From assembly GCF_021246445.1 (NCBI RefSeq), contig NZ_JAJQXW010000001.1, forward strand, positions 806,001 through 870,000: a stretch of 64,000 nt of DNA, given 5' to 3'. The stretch's first letter is position 1, and each line of letters starts with the position of its first letter. The DNA comes from Rhabdothermincola salaria. Its GTDB lineage: Bacteria > Actinomycetota > Acidimicrobiia > Acidimicrobiales > Acidimicrobilacustridaceae. The notes beneath the pieces were generated by a model that saw only the letters and a program-made list of their open reading frames with translations, was not told the origin of the DNA and made no database searches. Positions 1 through 64,000 of the stretch are shown piece by piece. The position numbers and the translations under genes are program-made.

Positions 1-36
1 ACCGGACCGCCGGCGTCGCGACGAGGGGGAGAGCGC

Positions 37-990
37 ATGGAGTTCCCGACGCCACCACCGGCGCCGAGCGCCGAGCAGGTCGAGGCCTACTACGAGGCCA
101 CCAGCAACTGGGGGCGGTGGGGCGACGACGACCAGCGGGGGGCGCTCAACTCCCTGACCGACGAGCACCGGGCGGCCGGCGCCGCCCTCGTGCGGCGGGG
201 CCGCAGCGTGAGCCTGGCCCACGACCTGCCCGTCACCCCGTCGCCCGAGACCCCCTCGCCGGCCCACCACCACATGCTGGCCAGCGGCGACGCCCGCGAC
301 TCCAACGGCATCCCGGGCTACGAGGCGTCGCGCGACTACGTCGGCACCGACGTGCACGGCATGGGCGTCACCCACGTCGACGCCCTCTGCCACATGTTCA
401 TCCGAGGCCAGATGTACAACGGCCGACCCGCCGAGCAGGTCAAGAGCACCGGCTCGGAGGCCAACACCATCATGGCCCTGGCCGAAGGTCTGAGCGGCCG
501 GGGCGTGTTCCTCGACGTCCCCCGGGCGTTCGGCCTGCCGCACCTCCCGGGCAACACCGCCCTCGGCGTGGCCCACCTCGAGGCCGCCGAGGCGGCCCTC
601 GGCGTGGCCGTCGGCGAGGGCGACATCCTCGTCGTCGGCACCGGTCGCGACGCCCGCAAGGCCGAGACGGGCCGCCTCGACCCGTTCCGCGACGGGCTGG
701 CCGGGCTGCACGCCGAGTGCCTCCCGTGGCTGCACGACCGGGGCATCGCCGTGCTCGGCAGCGACGGCATCTCCGACCCCACACCCGGGCTGGGCATCCC
801 CGACTGGCCCTTCCCCATCCACCAGGTGGGCATCGTGGGCATGGGCCTGCACCTCATCGACAACCTGGCCCTCGGGCCCCTCGGCGACGTCTGTGCCGAG
901 GAGGGCCGTTGGGAGTTCTTCTTCACCCTGGCCCCGCTGCGGGTCGTCGGGGGCACGGGCTGCCCCGTCAACCCCGTCGCGGTGCTGTGA
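37..990 (+). CDS. Cyclase-family metal-dependent hydrolase
   Basis: A 317-aa protein of the cyclase / kynurenine-formamidase-like family. The metal site is visible at residues 108-119 (H108, then G-V-T-H113-V-D115 and H119), matching the family pattern HxGTHxDxPxH except that the usual proline is missing. Family members hydrolyse amide, ester or lactone bonds in small molecules; the substrate here cannot be read. The ATG has a GAGGGGGAG ribosome site a few bases upstream (about 23-31). It is the first gene of a tightly overlapping run of six, and its stop shares an ATGA with the following SDR gene, so its product probably acts in the same pathway. Confidence 0.85.
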   Translation: MEFPTPPPAPSAEQVEAYYEATSNWGRWGDDDQRGALNSLTDEHRAAGAALVRRGRSVSLAHDLPVTPSPETPSPAHHHMLASGDARDSNGIPGYEASRDYVGTDVHGMGVTHVDALCHMFIRGQMYNGRPAEQVKSTGSEANTIMALAEGLSGRGVFLDVPRAFGLPHLPGNTALGVAHLEAAEAALGVAVGEGDILVVGTGRDARKAETGRLDPFRDGLAGLHAECLPWLHDRGIAVLGSDGISDPTPGLGIPDWPFPIHQVGIVGMGLHLIDNLALGPLGDVCAEEGRWEFFFTLAPLRVVGGTGCPVNPVAVL

Positions 991-1772
991 TGACCGACCG
1001 CACCCGCCTCGACGGCAAGGTGGCGCTCATCTCCGGCGGGGCGCGGGGGCAGGGCGCGGCCGAAGCCCGCCTGTTCCTCGAACGTGGTGCCCGGGTGGTC
1101 GTCGCCGACGTGCTCGCCGACGAGGGCCGGGCCCTGGCCGACGAGTTGGGGGCCGACTGTGCCTTCGTCGAGCTCGACGTCACCGACGCCGAGCAGTGGG
1201 CCGCGGCCGTGGCCCGCACCGTCGAGCACCACGGGCACCTCGACACCCTGGTCAACAACGCCGGCATCGTGCGAGCTGGTTGGATCGACTCGGTGAGCGA
1301 GGACGACTACATGGAGGTCGTGCGGGTCAACCAGCTCGGCACCTTCCTGGGCATGCAGGCCGCCGTGGGAGCGCTGCGCCAGGCCGGGGGCGGGGCCATC
1401 GTCAACGTGTCCTCCATCGCCGGGCTCCAGGGCGTGGCCGGAGCCGTGCCCTACGTGGCCTCCAAGTGGGCCATCCGGGGCATGACCAAGGCGGCGGCCA
1501 TCGAGTTCGGACCTGACCGCATCCGGGTCAACGTGGTGCACCCGGGGGTCATCGACACGCTCATGGTCAACAACCCCCAGTTCGGCTCGGTGGACCCCGA
1601 GGCCGCCTGCCGCGGCTTCCCCATCAGCCGCATGGGCCGCCCCGAGGAGGTGGCCGAGCTGGTCGCCTTCCTCGTGTCCGACGCCGCGTCGTACTCCACG
1701 GGAGCCGAGTTCCTGGTCGAGGGCGGCGCCCTCGCCGGACGACCGGCCGAGATCTCACGGAGCGAGCCGTGA
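990..1772 (+). CDS. SDR-family oxidoreductase (classical short-chain dehydrogenase)
   Basis: A 260-aa classical short-chain dehydrogenase/reductase. Visible are the nucleotide-binding glycine motif GGARGQG (residues 16-22), the NNAG motif (89-92), the catalytic serine region (S141/S142) and the YxxxK pair Y155/K159. D40 at the end of the second strand suggests NAD(H) rather than NADP(H). The start is the ATG inside the ATGA that overlaps the previous stop; earlier in-frame codons lie inside the cyclase gene. The family oxidises secondary alcohols or reduces ketones, often hydroxysteroids or hydroxyacyl-CoAs. It lies between a hydrolase and a MarR regulator, which fits a catabolic operon. Confidence 0.88.
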   Translation: MTDRTRLDGKVALISGGARGQGAAEARLFLERGARVVVADVLADEGRALADELGADCAFVELDVTDAEQWAAAVARTVEHHGHLDTLVNNAGIVRAGWIDSVSEDDYMEVVRVNQLGTFLGMQAAVGALRQAGGGAIVNVSSIAGLQGVAGAVPYVASKWAIRGMTKAAAIEFGPDRIRVNVVHPGVIDTLMVNNPQFGSVDPEAACRGFPISRMGRPEEVAELVAFLVSDAASYSTGAEFLVEGGALAGRPAEISRSEP

Positions 1773-2242
1773 CCGTCCCGATCGGCACCGACGAACGCCT
1801 CGCCGCCATCCAGGACGCGCTGGGCGTGGCGGCCCGCCGGGCCAAGGACTTCGCCCTGCACGAGGCTCTCGGCCAGCGGGTCGGCTACAGCCTCGAAGGC
1901 CCGTACTACGCCACCCTTGCACGCCTGGGACTGGGTGGGCCCTGCACCGTCTCACAGCTCGCCGAGGGCCTCGGCCTCGAGCTGTCCACCATCTCGCGAC
2001 GCGTGAAGGCGCTCGAGGAACGTGGCCTCGTCACCCGCGCCATCGACACCGACGACCGCCGCATCTCCCACCTCGACCTGACCCCCGCCGGTCGGGAGCT
2101 GTTCGAGGCGCTCTCGGCCAGCTGGCGCGAGATGCTCGCCGAGGTGCTCACCGACTGGCCGGCGTCCGACGTCGACGACCTGGCCCGACTCTTCTCCCGC
2201 TTCGCGCACGACCTCGAGTCGTTCGCAGAAAGGCAGCGCTGA
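1769..2242 (+). CDS. MarR-family transcriptional regulator
   Basis: A 157-aa winged-helix regulator of the MarR family. The recognition helix is the stretch around LELSTISRRVKALEERGLV, followed by the wing DTDDRRISHLDLT at about residues 88-100. The start is GTG in a GTGA overlap with the SDR stop. MarR proteins usually repress their own operon and release DNA on binding a phenolic or acyl ligand. Being embedded in the operon, it is a candidate pathway-specific sensor. No obvious operator is visible in the short sequence before position 37, so its target is undetermined. Confidence 0.87.
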   Translation: MTVPIGTDERLAAIQDALGVAARRAKDFALHEALGQRVGYSLEGPYYATLARLGLGGPCTVSQLAEGLGLELSTISRRVKALEERGLVTRAIDTDDRRISHLDLTPAGRELFEALSASWREMLAEVLTDWPASDVDDLARLFSRFAHDLESFAERQR

Positions 2243-3954
2243 TGTACGACCTGTTGCTCACCGGAGGGCTGGTGGTCGATGGCACGGGGGTGCCCGGCCG
2301 TCTCGCCGACGTGGCCGTCGAGGGTGATCGCATCGTGGCCGTGGGCCGCCTGCGGGGCCAGGCGGCCCGGCGCACGATCGACTGCGAGGGCCTCGTCGTG
2401 GCTCCCGGCGTCGTCGACGCCCACACCCACTACGACCCCCAGATCACCTGGGATCCGGTGTGCGACACCGCCGCGCTGCACGGGGTCACCACCGTCGCCG
2501 CCGGCAACTGCGGCTTCTCCGTGGCGCCGTGTCGATCCGACGACCACGACTACCTGGCCCAGGTGTTCGCCCGGGTGGAGGGGATGGACCTCGACTCGCT
2601 GGGCCACGTCGGCTGGGAGTTCGAGACGTTCGAGGAGTTCCTCGCCACCCGCCCCGGCAAGCTGGGCGTGAACCTCGGCATGTACGTGGGCCACTCCGCG
2701 GTGCGGCGCTGGGTGATGGGCGACGCCGCCTACGAGCGAGAGGCCACGCCCGACGAGATCTCCACCATGGCCGCCATGATCGACGCCGCCATGCACGCCG
2801 GCGCCCTCGGCCTGTCGTCGTCGCACGCCCCCACTCACCTCGACATGGCCGACCGACCAGTGCCCAGCCGGTTGTCGTCGCGTGACGAGATGCGCGCCCT
2901 CGCCGACGCCCAGGGGCGCCACGGGCGCGGGTCGATCGCCTACGCCCCCGAGAGCGCAGTGGAGGGGATCGACTCCGCCGACCGGGACTTCCTCATCGAG
3001 CTGGCCCAGCGCGGCGGTGTGCCCGTCATCACCCAGGGCCTCGGTGGACGCTCCAAGGTCGATGCCCCGACCAAGACGTGGCAGGAGTCGCGGGCGTTCC
3101 TCGATCGCTCGGCCGCCCTCGGTGCTCCGGTGTACTCGCTGCTGATGACCCGGCCCCTCAACGGCCCGTTCGATCTCATCGACGGAACGACCCGCTACGA
3201 AGGCGTGCCTCTCTGGAACGAGCTCATGGCGCTGGACGTGGCCACCAAGCGGACCTGGCTCGAGGACCCGACCCGACGCGACGCCCTGCGCCGGGCCATC
3301 GACGAACCCAACCGGGATCCGGCCCGGGGCTCCACCCTGCCGCCGCCGTTCTGGGAGAGCCTGCGCGTCTCGGACGTGCGCAGTGCCGAGAACGAACCGC
3401 ACCTGGGTCGGTCGATGTCGGCTCTGGCCGCGGACAGCGGCAAGCACCCGGCCGACGTCTTCTTCGACATCGCCCTGGCCGACGACCTGGCCACCGTCTT
3501 CCACTGGTCCAACGAGACCCCGGCGTGGCGCGAACTGCTCAAGGACGTCCAGAAGCACCCCCAGATGATCGTCGGCGTCTCCGACGGCGGCGCCCACCTC
3601 GACCGCGACGACGGCCAGGAGTGGTCCACCCACTTCCTGTCGACGTGGTGGAAGCAGGAGCGGGTGTGGCGCCTGGAGGAGGCGATCCGGCGCATCACCG
3701 CCGTGCCCGCCGCCATCCTGGGGCTGAACGACCGGGGCGTCGCCGCCGCCGGGTGGGCCGCCGACCTCTTCGTCTTCGACCCCGAGACGGTCGACGTGGG
3801 CACCTGCCGCGAGGAAGCGGACCGGGTGACGGGCGCGGCACGCTTCCGGGCCGTCCCCCAGGGCATCAAGGCCACCATCACCAACGGCACCATCACCGTG
3901 GAGGACGGCGAGATCACCGGCGCCGCCCCCGGTGAGGTGGTGCGGCCCCGATGA
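2242..3954 (+). CDS. D-aminoacylase-type amidohydrolase (COG3653 group)
   Basis: A 570-aa amidohydrolase-superfamily enzyme of the N-acyl-D-amino-acid deacylase type. The N-terminal small beta domain is followed by the metal motif HxH (H61, H63), a GNCG motif with the metal-bridging cysteine C90, and late in the chain SDGGAH with the catalytic aspartate. The last about 60 residues return to the beta domain. Characterised relatives remove acyl groups from D-amino acids or hydrolyse cyclic amides, but this branch is substrate-diverse. It overlaps the MarR stop by one base (TGATG). A paralogue with the same motifs lies at 16799-18478. Confidence 0.85.
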   Translation: MYDLLLTGGLVVDGTGVPGRLADVAVEGDRIVAVGRLRGQAARRTIDCEGLVVAPGVVDAHTHYDPQITWDPVCDTAALHGVTTVAAGNCGFSVAPCRSDDHDYLAQVFARVEGMDLDSLGHVGWEFETFEEFLATRPGKLGVNLGMYVGHSAVRRWVMGDAAYEREATPDEISTMAAMIDAAMHAGALGLSSSHAPTHLDMADRPVPSRLSSRDEMRALADAQGRHGRGSIAYAPESAVEGIDSADRDFLIELAQRGGVPVITQGLGGRSKVDAPTKTWQESRAFLDRSAALGAPVYSLLMTRPLNGPFDLIDGTTRYEGVPLWNELMALDVATKRTWLEDPTRRDALRRAIDEPNRDPARGSTLPPPFWESLRVSDVRSAENEPHLGRSMSALAADSGKHPADVFFDIALADDLATVFHWSNETPAWRELLKDVQKHPQMIVGVSDGGAHLDRDDGQEWSTHFLSTWWKQERVWRLEEAIRRITAVPAAILGLNDRGVAAAGWAADLFVFDPETVDVGTCREEADRVTGAARFRAVPQGIKATITNGTITVEDGEITGAAPGEVVRPR

Positions 3955-4637
3955 GCATCGCCAGCACCGCCGACGTCATCGCCCACGACGGCGGCGACCT
4001 CGCCCCACCCCTCGTGCTGTCCACCGCCGAGGCGACGGCCCTCGCCGACGTCCTGGGCGGCCCGGTCGTCACGGTGCCGGTCCCGTCGGGCGGGGGTGAG
4101 GGCTGGGCGTGGGCCGACGACCTCGACGCCTGGCGTGGCCAGCACGTCACCGGCGAGCGAGCCGAACGGGTCGTCGTCGCCGTGTGGGCGCCCGTCGCCG
4201 CCCCCCGTCCGGTCGTCGACGTGGACCTGGCCGCGTGGATCGACGAAGCCGAGGTTCCCCTGGCGGCGTGGTGCGCGGCACTCGGCGTGGCGGCCTCCAG
4301 GGTCGCCGACAGCGGCACCATCGTGGCCGTCGCCGAGCGGCCGGCCCCGCTGGACTGCGCCGGTCACGGCGCGGCCGCGGCGGTGGCCGACGGCGTCGAG
4401 GCGCTCGTGCGCTCCCTCGCCCGATCCGAGGGGCCCCGGGGCGTGCGGGTCAACCTGGTCACCACCCCGACCCGGCTGGCGCCCGACCACCCGGTGGCCC
4501 CGGCGCCGTCCCTGGCCAGCCATCCCGGCACCATCGAGGGGGAGGTCGCCGGGGCGGTCACCATGCTGCTCGGTTCGGGAACCGGCGGGGTCACCGGCAC
4601 CGTCGTGCACGCCGACTGCGGGCGGTCGTGGCGATGA
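3951..4637 (+). CDS. Degenerate SDR-like protein lacking cofactor and catalytic motifs
   Basis: A 228-aa protein whose second half follows an SDR fold: the helix VEALVRSLARSE, then GVRVNLVTTP, then the terminal GGVTGTVVHADCG, which correspond to the post-catalytic helix, the IRVNxVxPG strand and the TGxxxxxDGG end of classical SDRs. The N-terminal glycine-rich cofactor motif is absent. At the place of YxxxK the chain reads AAAVA, so both catalytic Tyr and Lys are missing. It is joined by ATGA overlaps to the D-aminoacylase upstream and to a complete SDR downstream. I infer a non-catalytic partner subunit; a decaying gene is the alternative, although the frame is fully open. Confidence 0.7.
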   Translation: MSIASTADVIAHDGGDLAPPLVLSTAEATALADVLGGPVVTVPVPSGGGEGWAWADDLDAWRGQHVTGERAERVVVAVWAPVAAPRPVVDVDLAAWIDEAEVPLAAWCAALGVAASRVADSGTIVAVAERPAPLDCAGHGAAAAVADGVEALVRSLARSEGPRGVRVNLVTTPTRLAPDHPVAPAPSLASHPGTIEGEVAGAVTMLLGSGTGGVTGTVVHADCGRSWR

Positions 4638-5392
4638 GCGCCGACACGGTGGTGCTCGTCACCGGGGCCAGCGGTGGGGTGGGCCGGGGCATCGCCCTGG
4701 CGTGCGGCCAGGCGGGATGGACGGTCTGGATCGCCGCCCGGCGCGCCGACGCGGCGGCCGCCGTGGCCGACGAGGTCGACCGGGCCGGCGGGCACGGCCG
4801 ATCGATCGTCTGCGACGTCGCCGACCCCGGGTCCGTGCGAGCCGCCGTCGCCGCCGTCGTCGAGCGCGACGGGCGCCTCGACGGGGTGGTGCACAACGCC
4901 ACCAGCGGGCTCTCGCCGGTGCCGTCCGTGCTCGCCACGCTGTCCGCCGCCGACCTGCACAGCCACGTGAGCGTCTCGTTGCGCGGCACCTACCTGCTGG
5001 CCGTGGCGGCCCGGCCCCACCTCGCGGCCAGCCGGGGTGCCTACGTCGTGCTCACCTCGGAGGCCGGGTTCGAGGGCAAGGCCAAGCTGCCGGCCTACGC
5101 GGCGGTGAAGGCCGCCCAACGGGGCCTGGCCCGCACCCTCGCCCGGGAGTGGGGGGCCGACGGCATCCGGGTCAACTGCCTGGCGCCGCTGGCCGCCACC
5201 CCGGCCATGGAGGCGGCGTTCGCCAACGAACCGGCCATGGCCGAGCGGGTGCTCGGCCGCAACCCCCTCGGCCGCCTGGGGGATGCCACCGACGACATCG
5301 GGCCGGTGGCCCGCTTCCTGCTCGGGCCGGAATCGCGCTTCGTCACCGGCAACACCCTCATGGCCGACGGGGCCAGCTGTCCCATCACCTGA
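4634..5392 (+). CDS. SDR-family oxidoreductase (partner of the degenerate SDR)
   Basis: A 252-aa classical SDR. It has the cofactor loop GASGGVG (residues 11-17), HNATSG in place of NNAG (88-92), the serine region T141-S142, and Y155/K159 in YAAVK. The C-terminus carries the TGNTLMADGG-like segment. R36/R37 after the second strand would fit NADP(H). It starts within the ATGA shared with the degenerate SDR stop and closes the six-gene operon; a short gap follows to the convergent DUF2254 gene. The tight coupling to a related but motif-less protein suggests a hetero-oligomeric dehydrogenase. Confidence 0.87.
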   Translation: MSADTVVLVTGASGGVGRGIALACGQAGWTVWIAARRADAAAAVADEVDRAGGHGRSIVCDVADPGSVRAAVAAVVERDGRLDGVVHNATSGLSPVPSVLATLSAADLHSHVSVSLRGTYLLAVAARPHLAASRGAYVVLTSEAGFEGKAKLPAYAAVKAAQRGLARTLAREWGADGIRVNCLAPLAATPAMEAAFANEPAMAERVLGRNPLGRLGDATDDIGPVARFLLGPESRFVTGNTLMADGASCPIT

Positions 5393-5439
5393 TCGCGGGC
5401 AGCGCCCCCGTCGCGCCCTCCGCCGCCGATCGAGGCGGG

Positions 5440-6924
5440 TCAGGGCACCTGCGTACCCTCCTTGGCCACGGCCGAGGGCCGAGTGGCGAGCTGACGGGCC
5501 AGCTGCTGGCGCTCGACCGACGGGAGGTCGTCGAGGCGGGCGCTCAGCAGCTGGCGGTGCCGCTGCACCGCGTTGAGCCCCTCGTCGTCGGCGCAACGAC
5601 GGGTGAGGTCGGCCAGGTCGTCGAGCAGGACCGAGAGGCGGGCGTGGACCTGGATGGAGTCGGCCCCCCAGTGGCGCACCTCGTCGAGGGCCAGGTCGAG
5701 CAGGTCCGGCCACCGCCAGGGAGGGATCACCAAGCGGAGGGTCCCGGCGTCGTCCGGGTAGCCCCCGCAGGGATAGGAGGACCCGTGGGCGAGGCGGAGC
5801 AGATCGTGGAGCTGGTCGATGCACTGCACGGCCGTGGTGGGATCGTTGACGCCTGGCGACAGCGCCCGCTCGGCGATGTCGACGAGTTGGCGGAACCCGA
5901 ACGCCGGATCCTGGCGCATGCTGCGTTCGCTGTCCTGGCCGATGAGGTGCTCGAAGCCGTGGAGGTCGTCACCGCTCACGCCGGTCAGGCCCTCGGGAGC
6001 GTTGGGGTCGCCGATCACCCGGCGCACCACCAGCAAGGGACCGTCGCTCGGCACGAAGTCGCCGACGCGCACCGCCAGGCACAGCGTCAGGCCCCGCTCG
6101 GCGGCCAGGGCGACCAGGTTCCCGACGTCGAGGTCGGTGACCGCGCCGGGGCCGGAGGCGACCAGCAACCCGACCGGGGCCCGTCGCGTGTCGGAGTCGT
6201 CGCGTCGGGACTCGACGCTGCCGTCCTCGATCGGCTTGGTCCCGCGGCGGCGCAGCAGACCCACCTGGCCGGGCGGTACGGCTTCGTCGGAGCGCAGCAA
6301 CCGGGTGAGGTCGGTGGGCAGCACGTCCACGGTGCCCGGCTCCTCTCGCCCCTGGGCGATGGAGTGCCGGGTCTCCTTGGCGATCCGCTCGATGATGGTG
6401 ACGGCCCGCAGCGACTGGGTGGCGTGGTGGATGAACTCGATGAACATCAGCACGCTGGCCAGCATCAGCACGAACGCCACGGTGATGGTGACGTCGGGGA
6501 CCAGGCCCTCGCCGTCGGGGCCGCTGTCGCGCACCGCCCGCAGGGCCATCAGCGAGAACGTGAAGGTGGCCAGGAACACCGCGAGGGTGGCCTGGTTCAC
6601 GCGATCGCGCAGGAAGTTGCTCAGCGCCCGGGGGGAGAACTGGTTGGAGGTGAGCTGGAGGGCGACGATGGTGATCGAGAAGACCAGACCGGCGATGGTG
6701 ATGGTGGCCCCGGCGATGGCGCTGAGGATGGCGCGGGCCGCGTCGGCGTCACCGCCGAAGGCCCACCCGAAGGCGTCGTCGGACGCGTCGGTGTCGAGGC
6801 GGACGAGGAACTCGGCGGCGATGCCGGCGGCGATGACGCCCAGCAACGGGATGGTGAGGTAGGAGTTGGCGATCCGCGAGCGGAGCCGGATCAGGTCGAG
6901 ACGCGCACCTCGGGGAGCTGCCAT
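5440..6924 (-). CDS. DUF2254 family membrane protein
   Basis: A 494-aa protein matching DUF2254. Two hydrophobic segments near the N-terminus (around SYLTIPLLGVIAAGI and ATITIAGLVFSITIVAL) are followed by the conserved LTSNQFSPRALSNF stretch, two further membrane helices, and a long soluble C-terminal region with the family's RQLVDIAERALSPGVNDPTTA motif. The function of the family is unknown; members sit in the cytoplasmic membrane. The start is the ATG at 6924, since codons further upstream in frame run into the aldolase gene. It lies 53 bases after the aldolase stop on the same strand and may be the end of that operon or independent. Confidence 0.82.
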   Translation of the reverse strand: MAAPRGARLDLIRLRSRIANSYLTIPLLGVIAAGIAAEFLVRLDTDASDDAFGWAFGGDADAARAILSAIAGATITIAGLVFSITIVALQLTSNQFSPRALSNFLRDRVNQATLAVFLATFTFSLMALRAVRDSGPDGEGLVPDVTITVAFVLMLASVLMFIEFIHHATQSLRAVTIIERIAKETRHSIAQGREEPGTVDVLPTDLTRLLRSDEAVPPGQVGLLRRRGTKPIEDGSVESRRDDSDTRRAPVGLLVASGPGAVTDLDVGNLVALAAERGLTLCLAVRVGDFVPSDGPLLVVRRVIGDPNAPEGLTGVSGDDLHGFEHLIGQDSERSMRQDPAFGFRQLVDIAERALSPGVNDPTTAVQCIDQLHDLLRLAHGSSYPCGGYPDDAGTLRLVIPPWRWPDLLDLALDEVRHWGADSIQVHARLSVLLDDLADLTRRCADDEGLNAVQRHRQLLSARLDDLPSVERQQLARQLATRPSAVAKEGTQVP

Positions 6925-6977
6925 GGGCGACCATCTTCCCCGAGTCGCGCCACGTCCGCACCCTTCGTCGGCGAGCC

Positions 6978-7676
6978 TCAGTCGTCGAGGAGGGCGAAGA
7001 GGTCGGGGTCGGTGCCGCGTATGCGGTCGAGGTTGGCCCGCCACACCTGGGGCAGGTAGTGCTTGCGGTACATGGCCTTGCCACCGAGCACCTCGGCCTC
7101 GGCGATCTCGGTGCCCCCGACGGCGACGCACTCGAGGTGGTACTGCGCCGCCTTCTCGAGGGTGATGGCCTCGATGACCGCGTTCTCGACCGAGTCCGAC
7201 GCCACGATGGCGCCGTGGTTCTTCATGAGCACCACCCGCTTGTCCCCGAGCGCCTCCACCACGTCGGTGTGGGCCTTGATCCCGTCGTCGAAGTACGTCG
7301 CCTGATCGTCGTGGAAGAGCACGGAGAGCACGTTGTACATGCCGACGGTCTGGCCCTCGATCGACGAGAGCACCGAGATGTGGTGGCTGTGGACGTGCAC
7401 GACCGCATTCACGTCGGGGCGGGTGCGGTAGATGAGGGCGTGGAAGTTCACCGCCGGTGACAGCTCGTGGTGGCCGACGAGCGGGTTGAGGTCGAAGTCG
7501 AGCTTCACGACCCCGTCGGGCACGGTCTGGTCGAGGTACTCGAAGCCGGTGACCCAGAACCCGTCGTCTTCCTCGGCGCGGGCGCTGACGTGACCGCCGA
7601 CGTTCGAGTCGCAGCCCTCGCGGTAGAGGATGCGACGGCCGGCGGCGATGCGGAAGCGGATGTCGTCGATGTCCAT
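6978..7676 (-). CDS. Class II aldolase/adducin-family protein
   Basis: A 232-aa class II aldolase/adducin-fold protein. The zinc-binding histidines H94 and H96 (AVVHVHSHH) and the later KNHGAIV segment are present, as is an SNVGGHVSAR stretch equivalent to GN-S-R phosphate-loop motifs. In L-fuculose-1-phosphate aldolase a catalytic Glu lies four residues before a conserved His (SSExxxH); here that segment reads SPAVNFH with Ala75 at the Glu position, as in the adducin-like branch, so it may not be a sugar-phosphate aldolase. It starts 5 bases after the amidohydrolase stop, indicating co-transcription. Confidence 0.8.
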   Translation of the reverse strand: MDIDDIRFRIAAGRRILYREGCDSNVGGHVSARAEEDDGFWVTGFEYLDQTVPDGVVKLDFDLNPLVGHHELSPAVNFHALIYRTRPDVNAVVHVHSHHISVLSSIEGQTVGMYNVLSVLFHDDQATYFDDGIKAHTDVVEALGDKRVVLMKNHGAIVASDSVENAVIEAITLEKAAQYHLECVAVGGTEIAEAEVLGGKAMYRKHYLPQVWRANLDRIRGTDPDLFALLDD

Positions 7677-7681
7677 GATGC

Positions 7682-8941
7682 TCAGAAGGCCTCCGGGTCG
7701 GCCTGCACGGCCTCGGGGACGGGGTGGTGGAAGAGCTTCGAGGCGTTCTCCCACGTGATCTTGCGGATCTCGTCGGTGGGGAAGTGGCCGATCTGCTCGT
7801 GCAGCACCTTCTGGGTGTCGGGCCAGGTGCCGTCCTGGTGGGGGTAGTCCGACTCGAGCAGGAGGTGGTCGATGCCGATGCGGTGGCGCAGCTCCAGCCC
7901 CGATGGGTCGTCGATGGTGCAGAACCAGAAGTTGCGGGCCAGCACCTCGCGAGGGGTGAGGTCGATGTCGGTCCAGGTGCCGTACATCTCGGCGTAGCGC
8001 CCGACGTGGTCGAGGCGGTCCATGAGACCGGGCACCCATCCGATGCCACCTTCGGACAGGCAGATCTTGATGTCGGGGTACTTCACCGGGATCTTGGAGT
8101 AGAGCCAGTCGACGGCGGCGAACATGGCCCAGCCGAAGAACAGCACGCCGATGGTGTCCGACGGGGCGTCCGAGGAGGTCATGGGCGCACTCGACGAGGA
8201 GCCCACGTGCAGGCAGATGACGGTCTCGGTCTCCTCGCAGGCGGCCATGAACGGGTCCCAGTACCCGGTGTGCAGCGACGGCAGGCCGAGACGCTCGGGG
8301 AGCTCCGGGAAGGTGACGGCGTGGAAGCCGCGGGCCGCGTTGGCCCGGATCTCGGCCGCGGCCTCATCGGGGTCGAGCAGCCAGGGGAGCTGCACCGGGA
8401 TGATGCGGTCGGGGTAGGGCCCGGCCCAGGCCTCGAGGTGCCAGTCGTTGGAGGCTCGTACGACGGCACGAGCCAGCTCCGGGTCGCTGACGCCGAGCTG
8501 GTAGCGCTGGCCGGCGAAGCCCGCCAGCGAGGAGGGGAAGTTGAGCGAGGCGTACACGCCGTTGAGGTCCATGTCGTGGATGCGGGCGTCGATGTCGTAG
8601 GCACCCCTGCGCATCTCGTCGAACCGGGCCGGCTCGAAGCTGAGCTCGCTGCGGGGTCGCCCCACCACGGCGTTCAGCCCGACCTTGTACTGGCGCTGGC
8701 CGTCGTAGAGCCAGTACTCCATGCCCTCGTCGTCCACCTCGACCCGGGGGGCGAGGTCGGCGTACGCGCCCTTCACCCGCCCCTCGAACGTGTTCGGCGG
8801 TTCGACGAGGTGGTCGTCGACGGAGATGAAGGTGAAGTGGCGGGGCTGGCGCTCCGGGTCGGGGAGGAACGTGGGGGTCTCCGGCCTGGAGGTGGCGAAG
8901 AAGCCTTCGCGGGCCTCCATGTCGTCGAAGTTGATGCTCAC
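7682..8941 (-). CDS. Amidohydrolase-2 family protein (COG2159)
   Basis: A 419-aa TIM-barrel amidohydrolase of the ACMSD/LigW-like group. Visible are the N-terminal SVDDHLVEP (metal-site His), the mid-chain CLHVGSSS histidine, [11 protein letters not shown] and the C-terminal [14 protein letters not shown] with the catalytic aspartate. Relatives carry out non-oxidative decarboxylation or hydrolysis of aromatic or cyclic acids. I chose the GTG at 8941 because a GGAAGG ribosome site lies just upstream and it does not overlap the preceding gene; an in-frame ATG at 9004 would overlap that gene by 32 bases. A GCATGATGC near-palindrome lies upstream (8975-8989). Confidence 0.83.
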
Positions 8942-8972
8942 TGGCGTGCCTTCCGTCTCGAAGAGGGCCCCA

Positions 8973-11339
8973 TCATTGCATGATGCGATCTTGGCAGCCA
9001 GCACCGGCGAGGGCGCTCCACACCCGCTCGGGGGTGAGCGGCAGGTCGATGTGCTCGACGCCGAGGTGGGCCACCGCGTCGATCACCGCGTTCTGCACGG
9101 CCACGGTGGCCCCGATGGCCCCGGCCTGGCCGATGCCCTTGGCCCCGAGCGGGTTGACCGGCGACGACAGGTCGATCGTGGTGGCCTCGATGCTCGGCAG
9201 CTCCGGCGCCGATGGCACCGCGTAGTCGAGGAGCGTGGTGCTGAGAGGCGTCCCGTCCTCGTCGTGCTGCACGGCCTCGAAGAGCGCCTGGCCGATGCCC
9301 TGCACGATGCCGCCATGCTGTTGGCCGGCCACCAGCGTCGGGTGCACCACCCGGCCGCAGTCGTCGACGGCGATGAAGCGCACGAGCTCCACGTGGCCGG
9401 TCTCGGCATCGACCTCCACCACCGCCGCGTGGCACCCCTCGGGGAAGGTCGGCCCCGGCTGCGAGGACTCCACCGCAGCACCGAGGTGGCCTTCGGGCAC
9501 CACCGAGCGCACGTCGTCGGGGAGGGAGGGATCGGCCGCCGCCCTCGCCACCCGCGCCCAGCTCACCTCCGCCGACGGCGAACCGACCACGGCGAGGGTT
9601 CCCTCCGAGGTCACCACGATGTCGGCGGGTGCGGCCTCGAGGAGGTGGGCGGCGACGGCCCGGGCCTGGTCGAGGACCTGGCGCGCGGCGCCGTCGACCG
9701 CGGCGCCGGCCAGCATCAGCGAACGGGCCGATCCGGTGCCCTCGCCGGTGGGGACCTCGTCGGTGTCGCCGCCGGGCAGCTCGACGCTCGACGCCGCGAG
9801 GCCGAGGACCGCCGAGATCAGCACCGCCCACGTGGTGCGATGGCCCTGGCCCTGGTCGTTGGCCCCGTCACGGACCAGCACCCGCACACCATCGGGATCC
9901 GACGCATCGGGATCGATCCGGATGGAGGCGTACTCGCTCGGCCGGTTCATCGGCGTGCAGTCCAGCCACATGGCGATGCCGATGCCGAGGTGGCGGGTCC
10001 CCGTCCCGGCCCGGCGCTGCGCCTGTCGGGCGCGCAGCGCGTCGTAGTCGATGCGGGCGCACGCCTCGTCGAGGCAGCGTCGTGGGTCGCCGCTGTCGTA
10101 GGTCATGCCGGTCGGGGTGGTGTACGGGTAGTCCCCGACCTCCAGCAGGTTGCGGCGGCGCAGCTCCACCGGGTCGATGGCCAGGCGACGGGCGGCAACG
10201 TCGACGAGGCGCTCGAGCATCGCGGTGGCCTCCGGTCGACCTGCTCCTCGGTAGGCGCCGACCGGCGACGTGGTGGTGGCGGCGGCCCGGCCGGCGGCCC
10301 GCACCAGGGGGATCCGGTAGGGACCCGACGCCATCAGGCCGGTGGCATTCGGGATCACGGCACCCACCATGGGGTAGGCGCCGGCGTCGGCCAGGACGTC
10401 CACGTCGAGGCCGAGGAAGCCGCCGTCGGCGTCGACGGCCAGCCGGGCCCGTTGGCGCTGGCCCCGGCCCTGCGGCATCGACTGGAGGTTCTCGGTGCGC
10501 GTCTGCACCCACTGGACGGGGCGATCGAGGGTGCGGGCGCACGCGGCCACCGCCACGGCCTCGGCGGAGGGCTCGAACTTCCCGCCGAACCCGCCGCCGA
10601 CCAGGGGAGCGACCACCCTCACCAGGGCCGGATCGAGCCCGAGGGACGAGGCGATGGCGTCGCGCACGTGGTGCACCCGCTGGGTGGAGGCCCAGACGAG
10701 CAGGCGGTCGCCGTCCGGGACGGCGAGCACGCCGTCGGGTTCCATGGGTGCCGGTGCGACCCGCTGGTTGACGAAGCGTCCCTCGACCACGTGGGGAGCG
10801 TCGGCGCACGGGTCGTCGGCCGTCCCGAAGCGCCCCTCGAACGCCACGTTGGTGCCGAGCCCGGGGAACAGCACCGTCCCGGAGCCGCTCGCGGCCGTGG
10901 CCGCGCACGATGCCTCGAGGTCGGTGACGGGCGGGAGGGGGTCGATGTCGACCACCACCATCTCGGCGGCGTCGACCGCCGCCACCCGCGACTCGGCCAC
11001 GACCACGGCCACCGCCTCGCCGGCGAAGTGCACCGTGTCGGTGGCCAGCGGCGGCCGGGCGAACGCCGGCGCCAACATGGCGTGGCCCGGGACCGGCTGC
11101 ACGCCGAGGTCCGACGCGGTCAGCACGGCCACCACCCCGGGTGCCTCGAGTGCGTCGGCGACATCGACGGCGGCGAGGTGGCCGTGGGCGTCATGGGAGC
11201 GCACGAACACGGCGTGGAGGGGAGCACCCGTGGCCCCCGCGGGGGCGAGGTCGTCGAGGTAGTGGCCCTGGCCCCGCAGCAGGGCCGGGTCCTCGAGACG
11301 GAGAGGCCCGCGGGGCGAGTCGTTCGGAGGAGCGCCCAT
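8973..11339 (-). CDS. CoxL-like molybdopterin hydroxylase large subunit, stand-alone
   Basis: A 788-aa xanthine-dehydrogenase/aldehyde-oxidase family molybdopterin subunit. It shows the cofactor motif [10 protein letters not shown] and the AYRGAGR active-site loop that marks form II CoxL-like proteins rather than true CO dehydrogenase (AYxCSFR). Near the C-terminus the segment [10 protein letters not shown] aligns with the family's KGxGEAGxIG, so the catalytic Glu is Gln738 (codon CAG, 9126-9128). No FAD (CoxM) or 2Fe-2S (CoxS) subunit gene lies nearby. The start overlaps the GntR stop (TGATG), so the two are co-transcribed. Hydroxylation of a carboxylic or N-heteroaromatic substrate would be the family role, if it is active. 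Confidence 0.85.
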
Positions 11340-12142
11340 CAGCCGAGCAGCTCGTCGCGGATCGTGAGGGCATCGACGACGTTGCCGTCACGCCGGTCGG
11401 TGGGGTGGATCTGCGCCGTGCGCAGGTGCGCCCGGGCGGCCGCGGCCGCTCCCGGACCATCGCCCTCGGCGACGAGGCGACGGATCTCATCGTGCTCGGC
11501 GTGCACCCGTCGGCTCAGCTCATCCGACAACGGCACCCCGGCGGCGTCGAGCTCCGCCGACGTGGCGCGGGCGTGAGCCCCCCAGACGGACTCGAGGGTG
11601 CCCAGCAGGACGGTGGCGGTGTCGTTGCCGCACCGGTCCACCAGGGCCTCGTGCCATCGTCGAGCGGCGAGGCTGGCGCCGTGCCCGTCGCCCGCCTCGA
11701 TGCACGCCATCAAGTCGTCCTGGGCGGTGTCGAGGGCGGGCAGGACCTCGCGCCGCCGGTCGCGCCGCTCGGCGCAGAGCTCGGCGCAGAGCGGCTCGAA
11801 GTGCTCGACGGCGGCAGCCACGTCGCCGACGGTCACCCGCCGGGCCTCGAGGACCTGGCCGAGGGTGTAGGCCACGTTGGCGGGCCGGGGCACGCGCACG
11901 CTGGAGCCACCCACGTTGCCCCGTCGGACCTGGATGAGGCCCTCTGTCTCGAGGATCTGGCAGGCTTGGCGGGCGGTGGCCCGACTGACCCCGAACTCCT
12001 CGATCAGCTGGTCCAGCTTCGGGAGCTCACCACCATCGGGCACCGTCCCCGAGAGGATGCGCTCGCGGAGCTCGTCGGCGACGATCTCCGCCGGACTGCT
12101 GCGGCGGCGGAGTCGTGCACGTGGCGAGGGACGGGTTTCCAT
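11339..12142 (-). CDS. GntR-family regulator, FadR/FCD subgroup
   Basis: A 267-aa regulator. The N-terminal winged helix includes ADELRERILSGTV, LPKLDQLIEEFGVSRATARQ and LETEGLIQVRRG; the helical C-terminal FCD ligand domain carries a DDLMACIEAGD...H..LV pattern and a late H-x-x-I-R motif. FCD proteins bind small organic acids through a metal held by histidines. It heads the operon with CoxL-like, amidohydrolase and aldolase genes and is the likely regulator of that set. The ATG at 12142 lies two bases from a GCATGATGC element that also occurs before the amidohydrolase gene, which suggests autoregulation. Confidence 0.86.
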   Translation of the reverse strand: METRPSPRARLRRRSSPAEIVADELRERILSGTVPDGGELPKLDQLIEEFGVSRATARQACQILETEGLIQVRRGNVGGSSVRVPRPANVAYTLGQVLEARRVTVGDVAAAVEHFEPLCAELCAERRDRRREVLPALDTAQDDLMACIEAGDGHGASLAARRWHEALVDRCGNDTATVLLGTLESVWGAHARATSAELDAAGVPLSDELSRRVHAEHDEIRRLVAEGDGPGAAAAARAHLRTAQIHPTDRRDGNVVDALTIRDELLG

Positions 12143-12192
12143 CCTCGCATGATGCCACCTTGAGGCCAGCGCAGGCGGTGCGCCGACGTGCG

Positions 12193-13137
12193 TCAGCCGG
12201 CGAGGAGCGCGTCGAGTGCGTCGAGATCGGCCCCGGTCGGCTCCCACAGGCCGGCCTCGGCGTTGGCCCGGACCTGGGCCGGCGTGGTGGCCCCGGCGAT
12301 GACCGACGCCACCGCGGGACGGCCGGCCAGGCCGCCCATCGCCACGTGGAGCAACGACACGCCGCGCTCTCGGGCATAGGCTTCCAACCCCTCGACGACG
12401 TCGAAGTTCTCGTCCGACAGGAGGTGGCTCATGCCCCACTTGGCGATCCGTCCGTCCTCCGGAGGGGCATCGCCGCGTCGGTACTTGCCGGTCAGCATCC
12501 CGCTGGCGAGGGGGAAGTAGGGCAGGACGCCGACGCCCGTGGCCTCGCAGGCCGGGAGCAGCTCGGCTTCGGCGTCGCGCTCGAGGAGGCTGTACTGGTT
12601 CTGGGCGCTGACGAAGCGCTCGAGACCACCGCGTCGGGCCGTCCAGTCGGCGTCCACGACCTGCCAGGCGGCGAAGTTCGAGCAGCCGATGTAGCGGACC
12701 TTGCCCTCGCGCACCAGCTCGGTGAGCGCCGAGAGGGTCTCCTCGACCGGGGTCTCGGGGTCCGGGTAGTGGATCTGGTAGAGATCGATCCAGTCGGTGC
12801 CGAGGCGGCGCAGCGAGCGCTCGACCGCGGCGCGGATGTAGCGGCGTGAGCCCCGCGCCCCCCAGTCGGGCCCGTTGGCGCCCTTCAGGTCGGTGCCGAA
12901 CTTGGTGGCCAGCACCACCTGGTCGCGTCGATCACCGAGGGCCTCGCGCAGGAACTCCTCGCTGTCGCCGTAGGAGTCCGAGGTGTCGAACAGGGTGATC
13001 CCGACGTCGAGGGCGGCGTCGACCACCGCCCGGGTGGCGTCGAGGTCGATGCGCATCCCGAAGTTGTTGCAGCCGAGGCCGACGGTGGAGACGGCCAGGC
13101 CGGAGTCGCCGAGACGGCGATGGGTCATGTCGCTCAT
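12193..13137 (-). CDS. Aldo/keto reductase
   Basis: A 314-aa aldo/keto reductase of the voltage-channel-beta/YajO-like type. The catalytic tetrad is recognisable: D and Y in LFDTSDSYGDSEE, K in VVLATKFG and H in LYQIHYPD. NADPH-dependent reduction of aldehydes or ketones is the family activity. The first ATG is used; a second in-frame ATG three codons later is possible. A CATGAT hexamer lies 6 bases upstream of the first ATG (13144-13149), compatible with a leaderless transcript. It precedes the GntR gene by 50 bases on the same strand and may be read into that operon. Confidence 0.87.
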   Translation of the reverse strand: MSDMTHRRLGDSGLAVSTVGLGCNNFGMRIDLDATRAVVDAALDVGITLFDTSDSYGDSEEFLREALGDRRDQVVLATKFGTDLKGANGPDWGARGSRRYIRAAVERSLRRLGTDWIDLYQIHYPDPETPVEETLSALTELVREGKVRYIGCSNFAAWQVVDADWTARRGGLERFVSAQNQYSLLERDAEAELLPACEATGVGVLPYFPLASGMLTGKYRRGDAPPEDGRIAKWGMSHLLSDENFDVVEGLEAYARERGVSLLHVAMGGLAGRPAVASVIAGATTPAQVRANAEAGLWEPTGADLDALDALLAG

Positions 13138-13327
13138 GCACCCATCATGGCCGGTCCCGCGACCCGCCCTCTCGAGCTCCGCGACGATCGAGCTCCCGGG
13201 CCGGCGCCTCCCTCTCCCGCGTAGCTGTCAGGGAACGGCGCTGAGGGGTGGCGCACTTCTCCGACAGGTACGCGAGTGGGGCAGGGCTGCGGGGGCAAGA
13301 GCGCCGGGCTGCTCGGTGAGACCCGGG

Positions 13328-14215
13328 TCAGAGCCCGAGCGCCTCGCGGGTGCGGTCGAGCTCGGTCACGTCGACCGTGGTGGGCACCAGGAACAGCTCG
13401 TCGCAGCCGAGGTCGGCGCACGTGTCGACGGCCGCCCGCAGCGCCTCAGGGGTGTGGCAGGTCATGGCCTCCGCCATGGAGCGGGCCAGTCCCTCGTCGA
13501 AGATGCGCATGTAGTCGTAGCAGTAGCTCTGGAGCCGGTCGGCCGCGCCGTCGCCGAGGGCGTACCAGAGGCTGGCCGAGATGTGGGGCGCATCGGACCG
13601 GCCGGCATCGCGCCACGCGGCCCGGATGCGCTCGAAGGCGGCGCCCACGGTCTCGCGGTCGACGCCGAAGACCGTCGAGCCGTCATCGACACCGGATGCC
13701 CATCGCGCCGCCCGGGCCAACGCCTTGGGTCCCATGACCCCGGCGACCAGGGGCGGACCGCCAGGCTGTACCGGGGGCGGGCCCACCGGATCGGCGCCAT
13801 CGAAGGGCGGCTCCCCGGCCCAGATCGACCGCATGCGGGCCACCTGCTCGTCCATGCGGGACCAGCGCCGCTCGAAGGGGGCACCGATGGCGCGGTAGTC
13901 GTGCTCCCGGCCGCCGACGCCCACCCCGACCGTGAGGCGTCCCTCGCTCAACCGGTCGACCGACGCCAGGTGCTTGGCCGTCTCGACGGCGTCGTGGGCG
14001 GGGAGGACGACGATGGTGGTCCAGAGACGCACCCGTGCGGTGAGCGCGGCGGCCGCCGCCAGCTGCACCGTCCACGAGTGGCTCGTGTAGGTGATGCGCT
14101 CGGGCACCGCCAGGCTGGCCCACGGGCCCTCGTCGACGGACCGACACCAGTCGAGCACCTCCTGGCGACCGTGGGGGAGCATCGTCGGCAACGTCATCGA
14201 GAGGTCCATCGTCAT
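13328..14215 (-). CDS. LLM-class (F420- or flavin-dependent) oxidoreductase
   Basis: A 295-aa TIM-barrel protein of the luciferase-like monooxygenase class. The pattern is typical of the F420-dependent branch: VQLAAAAALTARVRLWTTI, then the LPAHDAVETAKHLASVDRLSEGR strand-helix and GVGVGGREHDYRAIG, and a C-terminal helix ending in a FLVPTT strand. Such enzymes transfer hydride between F420H2 or FMNH2 and alcohols, imines or acyl substrates. The start ATG overlaps the stop of the preceding gene (ATGA at 14212-14215), so the two are translationally coupled. Confidence 0.83.
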   Translation of the reverse strand: MTMDLSMTLPTMLPHGRQEVLDWCRSVDEGPWASLAVPERITYTSHSWTVQLAAAAALTARVRLWTTIVVLPAHDAVETAKHLASVDRLSEGRLTVGVGVGGREHDYRAIGAPFERRWSRMDEQVARMRSIWAGEPPFDGADPVGPPPVQPGGPPLVAGVMGPKALARAARWASGVDDGSTVFGVDRETVGAAFERIRAAWRDAGRSDAPHISASLWYALGDGAADRLQSYCYDYMRIFDEGLARSMAEAMTCHTPEALRAAVDTCADLGCDELFLVPTTVDVTELDRTREALGL

Positions 14216-15309
14216 GACGCCACGTCCAGCAGATCGGCGAAGCCGCTCGGGTCGTGGCGGCCGAGGGCCATGTGCTCGAAGATCCCGTAGCCGACCTGGC
14301 CGTCGAGGGTCGCTCGGGCGGCGTGGTCGATCATGCTCCAGGCCACGCGCTGGCCCACGGCCTCGTCGTCGAGGTCGTGGTCGACCCGCTGCCGCCAGGA
14401 GTCGCCCATCCAGCGACCGTGGTTCCAGCCGTCGTCGTCGGGGCCGTAGCCCAGCCCCAGGCTGAGGGGCATGGGTCCGAGGGGCTCGATCTCCAGGGTC
14501 AGCTCGCGGCCGCCGCGCTCCTTGAGCCCGATGCTGGCGTGCGTGGGGTAGCGGGTGCCCGGACGGTATGTGATCTGCGGCTCAGCCCATCCGAGCTGCT
14601 CGATGCGACCGTCGGGGTGGACGCGGATCGCCTCGTTGATGGTGCGGTAGCCGTCCGGCCCCTCCTCGAGCACGAACATGAGCGCGAAGTCGTCGAAGCG
14701 CAAGGGGATCCAGCACCACCACATGGCCGGTTCGTGGGGCTTGCCGGCTGGGGCGCCCTGTCCGACCGGTCGGATTCCCCAGGAGCGGTCACGGGCTCCC
14801 ACCCAGTCGACGGCGTCGCCGAGGAGCTCACGGCCGTCGACGATGAGCGAACCCGTCACCGTGGCGGTCTGCACGAACCGGAAGGCGTCGAGGATGACGT
14901 CGTCGCCCTGACGGCGGATGTGCCGGGGTTCGTCGACGGCGGGGAACGATCCCTCCCAGGTCAGGTCGGCGGTGATGCCGTCGACGTCGTCGTCGCAGGT
15001 GAAGCGCACGCGCTGGAGCCCCTCGACCACCTCGATGCGCATGGGTCCGACCTCCTGGCGCATGCGGTCGTCACCCAGCGCACCCGAGGTCCGCAGCGAG
15101 GACAGGTGTCGGCCCTCACGCACCGCCACGTAGGCGTCGATCACACCGACGTGGGGGTACACGCCGAGCCCGACCGCGACCTGCCCTTCGCCGTCGCGGG
15201 AGAGGGCGTGCATGATGCACCGGTCATAGGTGTTGCGGTCGCTCGTGACGAAGTACTTCATCGTCTGAGGGCCCTGGTGGATGGGGAACTCGTCGAGCGG
15301 GACGGGCAC
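14212..15309 (-). CDS. CrtC/AttH-like (DUF7065-type) lipocalin-fold protein
   Basis: A 365-aa, mostly beta-strand protein without signal peptide or membrane helices. The motif ARDRSWGIRP near the middle, the WWCWIPLRFDDFAL strand after it and the tandem beta composition resemble the CrtC/AttH carotenoid-hydratase-like superfamily and the uncharacterised DUF7064/7065 proteins of actinobacteria. The reaction is unknown; hydration or binding of a hydrophobic ligand would be a guess. GTG start with a strong AGGAGG ribosome site. It is first in the minus-strand operon with the LLM oxidoreductase and faces a palindrome-rich divergent promoter region. Confidence 0.6.
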   Translation of the reverse strand: MPVPLDEFPIHQGPQTMKYFVTSDRNTYDRCIMHALSRDGEGQVAVGLGVYPHVGVIDAYVAVREGRHLSSLRTSGALGDDRMRQEVGPMRIEVVEGLQRVRFTCDDDVDGITADLTWEGSFPAVDEPRHIRRQGDDVILDAFRFVQTATVTGSLIVDGRELLGDAVDWVGARDRSWGIRPVGQGAPAGKPHEPAMWWCWIPLRFDDFALMFVLEEGPDGYRTINEAIRVHPDGRIEQLGWAEPQITYRPGTRYPTHASIGLKERGGRELTLEIEPLGPMPLSLGLGYGPDDDGWNHGRWMGDSWRQRVDHDLDDEAVGQRVAWSMIDHAARATLDGQVGYGIFEHMALGRHDPSGFADLLDVAS

Positions 15310-15650
15310 GGTGACCTCCTGAGACGGGGGGAGCGCGGCGAACGGGTTCGAACCCTATGTGGCGGTGAGGGCTCTCGCCGCCACATGTCACAATGGACGA
15401 GCGACGCCTGGGGGGCGGCGCAGGGGGAGGGCCAGACAGCCGTGCCGACGACCGTCGACGAGAACCAGTCCGCCCGCTCTGCCGACGGCCGGAGGCGGGT
15501 CCCCATCGAGGCGATGCCGCACCGCCGGGGCTCGATCGGGCCCTCCTGCCCTGCGGCCCCCACCCGCTCGAACATCGAGGAAACCATCCGCAGCAGCCCC
15601 CTACGCCTCGCCTGAGCGAGGTCGATCCCTCCATCGGGGACGGAGCCACC
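15310..15650. promoter_or_regulatory. Divergent intergenic region with two adjacent inverted repeats
   Basis: The 341 bases between the divergent genes at 15309 and 15651 hold a perfect 12-base palindrome (15344-15355, GGGTTCGAACCC) directly followed by a long inverted repeat (15357-15386). The remainder (about 15390-15640) is open in several frames, but none has a ribosome site or recognisable product, so I call no gene there. The position and symmetry suggest operators or a shared control element; a decayed repeat is the alternative. Confidence 0.5.
15357..15386. repeat. 13-bp inverted repeat with 4-base loop
   Basis: The arms ATGTGGCGGTGAG (15357-15369) and CTCGCCGCCACAT (15374-15386) pair over 13 positions with a single G-T wobble around the loop GGCT. 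The GTGGCGG...CCGCCAC core recurs in the intergenic hairpins at 20680-20711 and 24324-24355. It could be a regulator site, a transcript hairpin or a member of a dispersed palindrome family. Confidence 0.7.
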
Positions 15651-16802
15651 ATGACCCTGTTGACCATCTCCGCCGACTCCCACATCACCGAGCCCGGCGA
15701 CTGCTACGTCGACCGCATCGACCCCCGGTTCCGGGATCGTGCGCCGGTGGCCGTCACCGACGAGCGCATGGGAGCGGTGATGATCATCGACAACGGGGCG
15801 AGCATGGTGCCCTACGGGATGGTCGCCGCGGCCGGTCGCCCCTGGGACCGCATCGGTCCGTTCGAGTACGTGGGCTGGGACGAACTGCACCCGGGAGGCT
15901 GGGATCCCGAGGCCCGCCTCGTCGAGCAGGACCGCGACGGCGTGTCCGCCGAGATCCTGTACCCGAGCGTCGGGATGCTGCTCTCCAACCTGCCCGACGC
16001 CGACTACAAGAAGGCCTGCTTCGACGCCTACAACCAGTGGATCGCCGAGTTCCAGGCCACGGCCCCGGATCGTCTGGTCGGCGTCGGCCAGACCGCCTTG
16101 CGCAGCGTCGACGAGGGGATCGACGACCTGCGCCGCATCGCCGACCTCGGGCTGCGTGGGGTGATGATGCCCGGCGTCCCGGCGTGCGTCGACGAGGGCG
16201 ACTACGACGACCCCCGCTGGGACCCGTTCTGGCAGGCCGCGGTGGATCTGGGCCTCCCCCTGTCCTTCCACATCCTCACCGCCGGTCGCAACCTCGGCGA
16301 CGCCAGCTACCGCGGGCCGAAGATGAACAGCTTCCTCGGCATCCTGCGGGCCAACCAGGACATCGTCGGCACCATGGTCTTCGGCGGAGTGTTCGACCGC
16401 GTGCCGGCGCTGCAGGTCGTCTGCGTGGAGGCCGATGCCGGTTGGGTCCCGCACTGGGCCTACCGCGCCGACCACGCCTTCGAACGCCATCGCAACTGGC
16501 TCACGGCACCGCTGGAGCGGCGACCCAGCGAGTACCTCTTCGAGCACGTCTCGTTCACGTTCCAGGACGACTGGACGGCCTTTCGGGTCGTCGACCTGGT
16601 CAACCACGAGAAGCTGCTGTGGGCCAACGACCACCCGCACAGCGACGCCACCTGGCCCAACAGCCAGGCCCTGCTCGCCGAGCACACCGCCGGGCTCGAC
16701 CCGGCGGTCCGCGACGACATCGTGTGGCGCAACTGCGCCCGACTCTACGGATTGGACGCGGGCCGCTCGAGCGAGCGCCCGCAGGAGGAGGACACCCCAT
16801 GA
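15651..16802 (+). CDS. Amidohydrolase-2 family protein (COG2159)
   Basis: A 383-aa TIM-barrel amidohydrolase, paralogous to those at 7682 and 20830. The metal and catalytic motifs are [10 protein letters not shown] at the N-terminus, SFHILTAG in the middle, [10 protein letters not shown] and the C-terminal [15 protein letters not shown] with the catalytic aspartate. The ATG has a GGAG ribosome site 5 bases upstream; the frame is open further back to about 15393, but without start signals. It overlaps the next gene by ATGA, forming an amidohydrolase-2 plus D-aminoacylase pair. A hydrolase or decarboxylase role on a cyclic or aromatic acid is inferred from the family only. Confidence 0.84.
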
Positions 16803-18478
16803 CCATCGATCTCGTGATCCGGGGAGGGAACGTCGTCGACGGCACCGGCGGGCCGGGGCGGCGCGCCGACGTCGCCGTGACCGACGGCCGCATCGTCGCC
16901 GTCGGGCCGGACCTCGCCGCCGACGGCGCCGAGGTCGTCGACGCCACCGGGCTGGTCGTGGCGCCCGGTTTCATCGACATCCACACGCACTACGACGCCC
17001 AGGTGTTCTGGGATCCGGCGCTCACCCCGTCGTGCTTCCACGGCGTGACGACGGTGGTGGCCGGCAACTGCGGCTTCTCCCTCGCGCCCACCCGCCCCGA
17101 GCACCGGCGCCTGGTGGCCCGCACCCTCGAGAACGTCGAGGACATGAACGTCGACACCCTCGAGGCGGGCGTCCCCTGGGACTTCTCCACCTTCCCCGAG
17201 TACCTGACGGCCGTCGAGCGGCGGGGGATCGGCCTCAACTACGCCGCCTACGTGGGGCACACCCCGCTGCGGCTGTTCGTGATGGGCGACGACGCCTACG
17301 AGCGGGCCGCCACCGACGAGGAGGTGGCGGCCATGCAGGAGGTCCTGCGCGAGGCGTTGCGCGCCGGCGCCATCGGGTTGGCGACCAGCTTCGCGGTGAC
17401 CCATCGCGGCGTGGATGGCAAGCCAGTGCCGTCGCGTCTCGCCACCCGCGAGGAGTTCGAGGCCCTGCTCGACGTCATGGCCGAGGAGCGCCGCGGTGCC
17501 GTCGCCATCGCCGTCGGCGATCCCTGCCCCATCCCCGACATGTACGACCTGCAGCCCAAGGTCGGGGTGCCGTTCACCTACACGGCCCTGCTCACCATGC
17601 CCACGGGCAGCCACGACGCGCTCCAGCAGCTCAACCGCGAGGGCTGGTCGAGGGGGGCAGAGGTCTGGCCACAGGTGTCGCCGCGTCCGCTGGCCTTCGC
17701 CATGACCATGGTGGAGCCCTTCACCCTCAACGTGAACCCCGCCTTCGCCGATCTCATGGGTCGGGCACTCGTGGACCGCCAGCGCGCCTACGCCGACCCG
17801 TCGTGGCGGGCCGAGGCCCGAGCGGCATGGGCGGGGGCCACGACGTTCGTGCCCCGGTGGGAGACCTTCGAGATCGCCGAGAGCGAGGCCCGGCCCGATG
17901 CCGTGGGACGGCGGCTCACGGACCTGGCCGACGAGCTCGGTTCGGACCCCTTCGACCTCCTGCTCGACATGGCCCTCGCCGAACCCGACCTCGAGCTCCG
18001 GGTGCGCTGCATCCTGGCCAACGACGACACCGAGGCCGTGGCCAGGCTGCTGGCCGACGAGCACTGCACCCTCGGCCTCTCCGACGCCGGCGCCCATGTC
18101 GGCCAGCTCTGCGACGCCCCGCAGGCCACCGACTTCCTGGGCAACTGGGTGCGCGACCGGCAGCTCATGCCCCTCGAGCAGGCGATCCACAAGCTCACCC
18201 AGGTCCAGGCCGACCTCTACGGGATCCCGGACAGGGGCGTGCTCGCCGAGGGCATGTGGGCCGACGTGGTGGTGTTCGACCCGGCCACGGTGGATCCGGG
18301 GCCCGTCCGTCGGGTCCGCGACTTCCCGGCCGACGCCGACCGCCTCACCGCCGACCAGCCGGTCGGCATCCACCACGTCGTGGTCAACGGCACCCCCATC
18401 GTCCGCGACGGCCGACGGGTCGACGGCGACCCCCTCCCTGGCCAGCTCGTGGCGTCGGTGCCCCGGGCCCCTCGCTGA
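16799..18478 (+). CDS. D-aminoacylase-type amidohydrolase (COG3653 group), second copy
   Basis: A 559-aa paralogue of the protein at 2242-3954. It has HxH at H62/H64 (IHTHYDAQ), the cysteine C91 in [10 protein letters not shown], a [10 protein letters not shown] stretch like that of the other copy, and LSDAGAH with the catalytic aspartate. Both copies share the GGxVVDGTGxPGRxADVAV opening. The ATG lies in an ATGA overlap with the amidohydrolase-2 stop. The middle third, which shapes the substrate pocket, differs clearly between the copies, so different substrates are likely. Confidence 0.85.
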
Positions 18479-18492
18479 GGGGCGGTTTCGCC

Positions 18493-19563
18493 GTGATCCC
18501 CGAGGTGGAGGATCTCGACGCGACCAGCGTCGAGACGCTTCTTCGCGGGCGCCACCCCGGGGTCGAGGTCCACGAGGTGGCGGTCATCGACGTCGCCGAG
18601 CTCACCAACACCCACGTCCGACTGCAGGTGGACTACGCCTCGCCCGCCGGCGCTCCCGAGCACCTCTTCGTGAAGCTCCCCCCTCGGGAACCGGAGCGGC
18701 GGCGGCACATCGCGGCGACGGGCATGGGCCCCAAGGAGGTGCGCTTCTACGACGAGCTGGCGTCCCGCACACCGCTGAGGACCCCGGAGCTGCACGGCGC
18801 GGCCCTCGACGAGGAGAGCGGCGACTTCGTGCTCGTGCTCGAGGACCTCGTCGCGTCCGATTGCACGATCCCCGACGGCACCCGCGGGGTGACACCCGAC
18901 GCCGCCGCCCGAGCGCTCGAGGAGCTCGCCCGCTTCCACGCCCACCACCTCGACCCGAGGGTCCGGGCCGTCGAGGCCGCGTGGGTCGCACCGGCCGGTC
19001 CCGGGAGCGACTACGCGATCGGCATGCTCCGCCACGGCATCGAGCACCATCGCGACCGCCTCGACGACACCTTCGTCGCCGTGGCCGAGCTCTACTGCGC
19101 CCACCGCCTCGAGATGCAGGCCCTCTGGCACCCCCAGCCGTGGACGGTGGTGCACGGCGACCCTCACCTCGGCAACGTGTTCGACGACCACGGTCGCATC
19201 GGCTTCCTCGACTGGGGCATCGTCATGCGCAGCACCTCGCTGCGCGACGTCAGCTACTTCCTCACCATGGCGATGGACCCCGAGGACCGGCGCCGTCACG
19301 AAGAGACGCTGCTGCGCCTCTACCTGGCCGCGTTCGCCGCCGAGGGTGGCCCGGAGACGTCGTTCGACGAGGCGTGGTCGGCCCACCGCCTCCAGGCGGC
19401 CTACACCGTGCCCGCCAGCTGCCAGGTCGTCACCTTCCCCGACGACGCCACCCCCCGCCGCCGGTCCTTCGCCGAGGCCTTCCTCGCCCGGGCCACCGCG
19501 GCCGTCGACGACCTCGACGCGCTGGGGGCGCTCCACGCCGCCGGCCTCGGAAGCCGCCGGTGA
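18493..19563 (+). CDS. Aminoglycoside-phosphotransferase/EcKinase-like kinase
   Basis: A 356-aa small-molecule kinase of the APH/choline-kinase superfamily, close to the CHK/ecdysteroid-kinase-like group. An early lysine lies in LFVKLPP, the family EVRFYDEL motif follows, the hinge is VLVLEDL, the catalytic loop is VVHGDPHLGN (H-G-D-x-H-x-x-N) and the metal aspartate is in GFLDWG. The substrate is unknown; an alcohol or CoA-pathway intermediate is plausible from context. The GTG at 18493 follows a GAGGGGCGG stretch that overlaps the previous stop, so it is probably co-transcribed with the two amidohydrolases. Confidence 0.75.
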   Translation: MIPEVEDLDATSVETLLRGRHPGVEVHEVAVIDVAELTNTHVRLQVDYASPAGAPEHLFVKLPPREPERRRHIAATGMGPKEVRFYDELASRTPLRTPELHGAALDEESGDFVLVLEDLVASDCTIPDGTRGVTPDAAARALEELARFHAHHLDPRVRAVEAAWVAPAGPGSDYAIGMLRHGIEHHRDRLDDTFVAVAELYCAHRLEMQALWHPQPWTVVHGDPHLGNVFDDHGRIGFLDWGIVMRSTSLRDVSYFLTMAMDPEDRRRHEETLLRLYLAAFAAEGGPETSFDEAWSAHRLQAAYTVPASCQVVTFPDDATPRRRSFAEAFLARATAAVDDLDALGALHAAGLGSRR

Positions 19564-19766
19564 TCGGACCCGCGGCCGCCGTCTGTGGCAGCATCGAAGG
19601 CACACGTCCAGGTCCGACGCCCGGGGGAAGGGGTCCCCACCGTGCCCGCCTCATGGGCAGCCAGCGGCTGCCGGTGTGCGCCCGGTGGCACCGACACCCC
19701 GTGGGCCACGGACCCGTCCCGTTCGCTCCCGTCTCCACCACCGCAGCACCGTCCCGAGGAGGACCC

Positions 19767-20228
19767 ATGGCCATCTCCGAGATCTCCGCTCCCGAAGCCG
19801 TCCACATCGGCACCGACGACCTCCCGTTCGTCGAGATCGGCAACGGCAACAAGCTCCGCGTCCTGCAGGTGAAGGAGAAGGAGGGGCTCTGGATCATCGA
19901 GAACATCTTCCAGGCCGGGTTCTCCGTGCAGACCCACCGCCACACGGGGCCGGTGTGGGGCTACACCCAGTCCGGCGGGTGGAAGTACAAGGAGTACGAC
20001 TACGTCAACCGCGCCGGGTCGTTCCTCTACGAACCCGCCGGTTCCGTGCACACGCTGGAGTGCATCGAGGACGAGACGCGCGTGTGGTTCCACATGTACG
20101 GCGTGAACCTGAACCTCGACGACGAGGGCAACGTGGACTCCGTCGCCGACGGGGCCGGCACCCTGGCCTTCTACCTGGCCATGTGCGAACAGCAGGGCCT
20201 CGGCACCCCACCCGTCATCACCGACTGA
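19767..20228 (+). CDS. Cupin-domain dioxygenase-like protein (dihydroxyacetophenone dioxygenase type)
   Basis: A 153-aa single-domain cupin. Cupin motif 1 is the segment VQTHRHTGPVWGYTQSGGW, with two histidines; motif 2 is FLYEPAGSVHTLE, with a third histidine and glutamate. Length and motif wording resemble 2,4'-dihydroxyacetophenone dioxygenases, non-haem iron enzymes cleaving a carbon-carbon bond next to a carbonyl. The exact substrate is not evident. The ATG has a strong GAGGAGGA ribosome site (19756-19763). A 203-base leader without a gene separates it from the kinase gene, so it may have its own promoter. Confidence 0.72.
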   Translation: MAISEISAPEAVHIGTDDLPFVEIGNGNKLRVLQVKEKEGLWIIENIFQAGFSVQTHRHTGPVWGYTQSGGWKYKEYDYVNRAGSFLYEPAGSVHTLECIEDETRVWFHMYGVNLNLDDEGNVDSVADGAGTLAFYLAMCEQQGLGTPPVITD

Positions 20229-20239
20229 GGACCGCGACA

Positions 20240-20337
20240 TCTTGCTTCGGTCGGCAAGCCTCCCTTCGCCGCCTTCGGCGAAGCGCGTGGCCTGTCTGAG
20301 GCTCCGTCGCTGCGCTCCTGCGCCTGTTGCAAGTCGG
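20240..20337. repeat. 98-bp direct repeat, copy 1
   Basis: Aligns without gaps to 20565-20662, differing at 6 of 98 positions. An internal hairpin, CTTCGCCG (20264-20271) and CGGCGAAG (20276-20283) around CCTT, is fully conserved between copies. It begins 11 bases after the cupin stop codon and might serve as that gene's terminator. Confidence 0.85.
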
Positions 20338-20564
20338 CACAGACCCGGCGTCTCTCTTCGGGGGCGAGTGGGTTCCGGGGGGTGGCCCGCACCACTGGTT
20401 CTGACGCGCGCACGGGAGCGAGTGCGGCCCGGCGGCCGTCGCCTGCGATCGACGAAGGGTTCGTCGACCCACGCCCGAGGTCGGCGAAGCCGCCGCTGCG
20501 AGCGACCGAGCACGTCAGGTTCTGGTGCGGGACAGGACCCGCCGGGACCCCGAGGGACGTGATG

Positions 20565-20662
20565 TCTTGCTCCGGTCGGCAAGCCTCCCTTCGCCGCCTT
20601 CGGCGAAGCGCGTGGCCGGTCTGAGGCTCCGTCGCTGCGCTCCTCCGCCTGTCGGGAGTCGG
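20565..20662. repeat. 98-bp direct repeat, copy 2
   Basis: Second copy of the repeat at 20240-20337, offset by 325 bases with 6 differences. The internal hairpin is at 20589-20608. No transposase gene or target-site duplication is visible, so it is an intergenic repeat rather than an insertion sequence. Confidence 0.85.
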
Positions 20663-20673
20663 CTGATGCTGGA

Positions 20674-20717
20674 GGTCACGTGGCGGCGGGCAAGCGCAGC
20701 GTCGCCGCCACACCGCG
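20674..20717. repeat. Dispersed palindromic element, copy inverted relative to 24318-24361
   Basis: Hairpin arms GTGGCGGCG (20680-20688) and CGCCGCCAC (20703-20711) flank a 14-base loop. The reverse complement of 20674-20717 matches 24318-24361 at 41 of 44 positions, so the same element occurs in opposite orientation 3.6 kb away. Confidence 0.8.
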
Positions 20718-20751
20718 TCCCGACGAGCTCGCGAGGAGGGCGCCATAGGCA

Positions 20752-20780
20752 TTGACTGGGTCAAGACTGAGTCGTAGCAT
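20752..20780 (+). promoter_or_regulatory. Sigma-70-type promoter for the amidohydrolase at 20830
   Basis: A TTGACT -35 hexamer (20752-20757) and TAGCAT -10 hexamer (20775-20780) are separated by exactly 17 bases, which is close to consensus and unusual in this GC-rich background. Transcription would begin near 20787, leaving a leader of about 40 bases before the ATG. Confidence 0.72.
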
Positions 20781-20829
20781 CACGTCACGGGCCACACCTC
20801 GGTGGCACCGACGACCCACGGGAGCATCG

Positions 20830-22026
20830 ATGCCGGGTTCCGACCGCTACACGATCATCTCCGCCGACGGCCATGCCGGCGGCAACCACGCCCAGTACCG
20901 CGAGTACCTCGATCCGGCCTGGCGCGACGAGTTCGACGCCTGGCGCGGTCGCTACAAGAACCCCTTCCGTGACCTCCAGGACGACGGTCGGACCCGCAAC
21001 TGGGACACCGAGCGCCGTCTCGCCGACCTCGACGCCGAGGGCGTGGCCGCCGAGGTGCTGTTCCCGAACACGGTGCCGCCGTTCTTCCCGACCGGTGTGG
21101 TGATCGCCCCCGCCCCCTCGCCGGAGGACTTCCCCAAGCGCCTCGCCGGCCTCCGGGCCCACAACCGCTGGCTGGTCGACTTCGTGGCCGAGGCACCGCT
21201 GCGCCGCGCCGGGCTCGCCCAGATCGCCCTCAACGACGTCGACGAGGCCGTCAAGGACGTCTACTGGACCAAGGAGCAGGGGCTCTCGGGCATCCTGCTG
21301 CCCGGCGTGTCGCCCGACACGCCGTGGATCGACCCGCTCTTCAGTGAGGCCTACGACCCCGTCTGGGCCGCCTGCCAGGAGACCGATCTGTCGATCACCC
21401 ACCACGCCGGGGGCAGTGGCATCCCCAACTACGGCAAGCACCCCGCCGCCCTCACCATGTTCGTGCTCGAGTCGGGTTGGTTCGCCAACCGGGCCCTGTG
21501 GCACCTGATCATGGCGGGCGTGTTCGAGCGCTTCCCGGGCCTCAAGTTCGTGATGACCGAGCAGGGCTCGTCGTGGCTGCCGCCCGCACTCACCCGCATG
21601 GACGACATCCACGCCTCACAGGTGCGGGGCCGCATGGGCGAGATCGGCATGCCCGAGTCCGGTGCGCTGCCGCACAAGCCCAGCGACTACTTCAAGCGCA
21701 ACTGCTTCATCGGCGCCAGCTTCCCGCCGCCGTCGGAGGCCGCCACCTTCCACGACATCGGTATCGACAAGATCATGTGGGGCAGCGACTACCCCCACAA
21801 CGAGGCCTGCTCTCCGCTCAGCCGCGAGTCGTTGCGCCGCAGCTTCGAGGGCTGGAGCGAAGGCGACCTGCGCCAGATCCTGGCCGAGAACCAGGCGCAC
21901 GTGTACGGCTTCGACCTCGAGGCCCTGGCGCCCATCGCCGACCGCATCGGGCCGACCGTCGACGAGATCGCCACGCCGCTCGACGCCGTCCCCGACCACC
22001 AGAGCCCTGCCTTCCAGCGGGCCTGA
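20830..22026 (+). CDS. Amidohydrolase-2 family protein (COG2159)
   Basis: A 398-aa amidohydrolase-2 protein, the third paralogue in the window. The motifs are IISADGHAGG at the N-terminus, THHAGGSGIPNYG in the middle, TEQGSSWLPP and the C-terminal MWGSDYPHNEA with the catalytic aspartate. The ATG at 20830 is preceded by GGAG at 5 bases and by a good promoter at 20752-20780. It lacks the EP after the first histidine motif and has a longer insert around residues 30-50 than its paralogues. A MarR gene and an acyl-CoA ligase follow on the same strand. Confidence 0.85.
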   Translation: MPGSDRYTIISADGHAGGNHAQYREYLDPAWRDEFDAWRGRYKNPFRDLQDDGRTRNWDTERRLADLDAEGVAAEVLFPNTVPPFFPTGVVIAPAPSPEDFPKRLAGLRAHNRWLVDFVAEAPLRRAGLAQIALNDVDEAVKDVYWTKEQGLSGILLPGVSPDTPWIDPLFSEAYDPVWAACQETDLSITHHAGGSGIPNYGKHPAALTMFVLESGWFANRALWHLIMAGVFERFPGLKFVMTEQGSSWLPPALTRMDDIHASQVRGRMGEIGMPESGALPHKPSDYFKRNCFIGASFPPPSEAATFHDIGIDKIMWGSDYPHNEACSPLSRESLRRSFEGWSEGDLRQILAENQAHVYGFDLEALAPIADRIGPTVDEIATPLDAVPDHQSPAFQRA

Positions 22027-22096
22027 CGGCCTCGGTCGCCAGGCCATCGTCGCCGTGCCTGCTCCTGCCGGCCGCGTCTCCGGCGCCGTCACCGAC

Positions 22097-22609
22097 GTGA
22101 CGGCGCCGGCGGCGCGCCCCTCCCCGCCCGGCGCCGCCGGGTCCGGACCCGACGACCTGGCCCCCATCCGACTGGGGATGACCCGCCTGCAGCGCCTGTT
22201 CGCCAGCCGGCGCATCCACGCCAACATGGCTGCCGCCGCCGGCGTGCGACTCTCCGAACAGGGCCTGCAGGTGCTGCGCACCCTCGCCGACGGCCCACCC
22301 CAGCCGGTCGGCGACCTCGCCCGAGCCGCCCGCATGGACACCGGCGCGGTCAGCCGCCAACTGCGCGGGCTCGAGGAACAGGGCCTGGTGGCCCGCCAGA
22401 GCAGCCCCACGCACGGGTCCATCGTGCTGGTCAAGGCCACCGACGAGGGACGTCGCCTGCAGCGGCGCTACGAGAAGGTGCGCACCGGGCAGCTCGGCCG
22501 CGCCCTCGATGACTGGACGCCCGCCGAACGAGCCGACCTGGGCCGGCTGCTCCTGCGGCTCGTCGACGACCTCCAGTCGACGCCGTACCTCGACCCCGAC
22601 GAGGTCTGA
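22097..22609 (+). CDS. MarR-family transcriptional regulator
   Basis: A MarR-type winged-helix regulator of about 170 aa. The HTH is the stretch around PVGDLARAARMDTGAVSRQLRGL, followed by EEQGLVARQSSPTHG and a wing ending IVLVKATDEG. The start is uncertain: GTG at 22055, GTG at 22097 or ATG at 22178 are all in frame. The ATG would remove most of the first dimerisation helix, so I chose 22097. It follows the amidohydrolase gene after 70 bases and precedes the acyl-CoA ligase, and is a natural candidate to control both. Confidence 0.78.
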   Translation: MTAPAARPSPPGAAGSGPDDLAPIRLGMTRLQRLFASRRIHANMAAAAGVRLSEQGLQVLRTLADGPPQPVGDLARAARMDTGAVSRQLRGLEEQGLVARQSSPTHGSIVLVKATDEGRRLQRRYEKVRTGQLGRALDDWTPAERADLGRLLLRLVDDLQSTPYLDPDEV

Positions 22610-22739
22610 GGCCTCGTACGCGGGCCGTCCTCGGCGCCCGCCCAGGTCGAGGCCAGGGCGCCGGGGGATGCCCCCGGTCCCGCCCGGGTTCCTCGGCTGG
22701 TGCATGATGGCGGACAGACGGCCGACCAGGAGGGGACGC

Positions 22740-24299
22740 GTGCCCGGAGACGACAAGGCGATCGAACAGGCCCGGACGATGTGGGAGCTGGTGGAGGCCC
22801 GGGCGTCCGCCTCACCCGAGGTGGCCGCGCTCATCGAGAGCGACCGTGAGCTGACGTTCGCCGAGCTCCGCGACCAGGCCGAGCGGGTCGCCGCCGGGCT
22901 GCAGGACCTCGGCATCGGCCGCGGCACGCGGGTCACCTGGCAGCTCCCCACCCGCATCGAGACGGTGGTGCTCTCCCTCGCGCTCGCTCGCCTGGCCGCG
23001 GTCCAGAACCCGATCCTGCCCCTGTACCGCGACCGCGAGGTCGGCTTCGTGGTGTCCCAGGTCCAGGCGGACGTGTTCTGCGTGCCCGGCGACTGGAACG
23101 GCTTCGACTTCGTGGCCATGGCCGAGCGCATCGCCGAGGAGCACGGCGTGCACCCGAGGGTGCTCGTCACCTACGACGACCTCCCCGAGGGCGATCCGGC
23201 CACCCTTCCCCCGGCCCCCAGCGACGGCGACGAGGTCCGCTGGATCTACTACACGTCCGGCACCACGTCGGCGCCCAAGGGCGTGCAGCACAGCGACGGC
23301 ACCCTCATGGCCGGCGGGCTGGGCCTGGCCGACGCCTTGGAGCTCACCGCCGACGACGTCGGCTCCATCGCCTTCCCCTACAGCCACATCGCCGGGCCCG
23401 ACTACCTGATGATGCTGCTCTACCGGGGCTGCGGCGCGGTGCTCATCGAGGCCTTCGCGCTCGACGCCGCCGTCGAGCTGTTCGCCCGCAAGGGCGCCAC
23501 CATGGCCGGCGGCGGCCCGGCCTTCTACCAGATGTACCTGTCGAAGCAGCGCAGCCAGCCCGGCGAACCGATCATCCCCTCGTTGCGACTGCTGTCGGGC
23601 GGCGGGGCCCCGAAGCCCCCGGAGATGTACACCGAGGTCAAGAACGAGATGGGCATCCCGGTGTGCCACGGCTACGGCATGACCGAGTGCCCGATGATCT
23701 CCCAGGGCGGTCCCGACGACTCCGAGCACCAGCTGATGTACACCGACGGGCACCCCGTCACCGGTTGCCAGGTGCGCATCGTCACCCTCGACGGCGAGGT
23801 CGCAGGGACCGACGTCGACGGGGAGGTGCGGGTCAAGGGCCCCATGGTGTTCAAGGGCTACACCGACGCCTCCCTCGACGCCGATGCCTTCGACGACGAG
23901 GGTTGGTTCCGCACCGGCGACCTCGGCCACCTCGACGACGCCGGGTACGTCGTGCTCACCGGACGGCTGAAGGACGTGATCATCCGCAAGGGCGAGAACA
24001 TCTCGGCCAAGGAGATCGAGGACCTGCTGTACCAGCACCCCAAGGTGGGCGACGTCGCCGTGATCGGCCTCCCCGACCGCGACCGGGGCGAGCGGGTGTG
24101 CGCCGTGGTCGAGACCGCCGAGGGCACCGACCCCCTCACCTTCGACGAGATGGTCGCCTACCTCGCCGAGGCCGACCTCATGCGCCAGAAGGTCCCCGAG
24201 CAGCTCGAGGTCGTCGACGCCCTGCCCCGCAACAACACCCTGGGCAAGATCCTCAAGACCGATCTGCGCGACCAGTTCCGCGACAAGCCCTGGCCCTGA
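22740..24299 (+). CDS. AMP-binding acyl-CoA synthetase/ligase
   Basis: A 519-aa ANL-superfamily adenylating enzyme. Motif A3 YYTSGTTSAPKG is at about residues 170-181, GYGMTECP in mid-chain, WFRTGDLG after it, and the C-terminal domain carries KDVIIRKGENIS and the NNTLGKILK lysine. It resembles cyclohexanecarboxylate- or medium-chain acyl-CoA ligases, activating a carboxylic acid to its CoA ester with ATP. The GTG is preceded by GGAGGGG (22728-22735). An upstream in-frame ATG (22704) lies in a CATGATG that could instead be a -10 element. It probably provides the entry step for acids made by nearby hydrolases. Confidence 0.88.
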   Translation: MPGDDKAIEQARTMWELVEARASASPEVAALIESDRELTFAELRDQAERVAAGLQDLGIGRGTRVTWQLPTRIETVVLSLALARLAAVQNPILPLYRDREVGFVVSQVQADVFCVPGDWNGFDFVAMAERIAEEHGVHPRVLVTYDDLPEGDPATLPPAPSDGDEVRWIYYTSGTTSAPKGVQHSDGTLMAGGLGLADALELTADDVGSIAFPYSHIAGPDYLMMLLYRGCGAVLIEAFALDAAVELFARKGATMAGGGPAFYQMYLSKQRSQPGEPIIPSLRLLSGGGAPKPPEMYTEVKNEMGIPVCHGYGMTECPMISQGGPDDSEHQLMYTDGHPVTGCQVRIVTLDGEVAGTDVDGEVRVKGPMVFKGYTDASLDADAFDDEGWFRTGDLGHLDDAGYVVLTGRLKDVIIRKGENISAKEIEDLLYQHPKVGDVAVIGLPDRDRGERVCAVVETAEGTDPLTFDEMVAYLAEADLMRQKVPEQLEVVDALPRNNTLGKILKTDLRDQFRDKPWP

Positions 24300-24300
24300 C

Positions 24301-24446
24301 ATGGCGGCGCGGAGCGCCGCGGTGTGGCGGCGACGCGGCGCGTGCCCGCCGCCACCTGACCCGGACCCGTCGACCGCGTTCGGCGTGCGTTCGTGGCGGC
24401 GCCGGGGAGCGCCGCGGTGTGGCGGGCCCGCTGACCGGCGACCGGG
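24301..24446. repeat. Intergenic cluster of GTGGCGG/CCGCCAC palindromic repeats
   Basis: This gap holds the hairpin 24324-24332/24347-24355 with a 14-base loop (the inverse copy of 20674-20717), plus two forms of a GCGCCGCGGTGTGGCGG segment (about 24301-24330 and 24391-24423). It lies between convergent genes and may act as a terminator, but no T tract follows. Confidence 0.65.
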
Positions 24447-25901
24447 TCAGGCGTTGCCCATGAGGTCGATGGGGCGCAGCACCGCGAAGGTGGCGTGGGC
24501 CACCCAGCGCGGCACCGGCTCCATCGTCAGGCCACCTCCGGCGGCGTGGATGATGTGGCCGTCGCCGACGTACATCCCGGTGTGGCCGTCCATCAAGAAG
24601 ATGTCGCCGGGCTCCATGAGGGCCGTGTCGAACCGGGTGGCCACCTGGGTGGCCATGAACGCCGGGTCGGCCTCCATGGCGTAGGTGGTGGCCGGGATCG
24701 TGAGCCCGATCAGCCGGTAGGCGGTGTGGGTGAAGCCCGAGCAGTCGAAGAAGCCGTTGCCGAAGCGGTTCGTCCCCGGTGGGCAGAGCGGGTCCTGGGG
24801 GCGGGCGTCGGGTCCGAGGCACTGGGAGTACGGCGTCCCCAGGCGGGACGCGGCCCAGTCGAGCATGCCGGGGACGTCGCCGGGCTCCAGAGCGACGCCG
24901 TATGTGTCGAACTGGGGGACCCCGTCGGAGGTGGCATACGGGTCGGACGGCACGAGGCCGAGGTCGACGCCGGGGGTGCGGGCGTAGCGGCGGGCAGCGG
25001 CCAGGACGATGCGCACCCGAGCCGAGTCTCGTTCCTCGCCGTACACCGCGGCCTGCAGGGGGACGTGGGCGTCGAGCGGGGCGTCCCCGGCGCACAGGGC
25101 CTCGGCGAGCGGGGTGAGGACGCGGGGGAGGTCGTAGGCGCCGGCCGGCTCGTCGGGTCCGGGGGCGGTCTCCACCAGCTCGGCGGTCGGTCCCGTCGGA
25201 CGACCGTGGCGCCAGCGCACCCGCCCGATGCCGGCGAGCACCGCGGCCGGCAGCCGGCACTCCGGGTCGATGGCGTTGATGTCGGCAGCCGCCCGCTGGT
25301 AGGCGAGGTAGGCGACGCCGGGGAGGTCGGTGGCGCCGACTGCCGCCAGGGTGGCGTCGGCGGCTTCCTCGGCGCTCACCCGGTCGGCCTCGGCCCCCTC
25401 ACGCGTGGCCTCGGCCTCGCCGAACGCCGCGCTGGCCTCGGCCTGTGCCGCCATGGCGTCGTCGAGGACGTCCTCGGCCTCGTCGCGCCCGTCGATGGTC
25501 AGCTCGAGCTGGTGTCGCCGGGCGCTGAGCGCCCCCACCATGACCTGGTGGTCACGAGGCGACGCCACCCCGTGGCGCACGTAGCTGGCGGCGCTCAGCT
25601 CGCCGTACAGGCGGCGCTGCTCCGTGAGTGCGTCGGTCGCCGTTCGGAAGGCGTCGGTGGCGGCGGCGAGCGCCTGGTCGGCGTCGGCGAGCTCACCCGC
25701 CGCCGCGTCGCGGGCCTGCTCGGCCCCGACGACGGCGTCGATGGTCGCTTGGAGCCGTTCCATGGCGGGGGCCACCGCCGTCGCCGGATCCTCGACCGCG
25801 CCCACCGGCGCGGCCGGTGCCACCAGCAGGCTCGCCAGGACGGCCACGCCGAGCGCCATGGCGAGGAGGCGACGCCGGAGTGGAGGAGAAGAGTGGTTCA
25901 T
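24447..25901 (-). CDS. Secreted NlpC/P60 peptidoglycan hydrolase with coiled coil
   Basis: A 484-aa exported protein. The N-terminus has basic residues then a hydrophobic core ([19 protein letters not shown]) and a likely cleavage near PVGAVED. Residues about 45-195 are an alanine-rich coiled coil; a lysozyme-like or linker section with [20 protein letters not shown] follows; the C-terminal NlpC/P60 domain has catalytic Cys387 in FDCSGF and His440 in GHTGMY, with HIIHAAG after it. It probably cleaves peptide stems in the wall, like RipA/RipC-type hydrolases activated at division. The ATG at 25901 is the first that gives a proper signal peptide. Confidence 0.82.
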
Positions 25902-26116
25902 CGCAGTCGTAGTGTCGGCACGTCGGAGCCCGGACTCGAGTGGCTCGGTCGCCGCCCGAGCGGTCCGGACGGCGACATGTGTCACACGGTCATGCCTGGC
26001 GGACCCCGAGGCTACGACCTGCCGGGACCGCGTGTCAGGCGGTCGCGACCGGGCGCTGGGCGCCCTCCGCAGGCCCCTGGCGCGGAAGGTGCCCAAAACA
26101 TCTCTAAGCTGTCAAC

Positions 26117-26142
26117 CGAGGAGGTCAGATCCGACCTCCTCG
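26117..26142 (+). promoter_or_regulatory. Perfect 10-bp hairpin in the cold-shock gene leader
   Basis: The arms CGAGGAGGTC (26117-26126) and GACCTCCTCG (26133-26142) pair perfectly around AGATCC, 23 bases before the GTG. One arm carries an AGGAGG anti-SD-complementary sequence and the other its complement, and TTTG follows. It may be a thermosensitive leader structure or an attenuator, as cold-shock mRNAs often have structured leaders. Confidence 0.6.
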
Positions 26143-26165
26143 TTTGCGTGAAGAGAGAGAATCAA

Positions 26166-26366
26166 GTGACTACTGGAACCGTGAAGTTCTTCAACAACGA
26201 GAAGGGCTTCGGCTTCATCTCCAGGGAGCAGGGGGACGACGTGTTCGTTCACTTCTCCAACATCCAGGGCTCCGGCTTCAAGACCCTCGAAGAGGGTCAG
26301 CAGGTCGAGTTCGACGTGGCACCCGGCCGTAAGGGCGAGGAAGCTCAGAACGTCCGCCCCATCTGA
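26166..26366 (+). CDS. Cold-shock protein (CspA family)
   Basis: A 66-aa single OB-fold cold-shock domain. RNP1 (KGFGFI) and RNP2 (VFVHF) are intact, and the first residues [14 protein letters not shown] are canonical. It binds single-stranded RNA and DNA as an RNA chaperone. The GTG start is supported by the purine-rich AAGAGAGAGA ribosome site and by the family's usual length. A perfect hairpin lies in the leader. It is followed by a small SHOCT-like gene after 84 bases. Confidence 0.95.
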
Positions 26367-26450
26367 CCCTCGGGTCGCCCCTGGAGCCGTCGGCGGAGAC
26401 GTCGGCGGCTCCACGCAGTTTTCTGCCGTGAGAGGAAAGGCGGTGTCCTA

Positions 26451-26741
26451 GTGGGGGCACAGCGCACGAGTTTCGAGAAGTTGCAGCGCGACCGGGCCAA
26501 GAAGGCCAAGGCCGCCAACAAGCGGGAGAAGCGCCAAGGTCGCGCCGAGACCGACCCCGACGAGCCGGCCGTCTCCACCGACGCCGAGGCGCTCCTGGCC
26601 GACGACGGTCACGAGTTGACCGCGGGCGAGCTGCTGGCGCTCGTCGAGGAGCTCCACCGGCGCTACGACGCCAAGGAGATCGAGTTCGAGGAGTTCGAGG
26701 AGCGCAAGATCGAGCTGCTCCAGCGCCTCCCGGTCGACTGA
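26451..26741 (+). CDS. Small protein with SHOCT-like C-terminus
   Basis: A 96-aa soluble protein. The first about 35 residues are strongly basic (RAKKAKAANKREKRQG) and could contact nucleic acid; a short acidic linker follows. The last about 40 residues (LTAGELLALVEELHRRYDAK, then IEFEEFEERKIELL) have the SHOCT pattern of two short helices with EEFE and K-x-x-LL. GTG start with an AGGAAAGG ribosome site. A role with the adjacent cold-shock protein is speculative. A strong hairpin terminator follows at 26790-26822. Confidence 0.65.
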   Translation: MGAQRTSFEKLQRDRAKKAKAANKREKRQGRAETDPDEPAVSTDAEALLADDGHELTAGELLALVEELHRRYDAKEIEFEEFEERKIELLQRLPVD

Positions 26742-26789
26742 CCGACGGCGGCGCCCGGCCCGGGCTCTCCCAGCCCGGCCCATGAACGA

Positions 26790-26822
26790 CGACGAGGCCG
26801 GCCCATCGGGCCGGCCTCGTCG
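26790..26822. terminator. Bidirectional hairpin terminator
   Basis: A perfect 15-bp stem (26790-26804 with 26808-26822) around the loop ATC, between two convergent genes. There is no long T tract on either side, which is usual in such GC-rich genomes. Confidence 0.8.
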
Positions 26823-26829
26823 CGTCAGG

Positions 26830-27135
26830 TCACTCCTCGGTCACCATGGCGAGCTGCCACCGCTGGCTGCGCAGCACGTTGCGCCGCTTCCAGAACGGCG
26901 TCTTCCAGTGGCGGATGCGGTTGGGCCGCACCTCCTTCGGCTCGTCGGCCGCCTCGTCGTAACCGTGGCGGCGAACCTCCTCCACGACGACGAGGTCGTC
27001 GAGGTCGGCGCCGTTCACCGCCTGGTGAAGCTGGACGTTGGCCTGATGTCGCACCTTGCGGTGCTCCACCTGGCGCATCTCCCGAGCGGGCAGGACCCGC
27101 CGGTCGCGGCGTTGGCCACGATGCCGTGCTCCCAT
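26830..27135 (-). CDS. Small basic hypothetical protein
   Basis: A 101-aa protein I do not recognise. It is rich in Arg, His and Trp, with a basic N-terminus (MGARHRGQRRDRRVL), a central DLDDLVVVEEVRRHGYDE stretch and a C-terminal NRIRHWKTPFWKRR and QRWQL segment. No signal peptide or membrane helix. The ATG is fixed by an excellent AGGAGG ribosome site. It faces the SHOCT-like gene across the shared terminator. The tryptophan-rich basic tail hints at nucleic-acid or membrane-surface binding, but no function can be assigned. Confidence 0.7.
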   Translation of the reverse strand: MGARHRGQRRDRRVLPAREMRQVEHRKVRHQANVQLHQAVNGADLDDLVVVEEVRRHGYDEAADEPKEVRPNRIRHWKTPFWKRRNVLRSQRWQLAMVTEE

Positions 27136-27317
27136 GGGCGAACCTCCTGGGGACGGGGGCCACTCCGAACGGAGCCGGCCCGTTCCTCGCCATGGTGCAC
27201 CCACCGGGCCGCCCCATGCCAAGAACGCACTGCGTCATTGTGGAGACCGGCCGATGACGCCAGGGTGAACGCTCCGGGACGATCCCGATCGGTGCTCGGT
27301 CGCCTGCCCGGACCGGC

Positions 27318-28958
<1,641 letters not shown>

Positions 28959-28965
28959 GGCTGCG

Positions 28966-28971
28966 AAGGTA
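28966..28971 (-). promoter_or_regulatory. -10 element for leaderless fumarase transcript
   Basis: Read on the minus strand, TACCTT fits TANNNT and ends 7 bases before the ATG at 28958. There is no ribosome site between them, so initiation at or next to the A of the start codon is likely. Confidence 0.55.
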
Positions 28972-29098
28972 CCGCTTGGTGACCAGCGGCCGCGAACCCG
29001 CCCGAGGAGCTCCGCGCCGCGGGTCGGCATCGCTCGGCGACGCCTACCCCGAGCACTAGTCTCTGCCGGTTCCCCCGCTTCTCCAGGAGCATCTCGCC

Positions 29099-29527
29099 AT
29101 GCCTGCCGTCGTCATCTACGAGAGCCTCACCGGCAACACCGCCCGCGCCGCGGAGCTCATCGCCGCCGGACTCACCGAGCAAGGGGTGCCGGCGATCGCC
29201 TGCCCCACCACCGCCATCGACTACCAGGCCCTGGCCGACGCCGATCTCGTCGTCGTGGGCAGCTGGACCGACGGGCTCTTCTTCGTGGGTCAGCGTCCGG
29301 CCAAGGCGGGACGGCTGGCCCAGCTGCCCTTCATCACCGGCAAGACCTGTGCCGTGTTCTGCACGTACGCCATCGACACCGGCAAGACGCTCGACAAGCT
29401 GAGCGACATCATGCGTGACCGCGGGGGCGACGTCATCGGCGGCATGGCCATCAAGCGCAACCGGCTCGAGGCCGGCTCCCGGGAGTTCGTCGATCGGGTC
29501 CTCGGGGTGCTGTCCACCCGCTCCTGA
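29099..29527 (+). CDS. Flavodoxin-family protein
   Basis: A 142-aa flavodoxin-fold protein. The FMN phosphate loop is [11 protein letters not shown] at residues 9-19, the second loop is [11 protein letters not shown] (about 52-62), and the third is FCTYAIDTG (about 87-95). FMN-dependent electron transfer is expected, though the short loops suggest the flavodoxin/NAD(P)H-quinone-like group. The ATG has a CAGGAG ribosome site 8 bases upstream. It is divergent from the fumarase gene, with no sign of shared function. Confidence 0.8.
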
Positions 29528-29535
29528 GCCGGCGG

Positions 29536-29551
29536 GGCGCGGCGCCGCGCC
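29536..29551. terminator. Possible terminator palindrome after the flavodoxin gene
   Basis: A perfect 16-base GC palindrome (GGCGCGGCGCCGCGCC) begins 9 bases after the stop, and a short GGTTTTC follows about ten bases later. The stem is strong, but as a palindrome it has almost no loop, so the call is tentative. Confidence 0.4.
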
Positions 29552-29648
29552 GAGGGTGGCGGTTTTCGCTCCGGTCGGTGGTCGAACCTGCCGATCATCC
29601 GGGTAGCGAGACAGCGACCGTTCCGACCGGCGACGTGAGGGGGCCATC

Positions 29649-29996
29649 ATGGCTACGACCGGCTCGACCACCTACCACGCCGACCGGCTCTACCTCGTCG
29701 GCGACGTCGGCCCCGCCCATCCCACCGAGCGCCCCACCTGGGCCCCCACCCGCGAACAGGCGTGGGAGGCCGTGCGGGTCCGGATCCTCGACGACCTCTC
29801 GACCGCCCCGCGCCTGCGGTGCGCGGCCTACCGCCTCGCCCTCGACGAGCTCGACAGCACGGGCCCGCAGGACGACGGGTGGTCCGTGGCCGTGGACGAC
29901 CGGGCCTACTTCTACCGTCCCCACGCCGTGGGCCGACCGGCGTCGCTCACACGCGGCGAGGCGGCGCTGCTCCTCGCCCTCGCCGTGACCGGCTGA
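29649..29996 (+). CDS. Hypothetical protein, 115 aa
   Basis: A soluble 115-aa protein I do not recognise. Features are an N-terminal YHADRLYLVGDVGPAH segment, a helix around PTREQAWEAVRVRILDDL, a WSVAVDDRAYFYRPH strand and a C-terminal helix GEAALLLALAV. No cysteines beyond one, no signal peptide, no membrane helix. The start ATG follows a GAGGGGG ribosome site. It lies convergent to the small HTH protein gene, which gives no functional hint. Confidence 0.65.
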   Translation: MATTGSTTYHADRLYLVGDVGPAHPTERPTWAPTREQAWEAVRVRILDDLSTAPRLRCAAYRLALDELDSTGPQDDGWSVAVDDRAYFYRPHAVGRPASLTRGEAALLLALAVTG

Positions 29997-30023
29997 ACCC
30001 GGTCGGACGAGCGGTGGGCCCCG

Positions 30024-30407
30024 TCAGCGCGCCGGTGGGCCGGTGAGCACCTGGTAGACGGCCATCAGCACCCGGCGGCCCTCGTCGTCGAGGAGGCTGT
30101 CGTGCTCGATCGCGGCGGGCACCGACGTGACGGCCCGGGCGTCGAGGGGCAGGTAGCCGAGAAGCCGCGAGAGGGCTCCGGCCTTGGCCCCCAGAGCCCG
30201 CTCGATGGCCCACACCTTGGGACGAGTGGGCTCGGTGTCTCCGTTGACCCACATGGTGACAGCCGACGCGGTGTAGGGCCGAGACCCGTCGCCCAACTCG
30301 ATGCGAGCGACCTCTGCGCCCAGCCAGGCCCGGCTGCGACCCATGTCCTCCAGTCGTTGTCGGACCGCCCGCCCGAAGACCCTCCGCTGCTGCTCGCTCG
30401 TGTCCAC
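30024..30407 (-). CDS. Small HTH (XRE-like) protein
   Basis: A 127-aa protein with a helix-turn-helix of XRE type at about residues 8-60: a first helix GRAVRQRLEDMG, the turn around RAWLGAEVAR, then ASAVTMWVNGDTEPTRPKVWAIERAL, which follows the usual S-x-x-W-x-x-G...P pattern. The C-terminal half (RLLGYLPLDARAV onward) is helical and short. It likely binds DNA as a dimer; the target is unknown. GTG start with a GGGAGCG ribosome site. It stands between unrelated genes. Confidence 0.72.
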   Translation of the reverse strand: MDTSEQQRRVFGRAVRQRLEDMGRSRAWLGAEVARIELGDGSRPYTASAVTMWVNGDTEPTRPKVWAIERALGAKAGALSRLLGYLPLDARAVTSVPAAIEHDSLLDDEGRRVLMAVYQVLTGPPAR

Positions 30408-30567
30408 CGCGCTCCCTGCGCTCCCTGCTCCGGTCACCCGGAGACCCGCTCGGCGGTCGTCCGGCGGAAGGCAGAGTGCTACCACAGCGAACTGGCACCG
30501 ACAAGGCCGACCATGACCGCACAAGTGAAGCTGGTCGGCACCGGTGGTGCCGGCCCGCCGCGGTCGC

Positions 30568-31812
30568 TCAGCCCGTTCCGGACCCGATGTCGAGGCACAC
30601 CTGCCTGGCCGCCCGGCGACCCGAGACGAGCGCGCCCTGGATGGACGCGGTGTCGCGGTGGTCGCCGCACACGTAGCGCCGCTCGCCCACGGCGACGGGC
30701 TGGCGAGGGTCGAGCGGCGGCCTCTGGTCGGGCTGGCCGTGGCGGATCACGTCCACCCGCAGGACCTCCCACTCCTCGACGCCGGGACCGAACCAGCGCA
30801 GCATCTGGCGGGTCACGGCCACGGCCAGATCCGGGTCCAGCGCGGCCGGTCCCGGGACGGCGGCCACGATGAGCGACCGACCCGGCGGGGCGTAGGAGCG
30901 AGCGGTCTCGCTCATCACCGCCACGTTGGCGGCGGGGCCGGAGCTGTCGCCGTCGAGCATCAGCACCGCCCCTCTCCTCGGTGGCTCCGGGGCGCTGAAC
31001 CAGACGGCCGCGACGGGCCGTGAGCCGACCTCGCGCAGCCCGAGCAGGTGTGACGCCGTGGGGCCATCGGTGGCGACCAGCAGGGCCCGGCCCTCGACGC
31101 GTGACCCGTCCTGGCCCACCGCCGTCGTGCCCACGAGGTGGTCCACCGGGCGGTCGAGGTGGACCACGCCGCGGGGGAGCGGCGCGGCGATCCGCTGGGG
31201 GAGCACCCCCATGCCGCCGGCCGGGACTGCGGCATCACCCTCGGCGAGCATGCGCCAGATGATGTCGAAGCGCCGCGCCGAGACCTCGAGGGTGGGGTCG
31301 AGCTGGATGCCGGCGAAGAGGGGGCGGAAGAAGCGCTCGATCATGACCGGGCTGAAGCCGAAGCGCTCGAGTCGTTCCTGGGTGGAGCGATCCGGCCGCC
31401 TCAGGAGGGCGCCGGCCGGGCCCCGGCGATCCGAGGCCACGAGGGCCAGCACCCGGGCCTTGTCGGCCAGGCTGCCGATCGGCGCCCGCAGGGTGGGGAT
31501 CAGGTCCTGGGGCCGTCGGAGAGGATCACCGACCCGGTGGAACCGACCGCCGATCCGGACCACGGCGCCCGGCTCGAAGCGGCACAGCGACAGGCTCTCG
31601 GGGTCGACCCAGCGACGCACCTCGGGATAGGCCGTCAACAGGATCTGGAAGCCCCGGTCGAGTCGGTGTCCGTCGACGACGTCGGTGCGGACCCGGCCGC
31701 CGACGCCGTCGGACGCCTCGAGCAGGGCCACGTCGAGCCCGGCCTCGACGAGCGTCCGGGCAGCGGCGAGACCGGCCAGGCCGGCCCCGACGATCACCAC
31801 GTCGTGTGCCAT
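30568..31812 (-). CDS. FAD-dependent amine-oxidase-like oxidoreductase
   Basis: A 414-aa flavoprotein of the protoporphyrinogen-oxidase/phytoene-desaturase superfamily. The N-terminal dinucleotide motif is VVIVGAGLAGLAAARTL with the acidic residue in LLEASDGVGGRVRT; the C-terminal FAD-contact segment is YVCGDHRDTASIQGALVSGR. The middle carries FFRPLFAGIQLDP, as in desaturases. The substrate is unknown, perhaps an isoprenoid. It is divergent from a methyltransferase gene, and both have a TANNNT element 8 bases before the start, so they may share control. Confidence 0.83.
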   Translation of the reverse strand: MAHDVVIVGAGLAGLAAARTLVEAGLDVALLEASDGVGGRVRTDVVDGHRLDRGFQILLTAYPEVRRWVDPESLSLCRFEPGAVVRIGGRFHRVGDPLRRPQDLIPTLRAPIGSLADKARVLALVASDRRGPAGALLRRPDRSTQERLERFGFSPVMIERFFRPLFAGIQLDPTLEVSARRFDIIWRMLAEGDAAVPAGGMGVLPQRIAAPLPRGVVHLDRPVDHLVGTTAVGQDGSRVEGRALLVATDGPTASHLLGLREVGSRPVAAVWFSAPEPPRRGAVLMLDGDSSGPAANVAVMSETARSYAPPGRSLIVAAVPGPAALDPDLAVAVTRQMLRWFGPGVEEWEVLRVDVIRHGQPDQRPPLDPRQPVAVGERRYVCGDHRDTASIQGALVSGRRAARQVCLDIGSGTG

Positions 31813-31820
31813 GGCTGACG

Positions 31821-31826
31821 ACGTTA
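31821..31826 (-). promoter_or_regulatory. -10 element for leaderless FAD-oxidoreductase transcript
   Basis: On the minus strand TAACGT ends 8 bases before the ATG at 31812, with no ribosome site in between. Confidence 0.5.
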
Positions 31827-31909
31827 CCGATGCCCGTCCCTCGCCTCGGGGTCGAGGGCGCACAGACCGGGGCGGACGTCGGCGTCCGGCCGCCCACGCT
31901 GGCCCTCGG

Positions 31910-31915
31910 TACGCT
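31910..31915 (+). promoter_or_regulatory. -10 element for leaderless methyltransferase transcript
   Basis: TACGCT ends 8 bases before the GTG at 31924. Together with 31821-31826 it forms a compact divergent leaderless promoter pair. Confidence 0.5.
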
Positions 31916-31923
31916 CGCGTCCC

Positions 31924-32622
31924 GTGACCCCCTCCGACCCCACGCTGGCCGAGCGGGTGCCGGAACCGGCGCTCATGGAGGACAGGGACCAGGCCCGCGC
32001 CTACAGCGAGGGCGACTTCGCGGCGGCGCACGAGGCGATCGTCGACGACGTGGTGCGGCGTCACCCGGAGCTCGGTCGCGGCGCCGGCCTCGAGGTCGTC
32101 GATCTCGGATGCGGCCCGGCCGATGTCACCGTCCGCCTGGCCCGACGGCTCCCCGAGGCGTCGGTGCTCGGGCTCGACGCCGGGCCCGTCATGTTGGGCC
32201 TGGCCCGGGCCCGGATCGACGCCCTCGGCCTGGCCGTCCGGGTGACGGTGGCCGAGGCCCGTCTGCCCGACGTCGACGAGGACCTGTCCGGCCGGTTCGG
32301 GCTGGTGGTGTCCAACAGCGTGCTGCACCACCTCGACGATCCCGGTGCGCTGTGGTCCTCGGTGAAGGTGCTGGGAGCCCCGGGGGGCGCCGTGCACGTG
32401 GCCGACCTCTGCCGCCCCGGCGACGGCGCCACCCTCGACGATCTGGTGGCCCGCCACGCGACGGGTGAGCCCGACGTGCTGGTCGAGGACTTCCGCAACT
32501 CCTTGGCGGCGGCGTACCGCCCCGACGAGGTCAGGGACCAGTTGGTGACCGCCGGGCTCGATGCCCTGCGCGTCGACGTCATCTCGGATCGCCACCTCGT
32601 GGTCTGGGGACGTCTGCCGTGA
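31924..32622 (+). CDS. Class I SAM-dependent methyltransferase
   Basis: A 232-aa methyltransferase. Motif I is VVDLGCGPADVT (residues about 58-69), the acidic loop after the second strand is LGLDAGPVM, motif II region is FGLVVSNSVLHHLDDP, and a GGAVHVADL strand follows, all typical of the Methyltransf_25/UbiE-like fold. The acceptor is not evident. The GTG start lacks a ribosome site but has TACGCT 8 bases before it. It is divergent from the FAD oxidoreductase, so a shared small-molecule pathway is possible. Confidence 0.83.
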   Translation: MTPSDPTLAERVPEPALMEDRDQARAYSEGDFAAAHEAIVDDVVRRHPELGRGAGLEVVDLGCGPADVTVRLARRLPEASVLGLDAGPVMLGLARARIDALGLAVRVTVAEARLPDVDEDLSGRFGLVVSNSVLHHLDDPGALWSSVKVLGAPGGAVHVADLCRPGDGATLDDLVARHATGEPDVLVEDFRNSLAAAYRPDEVRDQLVTAGLDALRVDVISDRHLVVWGRLP

Positions 32623-32646
32623 CACAGGTCGACGCCCGCGTCGCCC

Positions 32647-32702
32647 TACGCTCGTCGTCCGTGCCCTGCGGTCCTGCCTCCCTCGCCCCGGCTCGTGGCT
32701 GA
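32647..32702 (+). promoter_or_regulatory. Putative leaderless promoter and 13-codon upstream ORF before the LCP gene
   Basis: TACGCT (32647-32652) is followed after 8 bases by GTG (32661), which opens a 13-codon frame ending in TGA at 32700-32702. That stop overlaps the beginning of the LCP gene (GTG at 32695) in another frame. The arrangement would couple translation of a leader peptide to the LCP start. Confidence 0.35.
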
Positions 32703-33969
32703 CGACGCCCCGGGGCCGTCCCCCGAACCGGCGGCCCGTCGGGTGATCGGGCGGTCCGTCGATGCCGAACTGCGCCACGTGGTGGTGGGGACACCGGCGC
32801 GACCGGAGAGCTCAGGAGCGCCCTCGGCGCCGGCGGTGGGCGCGGCGGCGAGCGCCCCGGCACCGCCCGCCGTGGCCCCGTCGCCGGCCAAGCGCCCCGT
32901 CACGGTCATCGGGCGTAGTTCGAGCTCGTCGCCGGCCCCGTCGCTCGCGGCCTCCCCGCCACCCCCCGGGGTGCCCCCGGGCGGGCGCCGAGGGGGAGGA
33001 GGAGGCGCTCGGCCGCCTCGCCGAGCCCGAGGTGTCCCGTGGCGCCGCCTCGTCGTCTTCGCGGTCGTGGCGCTGCTGGCCCTGCCGGTGGGCTTGTTCC
33101 TGTTCGGCTGGTGGCAGTTCTCGCGCATCCCCCGCGTCGACGTCGCCGCCGCCCTCTCCTCCAGCAGCGGTGCCGGCGGCACGAACTACCTCATCGTGGG
33201 CACCGACTCGCGCGAGGGCATCTCCCCCGACGACCCCAACGCCGGGGCCTTCCTGGCCGAGGACGTGGCGGGGGCGCGCACCGACACGATCATGGTCCTG
33301 CGCATGGAGAGCGGAGGGGCGCGGCTCCTGTCGATCCCCCGTGACCTCTGGGTGCAGAACCCGGCGACGGGCGAGATGGGCCGGGTGAACTCCACCTTCG
33401 CCGAGGGACCCGCCAACCTCGTCACCGCGGTGCGCAACCTCGGCATCCCCGTCGAGCACTACCTCGAGATCAACTTCGTCAGCTTCGGGCGGCTGGTCGA
33501 CGCGGTGGGAGGCATCACCATCGACGTGCCCGCGCCCGCCCGCGACGCCAACTCCGGGCTCCAGATCGACACGGCCGGCCCTGTCACCCTCGACGGCACC
33601 CAGGCCCTGGCCTACGTCCGCAGCCGGTACTACGAAGAACTGGTGGACGGCACGTGGCGACCCGATCCGACCGGCGACATCGGGCGCACCGAGCGCCAAC
33701 GAGAGTTCCTCAGCGCCATGATGTCGGCCATCGGCGGCGAACGGAACCCGCTCTCGCTGGCCCGGATCCCCGGTTCGCTCGGCGCCGGCATGAAGATCGA
33801 CGACGCCCTCGGCTACCTCGACGCGCTCCGCCTGGCCTGGGACTTCCGGGGGGCATCACCCGACGCGGTGGCCCTCCCCGTCACCCCACGGACGACCTCG
33901 GGAGGCGCCGCCGTGCTGGAGCTGCAAGAGCCCGGTGCGGCCGAGATCATCGCGAGCTTCGGCCAGTGA
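32695..33969 (+). CDS. LytR-CpsA-Psr (LCP) family cell-wall polymer ligase
   Basis: A 424-aa LCP protein. The cytoplasmic part is long and Pro/Ala/Ser-rich (about residues 1-115); a membrane helix (about 118-140, LVVFAVVALLALPVGLFLFGW) follows; the extracellular LCP domain contains NYLIVGTDSREG, the arginine motif SIPRDLWV, the GRVNSTF stretch, VGGITIDVP and ALAYVRSRY. It attaches glycopolymers to peptidoglycan from a polyprenyl carrier. The GTG at 32695 is the first codon in this frame with no closer rival; a short upstream ORF overlaps it. It fits with the envelope-glycan genes at 57532-64000. Confidence 0.88.
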   Translation: MADDAPGPSPEPAARRVIGRSVDAELRHVVVGTPARPESSGAPSAPAVGAAASAPAPPAVAPSPAKRPVTVIGRSSSSSPAPSLAASPPPPGVPPGGRRGGGGGARPPRRARGVPWRRLVVFAVVALLALPVGLFLFGWWQFSRIPRVDVAAALSSSSGAGGTNYLIVGTDSREGISPDDPNAGAFLAEDVAGARTDTIMVLRMESGGARLLSIPRDLWVQNPATGEMGRVNSTFAEGPANLVTAVRNLGIPVEHYLEINFVSFGRLVDAVGGITIDVPAPARDANSGLQIDTAGPVTLDGTQALAYVRSRYYEELVDGTWRPDPTGDIGRTERQREFLSAMMSAIGGERNPLSLARIPGSLGAGMKIDDALGYLDALRLAWDFRGASPDAVALPVTPRTTSGGAAVLELQEPGAAEIIASFGQ

Positions 33970-35237
33970 GCCCGGCCCCGCCCCTGGTCGTGGTCGACGC
34001 ACGCGTCGACGGCCGTCCCACCAACGTGCGGTGCCGTGACGGGGTGATCGACGCCATGGGCCCCGAGGTCGTCGTGGCGGCTGGCGACGAGGTCGTCGAC
34101 GCCCGGGGCATGGCGCTGGTCACGGGCCTGGTCAACGCCCACACCCACGCCGCCATGACCCTCCTGCGCAGCTTCGGCGACGACCTGCACCTCATGCCCT
34201 GGCTCGAGGAGAGGGTGTGGCCCGCCGAGGCCCGGCTCACCGCCGACGACGTCTACTGGGCCACCCGGCTGGCCGCGCTCGAGATGATCCGCGGCGGCAC
34301 GGTGCACTTCGTCGACATGTACTGGCACGCCGAGGCCGTCGGCCGGGCGGCGGCCGACGCCGGTTTGCGCACCACCGCCAGCCAGGTGCTGATCGACGGC
34401 GGGCCCGGCAACCCCGGCGCCGACACCGGTGCCCTGCTCGCCACCGCCGAGGCCTCCCTCGAGGAGCTGGGCCGGCTCGGCCCTTTGGTCGTGGCGTCGC
34501 TCGGCCCCCACGCCGTGTACACGGTCTCCCCCCGGTCCCTCGAGGCGCTCGGCGAGCTGGCCGACCGCACCGGGGCCCCCGTGCACATCCACCTCTCCGA
34601 GACCGAGGGCGAGAACACCGCCAGCGTGGCCGCCACGGGGGCTCGGCCCACCGCCCTGCTGGAGCGTCACGGCCTGCTGGGCCCGCGCACCGTCGTCGCC
34701 CACGGGTGCTGGCTCGATGACGACGAGCTCGCCCTGCTCGCCGAACGGGGCACCACCGTGGCCACCAACCCGGTCTCCAACATGAAGTTGGCGGCCGGCA
34801 CCTTCCCGTGGACACGGGCCCGGGCGGCGGGCACCTCGGTGGCCATCGGCACCGACGGCACCGCATCGAACAACGCCCTCGACCTGTTGGGTGACCTCAA
34901 GGTGCTGGCCTTGGTGCACAAGGGCGGCTCGGGCGACCCGACGGTGCTCCCGGCCGAGGAGGCCTGGGCCACCGCCCTGGCCGCCTCGTCACCCCTGCTG
35001 GGCGGCGACCGCCTCACCCCGGGGGCCCCCGCCGACCTCCTGCTCATCGACACCGAACGGCCGGAGATGGTGCCCGGTCCGCTGCTCGAGAACCTGGTGT
35101 ACGCGGCCAACGGCTCGGTGGTCGACACGACCGTCGTCGCCGGTCGGGTGCTCATGGAGGGCCGCACGGTCGCGGGTGAGGCCGAGGTCATCGCCGAGGT
35201 GCGCTCCCGCGCCGAGCGGATCCGCGGCGGCGCCTGA
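33966..35237 (+). CDS. MtaD/TrzF-like amidohydrolase (adenosine-type deaminase)
   Basis: A 423-aa amidohydrolase of the cytosine-deaminase-like COG0402 group. It has NAHTHAAMTLLRSFGDD (HxH metal pair), VHIHLSETEGE (third His and Glu), VVAHGCWLDDDE (fourth His) and IGTDGTASNNALDLL (catalytic Asp). These match 5-methylthioadenosine/S-adenosylhomocysteine deaminases, whose products are inosyl derivatives. The GTG lies in a GTGA overlap with the LCP stop, and the permease gene starts immediately after its stop, forming a three-gene run that seems functionally mixed. Confidence 0.85.
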   Translation: MSPAPPLVVVDARVDGRPTNVRCRDGVIDAMGPEVVVAAGDEVVDARGMALVTGLVNAHTHAAMTLLRSFGDDLHLMPWLEERVWPAEARLTADDVYWATRLAALEMIRGGTVHFVDMYWHAEAVGRAAADAGLRTTASQVLIDGGPGNPGADTGALLATAEASLEELGRLGPLVVASLGPHAVYTVSPRSLEALGELADRTGAPVHIHLSETEGENTASVAATGARPTALLERHGLLGPRTVVAHGCWLDDDELALLAERGTTVATNPVSNMKLAAGTFPWTRARAAGTSVAIGTDGTASNNALDLLGDLKVLALVHKGGSGDPTVLPAEEAWATALAASSPLLGGDRLTPGAPADLLLIDTERPEMVPGPLLENLVYAANGSVVDTTVVAGRVLMEGRTVAGEAEVIAEVRSRAERIRGGA

Positions 35238-37781
35238 GTGCTGCGCCTCCTGCGGGCGAACCTCCGCGGCCACGCGCTGCGCCTCGCCCTCACCGGCTTC
35301 GCCGTGGTCGTCGGCGTGGCCTTCCTGGTCGCCACCCTGCTGCTGTCGGGCGCTCTCGACCGCAGCATCGACGGCATCGGTGCCGACGAGATCTCCGGTG
35401 TCGCCCTGGTGCGAGCGCCGTTGCCCTTCGACGCCGACGACAGCGGCGGCGGCAGCCTCGGCGTCCTCGCCACTCGCCCCCCACTGCCCGCGACGGTGGT
35501 CGACGCGGCGGCCGCTATCGAGGGGGTCCGCCTCGCGGCGGGTGTGGTGAGCGCCCCCGGGGTGCTCACCGACGTGTCCCTGCCCTTCGCGCCGGGCGAC
35601 GACGCCCCGGCCGAGGTCACCACCTGGATCGGTGACCCGGAGCTCGACGGCGCCACCCTCGATCTCGGGCGGGCCCCGGTCAGCGTCGACGAGGTCGTGC
35701 TGCGATCGGCCGACGCCACCATGTTCGAGGTCGGGGTGGGCGACACGCTCGACATCTCGCTGCGCGACGGGGCCCGGACCCTCACCGTCGTCGGGCTGGC
35801 CGAACCCACCACCAGTGCGGCCTTGAGCTTCGACACGGTCCTCGGCGTCGCCCCGACCGCCGGCCCCCTGCTGGGGGCACCGGAGGGCTTCGTCGACGAG
35901 GTGCGCGTGGCGGCCGCCGAAGGGGTGGCCCAAGAAGAGCTCATCCGCCGGCTGGAGGCCGCACTCGGACCCGCGGTCGAGGTCGCTCCCGGCGACGAGC
36001 TGGTCCAGGCCATACGCGACCTCGTGCGCCTCCTGGCCTCGGCTGCGACGGGCTTCTTCGTCGTGTTCGCCGGCATCGCCCTCTTCGTCGGGGGCTTCAT
36101 CATCTTCAACACCTTCTCGATCCTCCTGGCCCGCCGAGGGCGCGAGATCGCCCTGATGCGAGCAATCGGGGCCGGGCGACGACAGGTCCTGGGCGCGTTG
36201 CTGGCCGAGGGCCTCCTCACCGGCCTGCTGGCCTCGCTGCTCGGGCTGTTGGTGGGCGGTGGCCTCTTCCTCGCCGTCCGGGTGGGCGCGGCCGTGGTCG
36301 CCGACGCGGAGATCGCTCTCGTCCTCCAGCCATCGCTGCTGTTGGCGGCGGCCGCCGGCGTGGCGGTCACCACCGTCGCCGCGGTCGTGCCGGCCCGGAG
36401 AGCCGCGTCGATCCCTCCGATCGCCGCGCTGCGGGAGAGCGCGCTCGACGCCGAGGTCCGCCCCTGGCGTCGCGGCCTCATCGGTGCCGGCGAGGTGATC
36501 GTCGGCGGTGGGCTGCTCCTCTGGGGCCTGGTCGGCCAACCCCCCCGCCGGGAGGCCGTGGTCGGGGTCGGGTTGGCGCTGCTCTTCGTGGCCGTGACCA
36601 CCCTGGGGCCGCTGGCCGCCGGGCGCTTCACCTCGGTGGTCGGATGGCCGCTGGAACGGGCCACGGGGCCCACGGGTCGCCTCGGACGGGCCAACGCCGT
36701 GCGCAACCCCCGCCGGACGGCCTCCACCGCGGCCGCGCTGATGATCGGTGTGACCCTCGTCGTGCTGGTGGCCACGTTCGCCGAGTCGCTCAAGGCCACC
36801 TCGGCCAGTCGCCTCACGTCGTCCTACGCCGCGGACGTCATCGTGAGCGGCGGCAGCACGCTCGGCGTGCCCGACGAGACCGTCGACGCGATCGGCGCCA
36901 CCGACGGCGTCGAGCTCGCGGTGGCGCTGCGGGCGACGTCGGCGGGGATCGGTGACGAGGTCCGCACGGTCATCGGCGCCGAGCCGGATGCGCTCGAGGA
37001 GGTCGTGGTGGCCGACGTGCGCGACGGAGACCTGCGCGCCCTCACCGATCGTGGCATCGCCCTGCGGGCCGGGCTGGCCGACGACCTCGGTGTGGCCGTG
37101 GGCGACGCCATCACCGTGGACCTGCCCACCGCTCGTCGGACCCTCGAGGTGGTGGCCGTCTACGGCGTCGACGACGTCCTCGCCGACGCCGTGATCACCC
37201 CTGCGGCCTTCACCGCTGGCGTCGCCCCGCCGGACCTCGTCGTACGCGAGGTGCTGGTGGCCGGAGCCGCGGGCGATGGCGCCGCGCTCGGTCGACTCGA
37301 GACCGCCGTCGAGGCGGTGGCCGAGGGAGCACCCCAGGTCGAGGTGTCCACGCCTCAGGGGCAGGCCGACGCCCTCGCCGGGGCGATCGACCTGGCGCTG
37401 GTGATCGTCTACGGGTTGTTGGCCCTCTCGGTGGCGATCGCCCTGCTCGGCATCGCCAACTCCCTCGCCCTCTCGGTGTTCGAACGGCGCCACGAGCTCG
37501 GTTTGTTGCGGGCCGTGGGCATGACCGCCAGCCAGGCGGCAGCCACCGTGCGGGGGGAGGCCGTGCTCGTCGCCCTGTTCGGCACCGCCCAGGGGGTGGT
37601 GCTCGGCCTCGCGTTCGGTGCCGCCGTGGTGGCCGCCCAGTCCGATGCCGTGCTGGCCCTGCCGTGGGTGACGGTGGCCGTGGCGTTCGTGGTCGCCGTC
37701 GGGGCCGGGGTCCTCGCCGCCGTGGTGCCCGCCTGGCGGGCGGGACGCACCGACATCGTCTCGGCCCTGGGGTCGACGTGA
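35238..37781 (+). CDS. FtsX/MacB-type ABC transporter permease
   Basis: An 847-aa permease with the duplicated FtsX layout: an N-terminal helix (about 15-35), an extracytoplasmic MacB-like core, a block of three helices (about 265-395) beginning FVVFAGIALFVGGFIIFNTF and containing RRGREIALMRAIGA, then a second core and three terminal helices with RRHELGLLRAVGM. Such permeases export lipids, lipoproteins or peptides. No ATP-binding subunit gene lies next to it. GTG start directly abuts the previous TGA, so translation is coupled. Confidence 0.87.
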   Translation: MLRLLRANLRGHALRLALTGFAVVVGVAFLVATLLLSGALDRSIDGIGADEISGVALVRAPLPFDADDSGGGSLGVLATRPPLPATVVDAAAAIEGVRLAAGVVSAPGVLTDVSLPFAPGDDAPAEVTTWIGDPELDGATLDLGRAPVSVDEVVLRSADATMFEVGVGDTLDISLRDGARTLTVVGLAEPTTSAALSFDTVLGVAPTAGPLLGAPEGFVDEVRVAAAEGVAQEELIRRLEAALGPAVEVAPGDELVQAIRDLVRLLASAATGFFVVFAGIALFVGGFIIFNTFSILLARRGREIALMRAIGAGRRQVLGALLAEGLLTGLLASLLGLLVGGGLFLAVRVGAAVVADAEIALVLQPSLLLAAAAGVAVTTVAAVVPARRAASIPPIAALRESALDAEVRPWRRGLIGAGEVIVGGGLLLWGLVGQPPRREAVVGVGLALLFVAVTTLGPLAAGRFTSVVGWPLERATGPTGRLGRANAVRNPRRTASTAAALMIGVTLVVLVATFAESLKATSASRLTSSYAADVIVSGGSTLGVPDETVDAIGATDGVELAVALRATSAGIGDEVRTVIGAEPDALEEVVVADVRDGDLRALTDRGIALRAGLADDLGVAVGDAITVDLPTARRTLEVVAVYGVDDVLADAVITPAAFTAGVAPPDLVVREVLVAGAAGDGAALGRLETAVEAVAEGAPQVEVSTPQGQADALAGAIDLALVIVYGLLALSVAIALLGIANSLALSVFERRHELGLLRAVGMTASQAAATVRGEAVLVALFGTAQGVVLGLAFGAAVVAAQSDAVLALPWVTVAVAFVVAVGAGVLAAVVPAWRAGRTDIVSALGST

Positions 37782-37797
37782 CGGCGCCGGGGCTCCG

Positions 37798-38220
37798 ATG
37801 AGCCGCCCCGAGGAGGACGTGACCCCCCTTTGGCTGTCGCACCACTGGCCCGACGACTACGAGCGTTGCACCCTCGTGGGCGGTCGCCACGTCTGCCGCC
37901 GGTGCCTGTGGATGTATCCGTTGGCCTTCGGAGTGCTCGTCGTCGGGGTGCTGGGGGTGCGACTGCCTCCGACGGTGGAGATCGCGGGCTACGCCGTGGC
38001 GACCCTGCCGGCGCTGGTGGACTTCGTGCTCGAGCACCTGGGGTGGTCGAGGCCGTCGCCGCGCCGGATGGTGATCGTGAGCGTGCCCCTCGGGGTCGGG
38101 CTGGGGCTCGGGTTCACCCGGTACGTCCATGCCCCGGGCGATCCGTGGTTCTGGGCGATCACCGTGGCCTACGCCGGCGTCGCCGGGGCGGCCTGGCTGA
38201 CCGGCCGACGGTGGCGCTGA
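37798..38220 (+). CDS. DUF2085-like small membrane protein
   Basis: A 140-aa protein. The N-terminal part LSHHWPDDYERCTLVGGRHVCRRCLWMYPL has C-x(n)-C-x-x-C spacing like the DUF2085 family's ribbon, and three hydrophobic segments follow (about 40-58, 62-80, 100-135). DUF2085 proteins are membrane proteins of unknown function. The start ATG follows the permease stop by 16 bases, suggesting co-transcription. No strong ribosome site is seen, but GGGGCTCCG lies close by. Confidence 0.6.
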   Translation: MSRPEEDVTPLWLSHHWPDDYERCTLVGGRHVCRRCLWMYPLAFGVLVVGVLGVRLPPTVEIAGYAVATLPALVDFVLEHLGWSRPSPRRMVIVSVPLGVGLGLGFTRYVHAPGDPWFWAITVAYAGVAGAAWLTGRRWR

Positions 38221-38235
38221 GCGCCGGGCTCAGCG
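38215..38235. terminator. Short hairpin between convergent stops
   Basis: CGCTGAGC (38215-38222) pairs with GCTCAGCG (38228-38235) around GCCGG. The hairpin contains both stop codons of the convergent genes, so it could end transcription from either side. Confidence 0.5.
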
Positions 38236-38574
38236 AGCGATGACGGCGGTGCCGTAGGCCACGATCTCCGACAGGCCCTGGCCCACGTCGGAGGAGTCGA
38301 AGCGCACGCCCACCACGGCGTTGGCACCGAGCTCCTGGGCGTGGGCGACGAGGCGTTCGAGGGCGTGGCGTCGGGCTTCCTCCACCACCCCGGTGTACTC
38401 GGGCACCTCGCCCGCCTTCAGCGAGCGGATGCCGCCGGTGAACCCCTTGGCCAGGCCGACGCTGCGCACCACGAGACCGAAGCACAGGCCCACGTTCTGG
38501 TCCACGGAGAGCCCGGGCAGCTCGTAGGTGGTGGAGCACGGGATGGGCAGGGGGGTGGCGCCGGGTTCGGCCAT
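38230..38574 (-). CDS. YbjQ/UPF0145 heavy-metal-binding-domain family protein
   Basis: A 114-aa YbjQ-like protein. It shows the family's VGLCFGLVVRSVGLAKGFTGG segment, the helix EEARRHALERLVAHAQELGA and the ANAVVGVRFDSS strand. The family forms pentameric rings of unknown role. ATG start with a GAGGATCC ribosome region. The family is usually 100-110 aa, so the length fits. Confidence 0.85.
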   Translation of the reverse strand: MAEPGATPLPIPCSTTYELPGLSVDQNVGLCFGLVVRSVGLAKGFTGGIRSLKAGEVPEYTGVVEEARRHALERLVAHAQELGANAVVGVRFDSSDVGQGLSEIVAYGTAVIAR

Positions 38575-38613
38575 GAGGATCCTCGGAGGGTCGGTTGCGG
38601 GTTGGGGGTGAGG

Positions 38614-39213
38614 TCAGTCGGCGATGCTGAGCATGACGTGGTCGGGCTTGGTGGCCGCGGCCTCGAGGACCTCGAAGGCGTTCTCGACCACCGGCACCAG
38701 GTCCTGGTGGTGGCGGAAGGCGGCCCGGTCGAGGCGGCGCATCCGATCGAGACCCGTGAGGAGGTCCTCGTGGGCCAGCCAGCCCTTGTTCCCGAGCCGG
38801 AGGTGCGGGGACAGCACGGCCGAGAGACCGTCGCTGCCGAAGCGTTCGGTGAGCTGGATCAGCTCGCGCCCCCGGGCCAGCCGTCGGGCCTCGCACGGCG
38901 GCCAGCCGAGGTCCGGGAGCCGTCGGCGCAGCAGGTCAGGGGCGTGGAAGGCCCTGGTGGGGATGAGGTAGGGCGCCATGAGCACCCGGTACCAGTCGGT
39001 GAGGTACGACGCGTCGGTGCCGTTCATCCACTCATCCGGATGTGAGACGGGGAGGACCTCGAGGTAGGAGCGCACGATGGGATCGGTGCTGACCCAGGTG
39101 CGCAGTGCCTGTTCCCGAACGGCCACGTCACCGTCGGGCGATCGCCGGAGCGCCTCGAGATCGAGGTGGAACTCGATCGGGTCGAGCATCCACGCACGGC
39201 TCATCATCGACAT
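38614..39213 (-). CDS. Hypothetical protein, 199 aa
   Basis: A soluble, largely helical protein I do not recognise. It has an N-terminal region with FHLDLEALRRSPDGDVAVR, a middle DASYLTDWYRVLMAPYLIPT and a C-terminal DHVMLSIAD. No signal peptide, membrane helix or known motif. The ATG at 39213 is favoured by an AGGGGG site five bases before it; a GTG two codons earlier is less well spaced. It lies upstream of the YbjQ-like gene on the same strand. Confidence 0.65.
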   Translation of the reverse strand: MSMMSRAWMLDPIEFHLDLEALRRSPDGDVAVREQALRTWVSTDPIVRSYLEVLPVSHPDEWMNGTDASYLTDWYRVLMAPYLIPTRAFHAPDLLRRRLPDLGWPPCEARRLARGRELIQLTERFGSDGLSAVLSPHLRLGNKGWLAHEDLLTGLDRMRRLDRAAFRHHQDLVPVVENAFEVLEAAATKPDHVMLSIAD

Positions 39214-39293
39214 GGGCACCCCCTCATCTCGTGGGTTCCCTCAATGCTGACGCGTCGGTGCCCTCCCTGGGTGGATGCTGCGTCGTCCGGCGT

Positions 39294-39893
39294 TCACCCA
39301 GGTGAACGCAGGGCGTCGACGAGGGCTTCGACCACCGGCCGCAGCGGTGGCGCGGGAGCGGCCTCGATGGAGTCCATGGTGCAGAACACCTCCGTGACGA
39401 AGGCCCGGCCCTGCAGGGTGCACAGCACCGAGCAGGTGGGTCCGCCCTCGAAGCGCACCAGTACCTCGAGCAGGCCCAGCTGGCGATCGACGTAGCCGAC
39501 GGAACCGACGCGGGCAGCCGCGTCGAGCAGCAGGGCGAAGGCTTCCGAGGGCGGCACGGTGATGGCGATGGTGTCGCCATCGACGGTGTCGGCCTCGGTC
39601 GCCTCGGTGGGACCCGGGGCCCCGGTGGGCGGACGCCCTTCGGCCGCCGTCCGGGCCGACGCGCTCGGCGGCGTCGGCGCGGGGGCCGGCACCAGCTCGC
39701 CCCCTGTCGCGAGGGTCGCGGCCCGGACCGTGGCGAAGGCGGCCGTGATGCGGGCCGTGCGGGCGGTGGCGTCCGGCTCGTGGCGCAGATCCGGGTGGCT
39801 GCGGCGCACCAGCGAGCGATAGACGAGTCGCACGTCCGCCAGGGGCGTGCCCGGCACCACGCCGAGCACCCCCAACGCCTCGGTCAGCGACAT
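39294..39893 (-). CDS. J-domain-like protein with a C-terminal alpha/beta domain
   Basis: A 199-aa protein. Residues about 1-60 resemble a J-domain: SLTEALGVLGVVPGTPLADV, then VYRSLVRRSHPDLR with the HPD tripeptide, then a helix. An Ala/Pro/Thr linker (about 65-105) leads to a C-terminal domain (TIAITVPPSEAFALLLDAAA, strands GLLEVLVRF and CSVLCTLQGRAFVTEVF) of unknown type. The HPD motif would allow DnaK stimulation, but no DnaK lies near. Start is ATG 39893; a GTG three codons upstream is also possible. Confidence 0.6.
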   Translation of the reverse strand: MSLTEALGVLGVVPGTPLADVRLVYRSLVRRSHPDLRHEPDATARTARITAAFATVRAATLATGGELVPAPAPTPPSASARTAAEGRPPTGAPGPTEATEADTVDGDTIAITVPPSEAFALLLDAAARVGSVGYVDRQLGLLEVLVRFEGGPTCSVLCTLQGRAFVTEVFCTMDSIEAAPAPPLRPVVEALVDALRSPG

Positions 39894-39908
39894 TGAGGCC
39901 ACCGTCGT

Positions 39909-40400
39909 TCAGTCCCGGGGACCGGGCAGCACCGCCTGGGTGCGGATCACCCTCGAGTCGTCGGCCCCGACGACCACGAGCGCCACGGCGTGGCCCACGC
40001 CGTCGCAGGGGAGGGTCACCACGAAGGGACCCTCGACGGGCACGGGCCCGGCCACCTGGGTGCCGTCGACGATCACGGTGGCGGCGACCGCCCTCCGGGC
40101 CTCCCACTCGACGGTTGCGTCGTAGGTGGGCTCGGTGCACGACAGCGGCGCTCGCACGGCGAAGGAGTCGACCACCACGCCGGTCGGTGCCGCCTCGGTG
40201 GTGGTCGTGTCGCCGATCGCGGTGGTCGTCGGTACCAGGCTGTCGGGCAGCGAGATGGTCGTGGTGTCGGTGGCCGGTGCCCCGTCGGTGGTCTGGTCGT
40301 CGCTGCAGCCGACACCGACGAGGGCGAGCACGGCGAGCACGGCGAGGGCGAAGGGGGCCGGCCGGCGAGGCACCGGAGAGCGGGGCGGGGGGATGACCAC
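39909..40400 (-). CDS. Putative lipoprotein with Thr-rich linker
   Basis: A 163-aa exported lipoprotein. After a basic start (PRSPVPRRPAP) comes a hydrophobic stretch FALAVLAVLALVGVG and the lipobox cysteine in VGVGCSDD, then a Thr-rich acidic linker (TDTTTISLPDSLVPTTTA) and a beta-rich C-terminal domain with two cysteines (LSCTEPTYD and LPCDGVG) that could form a disulfide. Function unknown. The GTG at 40400 has TACCCT six bases upstream and no ribosome site. It shares a 108-base divergent region with the acyl-CoA ligase. Confidence 0.7.
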   Translation of the reverse strand: MVIPPPRSPVPRRPAPFALAVLAVLALVGVGCSDDQTTDGAPATDTTTISLPDSLVPTTTAIGDTTTTEAAPTGVVVDSFAVRAPLSCTEPTYDATVEWEARRAVAATVIVDGTQVAGPVPVEGPFVVTLPCDGVGHAVALVVVGADDSRVIRTQAVLPGPRD

Positions 40401-40406
40401 GGCCCG

Positions 40407-40412
40407 AGGGTA
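40407..40412 (-). promoter_or_regulatory. -10 element for leaderless lipoprotein transcript
   Basis: Minus-strand TACCCT ends 6 bases before the GTG at 40400. Confidence 0.5.
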
Positions 40413-40508
40413 GAGCCCGGCGGGGGAGTCGAGCAGAACCCGTTCCCGCGGGCCGTCGCCCGGGTCGACGGGTGCGCTCCAGGGCAACGGGCGTGCCACG
40501 ATGCGCAG

Positions 40509-42020
40509 GTGCTGCTCGACCTCGCGGCGACGGCGCCCGATCGGGTGGCCGTCACCGACCTCACCCGTTCGCTCACGCGGGCCGAGCTCGTCGATCGCGC
40601 CACCCGCCTCGGGCGCTGGTGGGGCGACGAGGGCGTGTCGCCCGGTGGGCACGTGGCCTGCCTGCTCGGGAACCGGTCGGAGGCGGTCGAGGCCGTGCTG
40701 GCGGCCACCTTGGCCGGGATGTGGCTCACGCCGGTGAACCGGCACCTCACCACGGAAGAGGTCCGCTACGTCCTCGACGACAGCGGCGCCACGGTCGTGG
40801 TGACCGACGCGGAGCACGCAGGACTGGTCCGGGAGGCGGCCGGCGACCGGACGGTCGTCGTCGCCGGTGCCGAGCTCGACCGTGTGCTCGCGGCGGCGCC
40901 GGACGAGCCGTTCCCCCTCACCGGCCCGGCCGGGGGCACCATGCTCTACACCAGCGGCACCACCGGTCGACCCAAGGGGGTCCGCCGGGCGGTGGCATCG
41001 GACCTCGGGGCCCAACTGCGCTCCCTGGCGGCCTCGGGACGCCCACTCGGGTTGCAGGGCCTGGGTGCCCACCTGGTCACCGGCCCGCTGCACCACGCCG
41101 CCCCGCTGGGATTCGCCCTCATCGACCTGCACAACGGCGCGCCGCTCGTCGTCATGCCCCGCTGGGACGAACGTCGTGCCCTCTCACTGATCGCCGAGCA
41201 CCAGGTCACCACCACCCACCTCGTGCCCACCATGTTCGTGCGCCTCCTGCGCCTCCCCGCAGACGAGCGGGCCGCCTTCGACCCGTCCCCGCTGCAGACC
41301 GTGCTGCACGGGGCGGCGCCCATCGCGCCGTCCGTGAAGCAGGCCATGATCGATTGGTGGGGGCCGGTGCTCGTCGAGTACTGGGGTGGCAGCGAGGGCG
41401 GCTACGTCACGGTGGCCGACAGCGAGGACTGGCTCAGCCACCCCGGCACCGTCGGTCGCCCCGTGTCGACCTACGAGGTGTACGCGACCGACGACGACGG
41501 CCGGCGCCTCCCGGCCGGGGAGACCGGCACGCTGTGGTGCCACAACGCACGCGTCGACCGCGTCTTCGAGTACCACCGGGCGCCGGAGAAGACCGCGGCC
41601 GCGTTCCGGGCACCCGGCACCTACACCCTGGGCGACATCGGCCGGGTCGACGCCGACGGTTACGTGTACCTCTCGGACCGTGCGGCCGACATGATCATCT
41701 CCGGAGGGGTCAACGTGTACCCGACCGAGGTCGCCCAGGCGCTTGCCGAGCACCCGGCCGTGGCCGACGTCGCGGTGTTCGGGATCCCTGACGAGGAGTG
41801 GGGTGAGCAGGTGAAGGCCGCGGTGGAGCTCCTCCCGGGCCACTCGGCCGGCCCGGACATGGAAGCCGAGCTGCTGGCGTTCGCCCGCGACCACCTGGCC
41901 GGCTACAAGGTGCCGCGGTCGGTCGACTTCGAGGAGCACCTGCCGCGGTACCCCACGGGCAAGCTCCACACGCGGGTACTGCGCGACCGCTACTGGCCCG
42001 ACGAGGGCCGCCGGATCTGA
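40509..42020 (+). CDS. AMP-binding acyl-CoA synthetase/ligase
   Basis: A 503-aa ANL-superfamily ligase, distinct from the one at 22740. Motif A3 is MLYTSGTTGRPKGV (residues about 145-158), then VEYWGGSEGGYV, TLGDIGRVDADGYVYL, DRAADMIISGGVNVYP and the C-terminal lysine in YPTGKLHTRV. It resembles long-chain or steroid-side-chain type (FadD-like) ligases. I chose the GTG at 40509; an ATG at 40501 is out of frame. No ribosome site is present, so this transcript may also be leaderless. Confidence 0.86.
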   Translation: MLLDLAATAPDRVAVTDLTRSLTRAELVDRATRLGRWWGDEGVSPGGHVACLLGNRSEAVEAVLAATLAGMWLTPVNRHLTTEEVRYVLDDSGATVVVTDAEHAGLVREAAGDRTVVVAGAELDRVLAAAPDEPFPLTGPAGGTMLYTSGTTGRPKGVRRAVASDLGAQLRSLAASGRPLGLQGLGAHLVTGPLHHAAPLGFALIDLHNGAPLVVMPRWDERRALSLIAEHQVTTTHLVPTMFVRLLRLPADERAAFDPSPLQTVLHGAAPIAPSVKQAMIDWWGPVLVEYWGGSEGGYVTVADSEDWLSHPGTVGRPVSTYEVYATDDDGRRLPAGETGTLWCHNARVDRVFEYHRAPEKTAAAFRAPGTYTLGDIGRVDADGYVYLSDRAADMIISGGVNVYPTEVAQALAEHPAVADVAVFGIPDEEWGEQVKAAVELLPGHSAGPDMEAELLAFARDHLAGYKVPRSVDFEEHLPRYPTGKLHTRVLRDRYWPDEGRRI

Positions 42021-42138
42021 CGCTGACGACCCATGCCCCCGGCACTGCTCGCCCCGCGTCGTAGCGGTCGGCGCAGGGCGCTGACAGGTGACGCCCTCTC
42101 CCGACAGGTTGGGGAGGGAGGGGCGACCTCGGGGCGGG

Positions 42139-43488
42139 TCAGGGACGCAGGAACCGGACCAGGAGCCGGGCGAAGAGCTCGGGATCGGCGCTGCCGCACA
42201 GCTCGCGGGCCGAGTGCATCGAGAGCTGCGCGACCCCGACGTCGACGGTGGGCACACCGAGGCGCGCCGCGGTGACCGGGCCGATGGTGGAGCCGCACGG
42301 CATGTCGGTGCGCACGACGAACTCCTGCAGGGGCACCGCCGCCGCCTCGGCCGCGAGCCGGACCAGGGCCGCACTCGGGGCGTCGGTGGCGTAGCGCACG
42401 TTGGCGTTGGCCTTCACCACCGGTCCGGCGTTGACGGCGACGTGGTGGGCCGGCTCGTGGCGCTCGGTGTAGTTGGGGTGCGTGGCGTGGGCGCCGTCGG
42501 CGGAGATGCACGCCGACCGGGCCAGCGCGGCGAACCACCCGTCGCGGTCGACCCCGGCCCCCAGGGCGATCCGCTCGAGGACGGTGGCCAGCACCGATCC
42601 CGATGCCCCGGAGGAGGACTCGCTGCCGACCTCCTCGTGATCGAAGAGGCACACGACGGGGACGGGTCGGTGAGAGCCCGCCGCGCCGTCGTCGATCTCG
42701 TCGAGCGCCCGCAGCAGGGCGCTGGTGCCGGCGTGGCACGACAGCAGGTTGTCGATGCGGGCGCCCGCCAGCAGGGACCGATCGAGGCCGAGCAGGGTGG
42801 CAGGGGTGAGGTCGTGCGCCATCACGTCCCAGGACAAGACGTCGCCGGGCTCGACCTCGGCCAGGTCCGCCAGGTGGGCCCGGAACCCGCCCTCGTCGAC
42901 GGAGCCGGTGCCCCACACCGGGGTCATCTGGGTCTGGGGGTTCAGCTTCAGCCCGTCGTTGACCCCCCGGTCGAGGTGGATGGCCAGCTGGGGGACCCGC
43001 AGCAGCGGTCGGTCGTCACGGACGAGCCTGACCTCGGCTCCGCCATCGCTGCCCGAACGCACGGCGACGCGCCCCGACAGCCCGAGATCACGATCGAGCC
43101 AGGAGTTCAACAGCACTCCGCCGTAGACCTCGACGCCGAGCTGGCGCCACCCGGCCTGTCCGGCGTCGGCACGGGGTTTGATCCGCAGGTTGGGCGAATC
43201 GGTGTGGGCGCCCACGATCCGGAAGCCGTCCTCGACCCGGGCCGGGTCCTCCGTCGACCAGGCCACCAGGGTGCCGCCCCGGCTGACGAGGTGTCGACCG
43301 CGCTGTCGGGGCCAGGGCGCGGACTCGTCGATCTCGCTGAAGCCCCGCTCCACGAGACGGCGGCGCACCTCGCCCACCGCGTGGTACGGGGAGGGGGCAG
43401 CGTCGAGGAACCCGCACAGGTCCGTCGCCTGGTCGACCGCGGCATCCGTGGCCGGCGTGGTCGCAAGAGGGCGTTCGGGGTGGGGCAC
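42139..43488 (-). CDS. apeB: M18 family aminopeptidase (aspartyl aminopeptidase type)
   Basis: A 449-aa M18 metallopeptidase. The metal-site residues are visible in VGAHTDSPN (His, Asp), FDHEEVGSESS (Asp-His-Glu-Glu) and the C-terminal DMPCGSTIGP stretch. It forms large dodecameric shells and removes N-terminal acidic or neutral residues in the cytoplasm. The GTG start at 43488 has TAGGGT six bases before it and no ribosome site, hence probably leaderless. Confidence 0.92.
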   Translation of the reverse strand: MPHPERPLATTPATDAAVDQATDLCGFLDAAPSPYHAVGEVRRRLVERGFSEIDESAPWPRQRGRHLVSRGGTLVAWSTEDPARVEDGFRIVGAHTDSPNLRIKPRADAGQAGWRQLGVEVYGGVLLNSWLDRDLGLSGRVAVRSGSDGGAEVRLVRDDRPLLRVPQLAIHLDRGVNDGLKLNPQTQMTPVWGTGSVDEGGFRAHLADLAEVEPGDVLSWDVMAHDLTPATLLGLDRSLLAGARIDNLLSCHAGTSALLRALDEIDDGAAGSHRPVPVVCLFDHEEVGSESSSGASGSVLATVLERIALGAGVDRDGWFAALARSACISADGAHATHPNYTERHEPAHHVAVNAGPVVKANANVRYATDAPSAALVRLAAEAAAVPLQEFVVRTDMPCGSTIGPVTAARLGVPTVDVGVAQLSMHSARELCGSADPELFARLLVRFLRP

Positions 43489-43494
43489 ACCCGC

Positions 43495-43500
43495 ACCCTA
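43495..43500 (-). promoter_or_regulatory. -10 element for leaderless M18 peptidase transcript
   Basis: Minus-strand TAGGGT ends 6 bases before the GTG at 43488. Confidence 0.5.
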
Positions 43501-43543
43501 ACGAAGGGCGTCACCGTCGACGGTGCCCGGCCGATCGCCCGGG

Positions 43544-43574
43544 TTGGCCGGATCGGCGCCCTGCCCGCTAGATT
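43544..43574 (+). promoter_or_regulatory. Possible gltB promoter
   Basis: TTGGCC (43544-43549) and TAGATT (43569-43574) are separated by 19 bases, about 90 bases before the gltB ATG. The -10 is good, but the spacer is longer than ideal. Confidence 0.35.
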
Positions 43575-43663
43575 TCTCCATCCGTCACGGGGCCAGCGTC
43601 GTCCCCGAGACGTGTCGTGATCCACGCGTCCCGCGCGCCCACCCACGTTCTCAGGAAAGACGC

Positions 43664-48226
<4,563 letters not shown>

Positions 48227-48257
48227 GGCACCGACTCTCTCAGCGAGGACGACGACG

Positions 48258-49721
48258 ATGGGTGACATCACCGGCTTCTTGAAGCTCCCCCGGGAGCTCC
48301 CCACCCGACGGGAGGTGCCCGTCCGCCTCAGGGACTGGCGCGAGGTCTACGAGGACTTCCCGATCACCAAGGTCCGCGACCAGGCCAGCCGTTGCATGGA
48401 CTGCGGCATCCCGTTCTGCAACAACGGGTGCCCGTTGGGCAACCTCATCCCGGACTGGAACGACCTCGTCTACCGCGACCACTGGCACGAGGCCATCGAT
48501 CGCCTCCACGCCACCAACAACTTCCCGGAGTTCACCGGCCGCCTGTGCCCGGCGCCGTGCGAGGCCGCGTGCGTGCTCGGGATCAACGCCGACCCGGTGA
48601 CCATCAAGCAGGTCGAGGTCGAGATCATCGACCGCGCCTGGTCCGAGGGATGGGTGACCCCGGTCGTCGCCGACGAGCGCACCGGCAAGCGGGTCGCCGT
48701 GGTGGGCTCCGGGCCCGCCGGCCTCGCGGCCGCCCAGCAGCTCACCCGGGCCGGCCACGAGGTGGTGGTGTTCGAGCGAGCCGATCGCATCGGAGGCCTG
48801 CTGCGCTACGGGATCCCCGAGTTCAAGATGGAGAAGCGCCACCTCGACCGCCGACTCGAGCAGATGCGGGCCGAGGGCACCGAGTTCCGGGCCGGCGTCA
48901 ACGTCGGCGTCGACCTCACCGCCGACGACCTGCGCCGCGAGTTCGACGCCATCGTCCTCGCCGGTGGCGCGACCGCGGCGCGCGACCTGCCCATCCCGGG
49001 GCGCGAGCTCCGGGGGGTCCACCAGGCCATGGAGTACCTGCCCATGGCCAACCGCGTCCAGCAGGGCGACATGGCGACCCCTCCCATCCACGCCGGCGGC
49101 AAGAAGGTCGTCATCATCGGCGGTGGCGACACCGGCGCCGACTGCCTGGGCACCGCCCACCGGCAGGGGGCCGCGTCCGTCCACCAGTTCGAGATCATGC
49201 CCCGACCCCCCGAAGACCGACCCGAGACCAACCCGTGGCCGACGTGGCCCATGATCTACCGCACCTCGTCGGCCCACGAGGAGGGCGGCGAGCGCGTGTA
49301 CGCCGTGAACACCATGGAGTTCCTCGGTGACGGCGAAGGGCGCCTCCGGGCCCTGCAGGGCGTCGAGGTCGTCTCCGAGGTCGTCGACGGACGACCGACC
49401 TTCGTGCCCGTGGAGGGCAGCGAGTTCGAGCTCGAGTGCGACCTCGTCTTCCTGGCCATGGGCTTCGTGGGGCCCGAGAAGGGCGGCCTGCTCGATCAGC
49501 TCGGCGTCGACTACGACGGGCGGGGCAACGTGGCCCGCGACGCTGACTGGTCCACCAACGTCGACGGGGTGTTCGTCGCCGGCGACATGGGCCGGGGCCA
49601 GAGCCTCATCGTGTGGGCCATCGCCGAGGGACGCGCCGCTGCCGCCGCGGTGGATGGGCACCTCATGGGCGAGAGCCTCTTGCCCGCCCCGCTCACCCCC
49701 GACGTCGGCCCGCTCGTCTGA
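48258..49721 (+). CDS. gltD: Glutamate synthase small subunit
   Basis: A 487-aa GOGAT beta subunit. N-terminal cysteines for two 4Fe-4S clusters lie in [17 protein letters not shown] and [12 protein letters not shown]; the FAD motif is [17 protein letters not shown] and the NADPH motif is [13 protein letters not shown]. The C-terminus carries [18 protein letters not shown]. It passes electrons from NADPH to GltB. Its stop is followed by a strong terminator shared with the convergent gene. Confidence 0.97.
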
Positions 49722-49754
49722 CGGGCCGCTCACGGCCCTCTCCAGCGAACGCGA

Positions 49755-49784
49755 AGCGCCCCGGACCGGACGGTCCGGGGCGCT
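49755..49784. terminator. Bidirectional hairpin terminator after gltD
   Basis: A perfect 13-bp stem (49755-49767 with 49772-49784) around GGAC, followed by CTCGTC, between convergent genes. Confidence 0.8.
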
Positions 49785-49808
49785 CTCGTCGTGGGCAGGG
49801 CCGGACGA

Positions 49809-50546
49809 TCAGGCGGCGATGGGCTGACCGGTCAGGCTCTTGTAGGCGTAGGCGGTGGCGATCTGGGTGACACCCACGGCGAGACCGCAGGTGATCAGGT
49901 TCAGCACGAACACCACGACGGCGAACAGCGCGACCGACCCGAAGTTCTCCTTCACCAGCTTGAAGCTGCTGGAGATGGAGTCGACCGGCTGGGCGCTGCG
50001 GTCGATCACGAAGTAGCCGTAGAAGAGCGTGAAGATGGCGACCACGATCATGCCGATGCAGCAGGCCAGGAAGCCCACGAAGAACAGCAGGCCGACCAGG
50101 ATCGTGGCGATGATGAACGAGCCGAGGTTCGCCGTCTGGAACAGCATCGAGACATCGGGGGCCTGACCGTTCGTCACGGCCAGCCCGGCACGGATCAGAC
50201 CGGCCTGCAGGATGAGGCCGATCACCCAGCCGATGATGGCCACCGCCTGACCGAGCACCAACGCGCTGATGCTGTTGTCGGCGCCGATGATGCGCGAGAT
50301 GGCGAAGAAGGCGCCCTGCACCACGAAGATCACCAGCACGATCAGGATGATCTGCCCGATGTACTGGACGAACTTGTTCCAGCCGTAGCCGAGGGCGGCA
50401 CCGATGTCGAGCGTCCCGGCGGTGCCACCGCCGGCCATGGCGAAGTCGCCTCCGCCGGGCGTGGGCCCGCTGGGTGCCTGCTCAGGTGGGTACCACTTGC
50501 CGTCGGAGGCCTGCCACCAGCCGGGGCCCTGTGAGGAATCGCTCAT
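49809..50546 (-). CDS. DUF2510 membrane protein
   Basis: A 245-aa protein. The N-terminal DUF2510 tag GPGWWQASDGKWYPPE (residues about 7-22) precedes a Gly-rich linker and about five or six membrane helices (from about residue 58; IGQIILIVLVIFVV, GWVIGLILQAGL, FIIATILVGLLFFVGFLAC and others), with SSSFKLVKENFG between the last two. The architecture resembles glycerophosphoryl-diester-phosphodiesterase-type membrane domains. Function unknown. The start has a GGAGAACC ribosome site. Its first 20 codons nearly duplicate those of the next gene. Confidence 0.82.
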   Translation of the reverse strand: MSDSSQGPGWWQASDGKWYPPEQAPSGPTPGGGDFAMAGGGTAGTLDIGAALGYGWNKFVQYIGQIILIVLVIFVVQGAFFAISRIIGADNSISALVLGQAVAIIGWVIGLILQAGLIRAGLAVTNGQAPDVSMLFQTANLGSFIIATILVGLLFFVGFLACCIGMIVVAIFTLFYGYFVIDRSAQPVDSISSSFKLVKENFGSVALFAVVVFVLNLITCGLAVGVTQIATAYAYKSLTGQPIAA

Positions 50547-50589
50547 CGAGTTGGTTCTCCTGTGATGTGTCGGTTGGTCGGATCGGTGA

Positions 50590-51168
50590 TCAGGGCTTGA
50601 ACAGGTCGGGACCGAACCCGGCCTTGGATGCGTCGTCCTTCACGACGACGGTCTTCATGATCTTGTCGGCGAGGGTCTGGCGCTTCGGATCCCACAGGGG
50701 GAAGAACCAACCGACGTAGCAGATGATGCTGTCGACGATGTGGGCGATGGTGCGCACGACGCCCATGCCCCCACCGATGACCTGACCGGTCTCCTCGCCC
50801 ACGCAACGCAGGCCGATGATCGCCATACCAGGGCTGCGTCCCTTGGCGCCGACCAGGAAGCCGTAGTACAGGAAGATGAACGACAAGACGATGTAGAGCA
50901 GCACGCCCACGATGGCGCCGAGGGTCTCCGAGATGGCCGCCACGATGGCGACGAGGATGAACCCGATGATCCACAGGACCACGGCGAAGCCCACGTCGAT
51001 CAGGTAGGCGATGGCGCGGGTGCCCCAGTCGGCGAGCGGCCCGTGGGCGCTCTCACCGGGTACCGAGGCGGCGCTGGCGCCGGCCCCCGCAGTGGGGGAC
51101 TGCTCCGGCGGGTACCACTTGCCGTCGGAGGCCTGCCACCAACCTGGTCCTTGCGACATGTCACTCAT
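50590..51168 (-). CDS. RDD-family membrane protein with DUF2510 tag
   Basis: A 192-aa protein with the same DUF2510 tag at residues about 8-23, an Ala/Ser linker, and an RDD domain (from about 45, DWGTRAIAYLIDVGFAVVLW) with three to four helices, the loop GRSPGMAIIGLR and the terminal TLADKIMKTVVV. RDD proteins are membrane proteins often associated with transport. The ATG is supported by a GGGAGGAA ribosome site. It lies 43 bases upstream of the other DUF2510 gene and is probably co-transcribed with it. Confidence 0.85.
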   Translation of the reverse strand: MSDMSQGPGWWQASDGKWYPPEQSPTAGAGASAASVPGESAHGPLADWGTRAIAYLIDVGFAVVLWIIGFILVAIVAAISETLGAIVGVLLYIVLSFIFLYYGFLVGAKGRSPGMAIIGLRCVGEETGQVIGGGMGVVRTIAHIVDSIICYVGWFFPLWDPKRQTLADKIMKTVVVKDDASKAGFGPDLFKP

Positions 51169-51492
51169 TGCGTTCCTCCCCGAGCCCACGTTCGAGGACC
51201 CGCCTGCTGCATGACCCGGCACCGGGCTCTCCGAGGGGGCGATCCCGCTCGGGTGCGCGACAACTTACTCACGCGCGGCGCGTGGGTGAGGGACTTCTTG
51301 TTGAGCCGGCGCAGCGACCTGTGGCGGGTCGATGACGACGTCGATCGTGGCGTCCCGCGACCGACGGGTCGGTCCCAGAGCCTCAAGTCATGGGCCGAAC
51401 GGCCCGATCAACCAACCTGAGAGGTGCCACGCCCTCCTGAGCCGTCACCGACACGCCGGACGACCAACCAGCCGGCGGAGAGGCCGAGATCG
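51169..51492. promoter_or_regulatory. Divergent region between RDD gene and conservon
   Basis: A 324-base region with no supported gene. It holds a 15-base palindrome CACGCGCGGCGCGTG (51270-51284, central G) that could be a regulator site. I find no convincing -35/-10 pair on either strand. Confidence 0.4.
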
Positions 51493-54120
51493 ATGCTGCG
51501 AAACCTGAAGGTCGGAACCAAGCTCCTCGCCATCCTGGCGGCCCCGGCGCTGGTGATCGTCGTGCTGGTGACGCTCGGCGTGCGTGACCGCCTGGACGTG
51601 GCCCGCAGCGCCGACCGCGTCGTCGAGGTCGCCGAGCTGGCCGCCGCCGACGCCGACCTCTTCCAGGCCCTGCAGGTGGAGTCGATCTGGTCGGTGACGT
51701 CGGTCGCCACCGAAGGGGCGGTGGGCGGCGACGACCTGTCCGCCGCTCGAAGCGCCACCGACGAGGCCCTCGGCCGCTACGAGGAGGTCGCCGACCGGGT
51801 CGACCCCGCCCAGGAAGGCACGGCGGTCGCCGAGGCGGTCCGCCTGGCCGACAACCGGGTGGCGTCGCTGCAGACCATCCGGACCTCCGTCGACATCGGC
51901 CAGGTGCAACCCTTCGCAGTGGGCCAGGCCTACGCCGAGACCATCAACGCCCTGGTCGGCGTCAACGCCTCTCTGGTGCAGAGCGCCAACGACCCCGAGC
52001 TCCTGCGGGGCCTGGCCACCGTCTCGTCGCTCGAGCGGATCAGCGAAGCCCAGGGGATCTACGCCACCCAGATCGTGGCCGCCACCCGTCTGGGGGCGTT
52101 CACCAACCTCGCCGGGGACGTCTGCTTGACGTTCGGAGCCGAATGCGAGGCTTACACCGCGGCCGTCCAGGCCTCCCAGGACCTCGAGCAGGCCAACCGG
52201 GCCTTCGGGGCCGGCAGCGCCACCCCCGAGGAACGTCAGCTCGAGCAGGATGCTCGGGCCGCCGGGTCCCGCTTCGACGAGCTCGCCGCCGAGGTCCTGT
52301 CCGAGGCGCCCGACGGGACGACCCTCACGGTGCCGGCGGGCGCGGTGACCTCGGCGGCCCTCGACCGCCTCGAGGCCCTCGCCGAGGTGGACACCATCGT
52401 CACGACCGGCGTCATCGACGCCGCCCGTCAGCTGGGCGACGACGCCTCCCAGGCCGTGACCTTCTACCTGCTCGGCGGGGTGGGCGCCCTGGCGGTGGCC
52501 CTGGCCGTCGCCGTGGCCGTGACCCGATCCGTCACCCGGCCGCTCGACCGGCTCACCACCGCCGCCTACGCCCTGTCGACCGAGCAGCTTCCCGCCCTGG
52601 TCGAGCAGCTCCGGGACCCCGACGACGAGGACGCCGAATCCCTCGCCGAGACGTTGCGTCCCATCCCGGTGGACTCCCGCGACGAGATCGGACAGCTGGC
52701 CGAGGCCTTCAACACCATCCAGGCCGTGACCGTCGACGTGGCCGACGAGCAGAGCCGCCTGCTGCGCAAGGGCATCGGCGACATCTTCGTGCACCTGGCC
52801 CGCCGCAACCAGAGCCTCCTCGACCGCCAGATCGAGTTCATCGACGATCTCGAGCGCAACGAAGAGGACCCCGACCAGCTCGAGAACCTGTTCCGCCTCG
52901 ACCACCTGGCCACCCGCATGCGGCGCAACGCCGAGTCGCTGCTCGTGCTCGCCGGCGCCGAACCCCCTCGCCGACGGGGGCGGCCCGTGCCCGTGGCCGA
53001 TGTCGTGCGGGTCGCCATCGGCGAGGTCGAGGACTTCGCCCGCATCGACCTGGTGGCCCTCGACCAGGCGACCATCGCCGGCAACGTCGCCGTCGACCTG
53101 GCCCACATGTTGTCGGAGCTGATGGAGAACGCCACCCACTTCTCGCCGCCCGACACCAACGTGCGGGTCGACGGTCGCCGCGACGACCGCAACGGCTACG
53201 TCGTCACGGTGACCGATGCCGGCATCGGCATGAACGCCGAACAGCGGGCCGACGCCAACGCCCAGCTGGCCCGGCCACCCCTCGTCGGGCTGTCCCTCAC
53301 CCGCTCCCTCGGGTTCATCGTCGTGGGCCGTCTCGCCGCCCGGTTCGGGCTGTCGGTGGCGGTGAGCGCAGCTCCCGACGGTGGCACGGTCGCCACCGTG
53401 ACCCTGCCCTACTCGGTGGTGGAGTACGCCGAGGACACCAAGGCCGCCGACGAGGTCGACGAGACCGCCGTCGGGCCCGAGATGGGCGGAGCGGTCCGCG
53501 CCGGCGAGCCCGACACCGCCACGCCGCCACGAGGGACCACGACGGGGCCGTCCGGGCCCACGGCCCCGGACGTCGCCGCTCCGGCACCCGTCAGCTCGGA
53601 TCCGGAGCCCGAACGGGAGCCCGCACCGGGCCCGGAGGCAGAACCCCTCGCCCCGCCCGACGTGCCGGTCGTGGCGAGCCCCGAGCCGGCTCCGCTGCCC
53701 ACCCGCCAGCCGGTGCGCGCCGGCGTCGAGCCGGGCCCCGGTGGCCTGCCCGTGCGAGCGACGACACCACCCGCTCCGGCGGCGGGTCCCGCCCGTCCGG
53801 CACCGTTGCCCGTCAGGGGGGCGGCGCCCTCCACCGCCCCGCCCCGCTCGTCCTCACCGGCGCCTGCCCCTACCGACCCGACCCCTGCGGTCGACGACGA
53901 CGAGCTGACGGCGGCGGGGCTGGTTCGGCGCAGCCCCAAGCGCCAGACGTCCGCCCCGGTCGACCCCCTCGAGGCCGCGGCCACCATGCCCCGGGCTGCC
54001 ACCCGGACCTCACGGTCCCCTGACGAGGTACGCCGGATGCTGTCGCGCTACCGCTCCGGTCTCGACCGGGGGCGCAACAGCACCCCCGACGACGACACGC
54101 CTGGCGACGCCGATGCCTGA
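51493..54120 (+). CDS. Conservon sensor histidine kinase (CvnA-like) with NIT domain
   Basis: An 875-aa membrane sensor kinase. Membrane helix 1 (about 10-30) is followed by an extracytoplasmic nitrate/nitrite-sensor-like helical domain, helix 2 (about 324-346), HAMP (TRSVTRPLDRL), a DHLATRMRR box with His471, and an ATPase domain with the N box LSELMENATHF (about 540-550) and the G box DAGIGMN. The tail from about 650 is Pro/Ala-rich. In Streptomyces conservons this kinase-like protein works with the three following gene products at the membrane. ATG 51493 is preferred, as it gives the positively charged start MLRNLKVGTK. Confidence 0.9.
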   Translation: MLRNLKVGTKLLAILAAPALVIVVLVTLGVRDRLDVARSADRVVEVAELAAADADLFQALQVESIWSVTSVATEGAVGGDDLSAARSATDEALGRYEEVADRVDPAQEGTAVAEAVRLADNRVASLQTIRTSVDIGQVQPFAVGQAYAETINALVGVNASLVQSANDPELLRGLATVSSLERISEAQGIYATQIVAATRLGAFTNLAGDVCLTFGAECEAYTAAVQASQDLEQANRAFGAGSATPEERQLEQDARAAGSRFDELAAEVLSEAPDGTTLTVPAGAVTSAALDRLEALAEVDTIVTTGVIDAARQLGDDASQAVTFYLLGGVGALAVALAVAVAVTRSVTRPLDRLTTAAYALSTEQLPALVEQLRDPDDEDAESLAETLRPIPVDSRDEIGQLAEAFNTIQAVTVDVADEQSRLLRKGIGDIFVHLARRNQSLLDRQIEFIDDLERNEEDPDQLENLFRLDHLATRMRRNAESLLVLAGAEPPRRRGRPVPVADVVRVAIGEVEDFARIDLVALDQATIAGNVAVDLAHMLSELMENATHFSPPDTNVRVDGRRDDRNGYVVTVTDAGIGMNAEQRADANAQLARPPLVGLSLTRSLGFIVVGRLAARFGLSVAVSAAPDGGTVATVTLPYSVVEYAEDTKAADEVDETAVGPEMGGAVRAGEPDTATPPRGTTTGPSGPTAPDVAAPAPVSSDPEPEREPAPGPEAEPLAPPDVPVVASPEPAPLPTRQPVRAGVEPGPGGLPVRATTPPAPAAGPARPAPLPVRGAAPSTAPPRSSSPAPAPTDPTPAVDDDELTAAGLVRRSPKRQTSAPVDPLEAAATMPRAATRTSRSPDEVRRMLSRYRSGLDRGRNSTPDDDTPGDADA

Positions 54121-54180
54121 CCCCCTGACCGGCCCGACGACCGGCGCCTCACCGGTCCCCACACAAAGGATCACGACACG

Positions 54181-54603
54181 ATGATCGAGCTCTCCGCAGG
54201 AGCACGGAACCTCAACTGGCTGGTCCAGAGCTTCGCCGAGCGCATCCCCGGCGTGAACGAAGCCGTGGTGGTGTCCTCCGATGGGCTCCCCATCGCCACG
54301 TCGGCGGGGCTCGACCGCGATGCCGCCGACCGGTTCGCGGCGGTGGCGTCCGGACTGATCGGGCTGGCCTACGGCGCAGCCGGACGCTTCGGAGGAGGGG
54401 CGGTGAACGAGGTGATCATCGAGATGGAGTACGCGTTCTTGTTCGTCACCGGGATCAGCGACGGCTCGTGCCTGGCCTGCGTGGCCGACGCCGAGTGCGA
54501 CGTCGGCCTGGTGGGCTACGAGATGGCTGTCCTCGTCGAACGGGCGGGCACGGTGCTCACCCCCGAGATCCGCGCCGAGCTCCAGGCGACGCTCCCGCGA
54601 TGA
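54181..54603 (+). CDS. Roadblock/LC7 domain protein (CvnB-like)
   Basis: A 140-aa roadblock/LC7 protein. It begins LNWLVQSFAERIPGVNEAVVVSSDGLPIATS, typical of the fold, and has GGGAVNEVIIEM and the central EYAFLFVTGIS strand. Roadblock proteins bind Ras-like GTPases as dimers and alter their cycle. It is the second gene of the conservon, with an AAAGGATC ribosome site, and its stop overlaps the next start by ATGA. Confidence 0.93.
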   Translation: MIELSAGARNLNWLVQSFAERIPGVNEAVVVSSDGLPIATSAGLDRDAADRFAAVASGLIGLAYGAAGRFGGGAVNEVIIEMEYAFLFVTGISDGSCLACVADAECDVGLVGYEMAVLVERAGTVLTPEIRAELQATLPR

Positions 54604-54989
54604 CCACCACGGGTGCCTCGTACGGCCGCTCCGGCCCCGACGACGAGCCCGTCCTCCGCGTCCGCTCCTACGTCCTCACCGGCGGTCGCACCCGCTCGGC
54701 GGCCGACTTCCCGCTCGAATCGCTCGTGCTCGTCACCGAGCGCGGCAAGATGCTGGCACCGGAGCTGACCCTCGAGCGCAAGGACATCGTCACGCGCTGT
54801 CACCAGCCGCTGTCGCTGGCGGAGATCTCCGCCCACCTGCAGATCCCTCTCGGGGTGGCACGAGTCCTCGTCGGTGACATGACCGGCGAGGGCCTGCTCA
54901 CCGCCACCGTCCCCCAGCACACCGGCGCCGGCGACCGGCCCGACCTGAGCCTCCTCGAAAGGGTCCTCGATGGCCTTCAAGCGCTCTGA
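54600..54989 (+). CDS. DUF742 protein (CvnC-like)
   Basis: A 129-aa DUF742 protein. The segment VRSYVLTGGRTRSAADFPLE and the winged-helix-like stretch IVTRCHQPLSLAEISAHL and IPLGVARVLVGDM are characteristic. It is the third conservon gene; in Streptomyces it bridges kinase and GTPase, though its exact role is unclear. It starts in an ATGA overlap and its 3' end overlaps the GTPase gene by 20 bases. Confidence 0.93.
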   Translation: MTTTGASYGRSGPDDEPVLRVRSYVLTGGRTRSAADFPLESLVLVTERGKMLAPELTLERKDIVTRCHQPLSLAEISAHLQIPLGVARVLVGDMTGEGLLTATVPQHTGAGDRPDLSLLERVLDGLQAL

Positions 54990-55593
54990 ACCCTCCACCG
55001 ACACCGCCGGCGGGGTGTCCGCCACCACCGACGCGAGCACGGTGCCGCTCCCGGTCAAGATCATCGTCGCCGGCGGGTTCGCGGTGGGCAAGACCACGTT
55101 CGTCGGCTCCATCTCCGAGATCGCTCCGCTCACCACCGAAGCGGCGATGACCAAGATGGCCGAGGGGATCGACGAGACCGGTGGCACCAACACCGGGAAG
55201 ACCTCGACCACCGTGGCCATGGACTTCGGGCGCATCACCCTCGGCGAAGACCTGATCCTGTACCTCTTCGGTACGCCCGGGCAGGACCGCTTCCAGTTCA
55301 TGTGGGACGACCTCGTCCGCGGCGCCATCGGGGCGGTGGTGCTCGTCGACACCAGCAGGCTGGCGGACTGCTTCCCGGCGGTCGACTACATGGAGTCGCA
55401 CGGAGTGCCCTTCGTCGTGGCCGTCAACCTGTTCCACGGGCGCCAGCAGCACCGGCTCGAGGACGTGCGCGAAGCCCTCGCCGTCCCCGAGGACGTGCCG
55501 CTCATCACCACCGACGCCCGCGACCGCAACCAGACCAAGGTCGCTCTGCTCGAGTTGGTCCAGCACGCGCTGTTGCGGGCCACGACCACCTGA
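54970..55593 (+). CDS. Conservon small GTPase (CvnD-like)
   Basis: A 207-aa Ras-like GTPase. The P-loop is AGGFAVGKTT with Lys41; the TTVAMDFGRI switch and FGTPGQDRF (G3) follow. The usual NKxD is replaced by VAVNLFHG, as in other CvnD proteins. It likely cycles at the membrane under control of the roadblock and DUF742 proteins. The start has an AAAGGG ribosome site, and translation is coupled to DUF742 by the overlap. It ends the conservon; no P450 follows. Confidence 0.93.
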   Translation: MAFKRSEPSTDTAGGVSATTDASTVPLPVKIIVAGGFAVGKTTFVGSISEIAPLTTEAAMTKMAEGIDETGGTNTGKTSTTVAMDFGRITLGEDLILYLFGTPGQDRFQFMWDDLVRGAIGAVVLVDTSRLADCFPAVDYMESHGVPFVVAVNLFHGRQQHRLEDVREALAVPEDVPLITTDARDRNQTKVALLELVQHALLRATTT

Positions 55594-55712
55594 GCGACCA
55601 CGCGCCCACGATCCTCGCCGGCTCGCCGCCCGAGGTGGCCGGGTGGTGGGTCATCCCGCTGGTTCCTTTCGTGGTCGCAAGCGGCGCGACGGGTGCCAGG
55701 GGGCTGTGCGCC

Positions 55713-55976
55713 TCAGGTGCCCACGCCGGACTCGGCCCGGGCCACGAGGGGCCGGATCTTGAGCAGGTACCAGCCCGACACGGCCAGACCGCCGACGACC
55801 GAGATCACCCCGATGCAGATGGCGGCCAGCCACACCACCTGGCGGCGCCCGGCCAGGGCCCACGCCCAGCCCGGGCGGCGAGCGCAGTCGAGGAGGGCCC
55901 ACAGCGACACGCCGAGGGGCACGCAGAGCACCGCTGTCCAGGCGATGGCGCCGAAGAGCTCGAGGATGCCGTCCAC
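55713..55976 (-). CDS. DUF2516-like small membrane protein
   Basis: An 87-aa protein with two membrane helices: about 5-28 (LFGAIAWTAVLCVPLGVSLWALL) and about 44-68 (VVWLAAICIGVISVVGG). Between them is DCARRPGWAWALAGRRQ, a pattern like DUF2516. Function unknown. Of two adjacent GTG codons I chose 55976, because TACCGT (55983-55988) lies 6 bases upstream, the spacing seen in other leaderless genes in this window. Confidence 0.6.
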   Translation of the reverse strand: MDGILELFGAIAWTAVLCVPLGVSLWALLDCARRPGWAWALAGRRQVVWLAAICIGVISVVGGLAVSGWYLLKIRPLVARAESGVGT

Positions 55977-55982
55977 CACCTC

Positions 55983-55988
55983 ACGGTA
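55983..55988 (-). promoter_or_regulatory. -10 element for leaderless DUF2516-like transcript
   Basis: Minus-strand TACCGT ends 6 bases before the GTG at 55976. Confidence 0.45.
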
Positions 55989-56152
55989 ACGGTCGAACCC
56001 ACCCCGTCCCGGATCCGGGCCGGGCTCGGCACACCACCACCGAGCGAAGCCACGGGGTCCGGCGCGGCCTACTGGCGTGAACCACTGACGACCACGCCTG
56101 CGACGTAGCTCTGCGGAGATGGGCAGTCCGTGGTGGCGCGAAAGACCGACAG

Positions 56153-56836
56153 CTACGCGTCGGAGGCGGGGGCCGCCGACGGCGAGGGAGGGGGGCGGGG
56201 TTCGCGGCGGAGGCGACCGACCGGTGGTTCGCCGAGGGCGAACGGCGGCTGCACCGGCCGGCCCGCCGCGGCCATGAGCCCCAGCACCCACTGCTCGGCC
56301 TCGGCCCAGCCGGCCACGCGGGGGGCGTCGACCTCGCGGTTGTAGGGCTGGTCGAACACGGCGGCCGCGGCCCCCGACGCCCGGAGCGCCTCGATGTTGT
56401 GGGCGGCGTCGTCGAGGTAGGCGTCGGCCTCCACCTGAGGCTTGTGGCCCAGGAAGCACAGGTCGCGGTAGGGGATGGCATGTTCGTCGAGCCAGGCGAC
56501 GGTGTCGGCCACTGCGGTGGCGTGGCCCCAGTTGGCATAGAGGCGATGGGTGATGAGGCGGATCCACACCCCCGCGTCGGACAGCCGCCACAAGGCCTCG
56601 GCCGTGCCCGGGACCACGGGCATCGTACGGAACATGCGGTGCTCCAACACGGCGACCCGGTGCAGGTCGTCGAACTCGTCGCGGGTGAGGCCCCACTCGG
56701 TGAAGTCCCAGGTCCGCTGGGGCTCGAGATCACCCGGTTCGATGCCGCGGGTGGTGGCGACCACACGACGGAAGGCCTCGGCATGGTCGCCGCAGACTCC
56801 GTCGAGGTCGACGCCGAGCACGAACTCGTCAGCCAC
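56153..56836 (-). CDS. HAD-family 5'(3')-deoxyribonucleotidase-like phosphatase
   Basis: A 227-aa HAD protein. The nucleophile motif is LGVDLDGVCGD (DxDG, residues about 9-14), motif II is RLITHR with the Thr, motif III Lys is in GHKPQVEADAY and motif IV is LDDAAHN. Layout matches 5'(3')-deoxyribonucleotidases of the NT5C type, which dephosphorylate nucleotides. The tail after about 195 is Pro-rich and likely disordered. GTG start; no strong ribosome site. It sits next to the alpha/beta hydrolase gene with an 18-base gap. Confidence 0.82.
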   Translation of the reverse strand: MADEFVLGVDLDGVCGDHAEAFRRVVATTRGIEPGDLEPQRTWDFTEWGLTRDEFDDLHRVAVLEHRMFRTMPVVPGTAEALWRLSDAGVWIRLITHRLYANWGHATAVADTVAWLDEHAIPYRDLCFLGHKPQVEADAYLDDAAHNIEALRASGAAAAVFDQPYNREVDAPRVAGWAEAEQWVLGLMAAAGRPVQPPFALGEPPVGRLRREPRPPPSPSAAPASDA

Positions 56837-56854
56837 GGTCGCGCCCCCCGGCTC

Positions 56855-57535
56855 TCAGCCGCCGGCCTCGAGGAACTCGAGCACGGCGTCGATGAAGCCG
56901 AAGTTCTTGGGTGTGGCGAAGTGGTCGACCCCGCGCAGGGACACGAGGCGGGCGGTCGCCAGACGTTCCAGGAGGGGATCGGCCGGACCGGCGAAGTCCT
57001 GATCCCCGAGCACCACCAGCACCGGGCAGGTGATGCGGGCCAGGCCTTCGTCGGTGAGAGGTTGCGACCGGGGGCGCCGCATCAACGCGGCGAGTGCGGC
57101 CGGCTCCTGGTCGGGGGCCTCGGCCAGGGTGGCGAAGTAGCGCGCCACCGGGTCGTCGGCCGGGGCCCGACCCTCGATCGCGGCGGCGATCATCTCCGAC
57201 GATCCGTCGTCACGGAACAGGTTGGCTCCCACGCCCGCGACGACCAGCGAGTGGAAGCGCTCAGGGTGCGCGGACGCCAACAACAGCAACGTGCGCGCCC
57301 CCAACGAGAAGCCCACGGCATCGACGGGCTCGGCGGGCAGCCGCTCCAGCAGGTGGGCCTCGAGCGCGTCGTACGCCTCGGGGTCGGTGGGACGCTCGGC
57401 CGTGGCATGCCCGAGGAGGTCGGGGGCGAGCACCTCCCGGCCGACGTCGGCCAGGATGTCGAGCCAACCGTTGTCGCCCCACGTACGCGCCGCGGACGTG
57501 GCGAAGCCGTGGACCAGCACCACAGGAGGGGTCAT
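56855..57535 (-). CDS. Alpha/beta-hydrolase fold protein
   Basis: A 226-aa alpha/beta hydrolase. Motifs are VVLVHGFATS (oxyanion HG), the nucleophile elbow VGFSLGA, the acid in VVLGDQDFAGP and the histidine in LRGVDHFATP. The lid is short. Substrate unknown; esterase or C-C hydrolase. Its ATG overlaps the stop of the AftD-like gene (ATGA at 57532-57535), so it is translationally coupled to it. Confidence 0.86.
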   Translation of the reverse strand: MTPPVVLVHGFATSAARTWGDNGWLDILADVGREVLAPDLLGHATAERPTDPEAYDALEAHLLERLPAEPVDAVGFSLGARTLLLLASAHPERFHSLVVAGVGANLFRDDGSSEMIAAAIEGRAPADDPVARYFATLAEAPDQEPAALAALMRRPRSQPLTDEGLARITCPVLVVLGDQDFAGPADPLLERLATARLVSLRGVDHFATPKNFGFIDAVLEFLEAGG

Positions 57536-60500
57536 GAACGCTCCTTCGACGATGTCCTCGGAGGTGAGGACGGGGAGGGATCGGCCTCTCGCCGGCGCAC
57601 GATGACGTCGCGCATCCCCTCGGCGAGCAACAAGAAGACGGCGACCAGCGCCACGATGTGGGCCCGCTCGAACATCTGGGGCCACTCGAAGTCGGACGGG
57701 TAGTCGCGCCGCCACTGCGACGTCACGATGTACGCCGTCGCCACGGCATAGGCGCTGGCGGCGGCCAGCCCCAGCACCCCGCGCCCACGGGGGGAGCGGA
57801 AGGCCCACCAGGCGCCGGCCACGACGAGGGGGATGGCCAGCAGATCGGGCAGTCGGGTGGGCACGTCGAGGAGCATGACCACGAACAGGGCGCCGGCGGC
57901 GACGCTGGCGGCGCGGATCGACGCTCGCTCGACGATGCTGCCCCGGGTGTCGATGCGCCACGGCAGGGGCGCCAGGTCGGGGTCGAGGGGCAAGGCCCGG
58001 TGGTCGGCGCGCTCGGCGGCACCGCGGTCGTCGGCGAGGACCGCGATCGCCGGGTCGGCCGCGTGGCGGCGCCGTCGTTCGGACCACAGGACCAGGGCGA
58101 GGCAGACCGCCACCGCCACCACCGAGACCCAGATGCCGATCCACACGATCCGCTGGGGCGCCCACTCCACGTGGACCTCGAGGGGGCCATCGCCGACGAC
58201 GGCCGGGTCGAGCAGCCAGCCGTTGGCGTAGCCGTCGATCAACACCGGCGGACCGAGGTCGACGCCGTTGGCGCTGGCTTCCCAGCCATCGTTCCAGGAC
58301 TGGCCGACCGAGAGCCAGCGCGCCTCGTCGGACCCGGGCACGACGAAGTCGTAGCTCACGTCGCCCCGCTCGAGCTCGTCGACCGCTCCGTCGCCCGTGA
58401 CGACCGGGGCGGCCAGCTCGGGCACACCCAACGGGGCGCCGTCGCGGGCCGAGGCCAGGACCAGCCGGTCGACGGAGAGGCCGACCTCGCGGCCGGTGGC
58501 GGTGCGCACCTCGTGCTCGCCGGCGGTGAGGGCCAGACCGGACTCGGTCCCTCCACAGGGGGTGACGTGGAGGGCTCGGCGGGCGAGGGCGGCGGCTGCC
58601 GGACCACTGACGCGGACCGGCACCGGCTCGCCGTCGACCGTCACGAGGTCGGTGCGACACCCCGAGTCGACGGTCTCGGCGGCGGCGGGGGCGACGACCC
58701 CGGGAAGGCCCAGCTCGGCGATGGCGGCCGGCATGGCGATCGGGTTCTTGGTGTACCAGTCGATGGTCTCGACCGGGCGGTGGTCGTCGATGGTGACCCG
58801 GAAGGTCGAGCCGGTGAGCGGTTCGAACGTGACGGGCGCCGACGCTGTCGCGTCGGGCTCGTCGCCATCGGTGATCTCCGGGAGCGTGACCGTGCGGCTG
58901 CGGGCCGGGTCGCCGTCGGCGGCGATGGTGAGCTGTCGAGGCACGGAGTGGCGACCGTCGGCGACGACCTCCAGATCGAGGCGGTCGATGGTGGTCGGTG
59001 CCGGCAGCGCGATGTCGAGCCACTGCCCGTCGATGCCGGCGAACGGCGTCGACCATGCCGTGGTGGGATCGCCGTCGACGGCGGCGTGCGCTCGAGCGGT
59101 GAGGTCTCCGGGCAGGGAGTCCGAGGCCGTGGCGGTGACACCGCCCTGGGCGGCGGACGGGATGCCCAGCAGGGCGTCGAGGAGCTCCTCGGAGGCCGAC
59201 GCCTCGAGCCGGGCCTCGCCGCCGATGCCGAAGGCGCGCGGCGTGGGCACGTCGACGATGCGAGCCATCGAGGTCTCGGCATCGGTGCGGACCGGTTCGG
59301 CGGGGTTCGTGCGCAACCGGGTGAACAGGTAGGTGAGGCGGTGATCAGCCGAGCTCTCCCCGGCGGCGTCGAGCAGGTCGACCGGCGGTCGGATCACCTC
59401 TCGGACCTGGAGGTCGCCGAGGCGCACCTCGGCGAGGCCCACCCCGCTCTCGCTGTCGTAGCGGGGTCGCCGCCCGGAGGTGTCGGCCAGGATCTCGATC
59501 TCCAGACGGGAGAAGGTGCGCTCCCCGAAGTCGACCCGTTGGCCGGGCTCGGCACGGCTCTCCTCGCCGAGGTCGGCGACGACGGACTCCTCGCCGTCGA
59601 AGGTGAGACGGACCTGGGTGAGCCAACGCGTGCGCACACCGCTCTGGGGCTGGAGGAGCTCGACGTGGTCGGTCGTGAGTGGTTCCGCTGCCTCGATGAT
59701 GAGCCGCTGTCCGAGCGGGTCGCCCATGTCGGCGACCTTCCAGGCGGTCTGGGGGTCGCCGTCGAGGGCGCCGGCCGCCCGGTCGTTGGCGGTGAGGGTG
59801 ACCTCGTTGCCGTAATCGGTGGCGAAGACCTGCACTCCTCCGAGCTGGCGGGTGACGGTCGCGGCGCTGTCGTCGGCCTCGGGGAAGAGCTCGAGGCGTT
59901 GGTCTCCGGGCTTGTACACGAGCGGCTCCTCGCCGGCCTGCTCGGTGTAGCCCGCCGTCTCGCGCAGGGTGCTCCAGGACCGGGCCCGCTTGCGGTTCGT
60001 GTCGGTGACGACGAGATCGGCACCGTCATCGAGCAGGCTGTCCAGGGCCTCGGGTTCAGCGGCGAAGCTGGCCGCGTAGAAGATCGCCTGCTCGGGGTCG
60101 AGGGCGCCGGCCTCGGCCAGGTCGACCAGTCCGTCGCCGTCGCCGGAGACGACCAGCGGCCGCTCGGCCGGTTGGGTGCGGACCACGGGCAAGCGGTCCT
60201 GGACCCCGAAGACGGCGACCGCCGGCGGGTCCTCCCACTCGGGCGGCGTGGCCAGCTCGATCTCGTCGAGCAGCGGGAGCTCGGGTCCGGCCACGTTGCG
60301 GTCGGTGGGCCCGAAGGGGACCGGCTCGTCGAGGCCGGGAGTGCGCCGCAGCAACTCCCACATCGTGCGGGGACGGGCCAGCCGGTAGCGCTCGTATTGC
60401 AGGTCGGAGCGCAGCACGATGTCGCCGACGCCCATCAGGCGGGCGAGGGGAGCGACGGCCTCGGGGTCGAGCGTCTCCTCGTGCCACCGGTGGTCGAACG

Positions 60501-62043
60501 CCATCTGCAGGTCGGCCGAGGGCTCCGAGCCCCACAAGAAGAGCTCGCGCGCCGCGTACTGGCGCTCGGTGAGCCCGGGGGTGACGGGATCGACCGTGTT
60601 GCCCCACCGATAGCTGGCGAAGTCGGTACCCGGGACCTCGAGCGCACGCGTGCCGTCGTCGGTGGCCGTGAGGTAGTCGGCCACCTCCTCCCAGTAGGCC
60701 GGGATCTCCTCGGGACGTTCGAGGTTGGAGGCGATCATCTGACCGTTCCACAACGTGGGCAGGTTCACGATGACCAGGGCGGCGACGACCGCCGTGGCCG
60801 GCCACGCCAGCCGCGGCTTCATGCGTCCGAAGGCGGCGACGCCGGCTCCGAGGCAGACCGACAAGCCCAGGGCCAGGAGGGGGACGGCCCGCGGGGTGGA
60901 GCGCAGCGAGAGCCCGGCGTCGGTGCGCGTGGCCTCCTTGAACACCGCCCCGAGGAACGATGGGTCGTCCCAGGGGTGGGCCGCGATGGCGGCGAGGGCC
61001 CCCACCGCCACGAGGACGAGGAAGAAGGCCCGGTACCGCCAGCGCAGGAGCGCGGCGCAGACCATGGCGAGCAGCGGGACGGCGTAGCTCAGGGTGAGGA
61101 AGAAGAGGTTGGTCGTGTAGGTCTGGCTCGGCTCGATCCAGGGACCGAGCTTGTCGGTGCCGTAGAAGAACCAGTAGCCCAGCCCCCGGAGGACCTCGGG
61201 GGCGGTCGACGCCTGCGCGACCACCTCGTAGGTCTCGGTGTAGCGGATGACCGGGAGGCCGTAGCGACCTTGGGCCCAGAGCCCCGCGATCCACCACAGC
61301 GACGCGGCCACCGTGAGCACCCCGATGCGGCCAGCGGTGGCGAGCGCGTGGCGGACGCTCGCCTCTCGATCGACCACCACCGCGTGCAGCAGCCACAGCA
61401 GCGGGCCGAGGCCGATGAGCAACAGAGCCGTCGCGTTCACCCCACCGACGGTCAACACCACCAGCGCGAACAGCGCAGGATCGCGCCAACCACCGCGGCG
61501 CAACGCTCGCACGGTGAAGGCGATGAGCCACGGCAGCGCGGTCCAGGGCAACAAGATGACCGAGATGCGAGCCGAGTAGTTGAGCAGGTAGGGGCTCAAC
61601 ATGTAGGCGAGGGTGGCGACGAGGACACCGCCCTGGCGGGCCGAGAGCGAACCCCAGCCCAGGGTGCGCAGCAGGTAGCGCACGCCCATGCCGGCGGCGA
61701 AGATGAGCGTGCCCATCCAGAACCGCTGCGCCACCCAATCGGGCACGCCGATGGTCTCGAAGAGCCAGTAGAACGGCCCCATCGGCCACAGATAGCCGAT
61801 GTTCTGGTGGGTCACCGAGCCCAGGCCGACGTCGCTGTTCCAGACGTACGGGGCTTCGGACAGCAACTTGCCGGGGTCGAGGTAGAGGTACGTCTTGGTG
61901 TCGGCGCCGACCATCCCCCGGTGGGTGAACAGCAGCGGAACGTAGGCGATGAAGGCGGGCAGGGCCACGCCCAGCCAGTCGAACCGGCGCCGCGGCGGCG
62001 TCGATCCCGAGCTCCCCGAGCGGGTCGCGGTCGGCGCCGTCAC
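57532..62043 (-). CDS. AftD/DUF3367-like alpha-(1->3)-arabinofuranosyltransferase family protein
   Basis: A 1503-aa GT-C type membrane glycosyltransferase. The N-terminal third has about 11 membrane helices, with GMVGADTKTYLYLDPGKLL and SDVGLGSVTHQNIGYLWP, matching DUF3367 openings. A long extracytoplasmic part contains two discoidin-like modules (AAGALDGDPQTAWKVAD and AHAAVDGDPTTAWSTPF), and the C-terminus adds more helices after VEWAPQRIVWIGIWV. Mycobacterial AftD (about 1400 aa) adds alpha-1,3-arabinofuranose to arabinan. The GTG at 62043 overlaps the GT4 stop. Neighbours are GT4 and amine-oxidase-like genes, which supports an envelope glycan role. Confidence 0.85.
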   Translation of the reverse strand: MTAPTATRSGSSGSTPPRRRFDWLGVALPAFIAYVPLLFTHRGMVGADTKTYLYLDPGKLLSEAPYVWNSDVGLGSVTHQNIGYLWPMGPFYWLFETIGVPDWVAQRFWMGTLIFAAGMGVRYLLRTLGWGSLSARQGGVLVATLAYMLSPYLLNYSARISVILLPWTALPWLIAFTVRALRRGGWRDPALFALVVLTVGGVNATALLLIGLGPLLWLLHAVVVDREASVRHALATAGRIGVLTVAASLWWIAGLWAQGRYGLPVIRYTETYEVVAQASTAPEVLRGLGYWFFYGTDKLGPWIEPSQTYTTNLFFLTLSYAVPLLAMVCAALLRWRYRAFFLVLVAVGALAAIAAHPWDDPSFLGAVFKEATRTDAGLSLRSTPRAVPLLALGLSVCLGAGVAAFGRMKPRLAWPATAVVAALVIVNLPTLWNGQMIASNLERPEEIPAYWEEVADYLTATDDGTRALEVPGTDFASYRWGNTVDPVTPGLTERQYAARELFLWGSEPSADLQMAFDHRWHEETLDPEAVAPLARLMGVGDIVLRSDLQYERYRLARPRTMWELLRRTPGLDEPVPFGPTDRNVAGPELPLLDEIELATPPEWEDPPAVAVFGVQDRLPVVRTQPAERPLVVSGDGDGLVDLAEAGALDPEQAIFYAASFAAEPEALDSLLDDGADLVVTDTNRKRARSWSTLRETAGYTEQAGEEPLVYKPGDQRLELFPEADDSAATVTRQLGGVQVFATDYGNEVTLTANDRAAGALDGDPQTAWKVADMGDPLGQRLIIEAAEPLTTDHVELLQPQSGVRTRWLTQVRLTFDGEESVVADLGEESRAEPGQRVDFGERTFSRLEIEILADTSGRRPRYDSESGVGLAEVRLGDLQVREVIRPPVDLLDAAGESSADHRLTYLFTRLRTNPAEPVRTDAETSMARIVDVPTPRAFGIGGEARLEASASEELLDALLGIPSAAQGGVTATASDSLPGDLTARAHAAVDGDPTTAWSTPFAGIDGQWLDIALPAPTTIDRLDLEVVADGRHSVPRQLTIAADGDPARSRTVTLPEITDGDEPDATASAPVTFEPLTGSTFRVTIDDHRPVETIDWYTKNPIAMPAAIAELGLPGVVAPAAAETVDSGCRTDLVTVDGEPVPVRVSGPAAAALARRALHVTPCGGTESGLALTAGEHEVRTATGREVGLSVDRLVLASARDGAPLGVPELAAPVVTGDGAVDELERGDVSYDFVVPGSDEARWLSVGQSWNDGWEASANGVDLGPPVLIDGYANGWLLDPAVVGDGPLEVHVEWAPQRIVWIGIWVSVVAVAVCLALVLWSERRRRHAADPAIAVLADDRGAAERADHRALPLDPDLAPLPWRIDTRGSIVERASIRAASVAAGALFVVMLLDVPTRLPDLLAIPLVVAGAWWAFRSPRGRGVLGLAAASAYAVATAYIVTSQWRRDYPSDFEWPQMFERAHIVALVAVFLLLAEGMRDVIVRRREADPSPSSPPRTSSKERS

Positions 62044-63281
62044 CGGAGGGTGGCGCCTCGACCCCGGCCCCGGGCGCGCCGCATGGCGTCGAGCGCGAGT
62101 GGGGTGAACGCACCGAGGGCCGTGGCCTCCCAGGTGAAGGTGGCGGCGTGCTCGAGCGCCCCCTGCGAGAGGCGCTGACGGAGCTCGGCGTCGGTGAGCA
62201 CGGCGATCAGGTCCTCGACGAGGCGTCGCGGATCGGGGGCGAGCAGACCGCTGAGGCCCGCGGCGACCGAGTCGCGGTGCCCGGCGATGTCGGTGGCGAC
62301 CGCCGGCGTGCCGCAGGCGGCGGCCTCCGTGAGGGTCATTCCCCAGCCCTCGGCGATCGAGGCGCTGGTCACGGCCCAAGCCCGACGGTAGAGCGACACG
62401 AGCTCCTCGTCGGACACCCGGCCGGCGAGGCGCACCCACTCGGTGGCGTCGAGGGCCGCGATCTGCTCCTCGAGGGCGGGGCGCTCGTAGCCGTCACCGA
62501 CGATCACCAGCTGCAGGTCGGGCACCGAGCGGCGCACCTCGGCGGCCACGTCGAGCAGGACGTCGAACCGCTTGGAGGGCATCAGGCGACCGACGCTCAC
62601 CAGGAGGGGCTCGGGGCTCTCCTCCTCGTCGCCCGGAGCGAAGCGTTCTTCGATGCCCGGCGGCACGACGCTGATCCGGCCCGGCTTGAGCCCGAGGTAG
62701 TCGATCATCTCTCGTCGGGACGACTCCGACAGGGTGACGATCGGCGTGCGTCGGTAGAGCGGGGGAGCCAGTCGATGCTCGAAGAACTTGCCGGCGCTGG
62801 CCAGCTTGTCCTCGAGGACCATGTCCCACATGTCGCGATGGACGTGGTGCATGAAGGCGATCTTCGGGCCCCGGGCCCACAGCGGCGTGAGGAAGGGCAC
62901 GCCGTTCCAGATCTCCACGATGCCGTCGCGCGGCCCGTGCGCGCCCAGCAGCTCGGAGATCACCGAGGTGGGGAACACCATGAAGCGGCCGTGCTTGCGG
63001 ATGATGCGGTACCCGTCGCGCGTCCCTTCGAAGGGGTGGCCCTGGGCGTAGGAGGTGCGCATGGTGATGTCGAGGCCGGCCTCGGCCCAGATGGCCAGGA
63101 TCTTGGCCGCGTGGAGCTCGGAGCCTCCCGCCTCGATGTCGACGAGGTCTCGCCAGGCCAGCACGTGGATCCGCTCGAGCCCCGCCTCGGCGGCCAGTGC
63201 GGCCACCGCCTCGATCCCTTTGGACGCGACGCCGAGATCTCCCGACGGGGTCCCCGGTTGGTCTCGTGCCCCCCCGCTCAT
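62040..63281 (-). CDS. GT4-family glycosyltransferase
   Basis: A 413-aa GT-B fold glycosyltransferase of family 4. The N-terminal half has AGGSELHAAKIL and an acceptor-side pattern GPRDGIVEIWNGVPF; the C-terminal half has VSVGRLMPSKRFDVLLDVAAE, LVIVGDGYERPALE and the donor-binding SIAEGWGMTLTEAAACGTPAVA (E-x7-E). It probably transfers a sugar from a nucleotide or lipid donor on the cytoplasmic side. It overlaps the AftD-like gene by GTGA and follows the FAD protein gene after 13 bases. Confidence 0.9.
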   Translation of the reverse strand: MSGGARDQPGTPSGDLGVASKGIEAVAALAAEAGLERIHVLAWRDLVDIEAGGSELHAAKILAIWAEAGLDITMRTSYAQGHPFEGTRDGYRIIRKHGRFMVFPTSVISELLGAHGPRDGIVEIWNGVPFLTPLWARGPKIAFMHHVHRDMWDMVLEDKLASAGKFFEHRLAPPLYRRTPIVTLSESSRREMIDYLGLKPGRISVVPPGIEERFAPGDEEESPEPLLVSVGRLMPSKRFDVLLDVAAEVRRSVPDLQLVIVGDGYERPALEEQIAALDATEWVRLAGRVSDEELVSLYRRAWAVTSASIAEGWGMTLTEAAACGTPAVATDIAGHRDSVAAGLSGLLAPDPRRLVEDLIAVLTDAELRQRLSQGALEHAATFTWEATALGAFTPLALDAMRRARGRGRGATLR

Positions 63282-63294
63282 GTGCGGCCCCCGG

Positions 63295-64000
63295 TCAGGG
63301 GGAGGTCCGGTTGACGGGGTGGTCGGGCCCGTAGGCGTCCCGCGAGATCACCGGTGCGTCACGTCCGGTGCCCCCTCCGCCCGACGATGCAGCGGCCGCG
63401 TCGGCCTTCTCCTCGTGGTACTCCTCTTCGACGTTGACCTCCCACACGTCGTGGTGGGTGCCCTCGACCAGGTTCTCGACGGTCAGCATCGCCGTGTACA
63501 TCGAGTGGTCCTGGTTGTTGTACCGGTGCATGCCGTTGCGGCCCACCGGATGGACGTTGGGGGTGTTGGCGACCAGCCAGTCGCGCAGGCGCTGCACGTT
63601 GGCCTTGTAGTGCTCGTCGTAGAACGGATAGGCCTTCGGCATCCGCACCACGTAGCCGGCCTCGACCGCCGACGCCGGCACCAGGCCGATGTGCTCGAGC
63701 TCGCGCTTGGCCAACTCGACCAGGTCGGCGTCGTCTGCGCTCCAGAGGTGGTCGCCCTCGAAGACGAAGTACTCGAGGCCCAGGCAGGTGCGCCCCTCCT
63801 TGACCATGTAGGGCGACCAGGAGGCGAAGTTCTGGATGCGCCCCACCTCGACCTCGGGGGAGTGGATGTAGATCCAGTTGTCCGGGAACGAGGCGCTCTC
63901 GGGCACGACGAGGGCCACGGTCAGGAAGTCTCGGTAGGCCAGGTCGTCGGCTGCCTGGAGCACGTCTGCCGGAACCGGCGGATCCATCGCCCGCAGCAGC
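63295..64000 (-). CDS. FAD-dependent amine-oxidase/UDP-galactopyranose-mutase-like protein, partial
   Basis: The C-terminal 234 residues of a flavoprotein; the frame runs off the window edge, so its start is missing. The conserved MDPPVPADVL, LAYRDFLTVALVV, FPDNWIYIHSPEVEVGRIQN and VGRNGMHRYNNQDHSMYTAM segments are typical of a group annotated as NAD(P)/FAD-dependent oxidoreductases near polysaccharide genes. It ends in a Gly-rich tail. It probably acts on a sugar or polyprenyl substrate in envelope synthesis, with the adjacent GT4 and AftD-like enzymes. Confidence 0.8.
   Translation of the reverse strand, partial: LLRAMDPPVPADVLQAADDLAYRDFLTVALVVPESASFPDNWIYIHSPEVEVGRIQNFASWSPYMVKEGRTCLGLEYFVFEGDHLWSADDADLVELAKRELEHIGLVPASAVEAGYVVRMPKAYPFYDEHYKANVQRLRDWLVANTPNVHPVGRNGMHRYNNQDHSMYTAMLTVENLVEGTHHDVWEVNVEEEYHEEKADAAAASSGGGGTGRDAPVISRDAYGPDHPVNRTSP

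Follow-up and report, generated by a model that had tools for sequence, protein, structure and literature searches.

Two overlapping SDR genes in one operon

Why should a gene for a degenerate SDR be joined to a gene for an intact one, and kept there? This question is raised by a locus of Rhabdothermincola salaria that lies within a 64,000-nucleotide stretch of DNA, referred to here as the window. As the original prediction had it, an open reading frame for a 228-aa protein (3951–4637, + strand) runs through an ATGA stop/start overlap (4634–4637, + strand) into an open reading frame for a 252-aa SDR (4634–5392, + strand), and all three can be read in the sequence. The first gene encodes a degenerate SDR, the proposed non-catalytic subunit, which was identified by its Pfam match, motifs, and predicted fold and is called the pseudo-SDR below. 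The second encodes an intact classical SDR, the partner and proposed catalytic subunit, which was identified by its Pfam match and motifs.

Within the window, the operon begins with a putative cyclase (PF04199, 37–990) and continues with a second intact SDR (987–1772), a MarR-family regulator (1769–2242), and a 570-aa Amidohydro_3 protein (2242–3954), the gene of which overlaps that of the pseudo-SDR. All lie on the + strand and were assigned from open reading frames and Pfam matches, except for the second SDR, which was assigned from Pfam and from a tree that places it on another branch, among other SDRs and outside the partner family. The cyclase and MarR genes named in the prediction are present, but D-aminoacylase is only a likely name for the protein that matches Amidohydro_3. 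A homologue of the latter lies directly upstream of the pair at loci L017, L018, L027, and L028. The genome of the window contains three paralogous pseudo-SDR/SDR pairs and has 55 SDR matches.

The tight junction is common in the family. The pseudo-SDR gene stops in ATGA or GTGA at 34 of the 37 loci read, and by called starts the two genes overlap at 24 of these 37, in 17 cases by four bases.

The pseudo-SDR has lost the catalytic lysine and is predicted to keep an SDR fold

The pseudo-SDR matches Pfam adh_short_C2 with 40.7 bits (cut-off 27), the best stretch being residues 84–224. The C-terminal SDR pattern attributed to it is present in full (RSLARSE, GVRVNLV, and TGTVVHADCG); it also lacks the glycine cofactor motif and has AAAVA at the place of YxxxK, just as had been described. 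Glu129 (codon 4335–4337, + strand) occupies the place of the catalytic Ser, and the Tyr-to-Lys places are taken by Ala142–Ala146, with Asp147 next to them (codons 4374–4391, + strand).

These losses extend through the family. The catalytic Lys is kept in none of the 70 readable pseudo-SDRs (two sets, of 36 and 34), and an Asp or Glu, Asp147 in the window protein, stands beside the lost-Lys place in 70/70. Pro replaces the catalytic Ser in 28/36 pseudo-SDRs of the first set and 29/34 of the second. Loss differs in degree, since five members retain the complete set of cofactor-motif glycines (three) and three have lost Lys while retaining Ser and Tyr; the cofactor loop is missing from the pseudo-SDRs of the window clade. 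The acid was considered as a mark unique to the family and rejected, because Glu is found at that position in 12 of 44 ordinary SDRs used as controls as well; for the same reason, the acid alone is no sign of catalysis. One pseudo-SDR is fused to an enoyl-CoA hydratase, with the partner SDR gene still next downstream, and the copies at L080 and L089 are very short or weak. An apparent internal stop in the G364 pseudo-SDR match was dismissed, being the gene's own terminal stop.

As the original prediction required, an SDR fold is predicted for the product of 3951–4637, with a pLDDT of 78.8 and a pTM of 0.81, although this model may lean toward the SDR fold because seven of the ten sequences in its alignment were intact SDRs. 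In structure comparison using VIA-align, the best match of the model had a Z of 18.3 (3.2 Å over 199 residues). A model from three pseudo-SDRs alone was poor (pLDDT 42), gave weak methyltransferase matches, and was set aside. The relationship is also found by profile: positions 4–225 of the 227 in the pseudo-SDR family profile match FabG structures, with a best E of 2.7e-32.

The partner keeps Ser-Tyr-Lys and lacks the tetrad Asn

The partner carries the motif TGASGGVGRG, Ser142 (codon 5057–5059, + strand), and Tyr155-x-x-x-Lys159 (codons 5096–5110, + strand). G11, G15, G17, S142, Y155, and K159 are invariant across the 38 partner rows of alignment A6, and Ser-Tyr-Lys is kept in 75/75 partners. 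The partner had been called a complete SDR with intact motifs, which is borne out for the glycine motif and for Ser-Tyr-Lys but not for the tetrad Asn, the place of which is taken by Ser115. This Asn is present in 0/38 and 0/37 partners of the two sets as compared to 28/44 control SDRs; the Asn of the N-S-Y-K tetrad is not universal among classical SDRs. The family is sharply bounded, with members scoring 336–405 bits against their own profile and other scored SDRs reaching at most 227.

The pairing is nearly constant among relatives

Orthologues of the pseudo-SDR (43–56% identity) are found at seven other loci, each adjoining an orthologous SDR. In the first set, an SDR-like gene lies upstream on the same strand in 38/38 family members. 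Of these genes, 37 were called and the 38th, at L080, was found by a six-frame search; the pseudo-SDR at L085 is masked, so that its residues are unreadable, and was counted for pairing. Among the 37 new members of the second set, 34 have an SDR-like gene adjacent upstream, and of the remaining three, two are at contig ends and one has an SDR-like gene ∼1.2 kb upstream. Loss of the pseudo-SDR gene in relatives would have spoken against the prediction; the gene is present at every testable locus and adjacent in all but one. As a control, an upstream SDR-like gene was found for only 1 of 44 other SDRs, and that gene keeps YxxxK.

The partner family was found in 46 of 395 genomes sampled from the class of the window, the class samples (395 genomes each) added members from other families of that class, and the phylum samples (396 and 296 genomes) gave no member outside the order of the window, counts in which misses are possible because only some candidates per genome were scored. 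Protein searches of plasmid records with strict limits (1e-40 and 1e-25) found no match; at the DNA level there were only short matches of 60–80%, in eight records. Neighboring genes vary by locus and include those for luciferase-like proteins, acyl-CoA dehydrogenase, P450, CoA-transferase, thiolase, and amidohydrolases. Because they differ between loci, no one substrate is indicated, and the idea of a single substrate common to the family was dropped.

Trees and selection fit a retained subunit

The partners (38) and the pseudo-SDRs (34) each form one side of a branch, with SH-aLRT values of 99 and 94, respectively. Distances in the two trees correlate with r = 0.85, a value as high being obtained in 0 of 10000 permutations, and 24 of 31 splits are common to both trees, as compared to at most 3 after relabelling. 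Where a genome has several paralogous pairs, these group in the same way in the two trees. Mirrored trees are also expected from vertical descent alone.

Tree distances among the pseudo-SDRs are 2.4 times those among the partners. The dN/dS of the pseudo-SDR gene is 0.07–0.35 in the eleven closer comparisons and 0.41 and 0.53 in the two most diverged, in other words below 1 but above that of the partner in 13/13. The best conserved parts of the pseudo-SDR include helix F, strands 1 and 6, and the C-terminal strand; helix E is among its least conserved elements. The usual interface of SDRs involves helix F, the C-terminal strand, and helix E. Taken together, the mirrored trees and purifying selection would agree with a pseudo-SDR that is retained as a subunit of its partner.

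A heteromeric SDR and the alternatives

The near-constant pairing of an intact SDR with a dead relative suggests a working role as a subunit for the dead protein. We consider it probable that the two genes encode one heteromeric SDR, with 4634–5392 encoding the catalytic subunit and 3951–4637 the pseudoenzyme subunit; its assembly, interface, activity, and substrate, as we infer them, would be as follows. The oligomer is probably a tetramer of two plus two unlike subunits. The catalytic subunit would be NAD(P)-dependent, and the Arg-Arg after strand 2 points to a preference for NADP. The pseudo-subunit, without Ser, Tyr, and Lys and in the window protein without the dinucleotide loop too, would most likely replace one partner at the usual SDR oligomer interface, above all at helix F, and/or supply its C-terminal tail to the neighboring subunit, and would thereby stabilize and shape the catalytic subunit. 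The ATGA overlap may help matched production of both. Within a catabolic pathway, the enzyme would probably oxidize a hydroxyl (or reduce a keto group), perhaps on a hydroxyacyl-CoA as in BbsCD, and paralogous pairs could serve different substrates. A further-reaching form of this proposal, which we regard as speculative and rather unlikely, is an old, obligate two-gene family with a divided active site, in which the Asn-less partner would be completed across the interface by the acid and C-terminal tail of the dead subunit, playing a structural or proton-relay part, and neither protein would work alone.

The glycine motif kept in five members, and the fusion to enoyl-CoA hydratase in one, even though an SDR still follows there, would suit a pseudo-SDR that is an independent ligand-binding or regulatory protein, co-transcribed with the SDR and not a subunit of it. 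Such a protein is distinctly improbable given that the pairing is restricted to one SDR family and constant across different operons, that most pairs have a stop/start overlap, and that the interface elements known from SDRs in general, helix F and the C-terminal strand, are among the best conserved. The acid in all 70 readable members and the frequent Pro for Ser (28/36 and 29/34) could instead reflect an enzyme that is active through relocated catalytic residues, such as the conserved acid, and that would share two pathway steps with the SDR. We think this very unlikely, with Glu at the same place in 12/44 ordinary SDRs and the cofactor loop missing in the window clade. Least credible is a decaying, functionless tandem duplicate: the pseudo-SDR does evolve faster than the partner, motifs are lost to a varying degree, and L080 and L089 are very short or weak, but the gene is present at all testable loci, its tree mirrors that of the partner, its dN/dS is below 1 in every comparison, and the acid is found in 70/70.

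Enzymes of the very large SDR family are commonly annotated and expressed gene by gene. If the two proteins do form one heteromeric enzyme, a whole SDR branch depends on the joint presence of two genes, and a partner expressed by itself may seem inactive. The graded losses in the dead subunits (Lys absent throughout, Ser/Tyr and the glycine motif present in some members and absent in others, shortened forms) would then be a natural series that lets one ask which features a pseudoenzyme subunit must retain, in a system with constant pairing in nearly every checkable copy.

Comparison with known systems

No description of the pseudo-SDR/SDR pair was found in listings of the open-access papers that were searched. 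The nearly full-length profile match likens the pseudo-SDR to FabG-type classical SDRs; FabG itself forms homotetramers and has its catalytic tetrad intact. The best Foldseek match of the pseudo-SDR model is 4cql/4cqm (E 2.2e-9, the first-rank scores being close), the human mitochondrial ketoacyl reductase composed of HSD17B8 and CBR4. This enzyme is likewise a heterotetramer of SDR subunits and binds cofactor in both of them; the window pair differs in that one subunit is without catalytic residues. The Roseiflexus malonyl-CoA reductase combines catalytic SDR domains with non-catalytic ones, termed auxiliary by its authors (PMC10470521), but in one polypeptide, whereas the window pair is made from two separate overlapping genes.

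With heteromeric SDRs of the BbsCD kind, the window family shares the lasting side-by-side placement of a gene for a catalytically dead SDR and one for an intact SDR. BbsCD, the precedent put forward in the original prediction, is the (alpha-hydroxybenzyl)succinyl-CoA dehydrogenase (PDB 7pcs) that acts in anaerobic toluene degradation. The pseudo-SDR model matches 7pcs_A with an E of 2.4e-8 at rank 11, where chain B carries the name BbsD and chain A is accordingly taken to be BbsC; the 50 listed VIA-align matches of the model do not include 7pcs. Neither is BbsC among the 60 listed of 402 matches to pseudo-profile A5 (lowest listed, 83.2 bits), nor among the 60 listed of 135 matches to an earlier pseudo-SDR profile. 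BbsD scores 172.8 bits with partner profile A6 (PDB rank 38), below many other SDRs and far below the 336–405 bits of family members, so the precedent does not extend to the sequence family of the catalytic subunit. The bbs operon, as given in PMC10818641, contains CoA-transferase, acyl-CoA dehydrogenase, hydratase, and thiolase genes, whereas the same-strand operon of the window contains cyclase, SDR, MarR, and Amidohydro_3 genes. Genes of the bbs type adjoin some other pairs of the family. Where the precedent is likely to hold is in the mode of action: the title of von Horsten et al. 2021, as cited in PMC10818641, describes BbsCD as an SDR heterotetramer that contains inactive pseudoenzyme subunits, and the best reading of the window pair is a heteromeric SDR that would work like BbsCD with a catalytic subunit from outside the BbsD sequence family.

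A degenerate SDR gene coupled to an intact SDR gene

The pair consists of two open frames on the + strand, a degenerate SDR gene (pseudo-SDR, 3951-4637, 228 aa) and an intact SDR gene, its partner (4634-5392, 252 aa). The pseudo-SDR scores 40.7 bits against adh_short_C2, with its best stretch at residues 84-224, the partner gives an SDR match of 165.6 bits, and an ATGA is common to the end of the former and the start of the latter. The original prediction, that the 228-aa protein keeps the C-terminal SDR pattern and is coupled through ATGA to an intact SDR, is borne out. Genes for a cyclase (PF04199), a further intact SDR, a MarR regulator, and an Amidohydro_3 protein precede the pair in the same direction; of the predicted setting the cyclase and MarR gene stand, while the presumed D-aminoacylase is the Amidohydro_3 protein by Pfam. 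At another locus (L017) the pair is followed, in its own direction, by class II aldolase and amidohydrolase genes; in the window (5440-8941) these are inverted, with a 494-aa gene between them and the pair. The large subunit of a molybdopterin-binding dehydrogenase is encoded on the minus strand at 8973-11339.

An SDR fold is predicted for 3951-4637. The model (pLDDT 78.8, pTM 0.81) was obtained from a ten-sequence alignment that included seven intact SDRs, and it shows a trimmed N-terminal half; prediction from three pseudo-SDRs alone gave no usable model. In Foldseek the ten-sequence model matched best to one chain of the heterotetrameric ketoacyl reductase of human; 7pcs_A, from the (alpha-hydroxybenzyl)succinyl-CoA dehydrogenase BbsCD of anaerobic toluene degradation, ranked eleventh with a score similar to the best. 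The best structural alignment had a Z of 18.3 and 3.2 Å over 199 residues. Independently of the model, a profile of 34 pseudo-SDRs matched FabG (2.7e-32, positions 4-225 of 227), and the last two thirds of the window-clade profile A1 matched SDR structures (1.2e-8).

Conservation of the pair

The 228-aa protein had matches in 7 of 198 genomes of the order (E ≤ 1e-8) and in 7 of 37 family genomes, the window's own genome counted in each; among named genomes it found two loci, both in Actinomycetes bacterium MAGs. As to whether the gene might be missing beside the SDR in relatives, it was present in 7/7 close relatives (43-56% identity), followed in each by an orthologue of 4634-5392 (63-77% identity). 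Gene order was unchanged in a more distant group (G127, G201, G211).

Scanning the 198 order genomes with the partner profile A3 gave 35 places, spread over 26 genomes (E ≤ 1e-75). All 31 loci of one set (L035 to L065, window included; L041 cut by a contig end, L056 partly masked) had a same-strand upstream pseudo-SDR match at a gap of 0-119 bases, the weakest being L053 (30 bits) and L058 (21 bits). In the first set, 38 loci taken with wider flanking DNA and including the window, an upstream SDR-like gene was called in 37; at the remaining locus, L080 (the place of L053), a six-frame search gave an SDR-like match. Of 44 control SDRs, 27 of them encoded in the window genome and 17 in other genomes, one had an upstream SDR-like gene, with intact YxxxK, as compared to 7/7 family members in the same run.

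With the wider partner profile A6, 55 SDRs of the window genome matched, three at 366-393 bits and the next at 219; a pseudo-SDR accompanies each of these three, at C1:810640 (in the window), C1:5296, and C2:803897. First-set partners scored 336-405 bits. A class sample of 395 genomes yielded 58 places in 46 genomes (336-393 bits), and the 37 outside the first set, two of them (G364, G534) already met in an earlier search, form the second set (337-391 bits). Here a pseudo-SDR was adjacent in 34/37; L152 and L187 start at a contig end, which puts the upstream gene beyond reach of the count, and at L175 (G256:C8) ~1.2 kb of other DNA separates the partner from a same-strand pseudo-SDR 5' of it, an arrangement met at no other locus examined. 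In 296 phylum genomes no place outside the order exceeded 227 bits among the matches listed.

Pairing also persists in odd arrangements. At L021:7767-9374 (minus strand; G093) an enoyl-CoA hydratase (PF00378) and a C-terminal pseudo-SDR share one 535-aa frame, and the partner comes next. The reduced pseudo-SDRs 5' of the partner at L080 (G062) and L089 (G003; called at 112 aa), both weak matches, are the extreme of reduction with pairing retained. The stop codon overlap is likewise widespread: the pseudo-SDR gene ends in ATGA or GTGA at 34/37 loci, and by called starts the genes overlap in 24/37, by four bases in 17/37.

A separate conserved run lies 3' of the pair at L022, L069, and L071 (L068 is similar), comprising a luciferase-like protein, a 267-269-aa protein (the L022 copy has no Pfam match), two NAD-epimerase-like proteins, and an SDR.

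Catalytic and cofactor residues

Ser142, Tyr155, and Lys159 are present in 38/38 first-set partners, and the Ser-Tyr-Lys triad in 37/37 of the second set. In the 36 readable of 37 first-set pseudo-SDRs, the Ser position holds Pro, Glu, or Asp (36/36), Lys159 is absent (0/36), and position 160, Ala/Gly in the partner, is Glu/Asp (36/36). Second-set pseudo-SDRs retain Ser in 3/34, Tyr in 13/34, and Lys in 0/34, with an acid at 160 in 34/34; in three of them (L168, L169, L173) Ser and Tyr persist together. Every pseudo-SDR read has thus lost the catalytic Lys. Cofactor-motif loss is not universal, since all three glycines persist in 3/37 and 2/34 (L082, L087, L092, L153, L186). The window clade lacks the full set, as had been predicted for the window pseudo-SDR. 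In the partners the tetrad Asn, found in 28/44 control SDRs, is replaced by Ser, Ala, Thr, or Gly in 75/75, and Gln162 occurs in 36/38 and 32/37 versus 0/44 controls.

Mirrored trees and selection

A quick-method, midpoint-rooted tree combined 38 partners and 34 pseudo-SDRs with 24 other SDRs; in it the partners, and likewise the pseudo-SDRs, were set apart from everything else by a single branch (SH-aLRT 99 and 94). The two trees for 34 loci correlate at r = 0.85, a value reached in 0/10000 permutations, and have 24/31 splits in common (relabelling mean 0.2, maximum 3). Six genomes carry two or three pairs each, and there the nearest neighbours of the paralogues are identical or closely related across both trees. 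Pseudo-SDR dN/dS was 0.07-0.35 across the eleven closer comparisons, while the two most diverged gave 0.41 and 0.53; it exceeded the partner's in 13/13, although the ratios are rough because some dS values are above 1. Entropy in the pseudo-SDR is lowest in the C-terminal strand, helix F, and strands 1 and 6, and helix E ranks with the most variable elements.

Interpretation and comparison with known systems

One dead and one live SDR, retained jointly at the testable places, with mirrored histories and selection, are the trace that an obligate heteromer would be expected to leave, and we read the pair as a putative one. An Arg-Arg following strand 2 in SDRs points to NADP; the Arg-Arg here (Arg37, 33/38 first-set partners) therefore suggests NADP as the putative partner cofactor. 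Neighbouring acyl-CoA dehydrogenases and an aldehyde dehydrogenase (L020), a thiolase (L085), and the fused hydratase (L021) suggest a CoA-ester substrate for some members; the window operon gives no such pointer.

A search of the open literature found no description of this pseudo-SDR/SDR pair. The precedent named in the original prediction is BbsCD, in which the pseudoenzyme BbsC reportedly pairs with the active SDR BbsD. That precedent holds for the likeness of a dead and a live SDR; the partner lies outside the sequence family of BbsD. The BbsCD study appears by title among the works cited in PMC10818641. Malonyl-CoA reductase provides a second precedent that differs in being fused, its auxiliary SDR domains being described as non-catalytic in PMC10470521.
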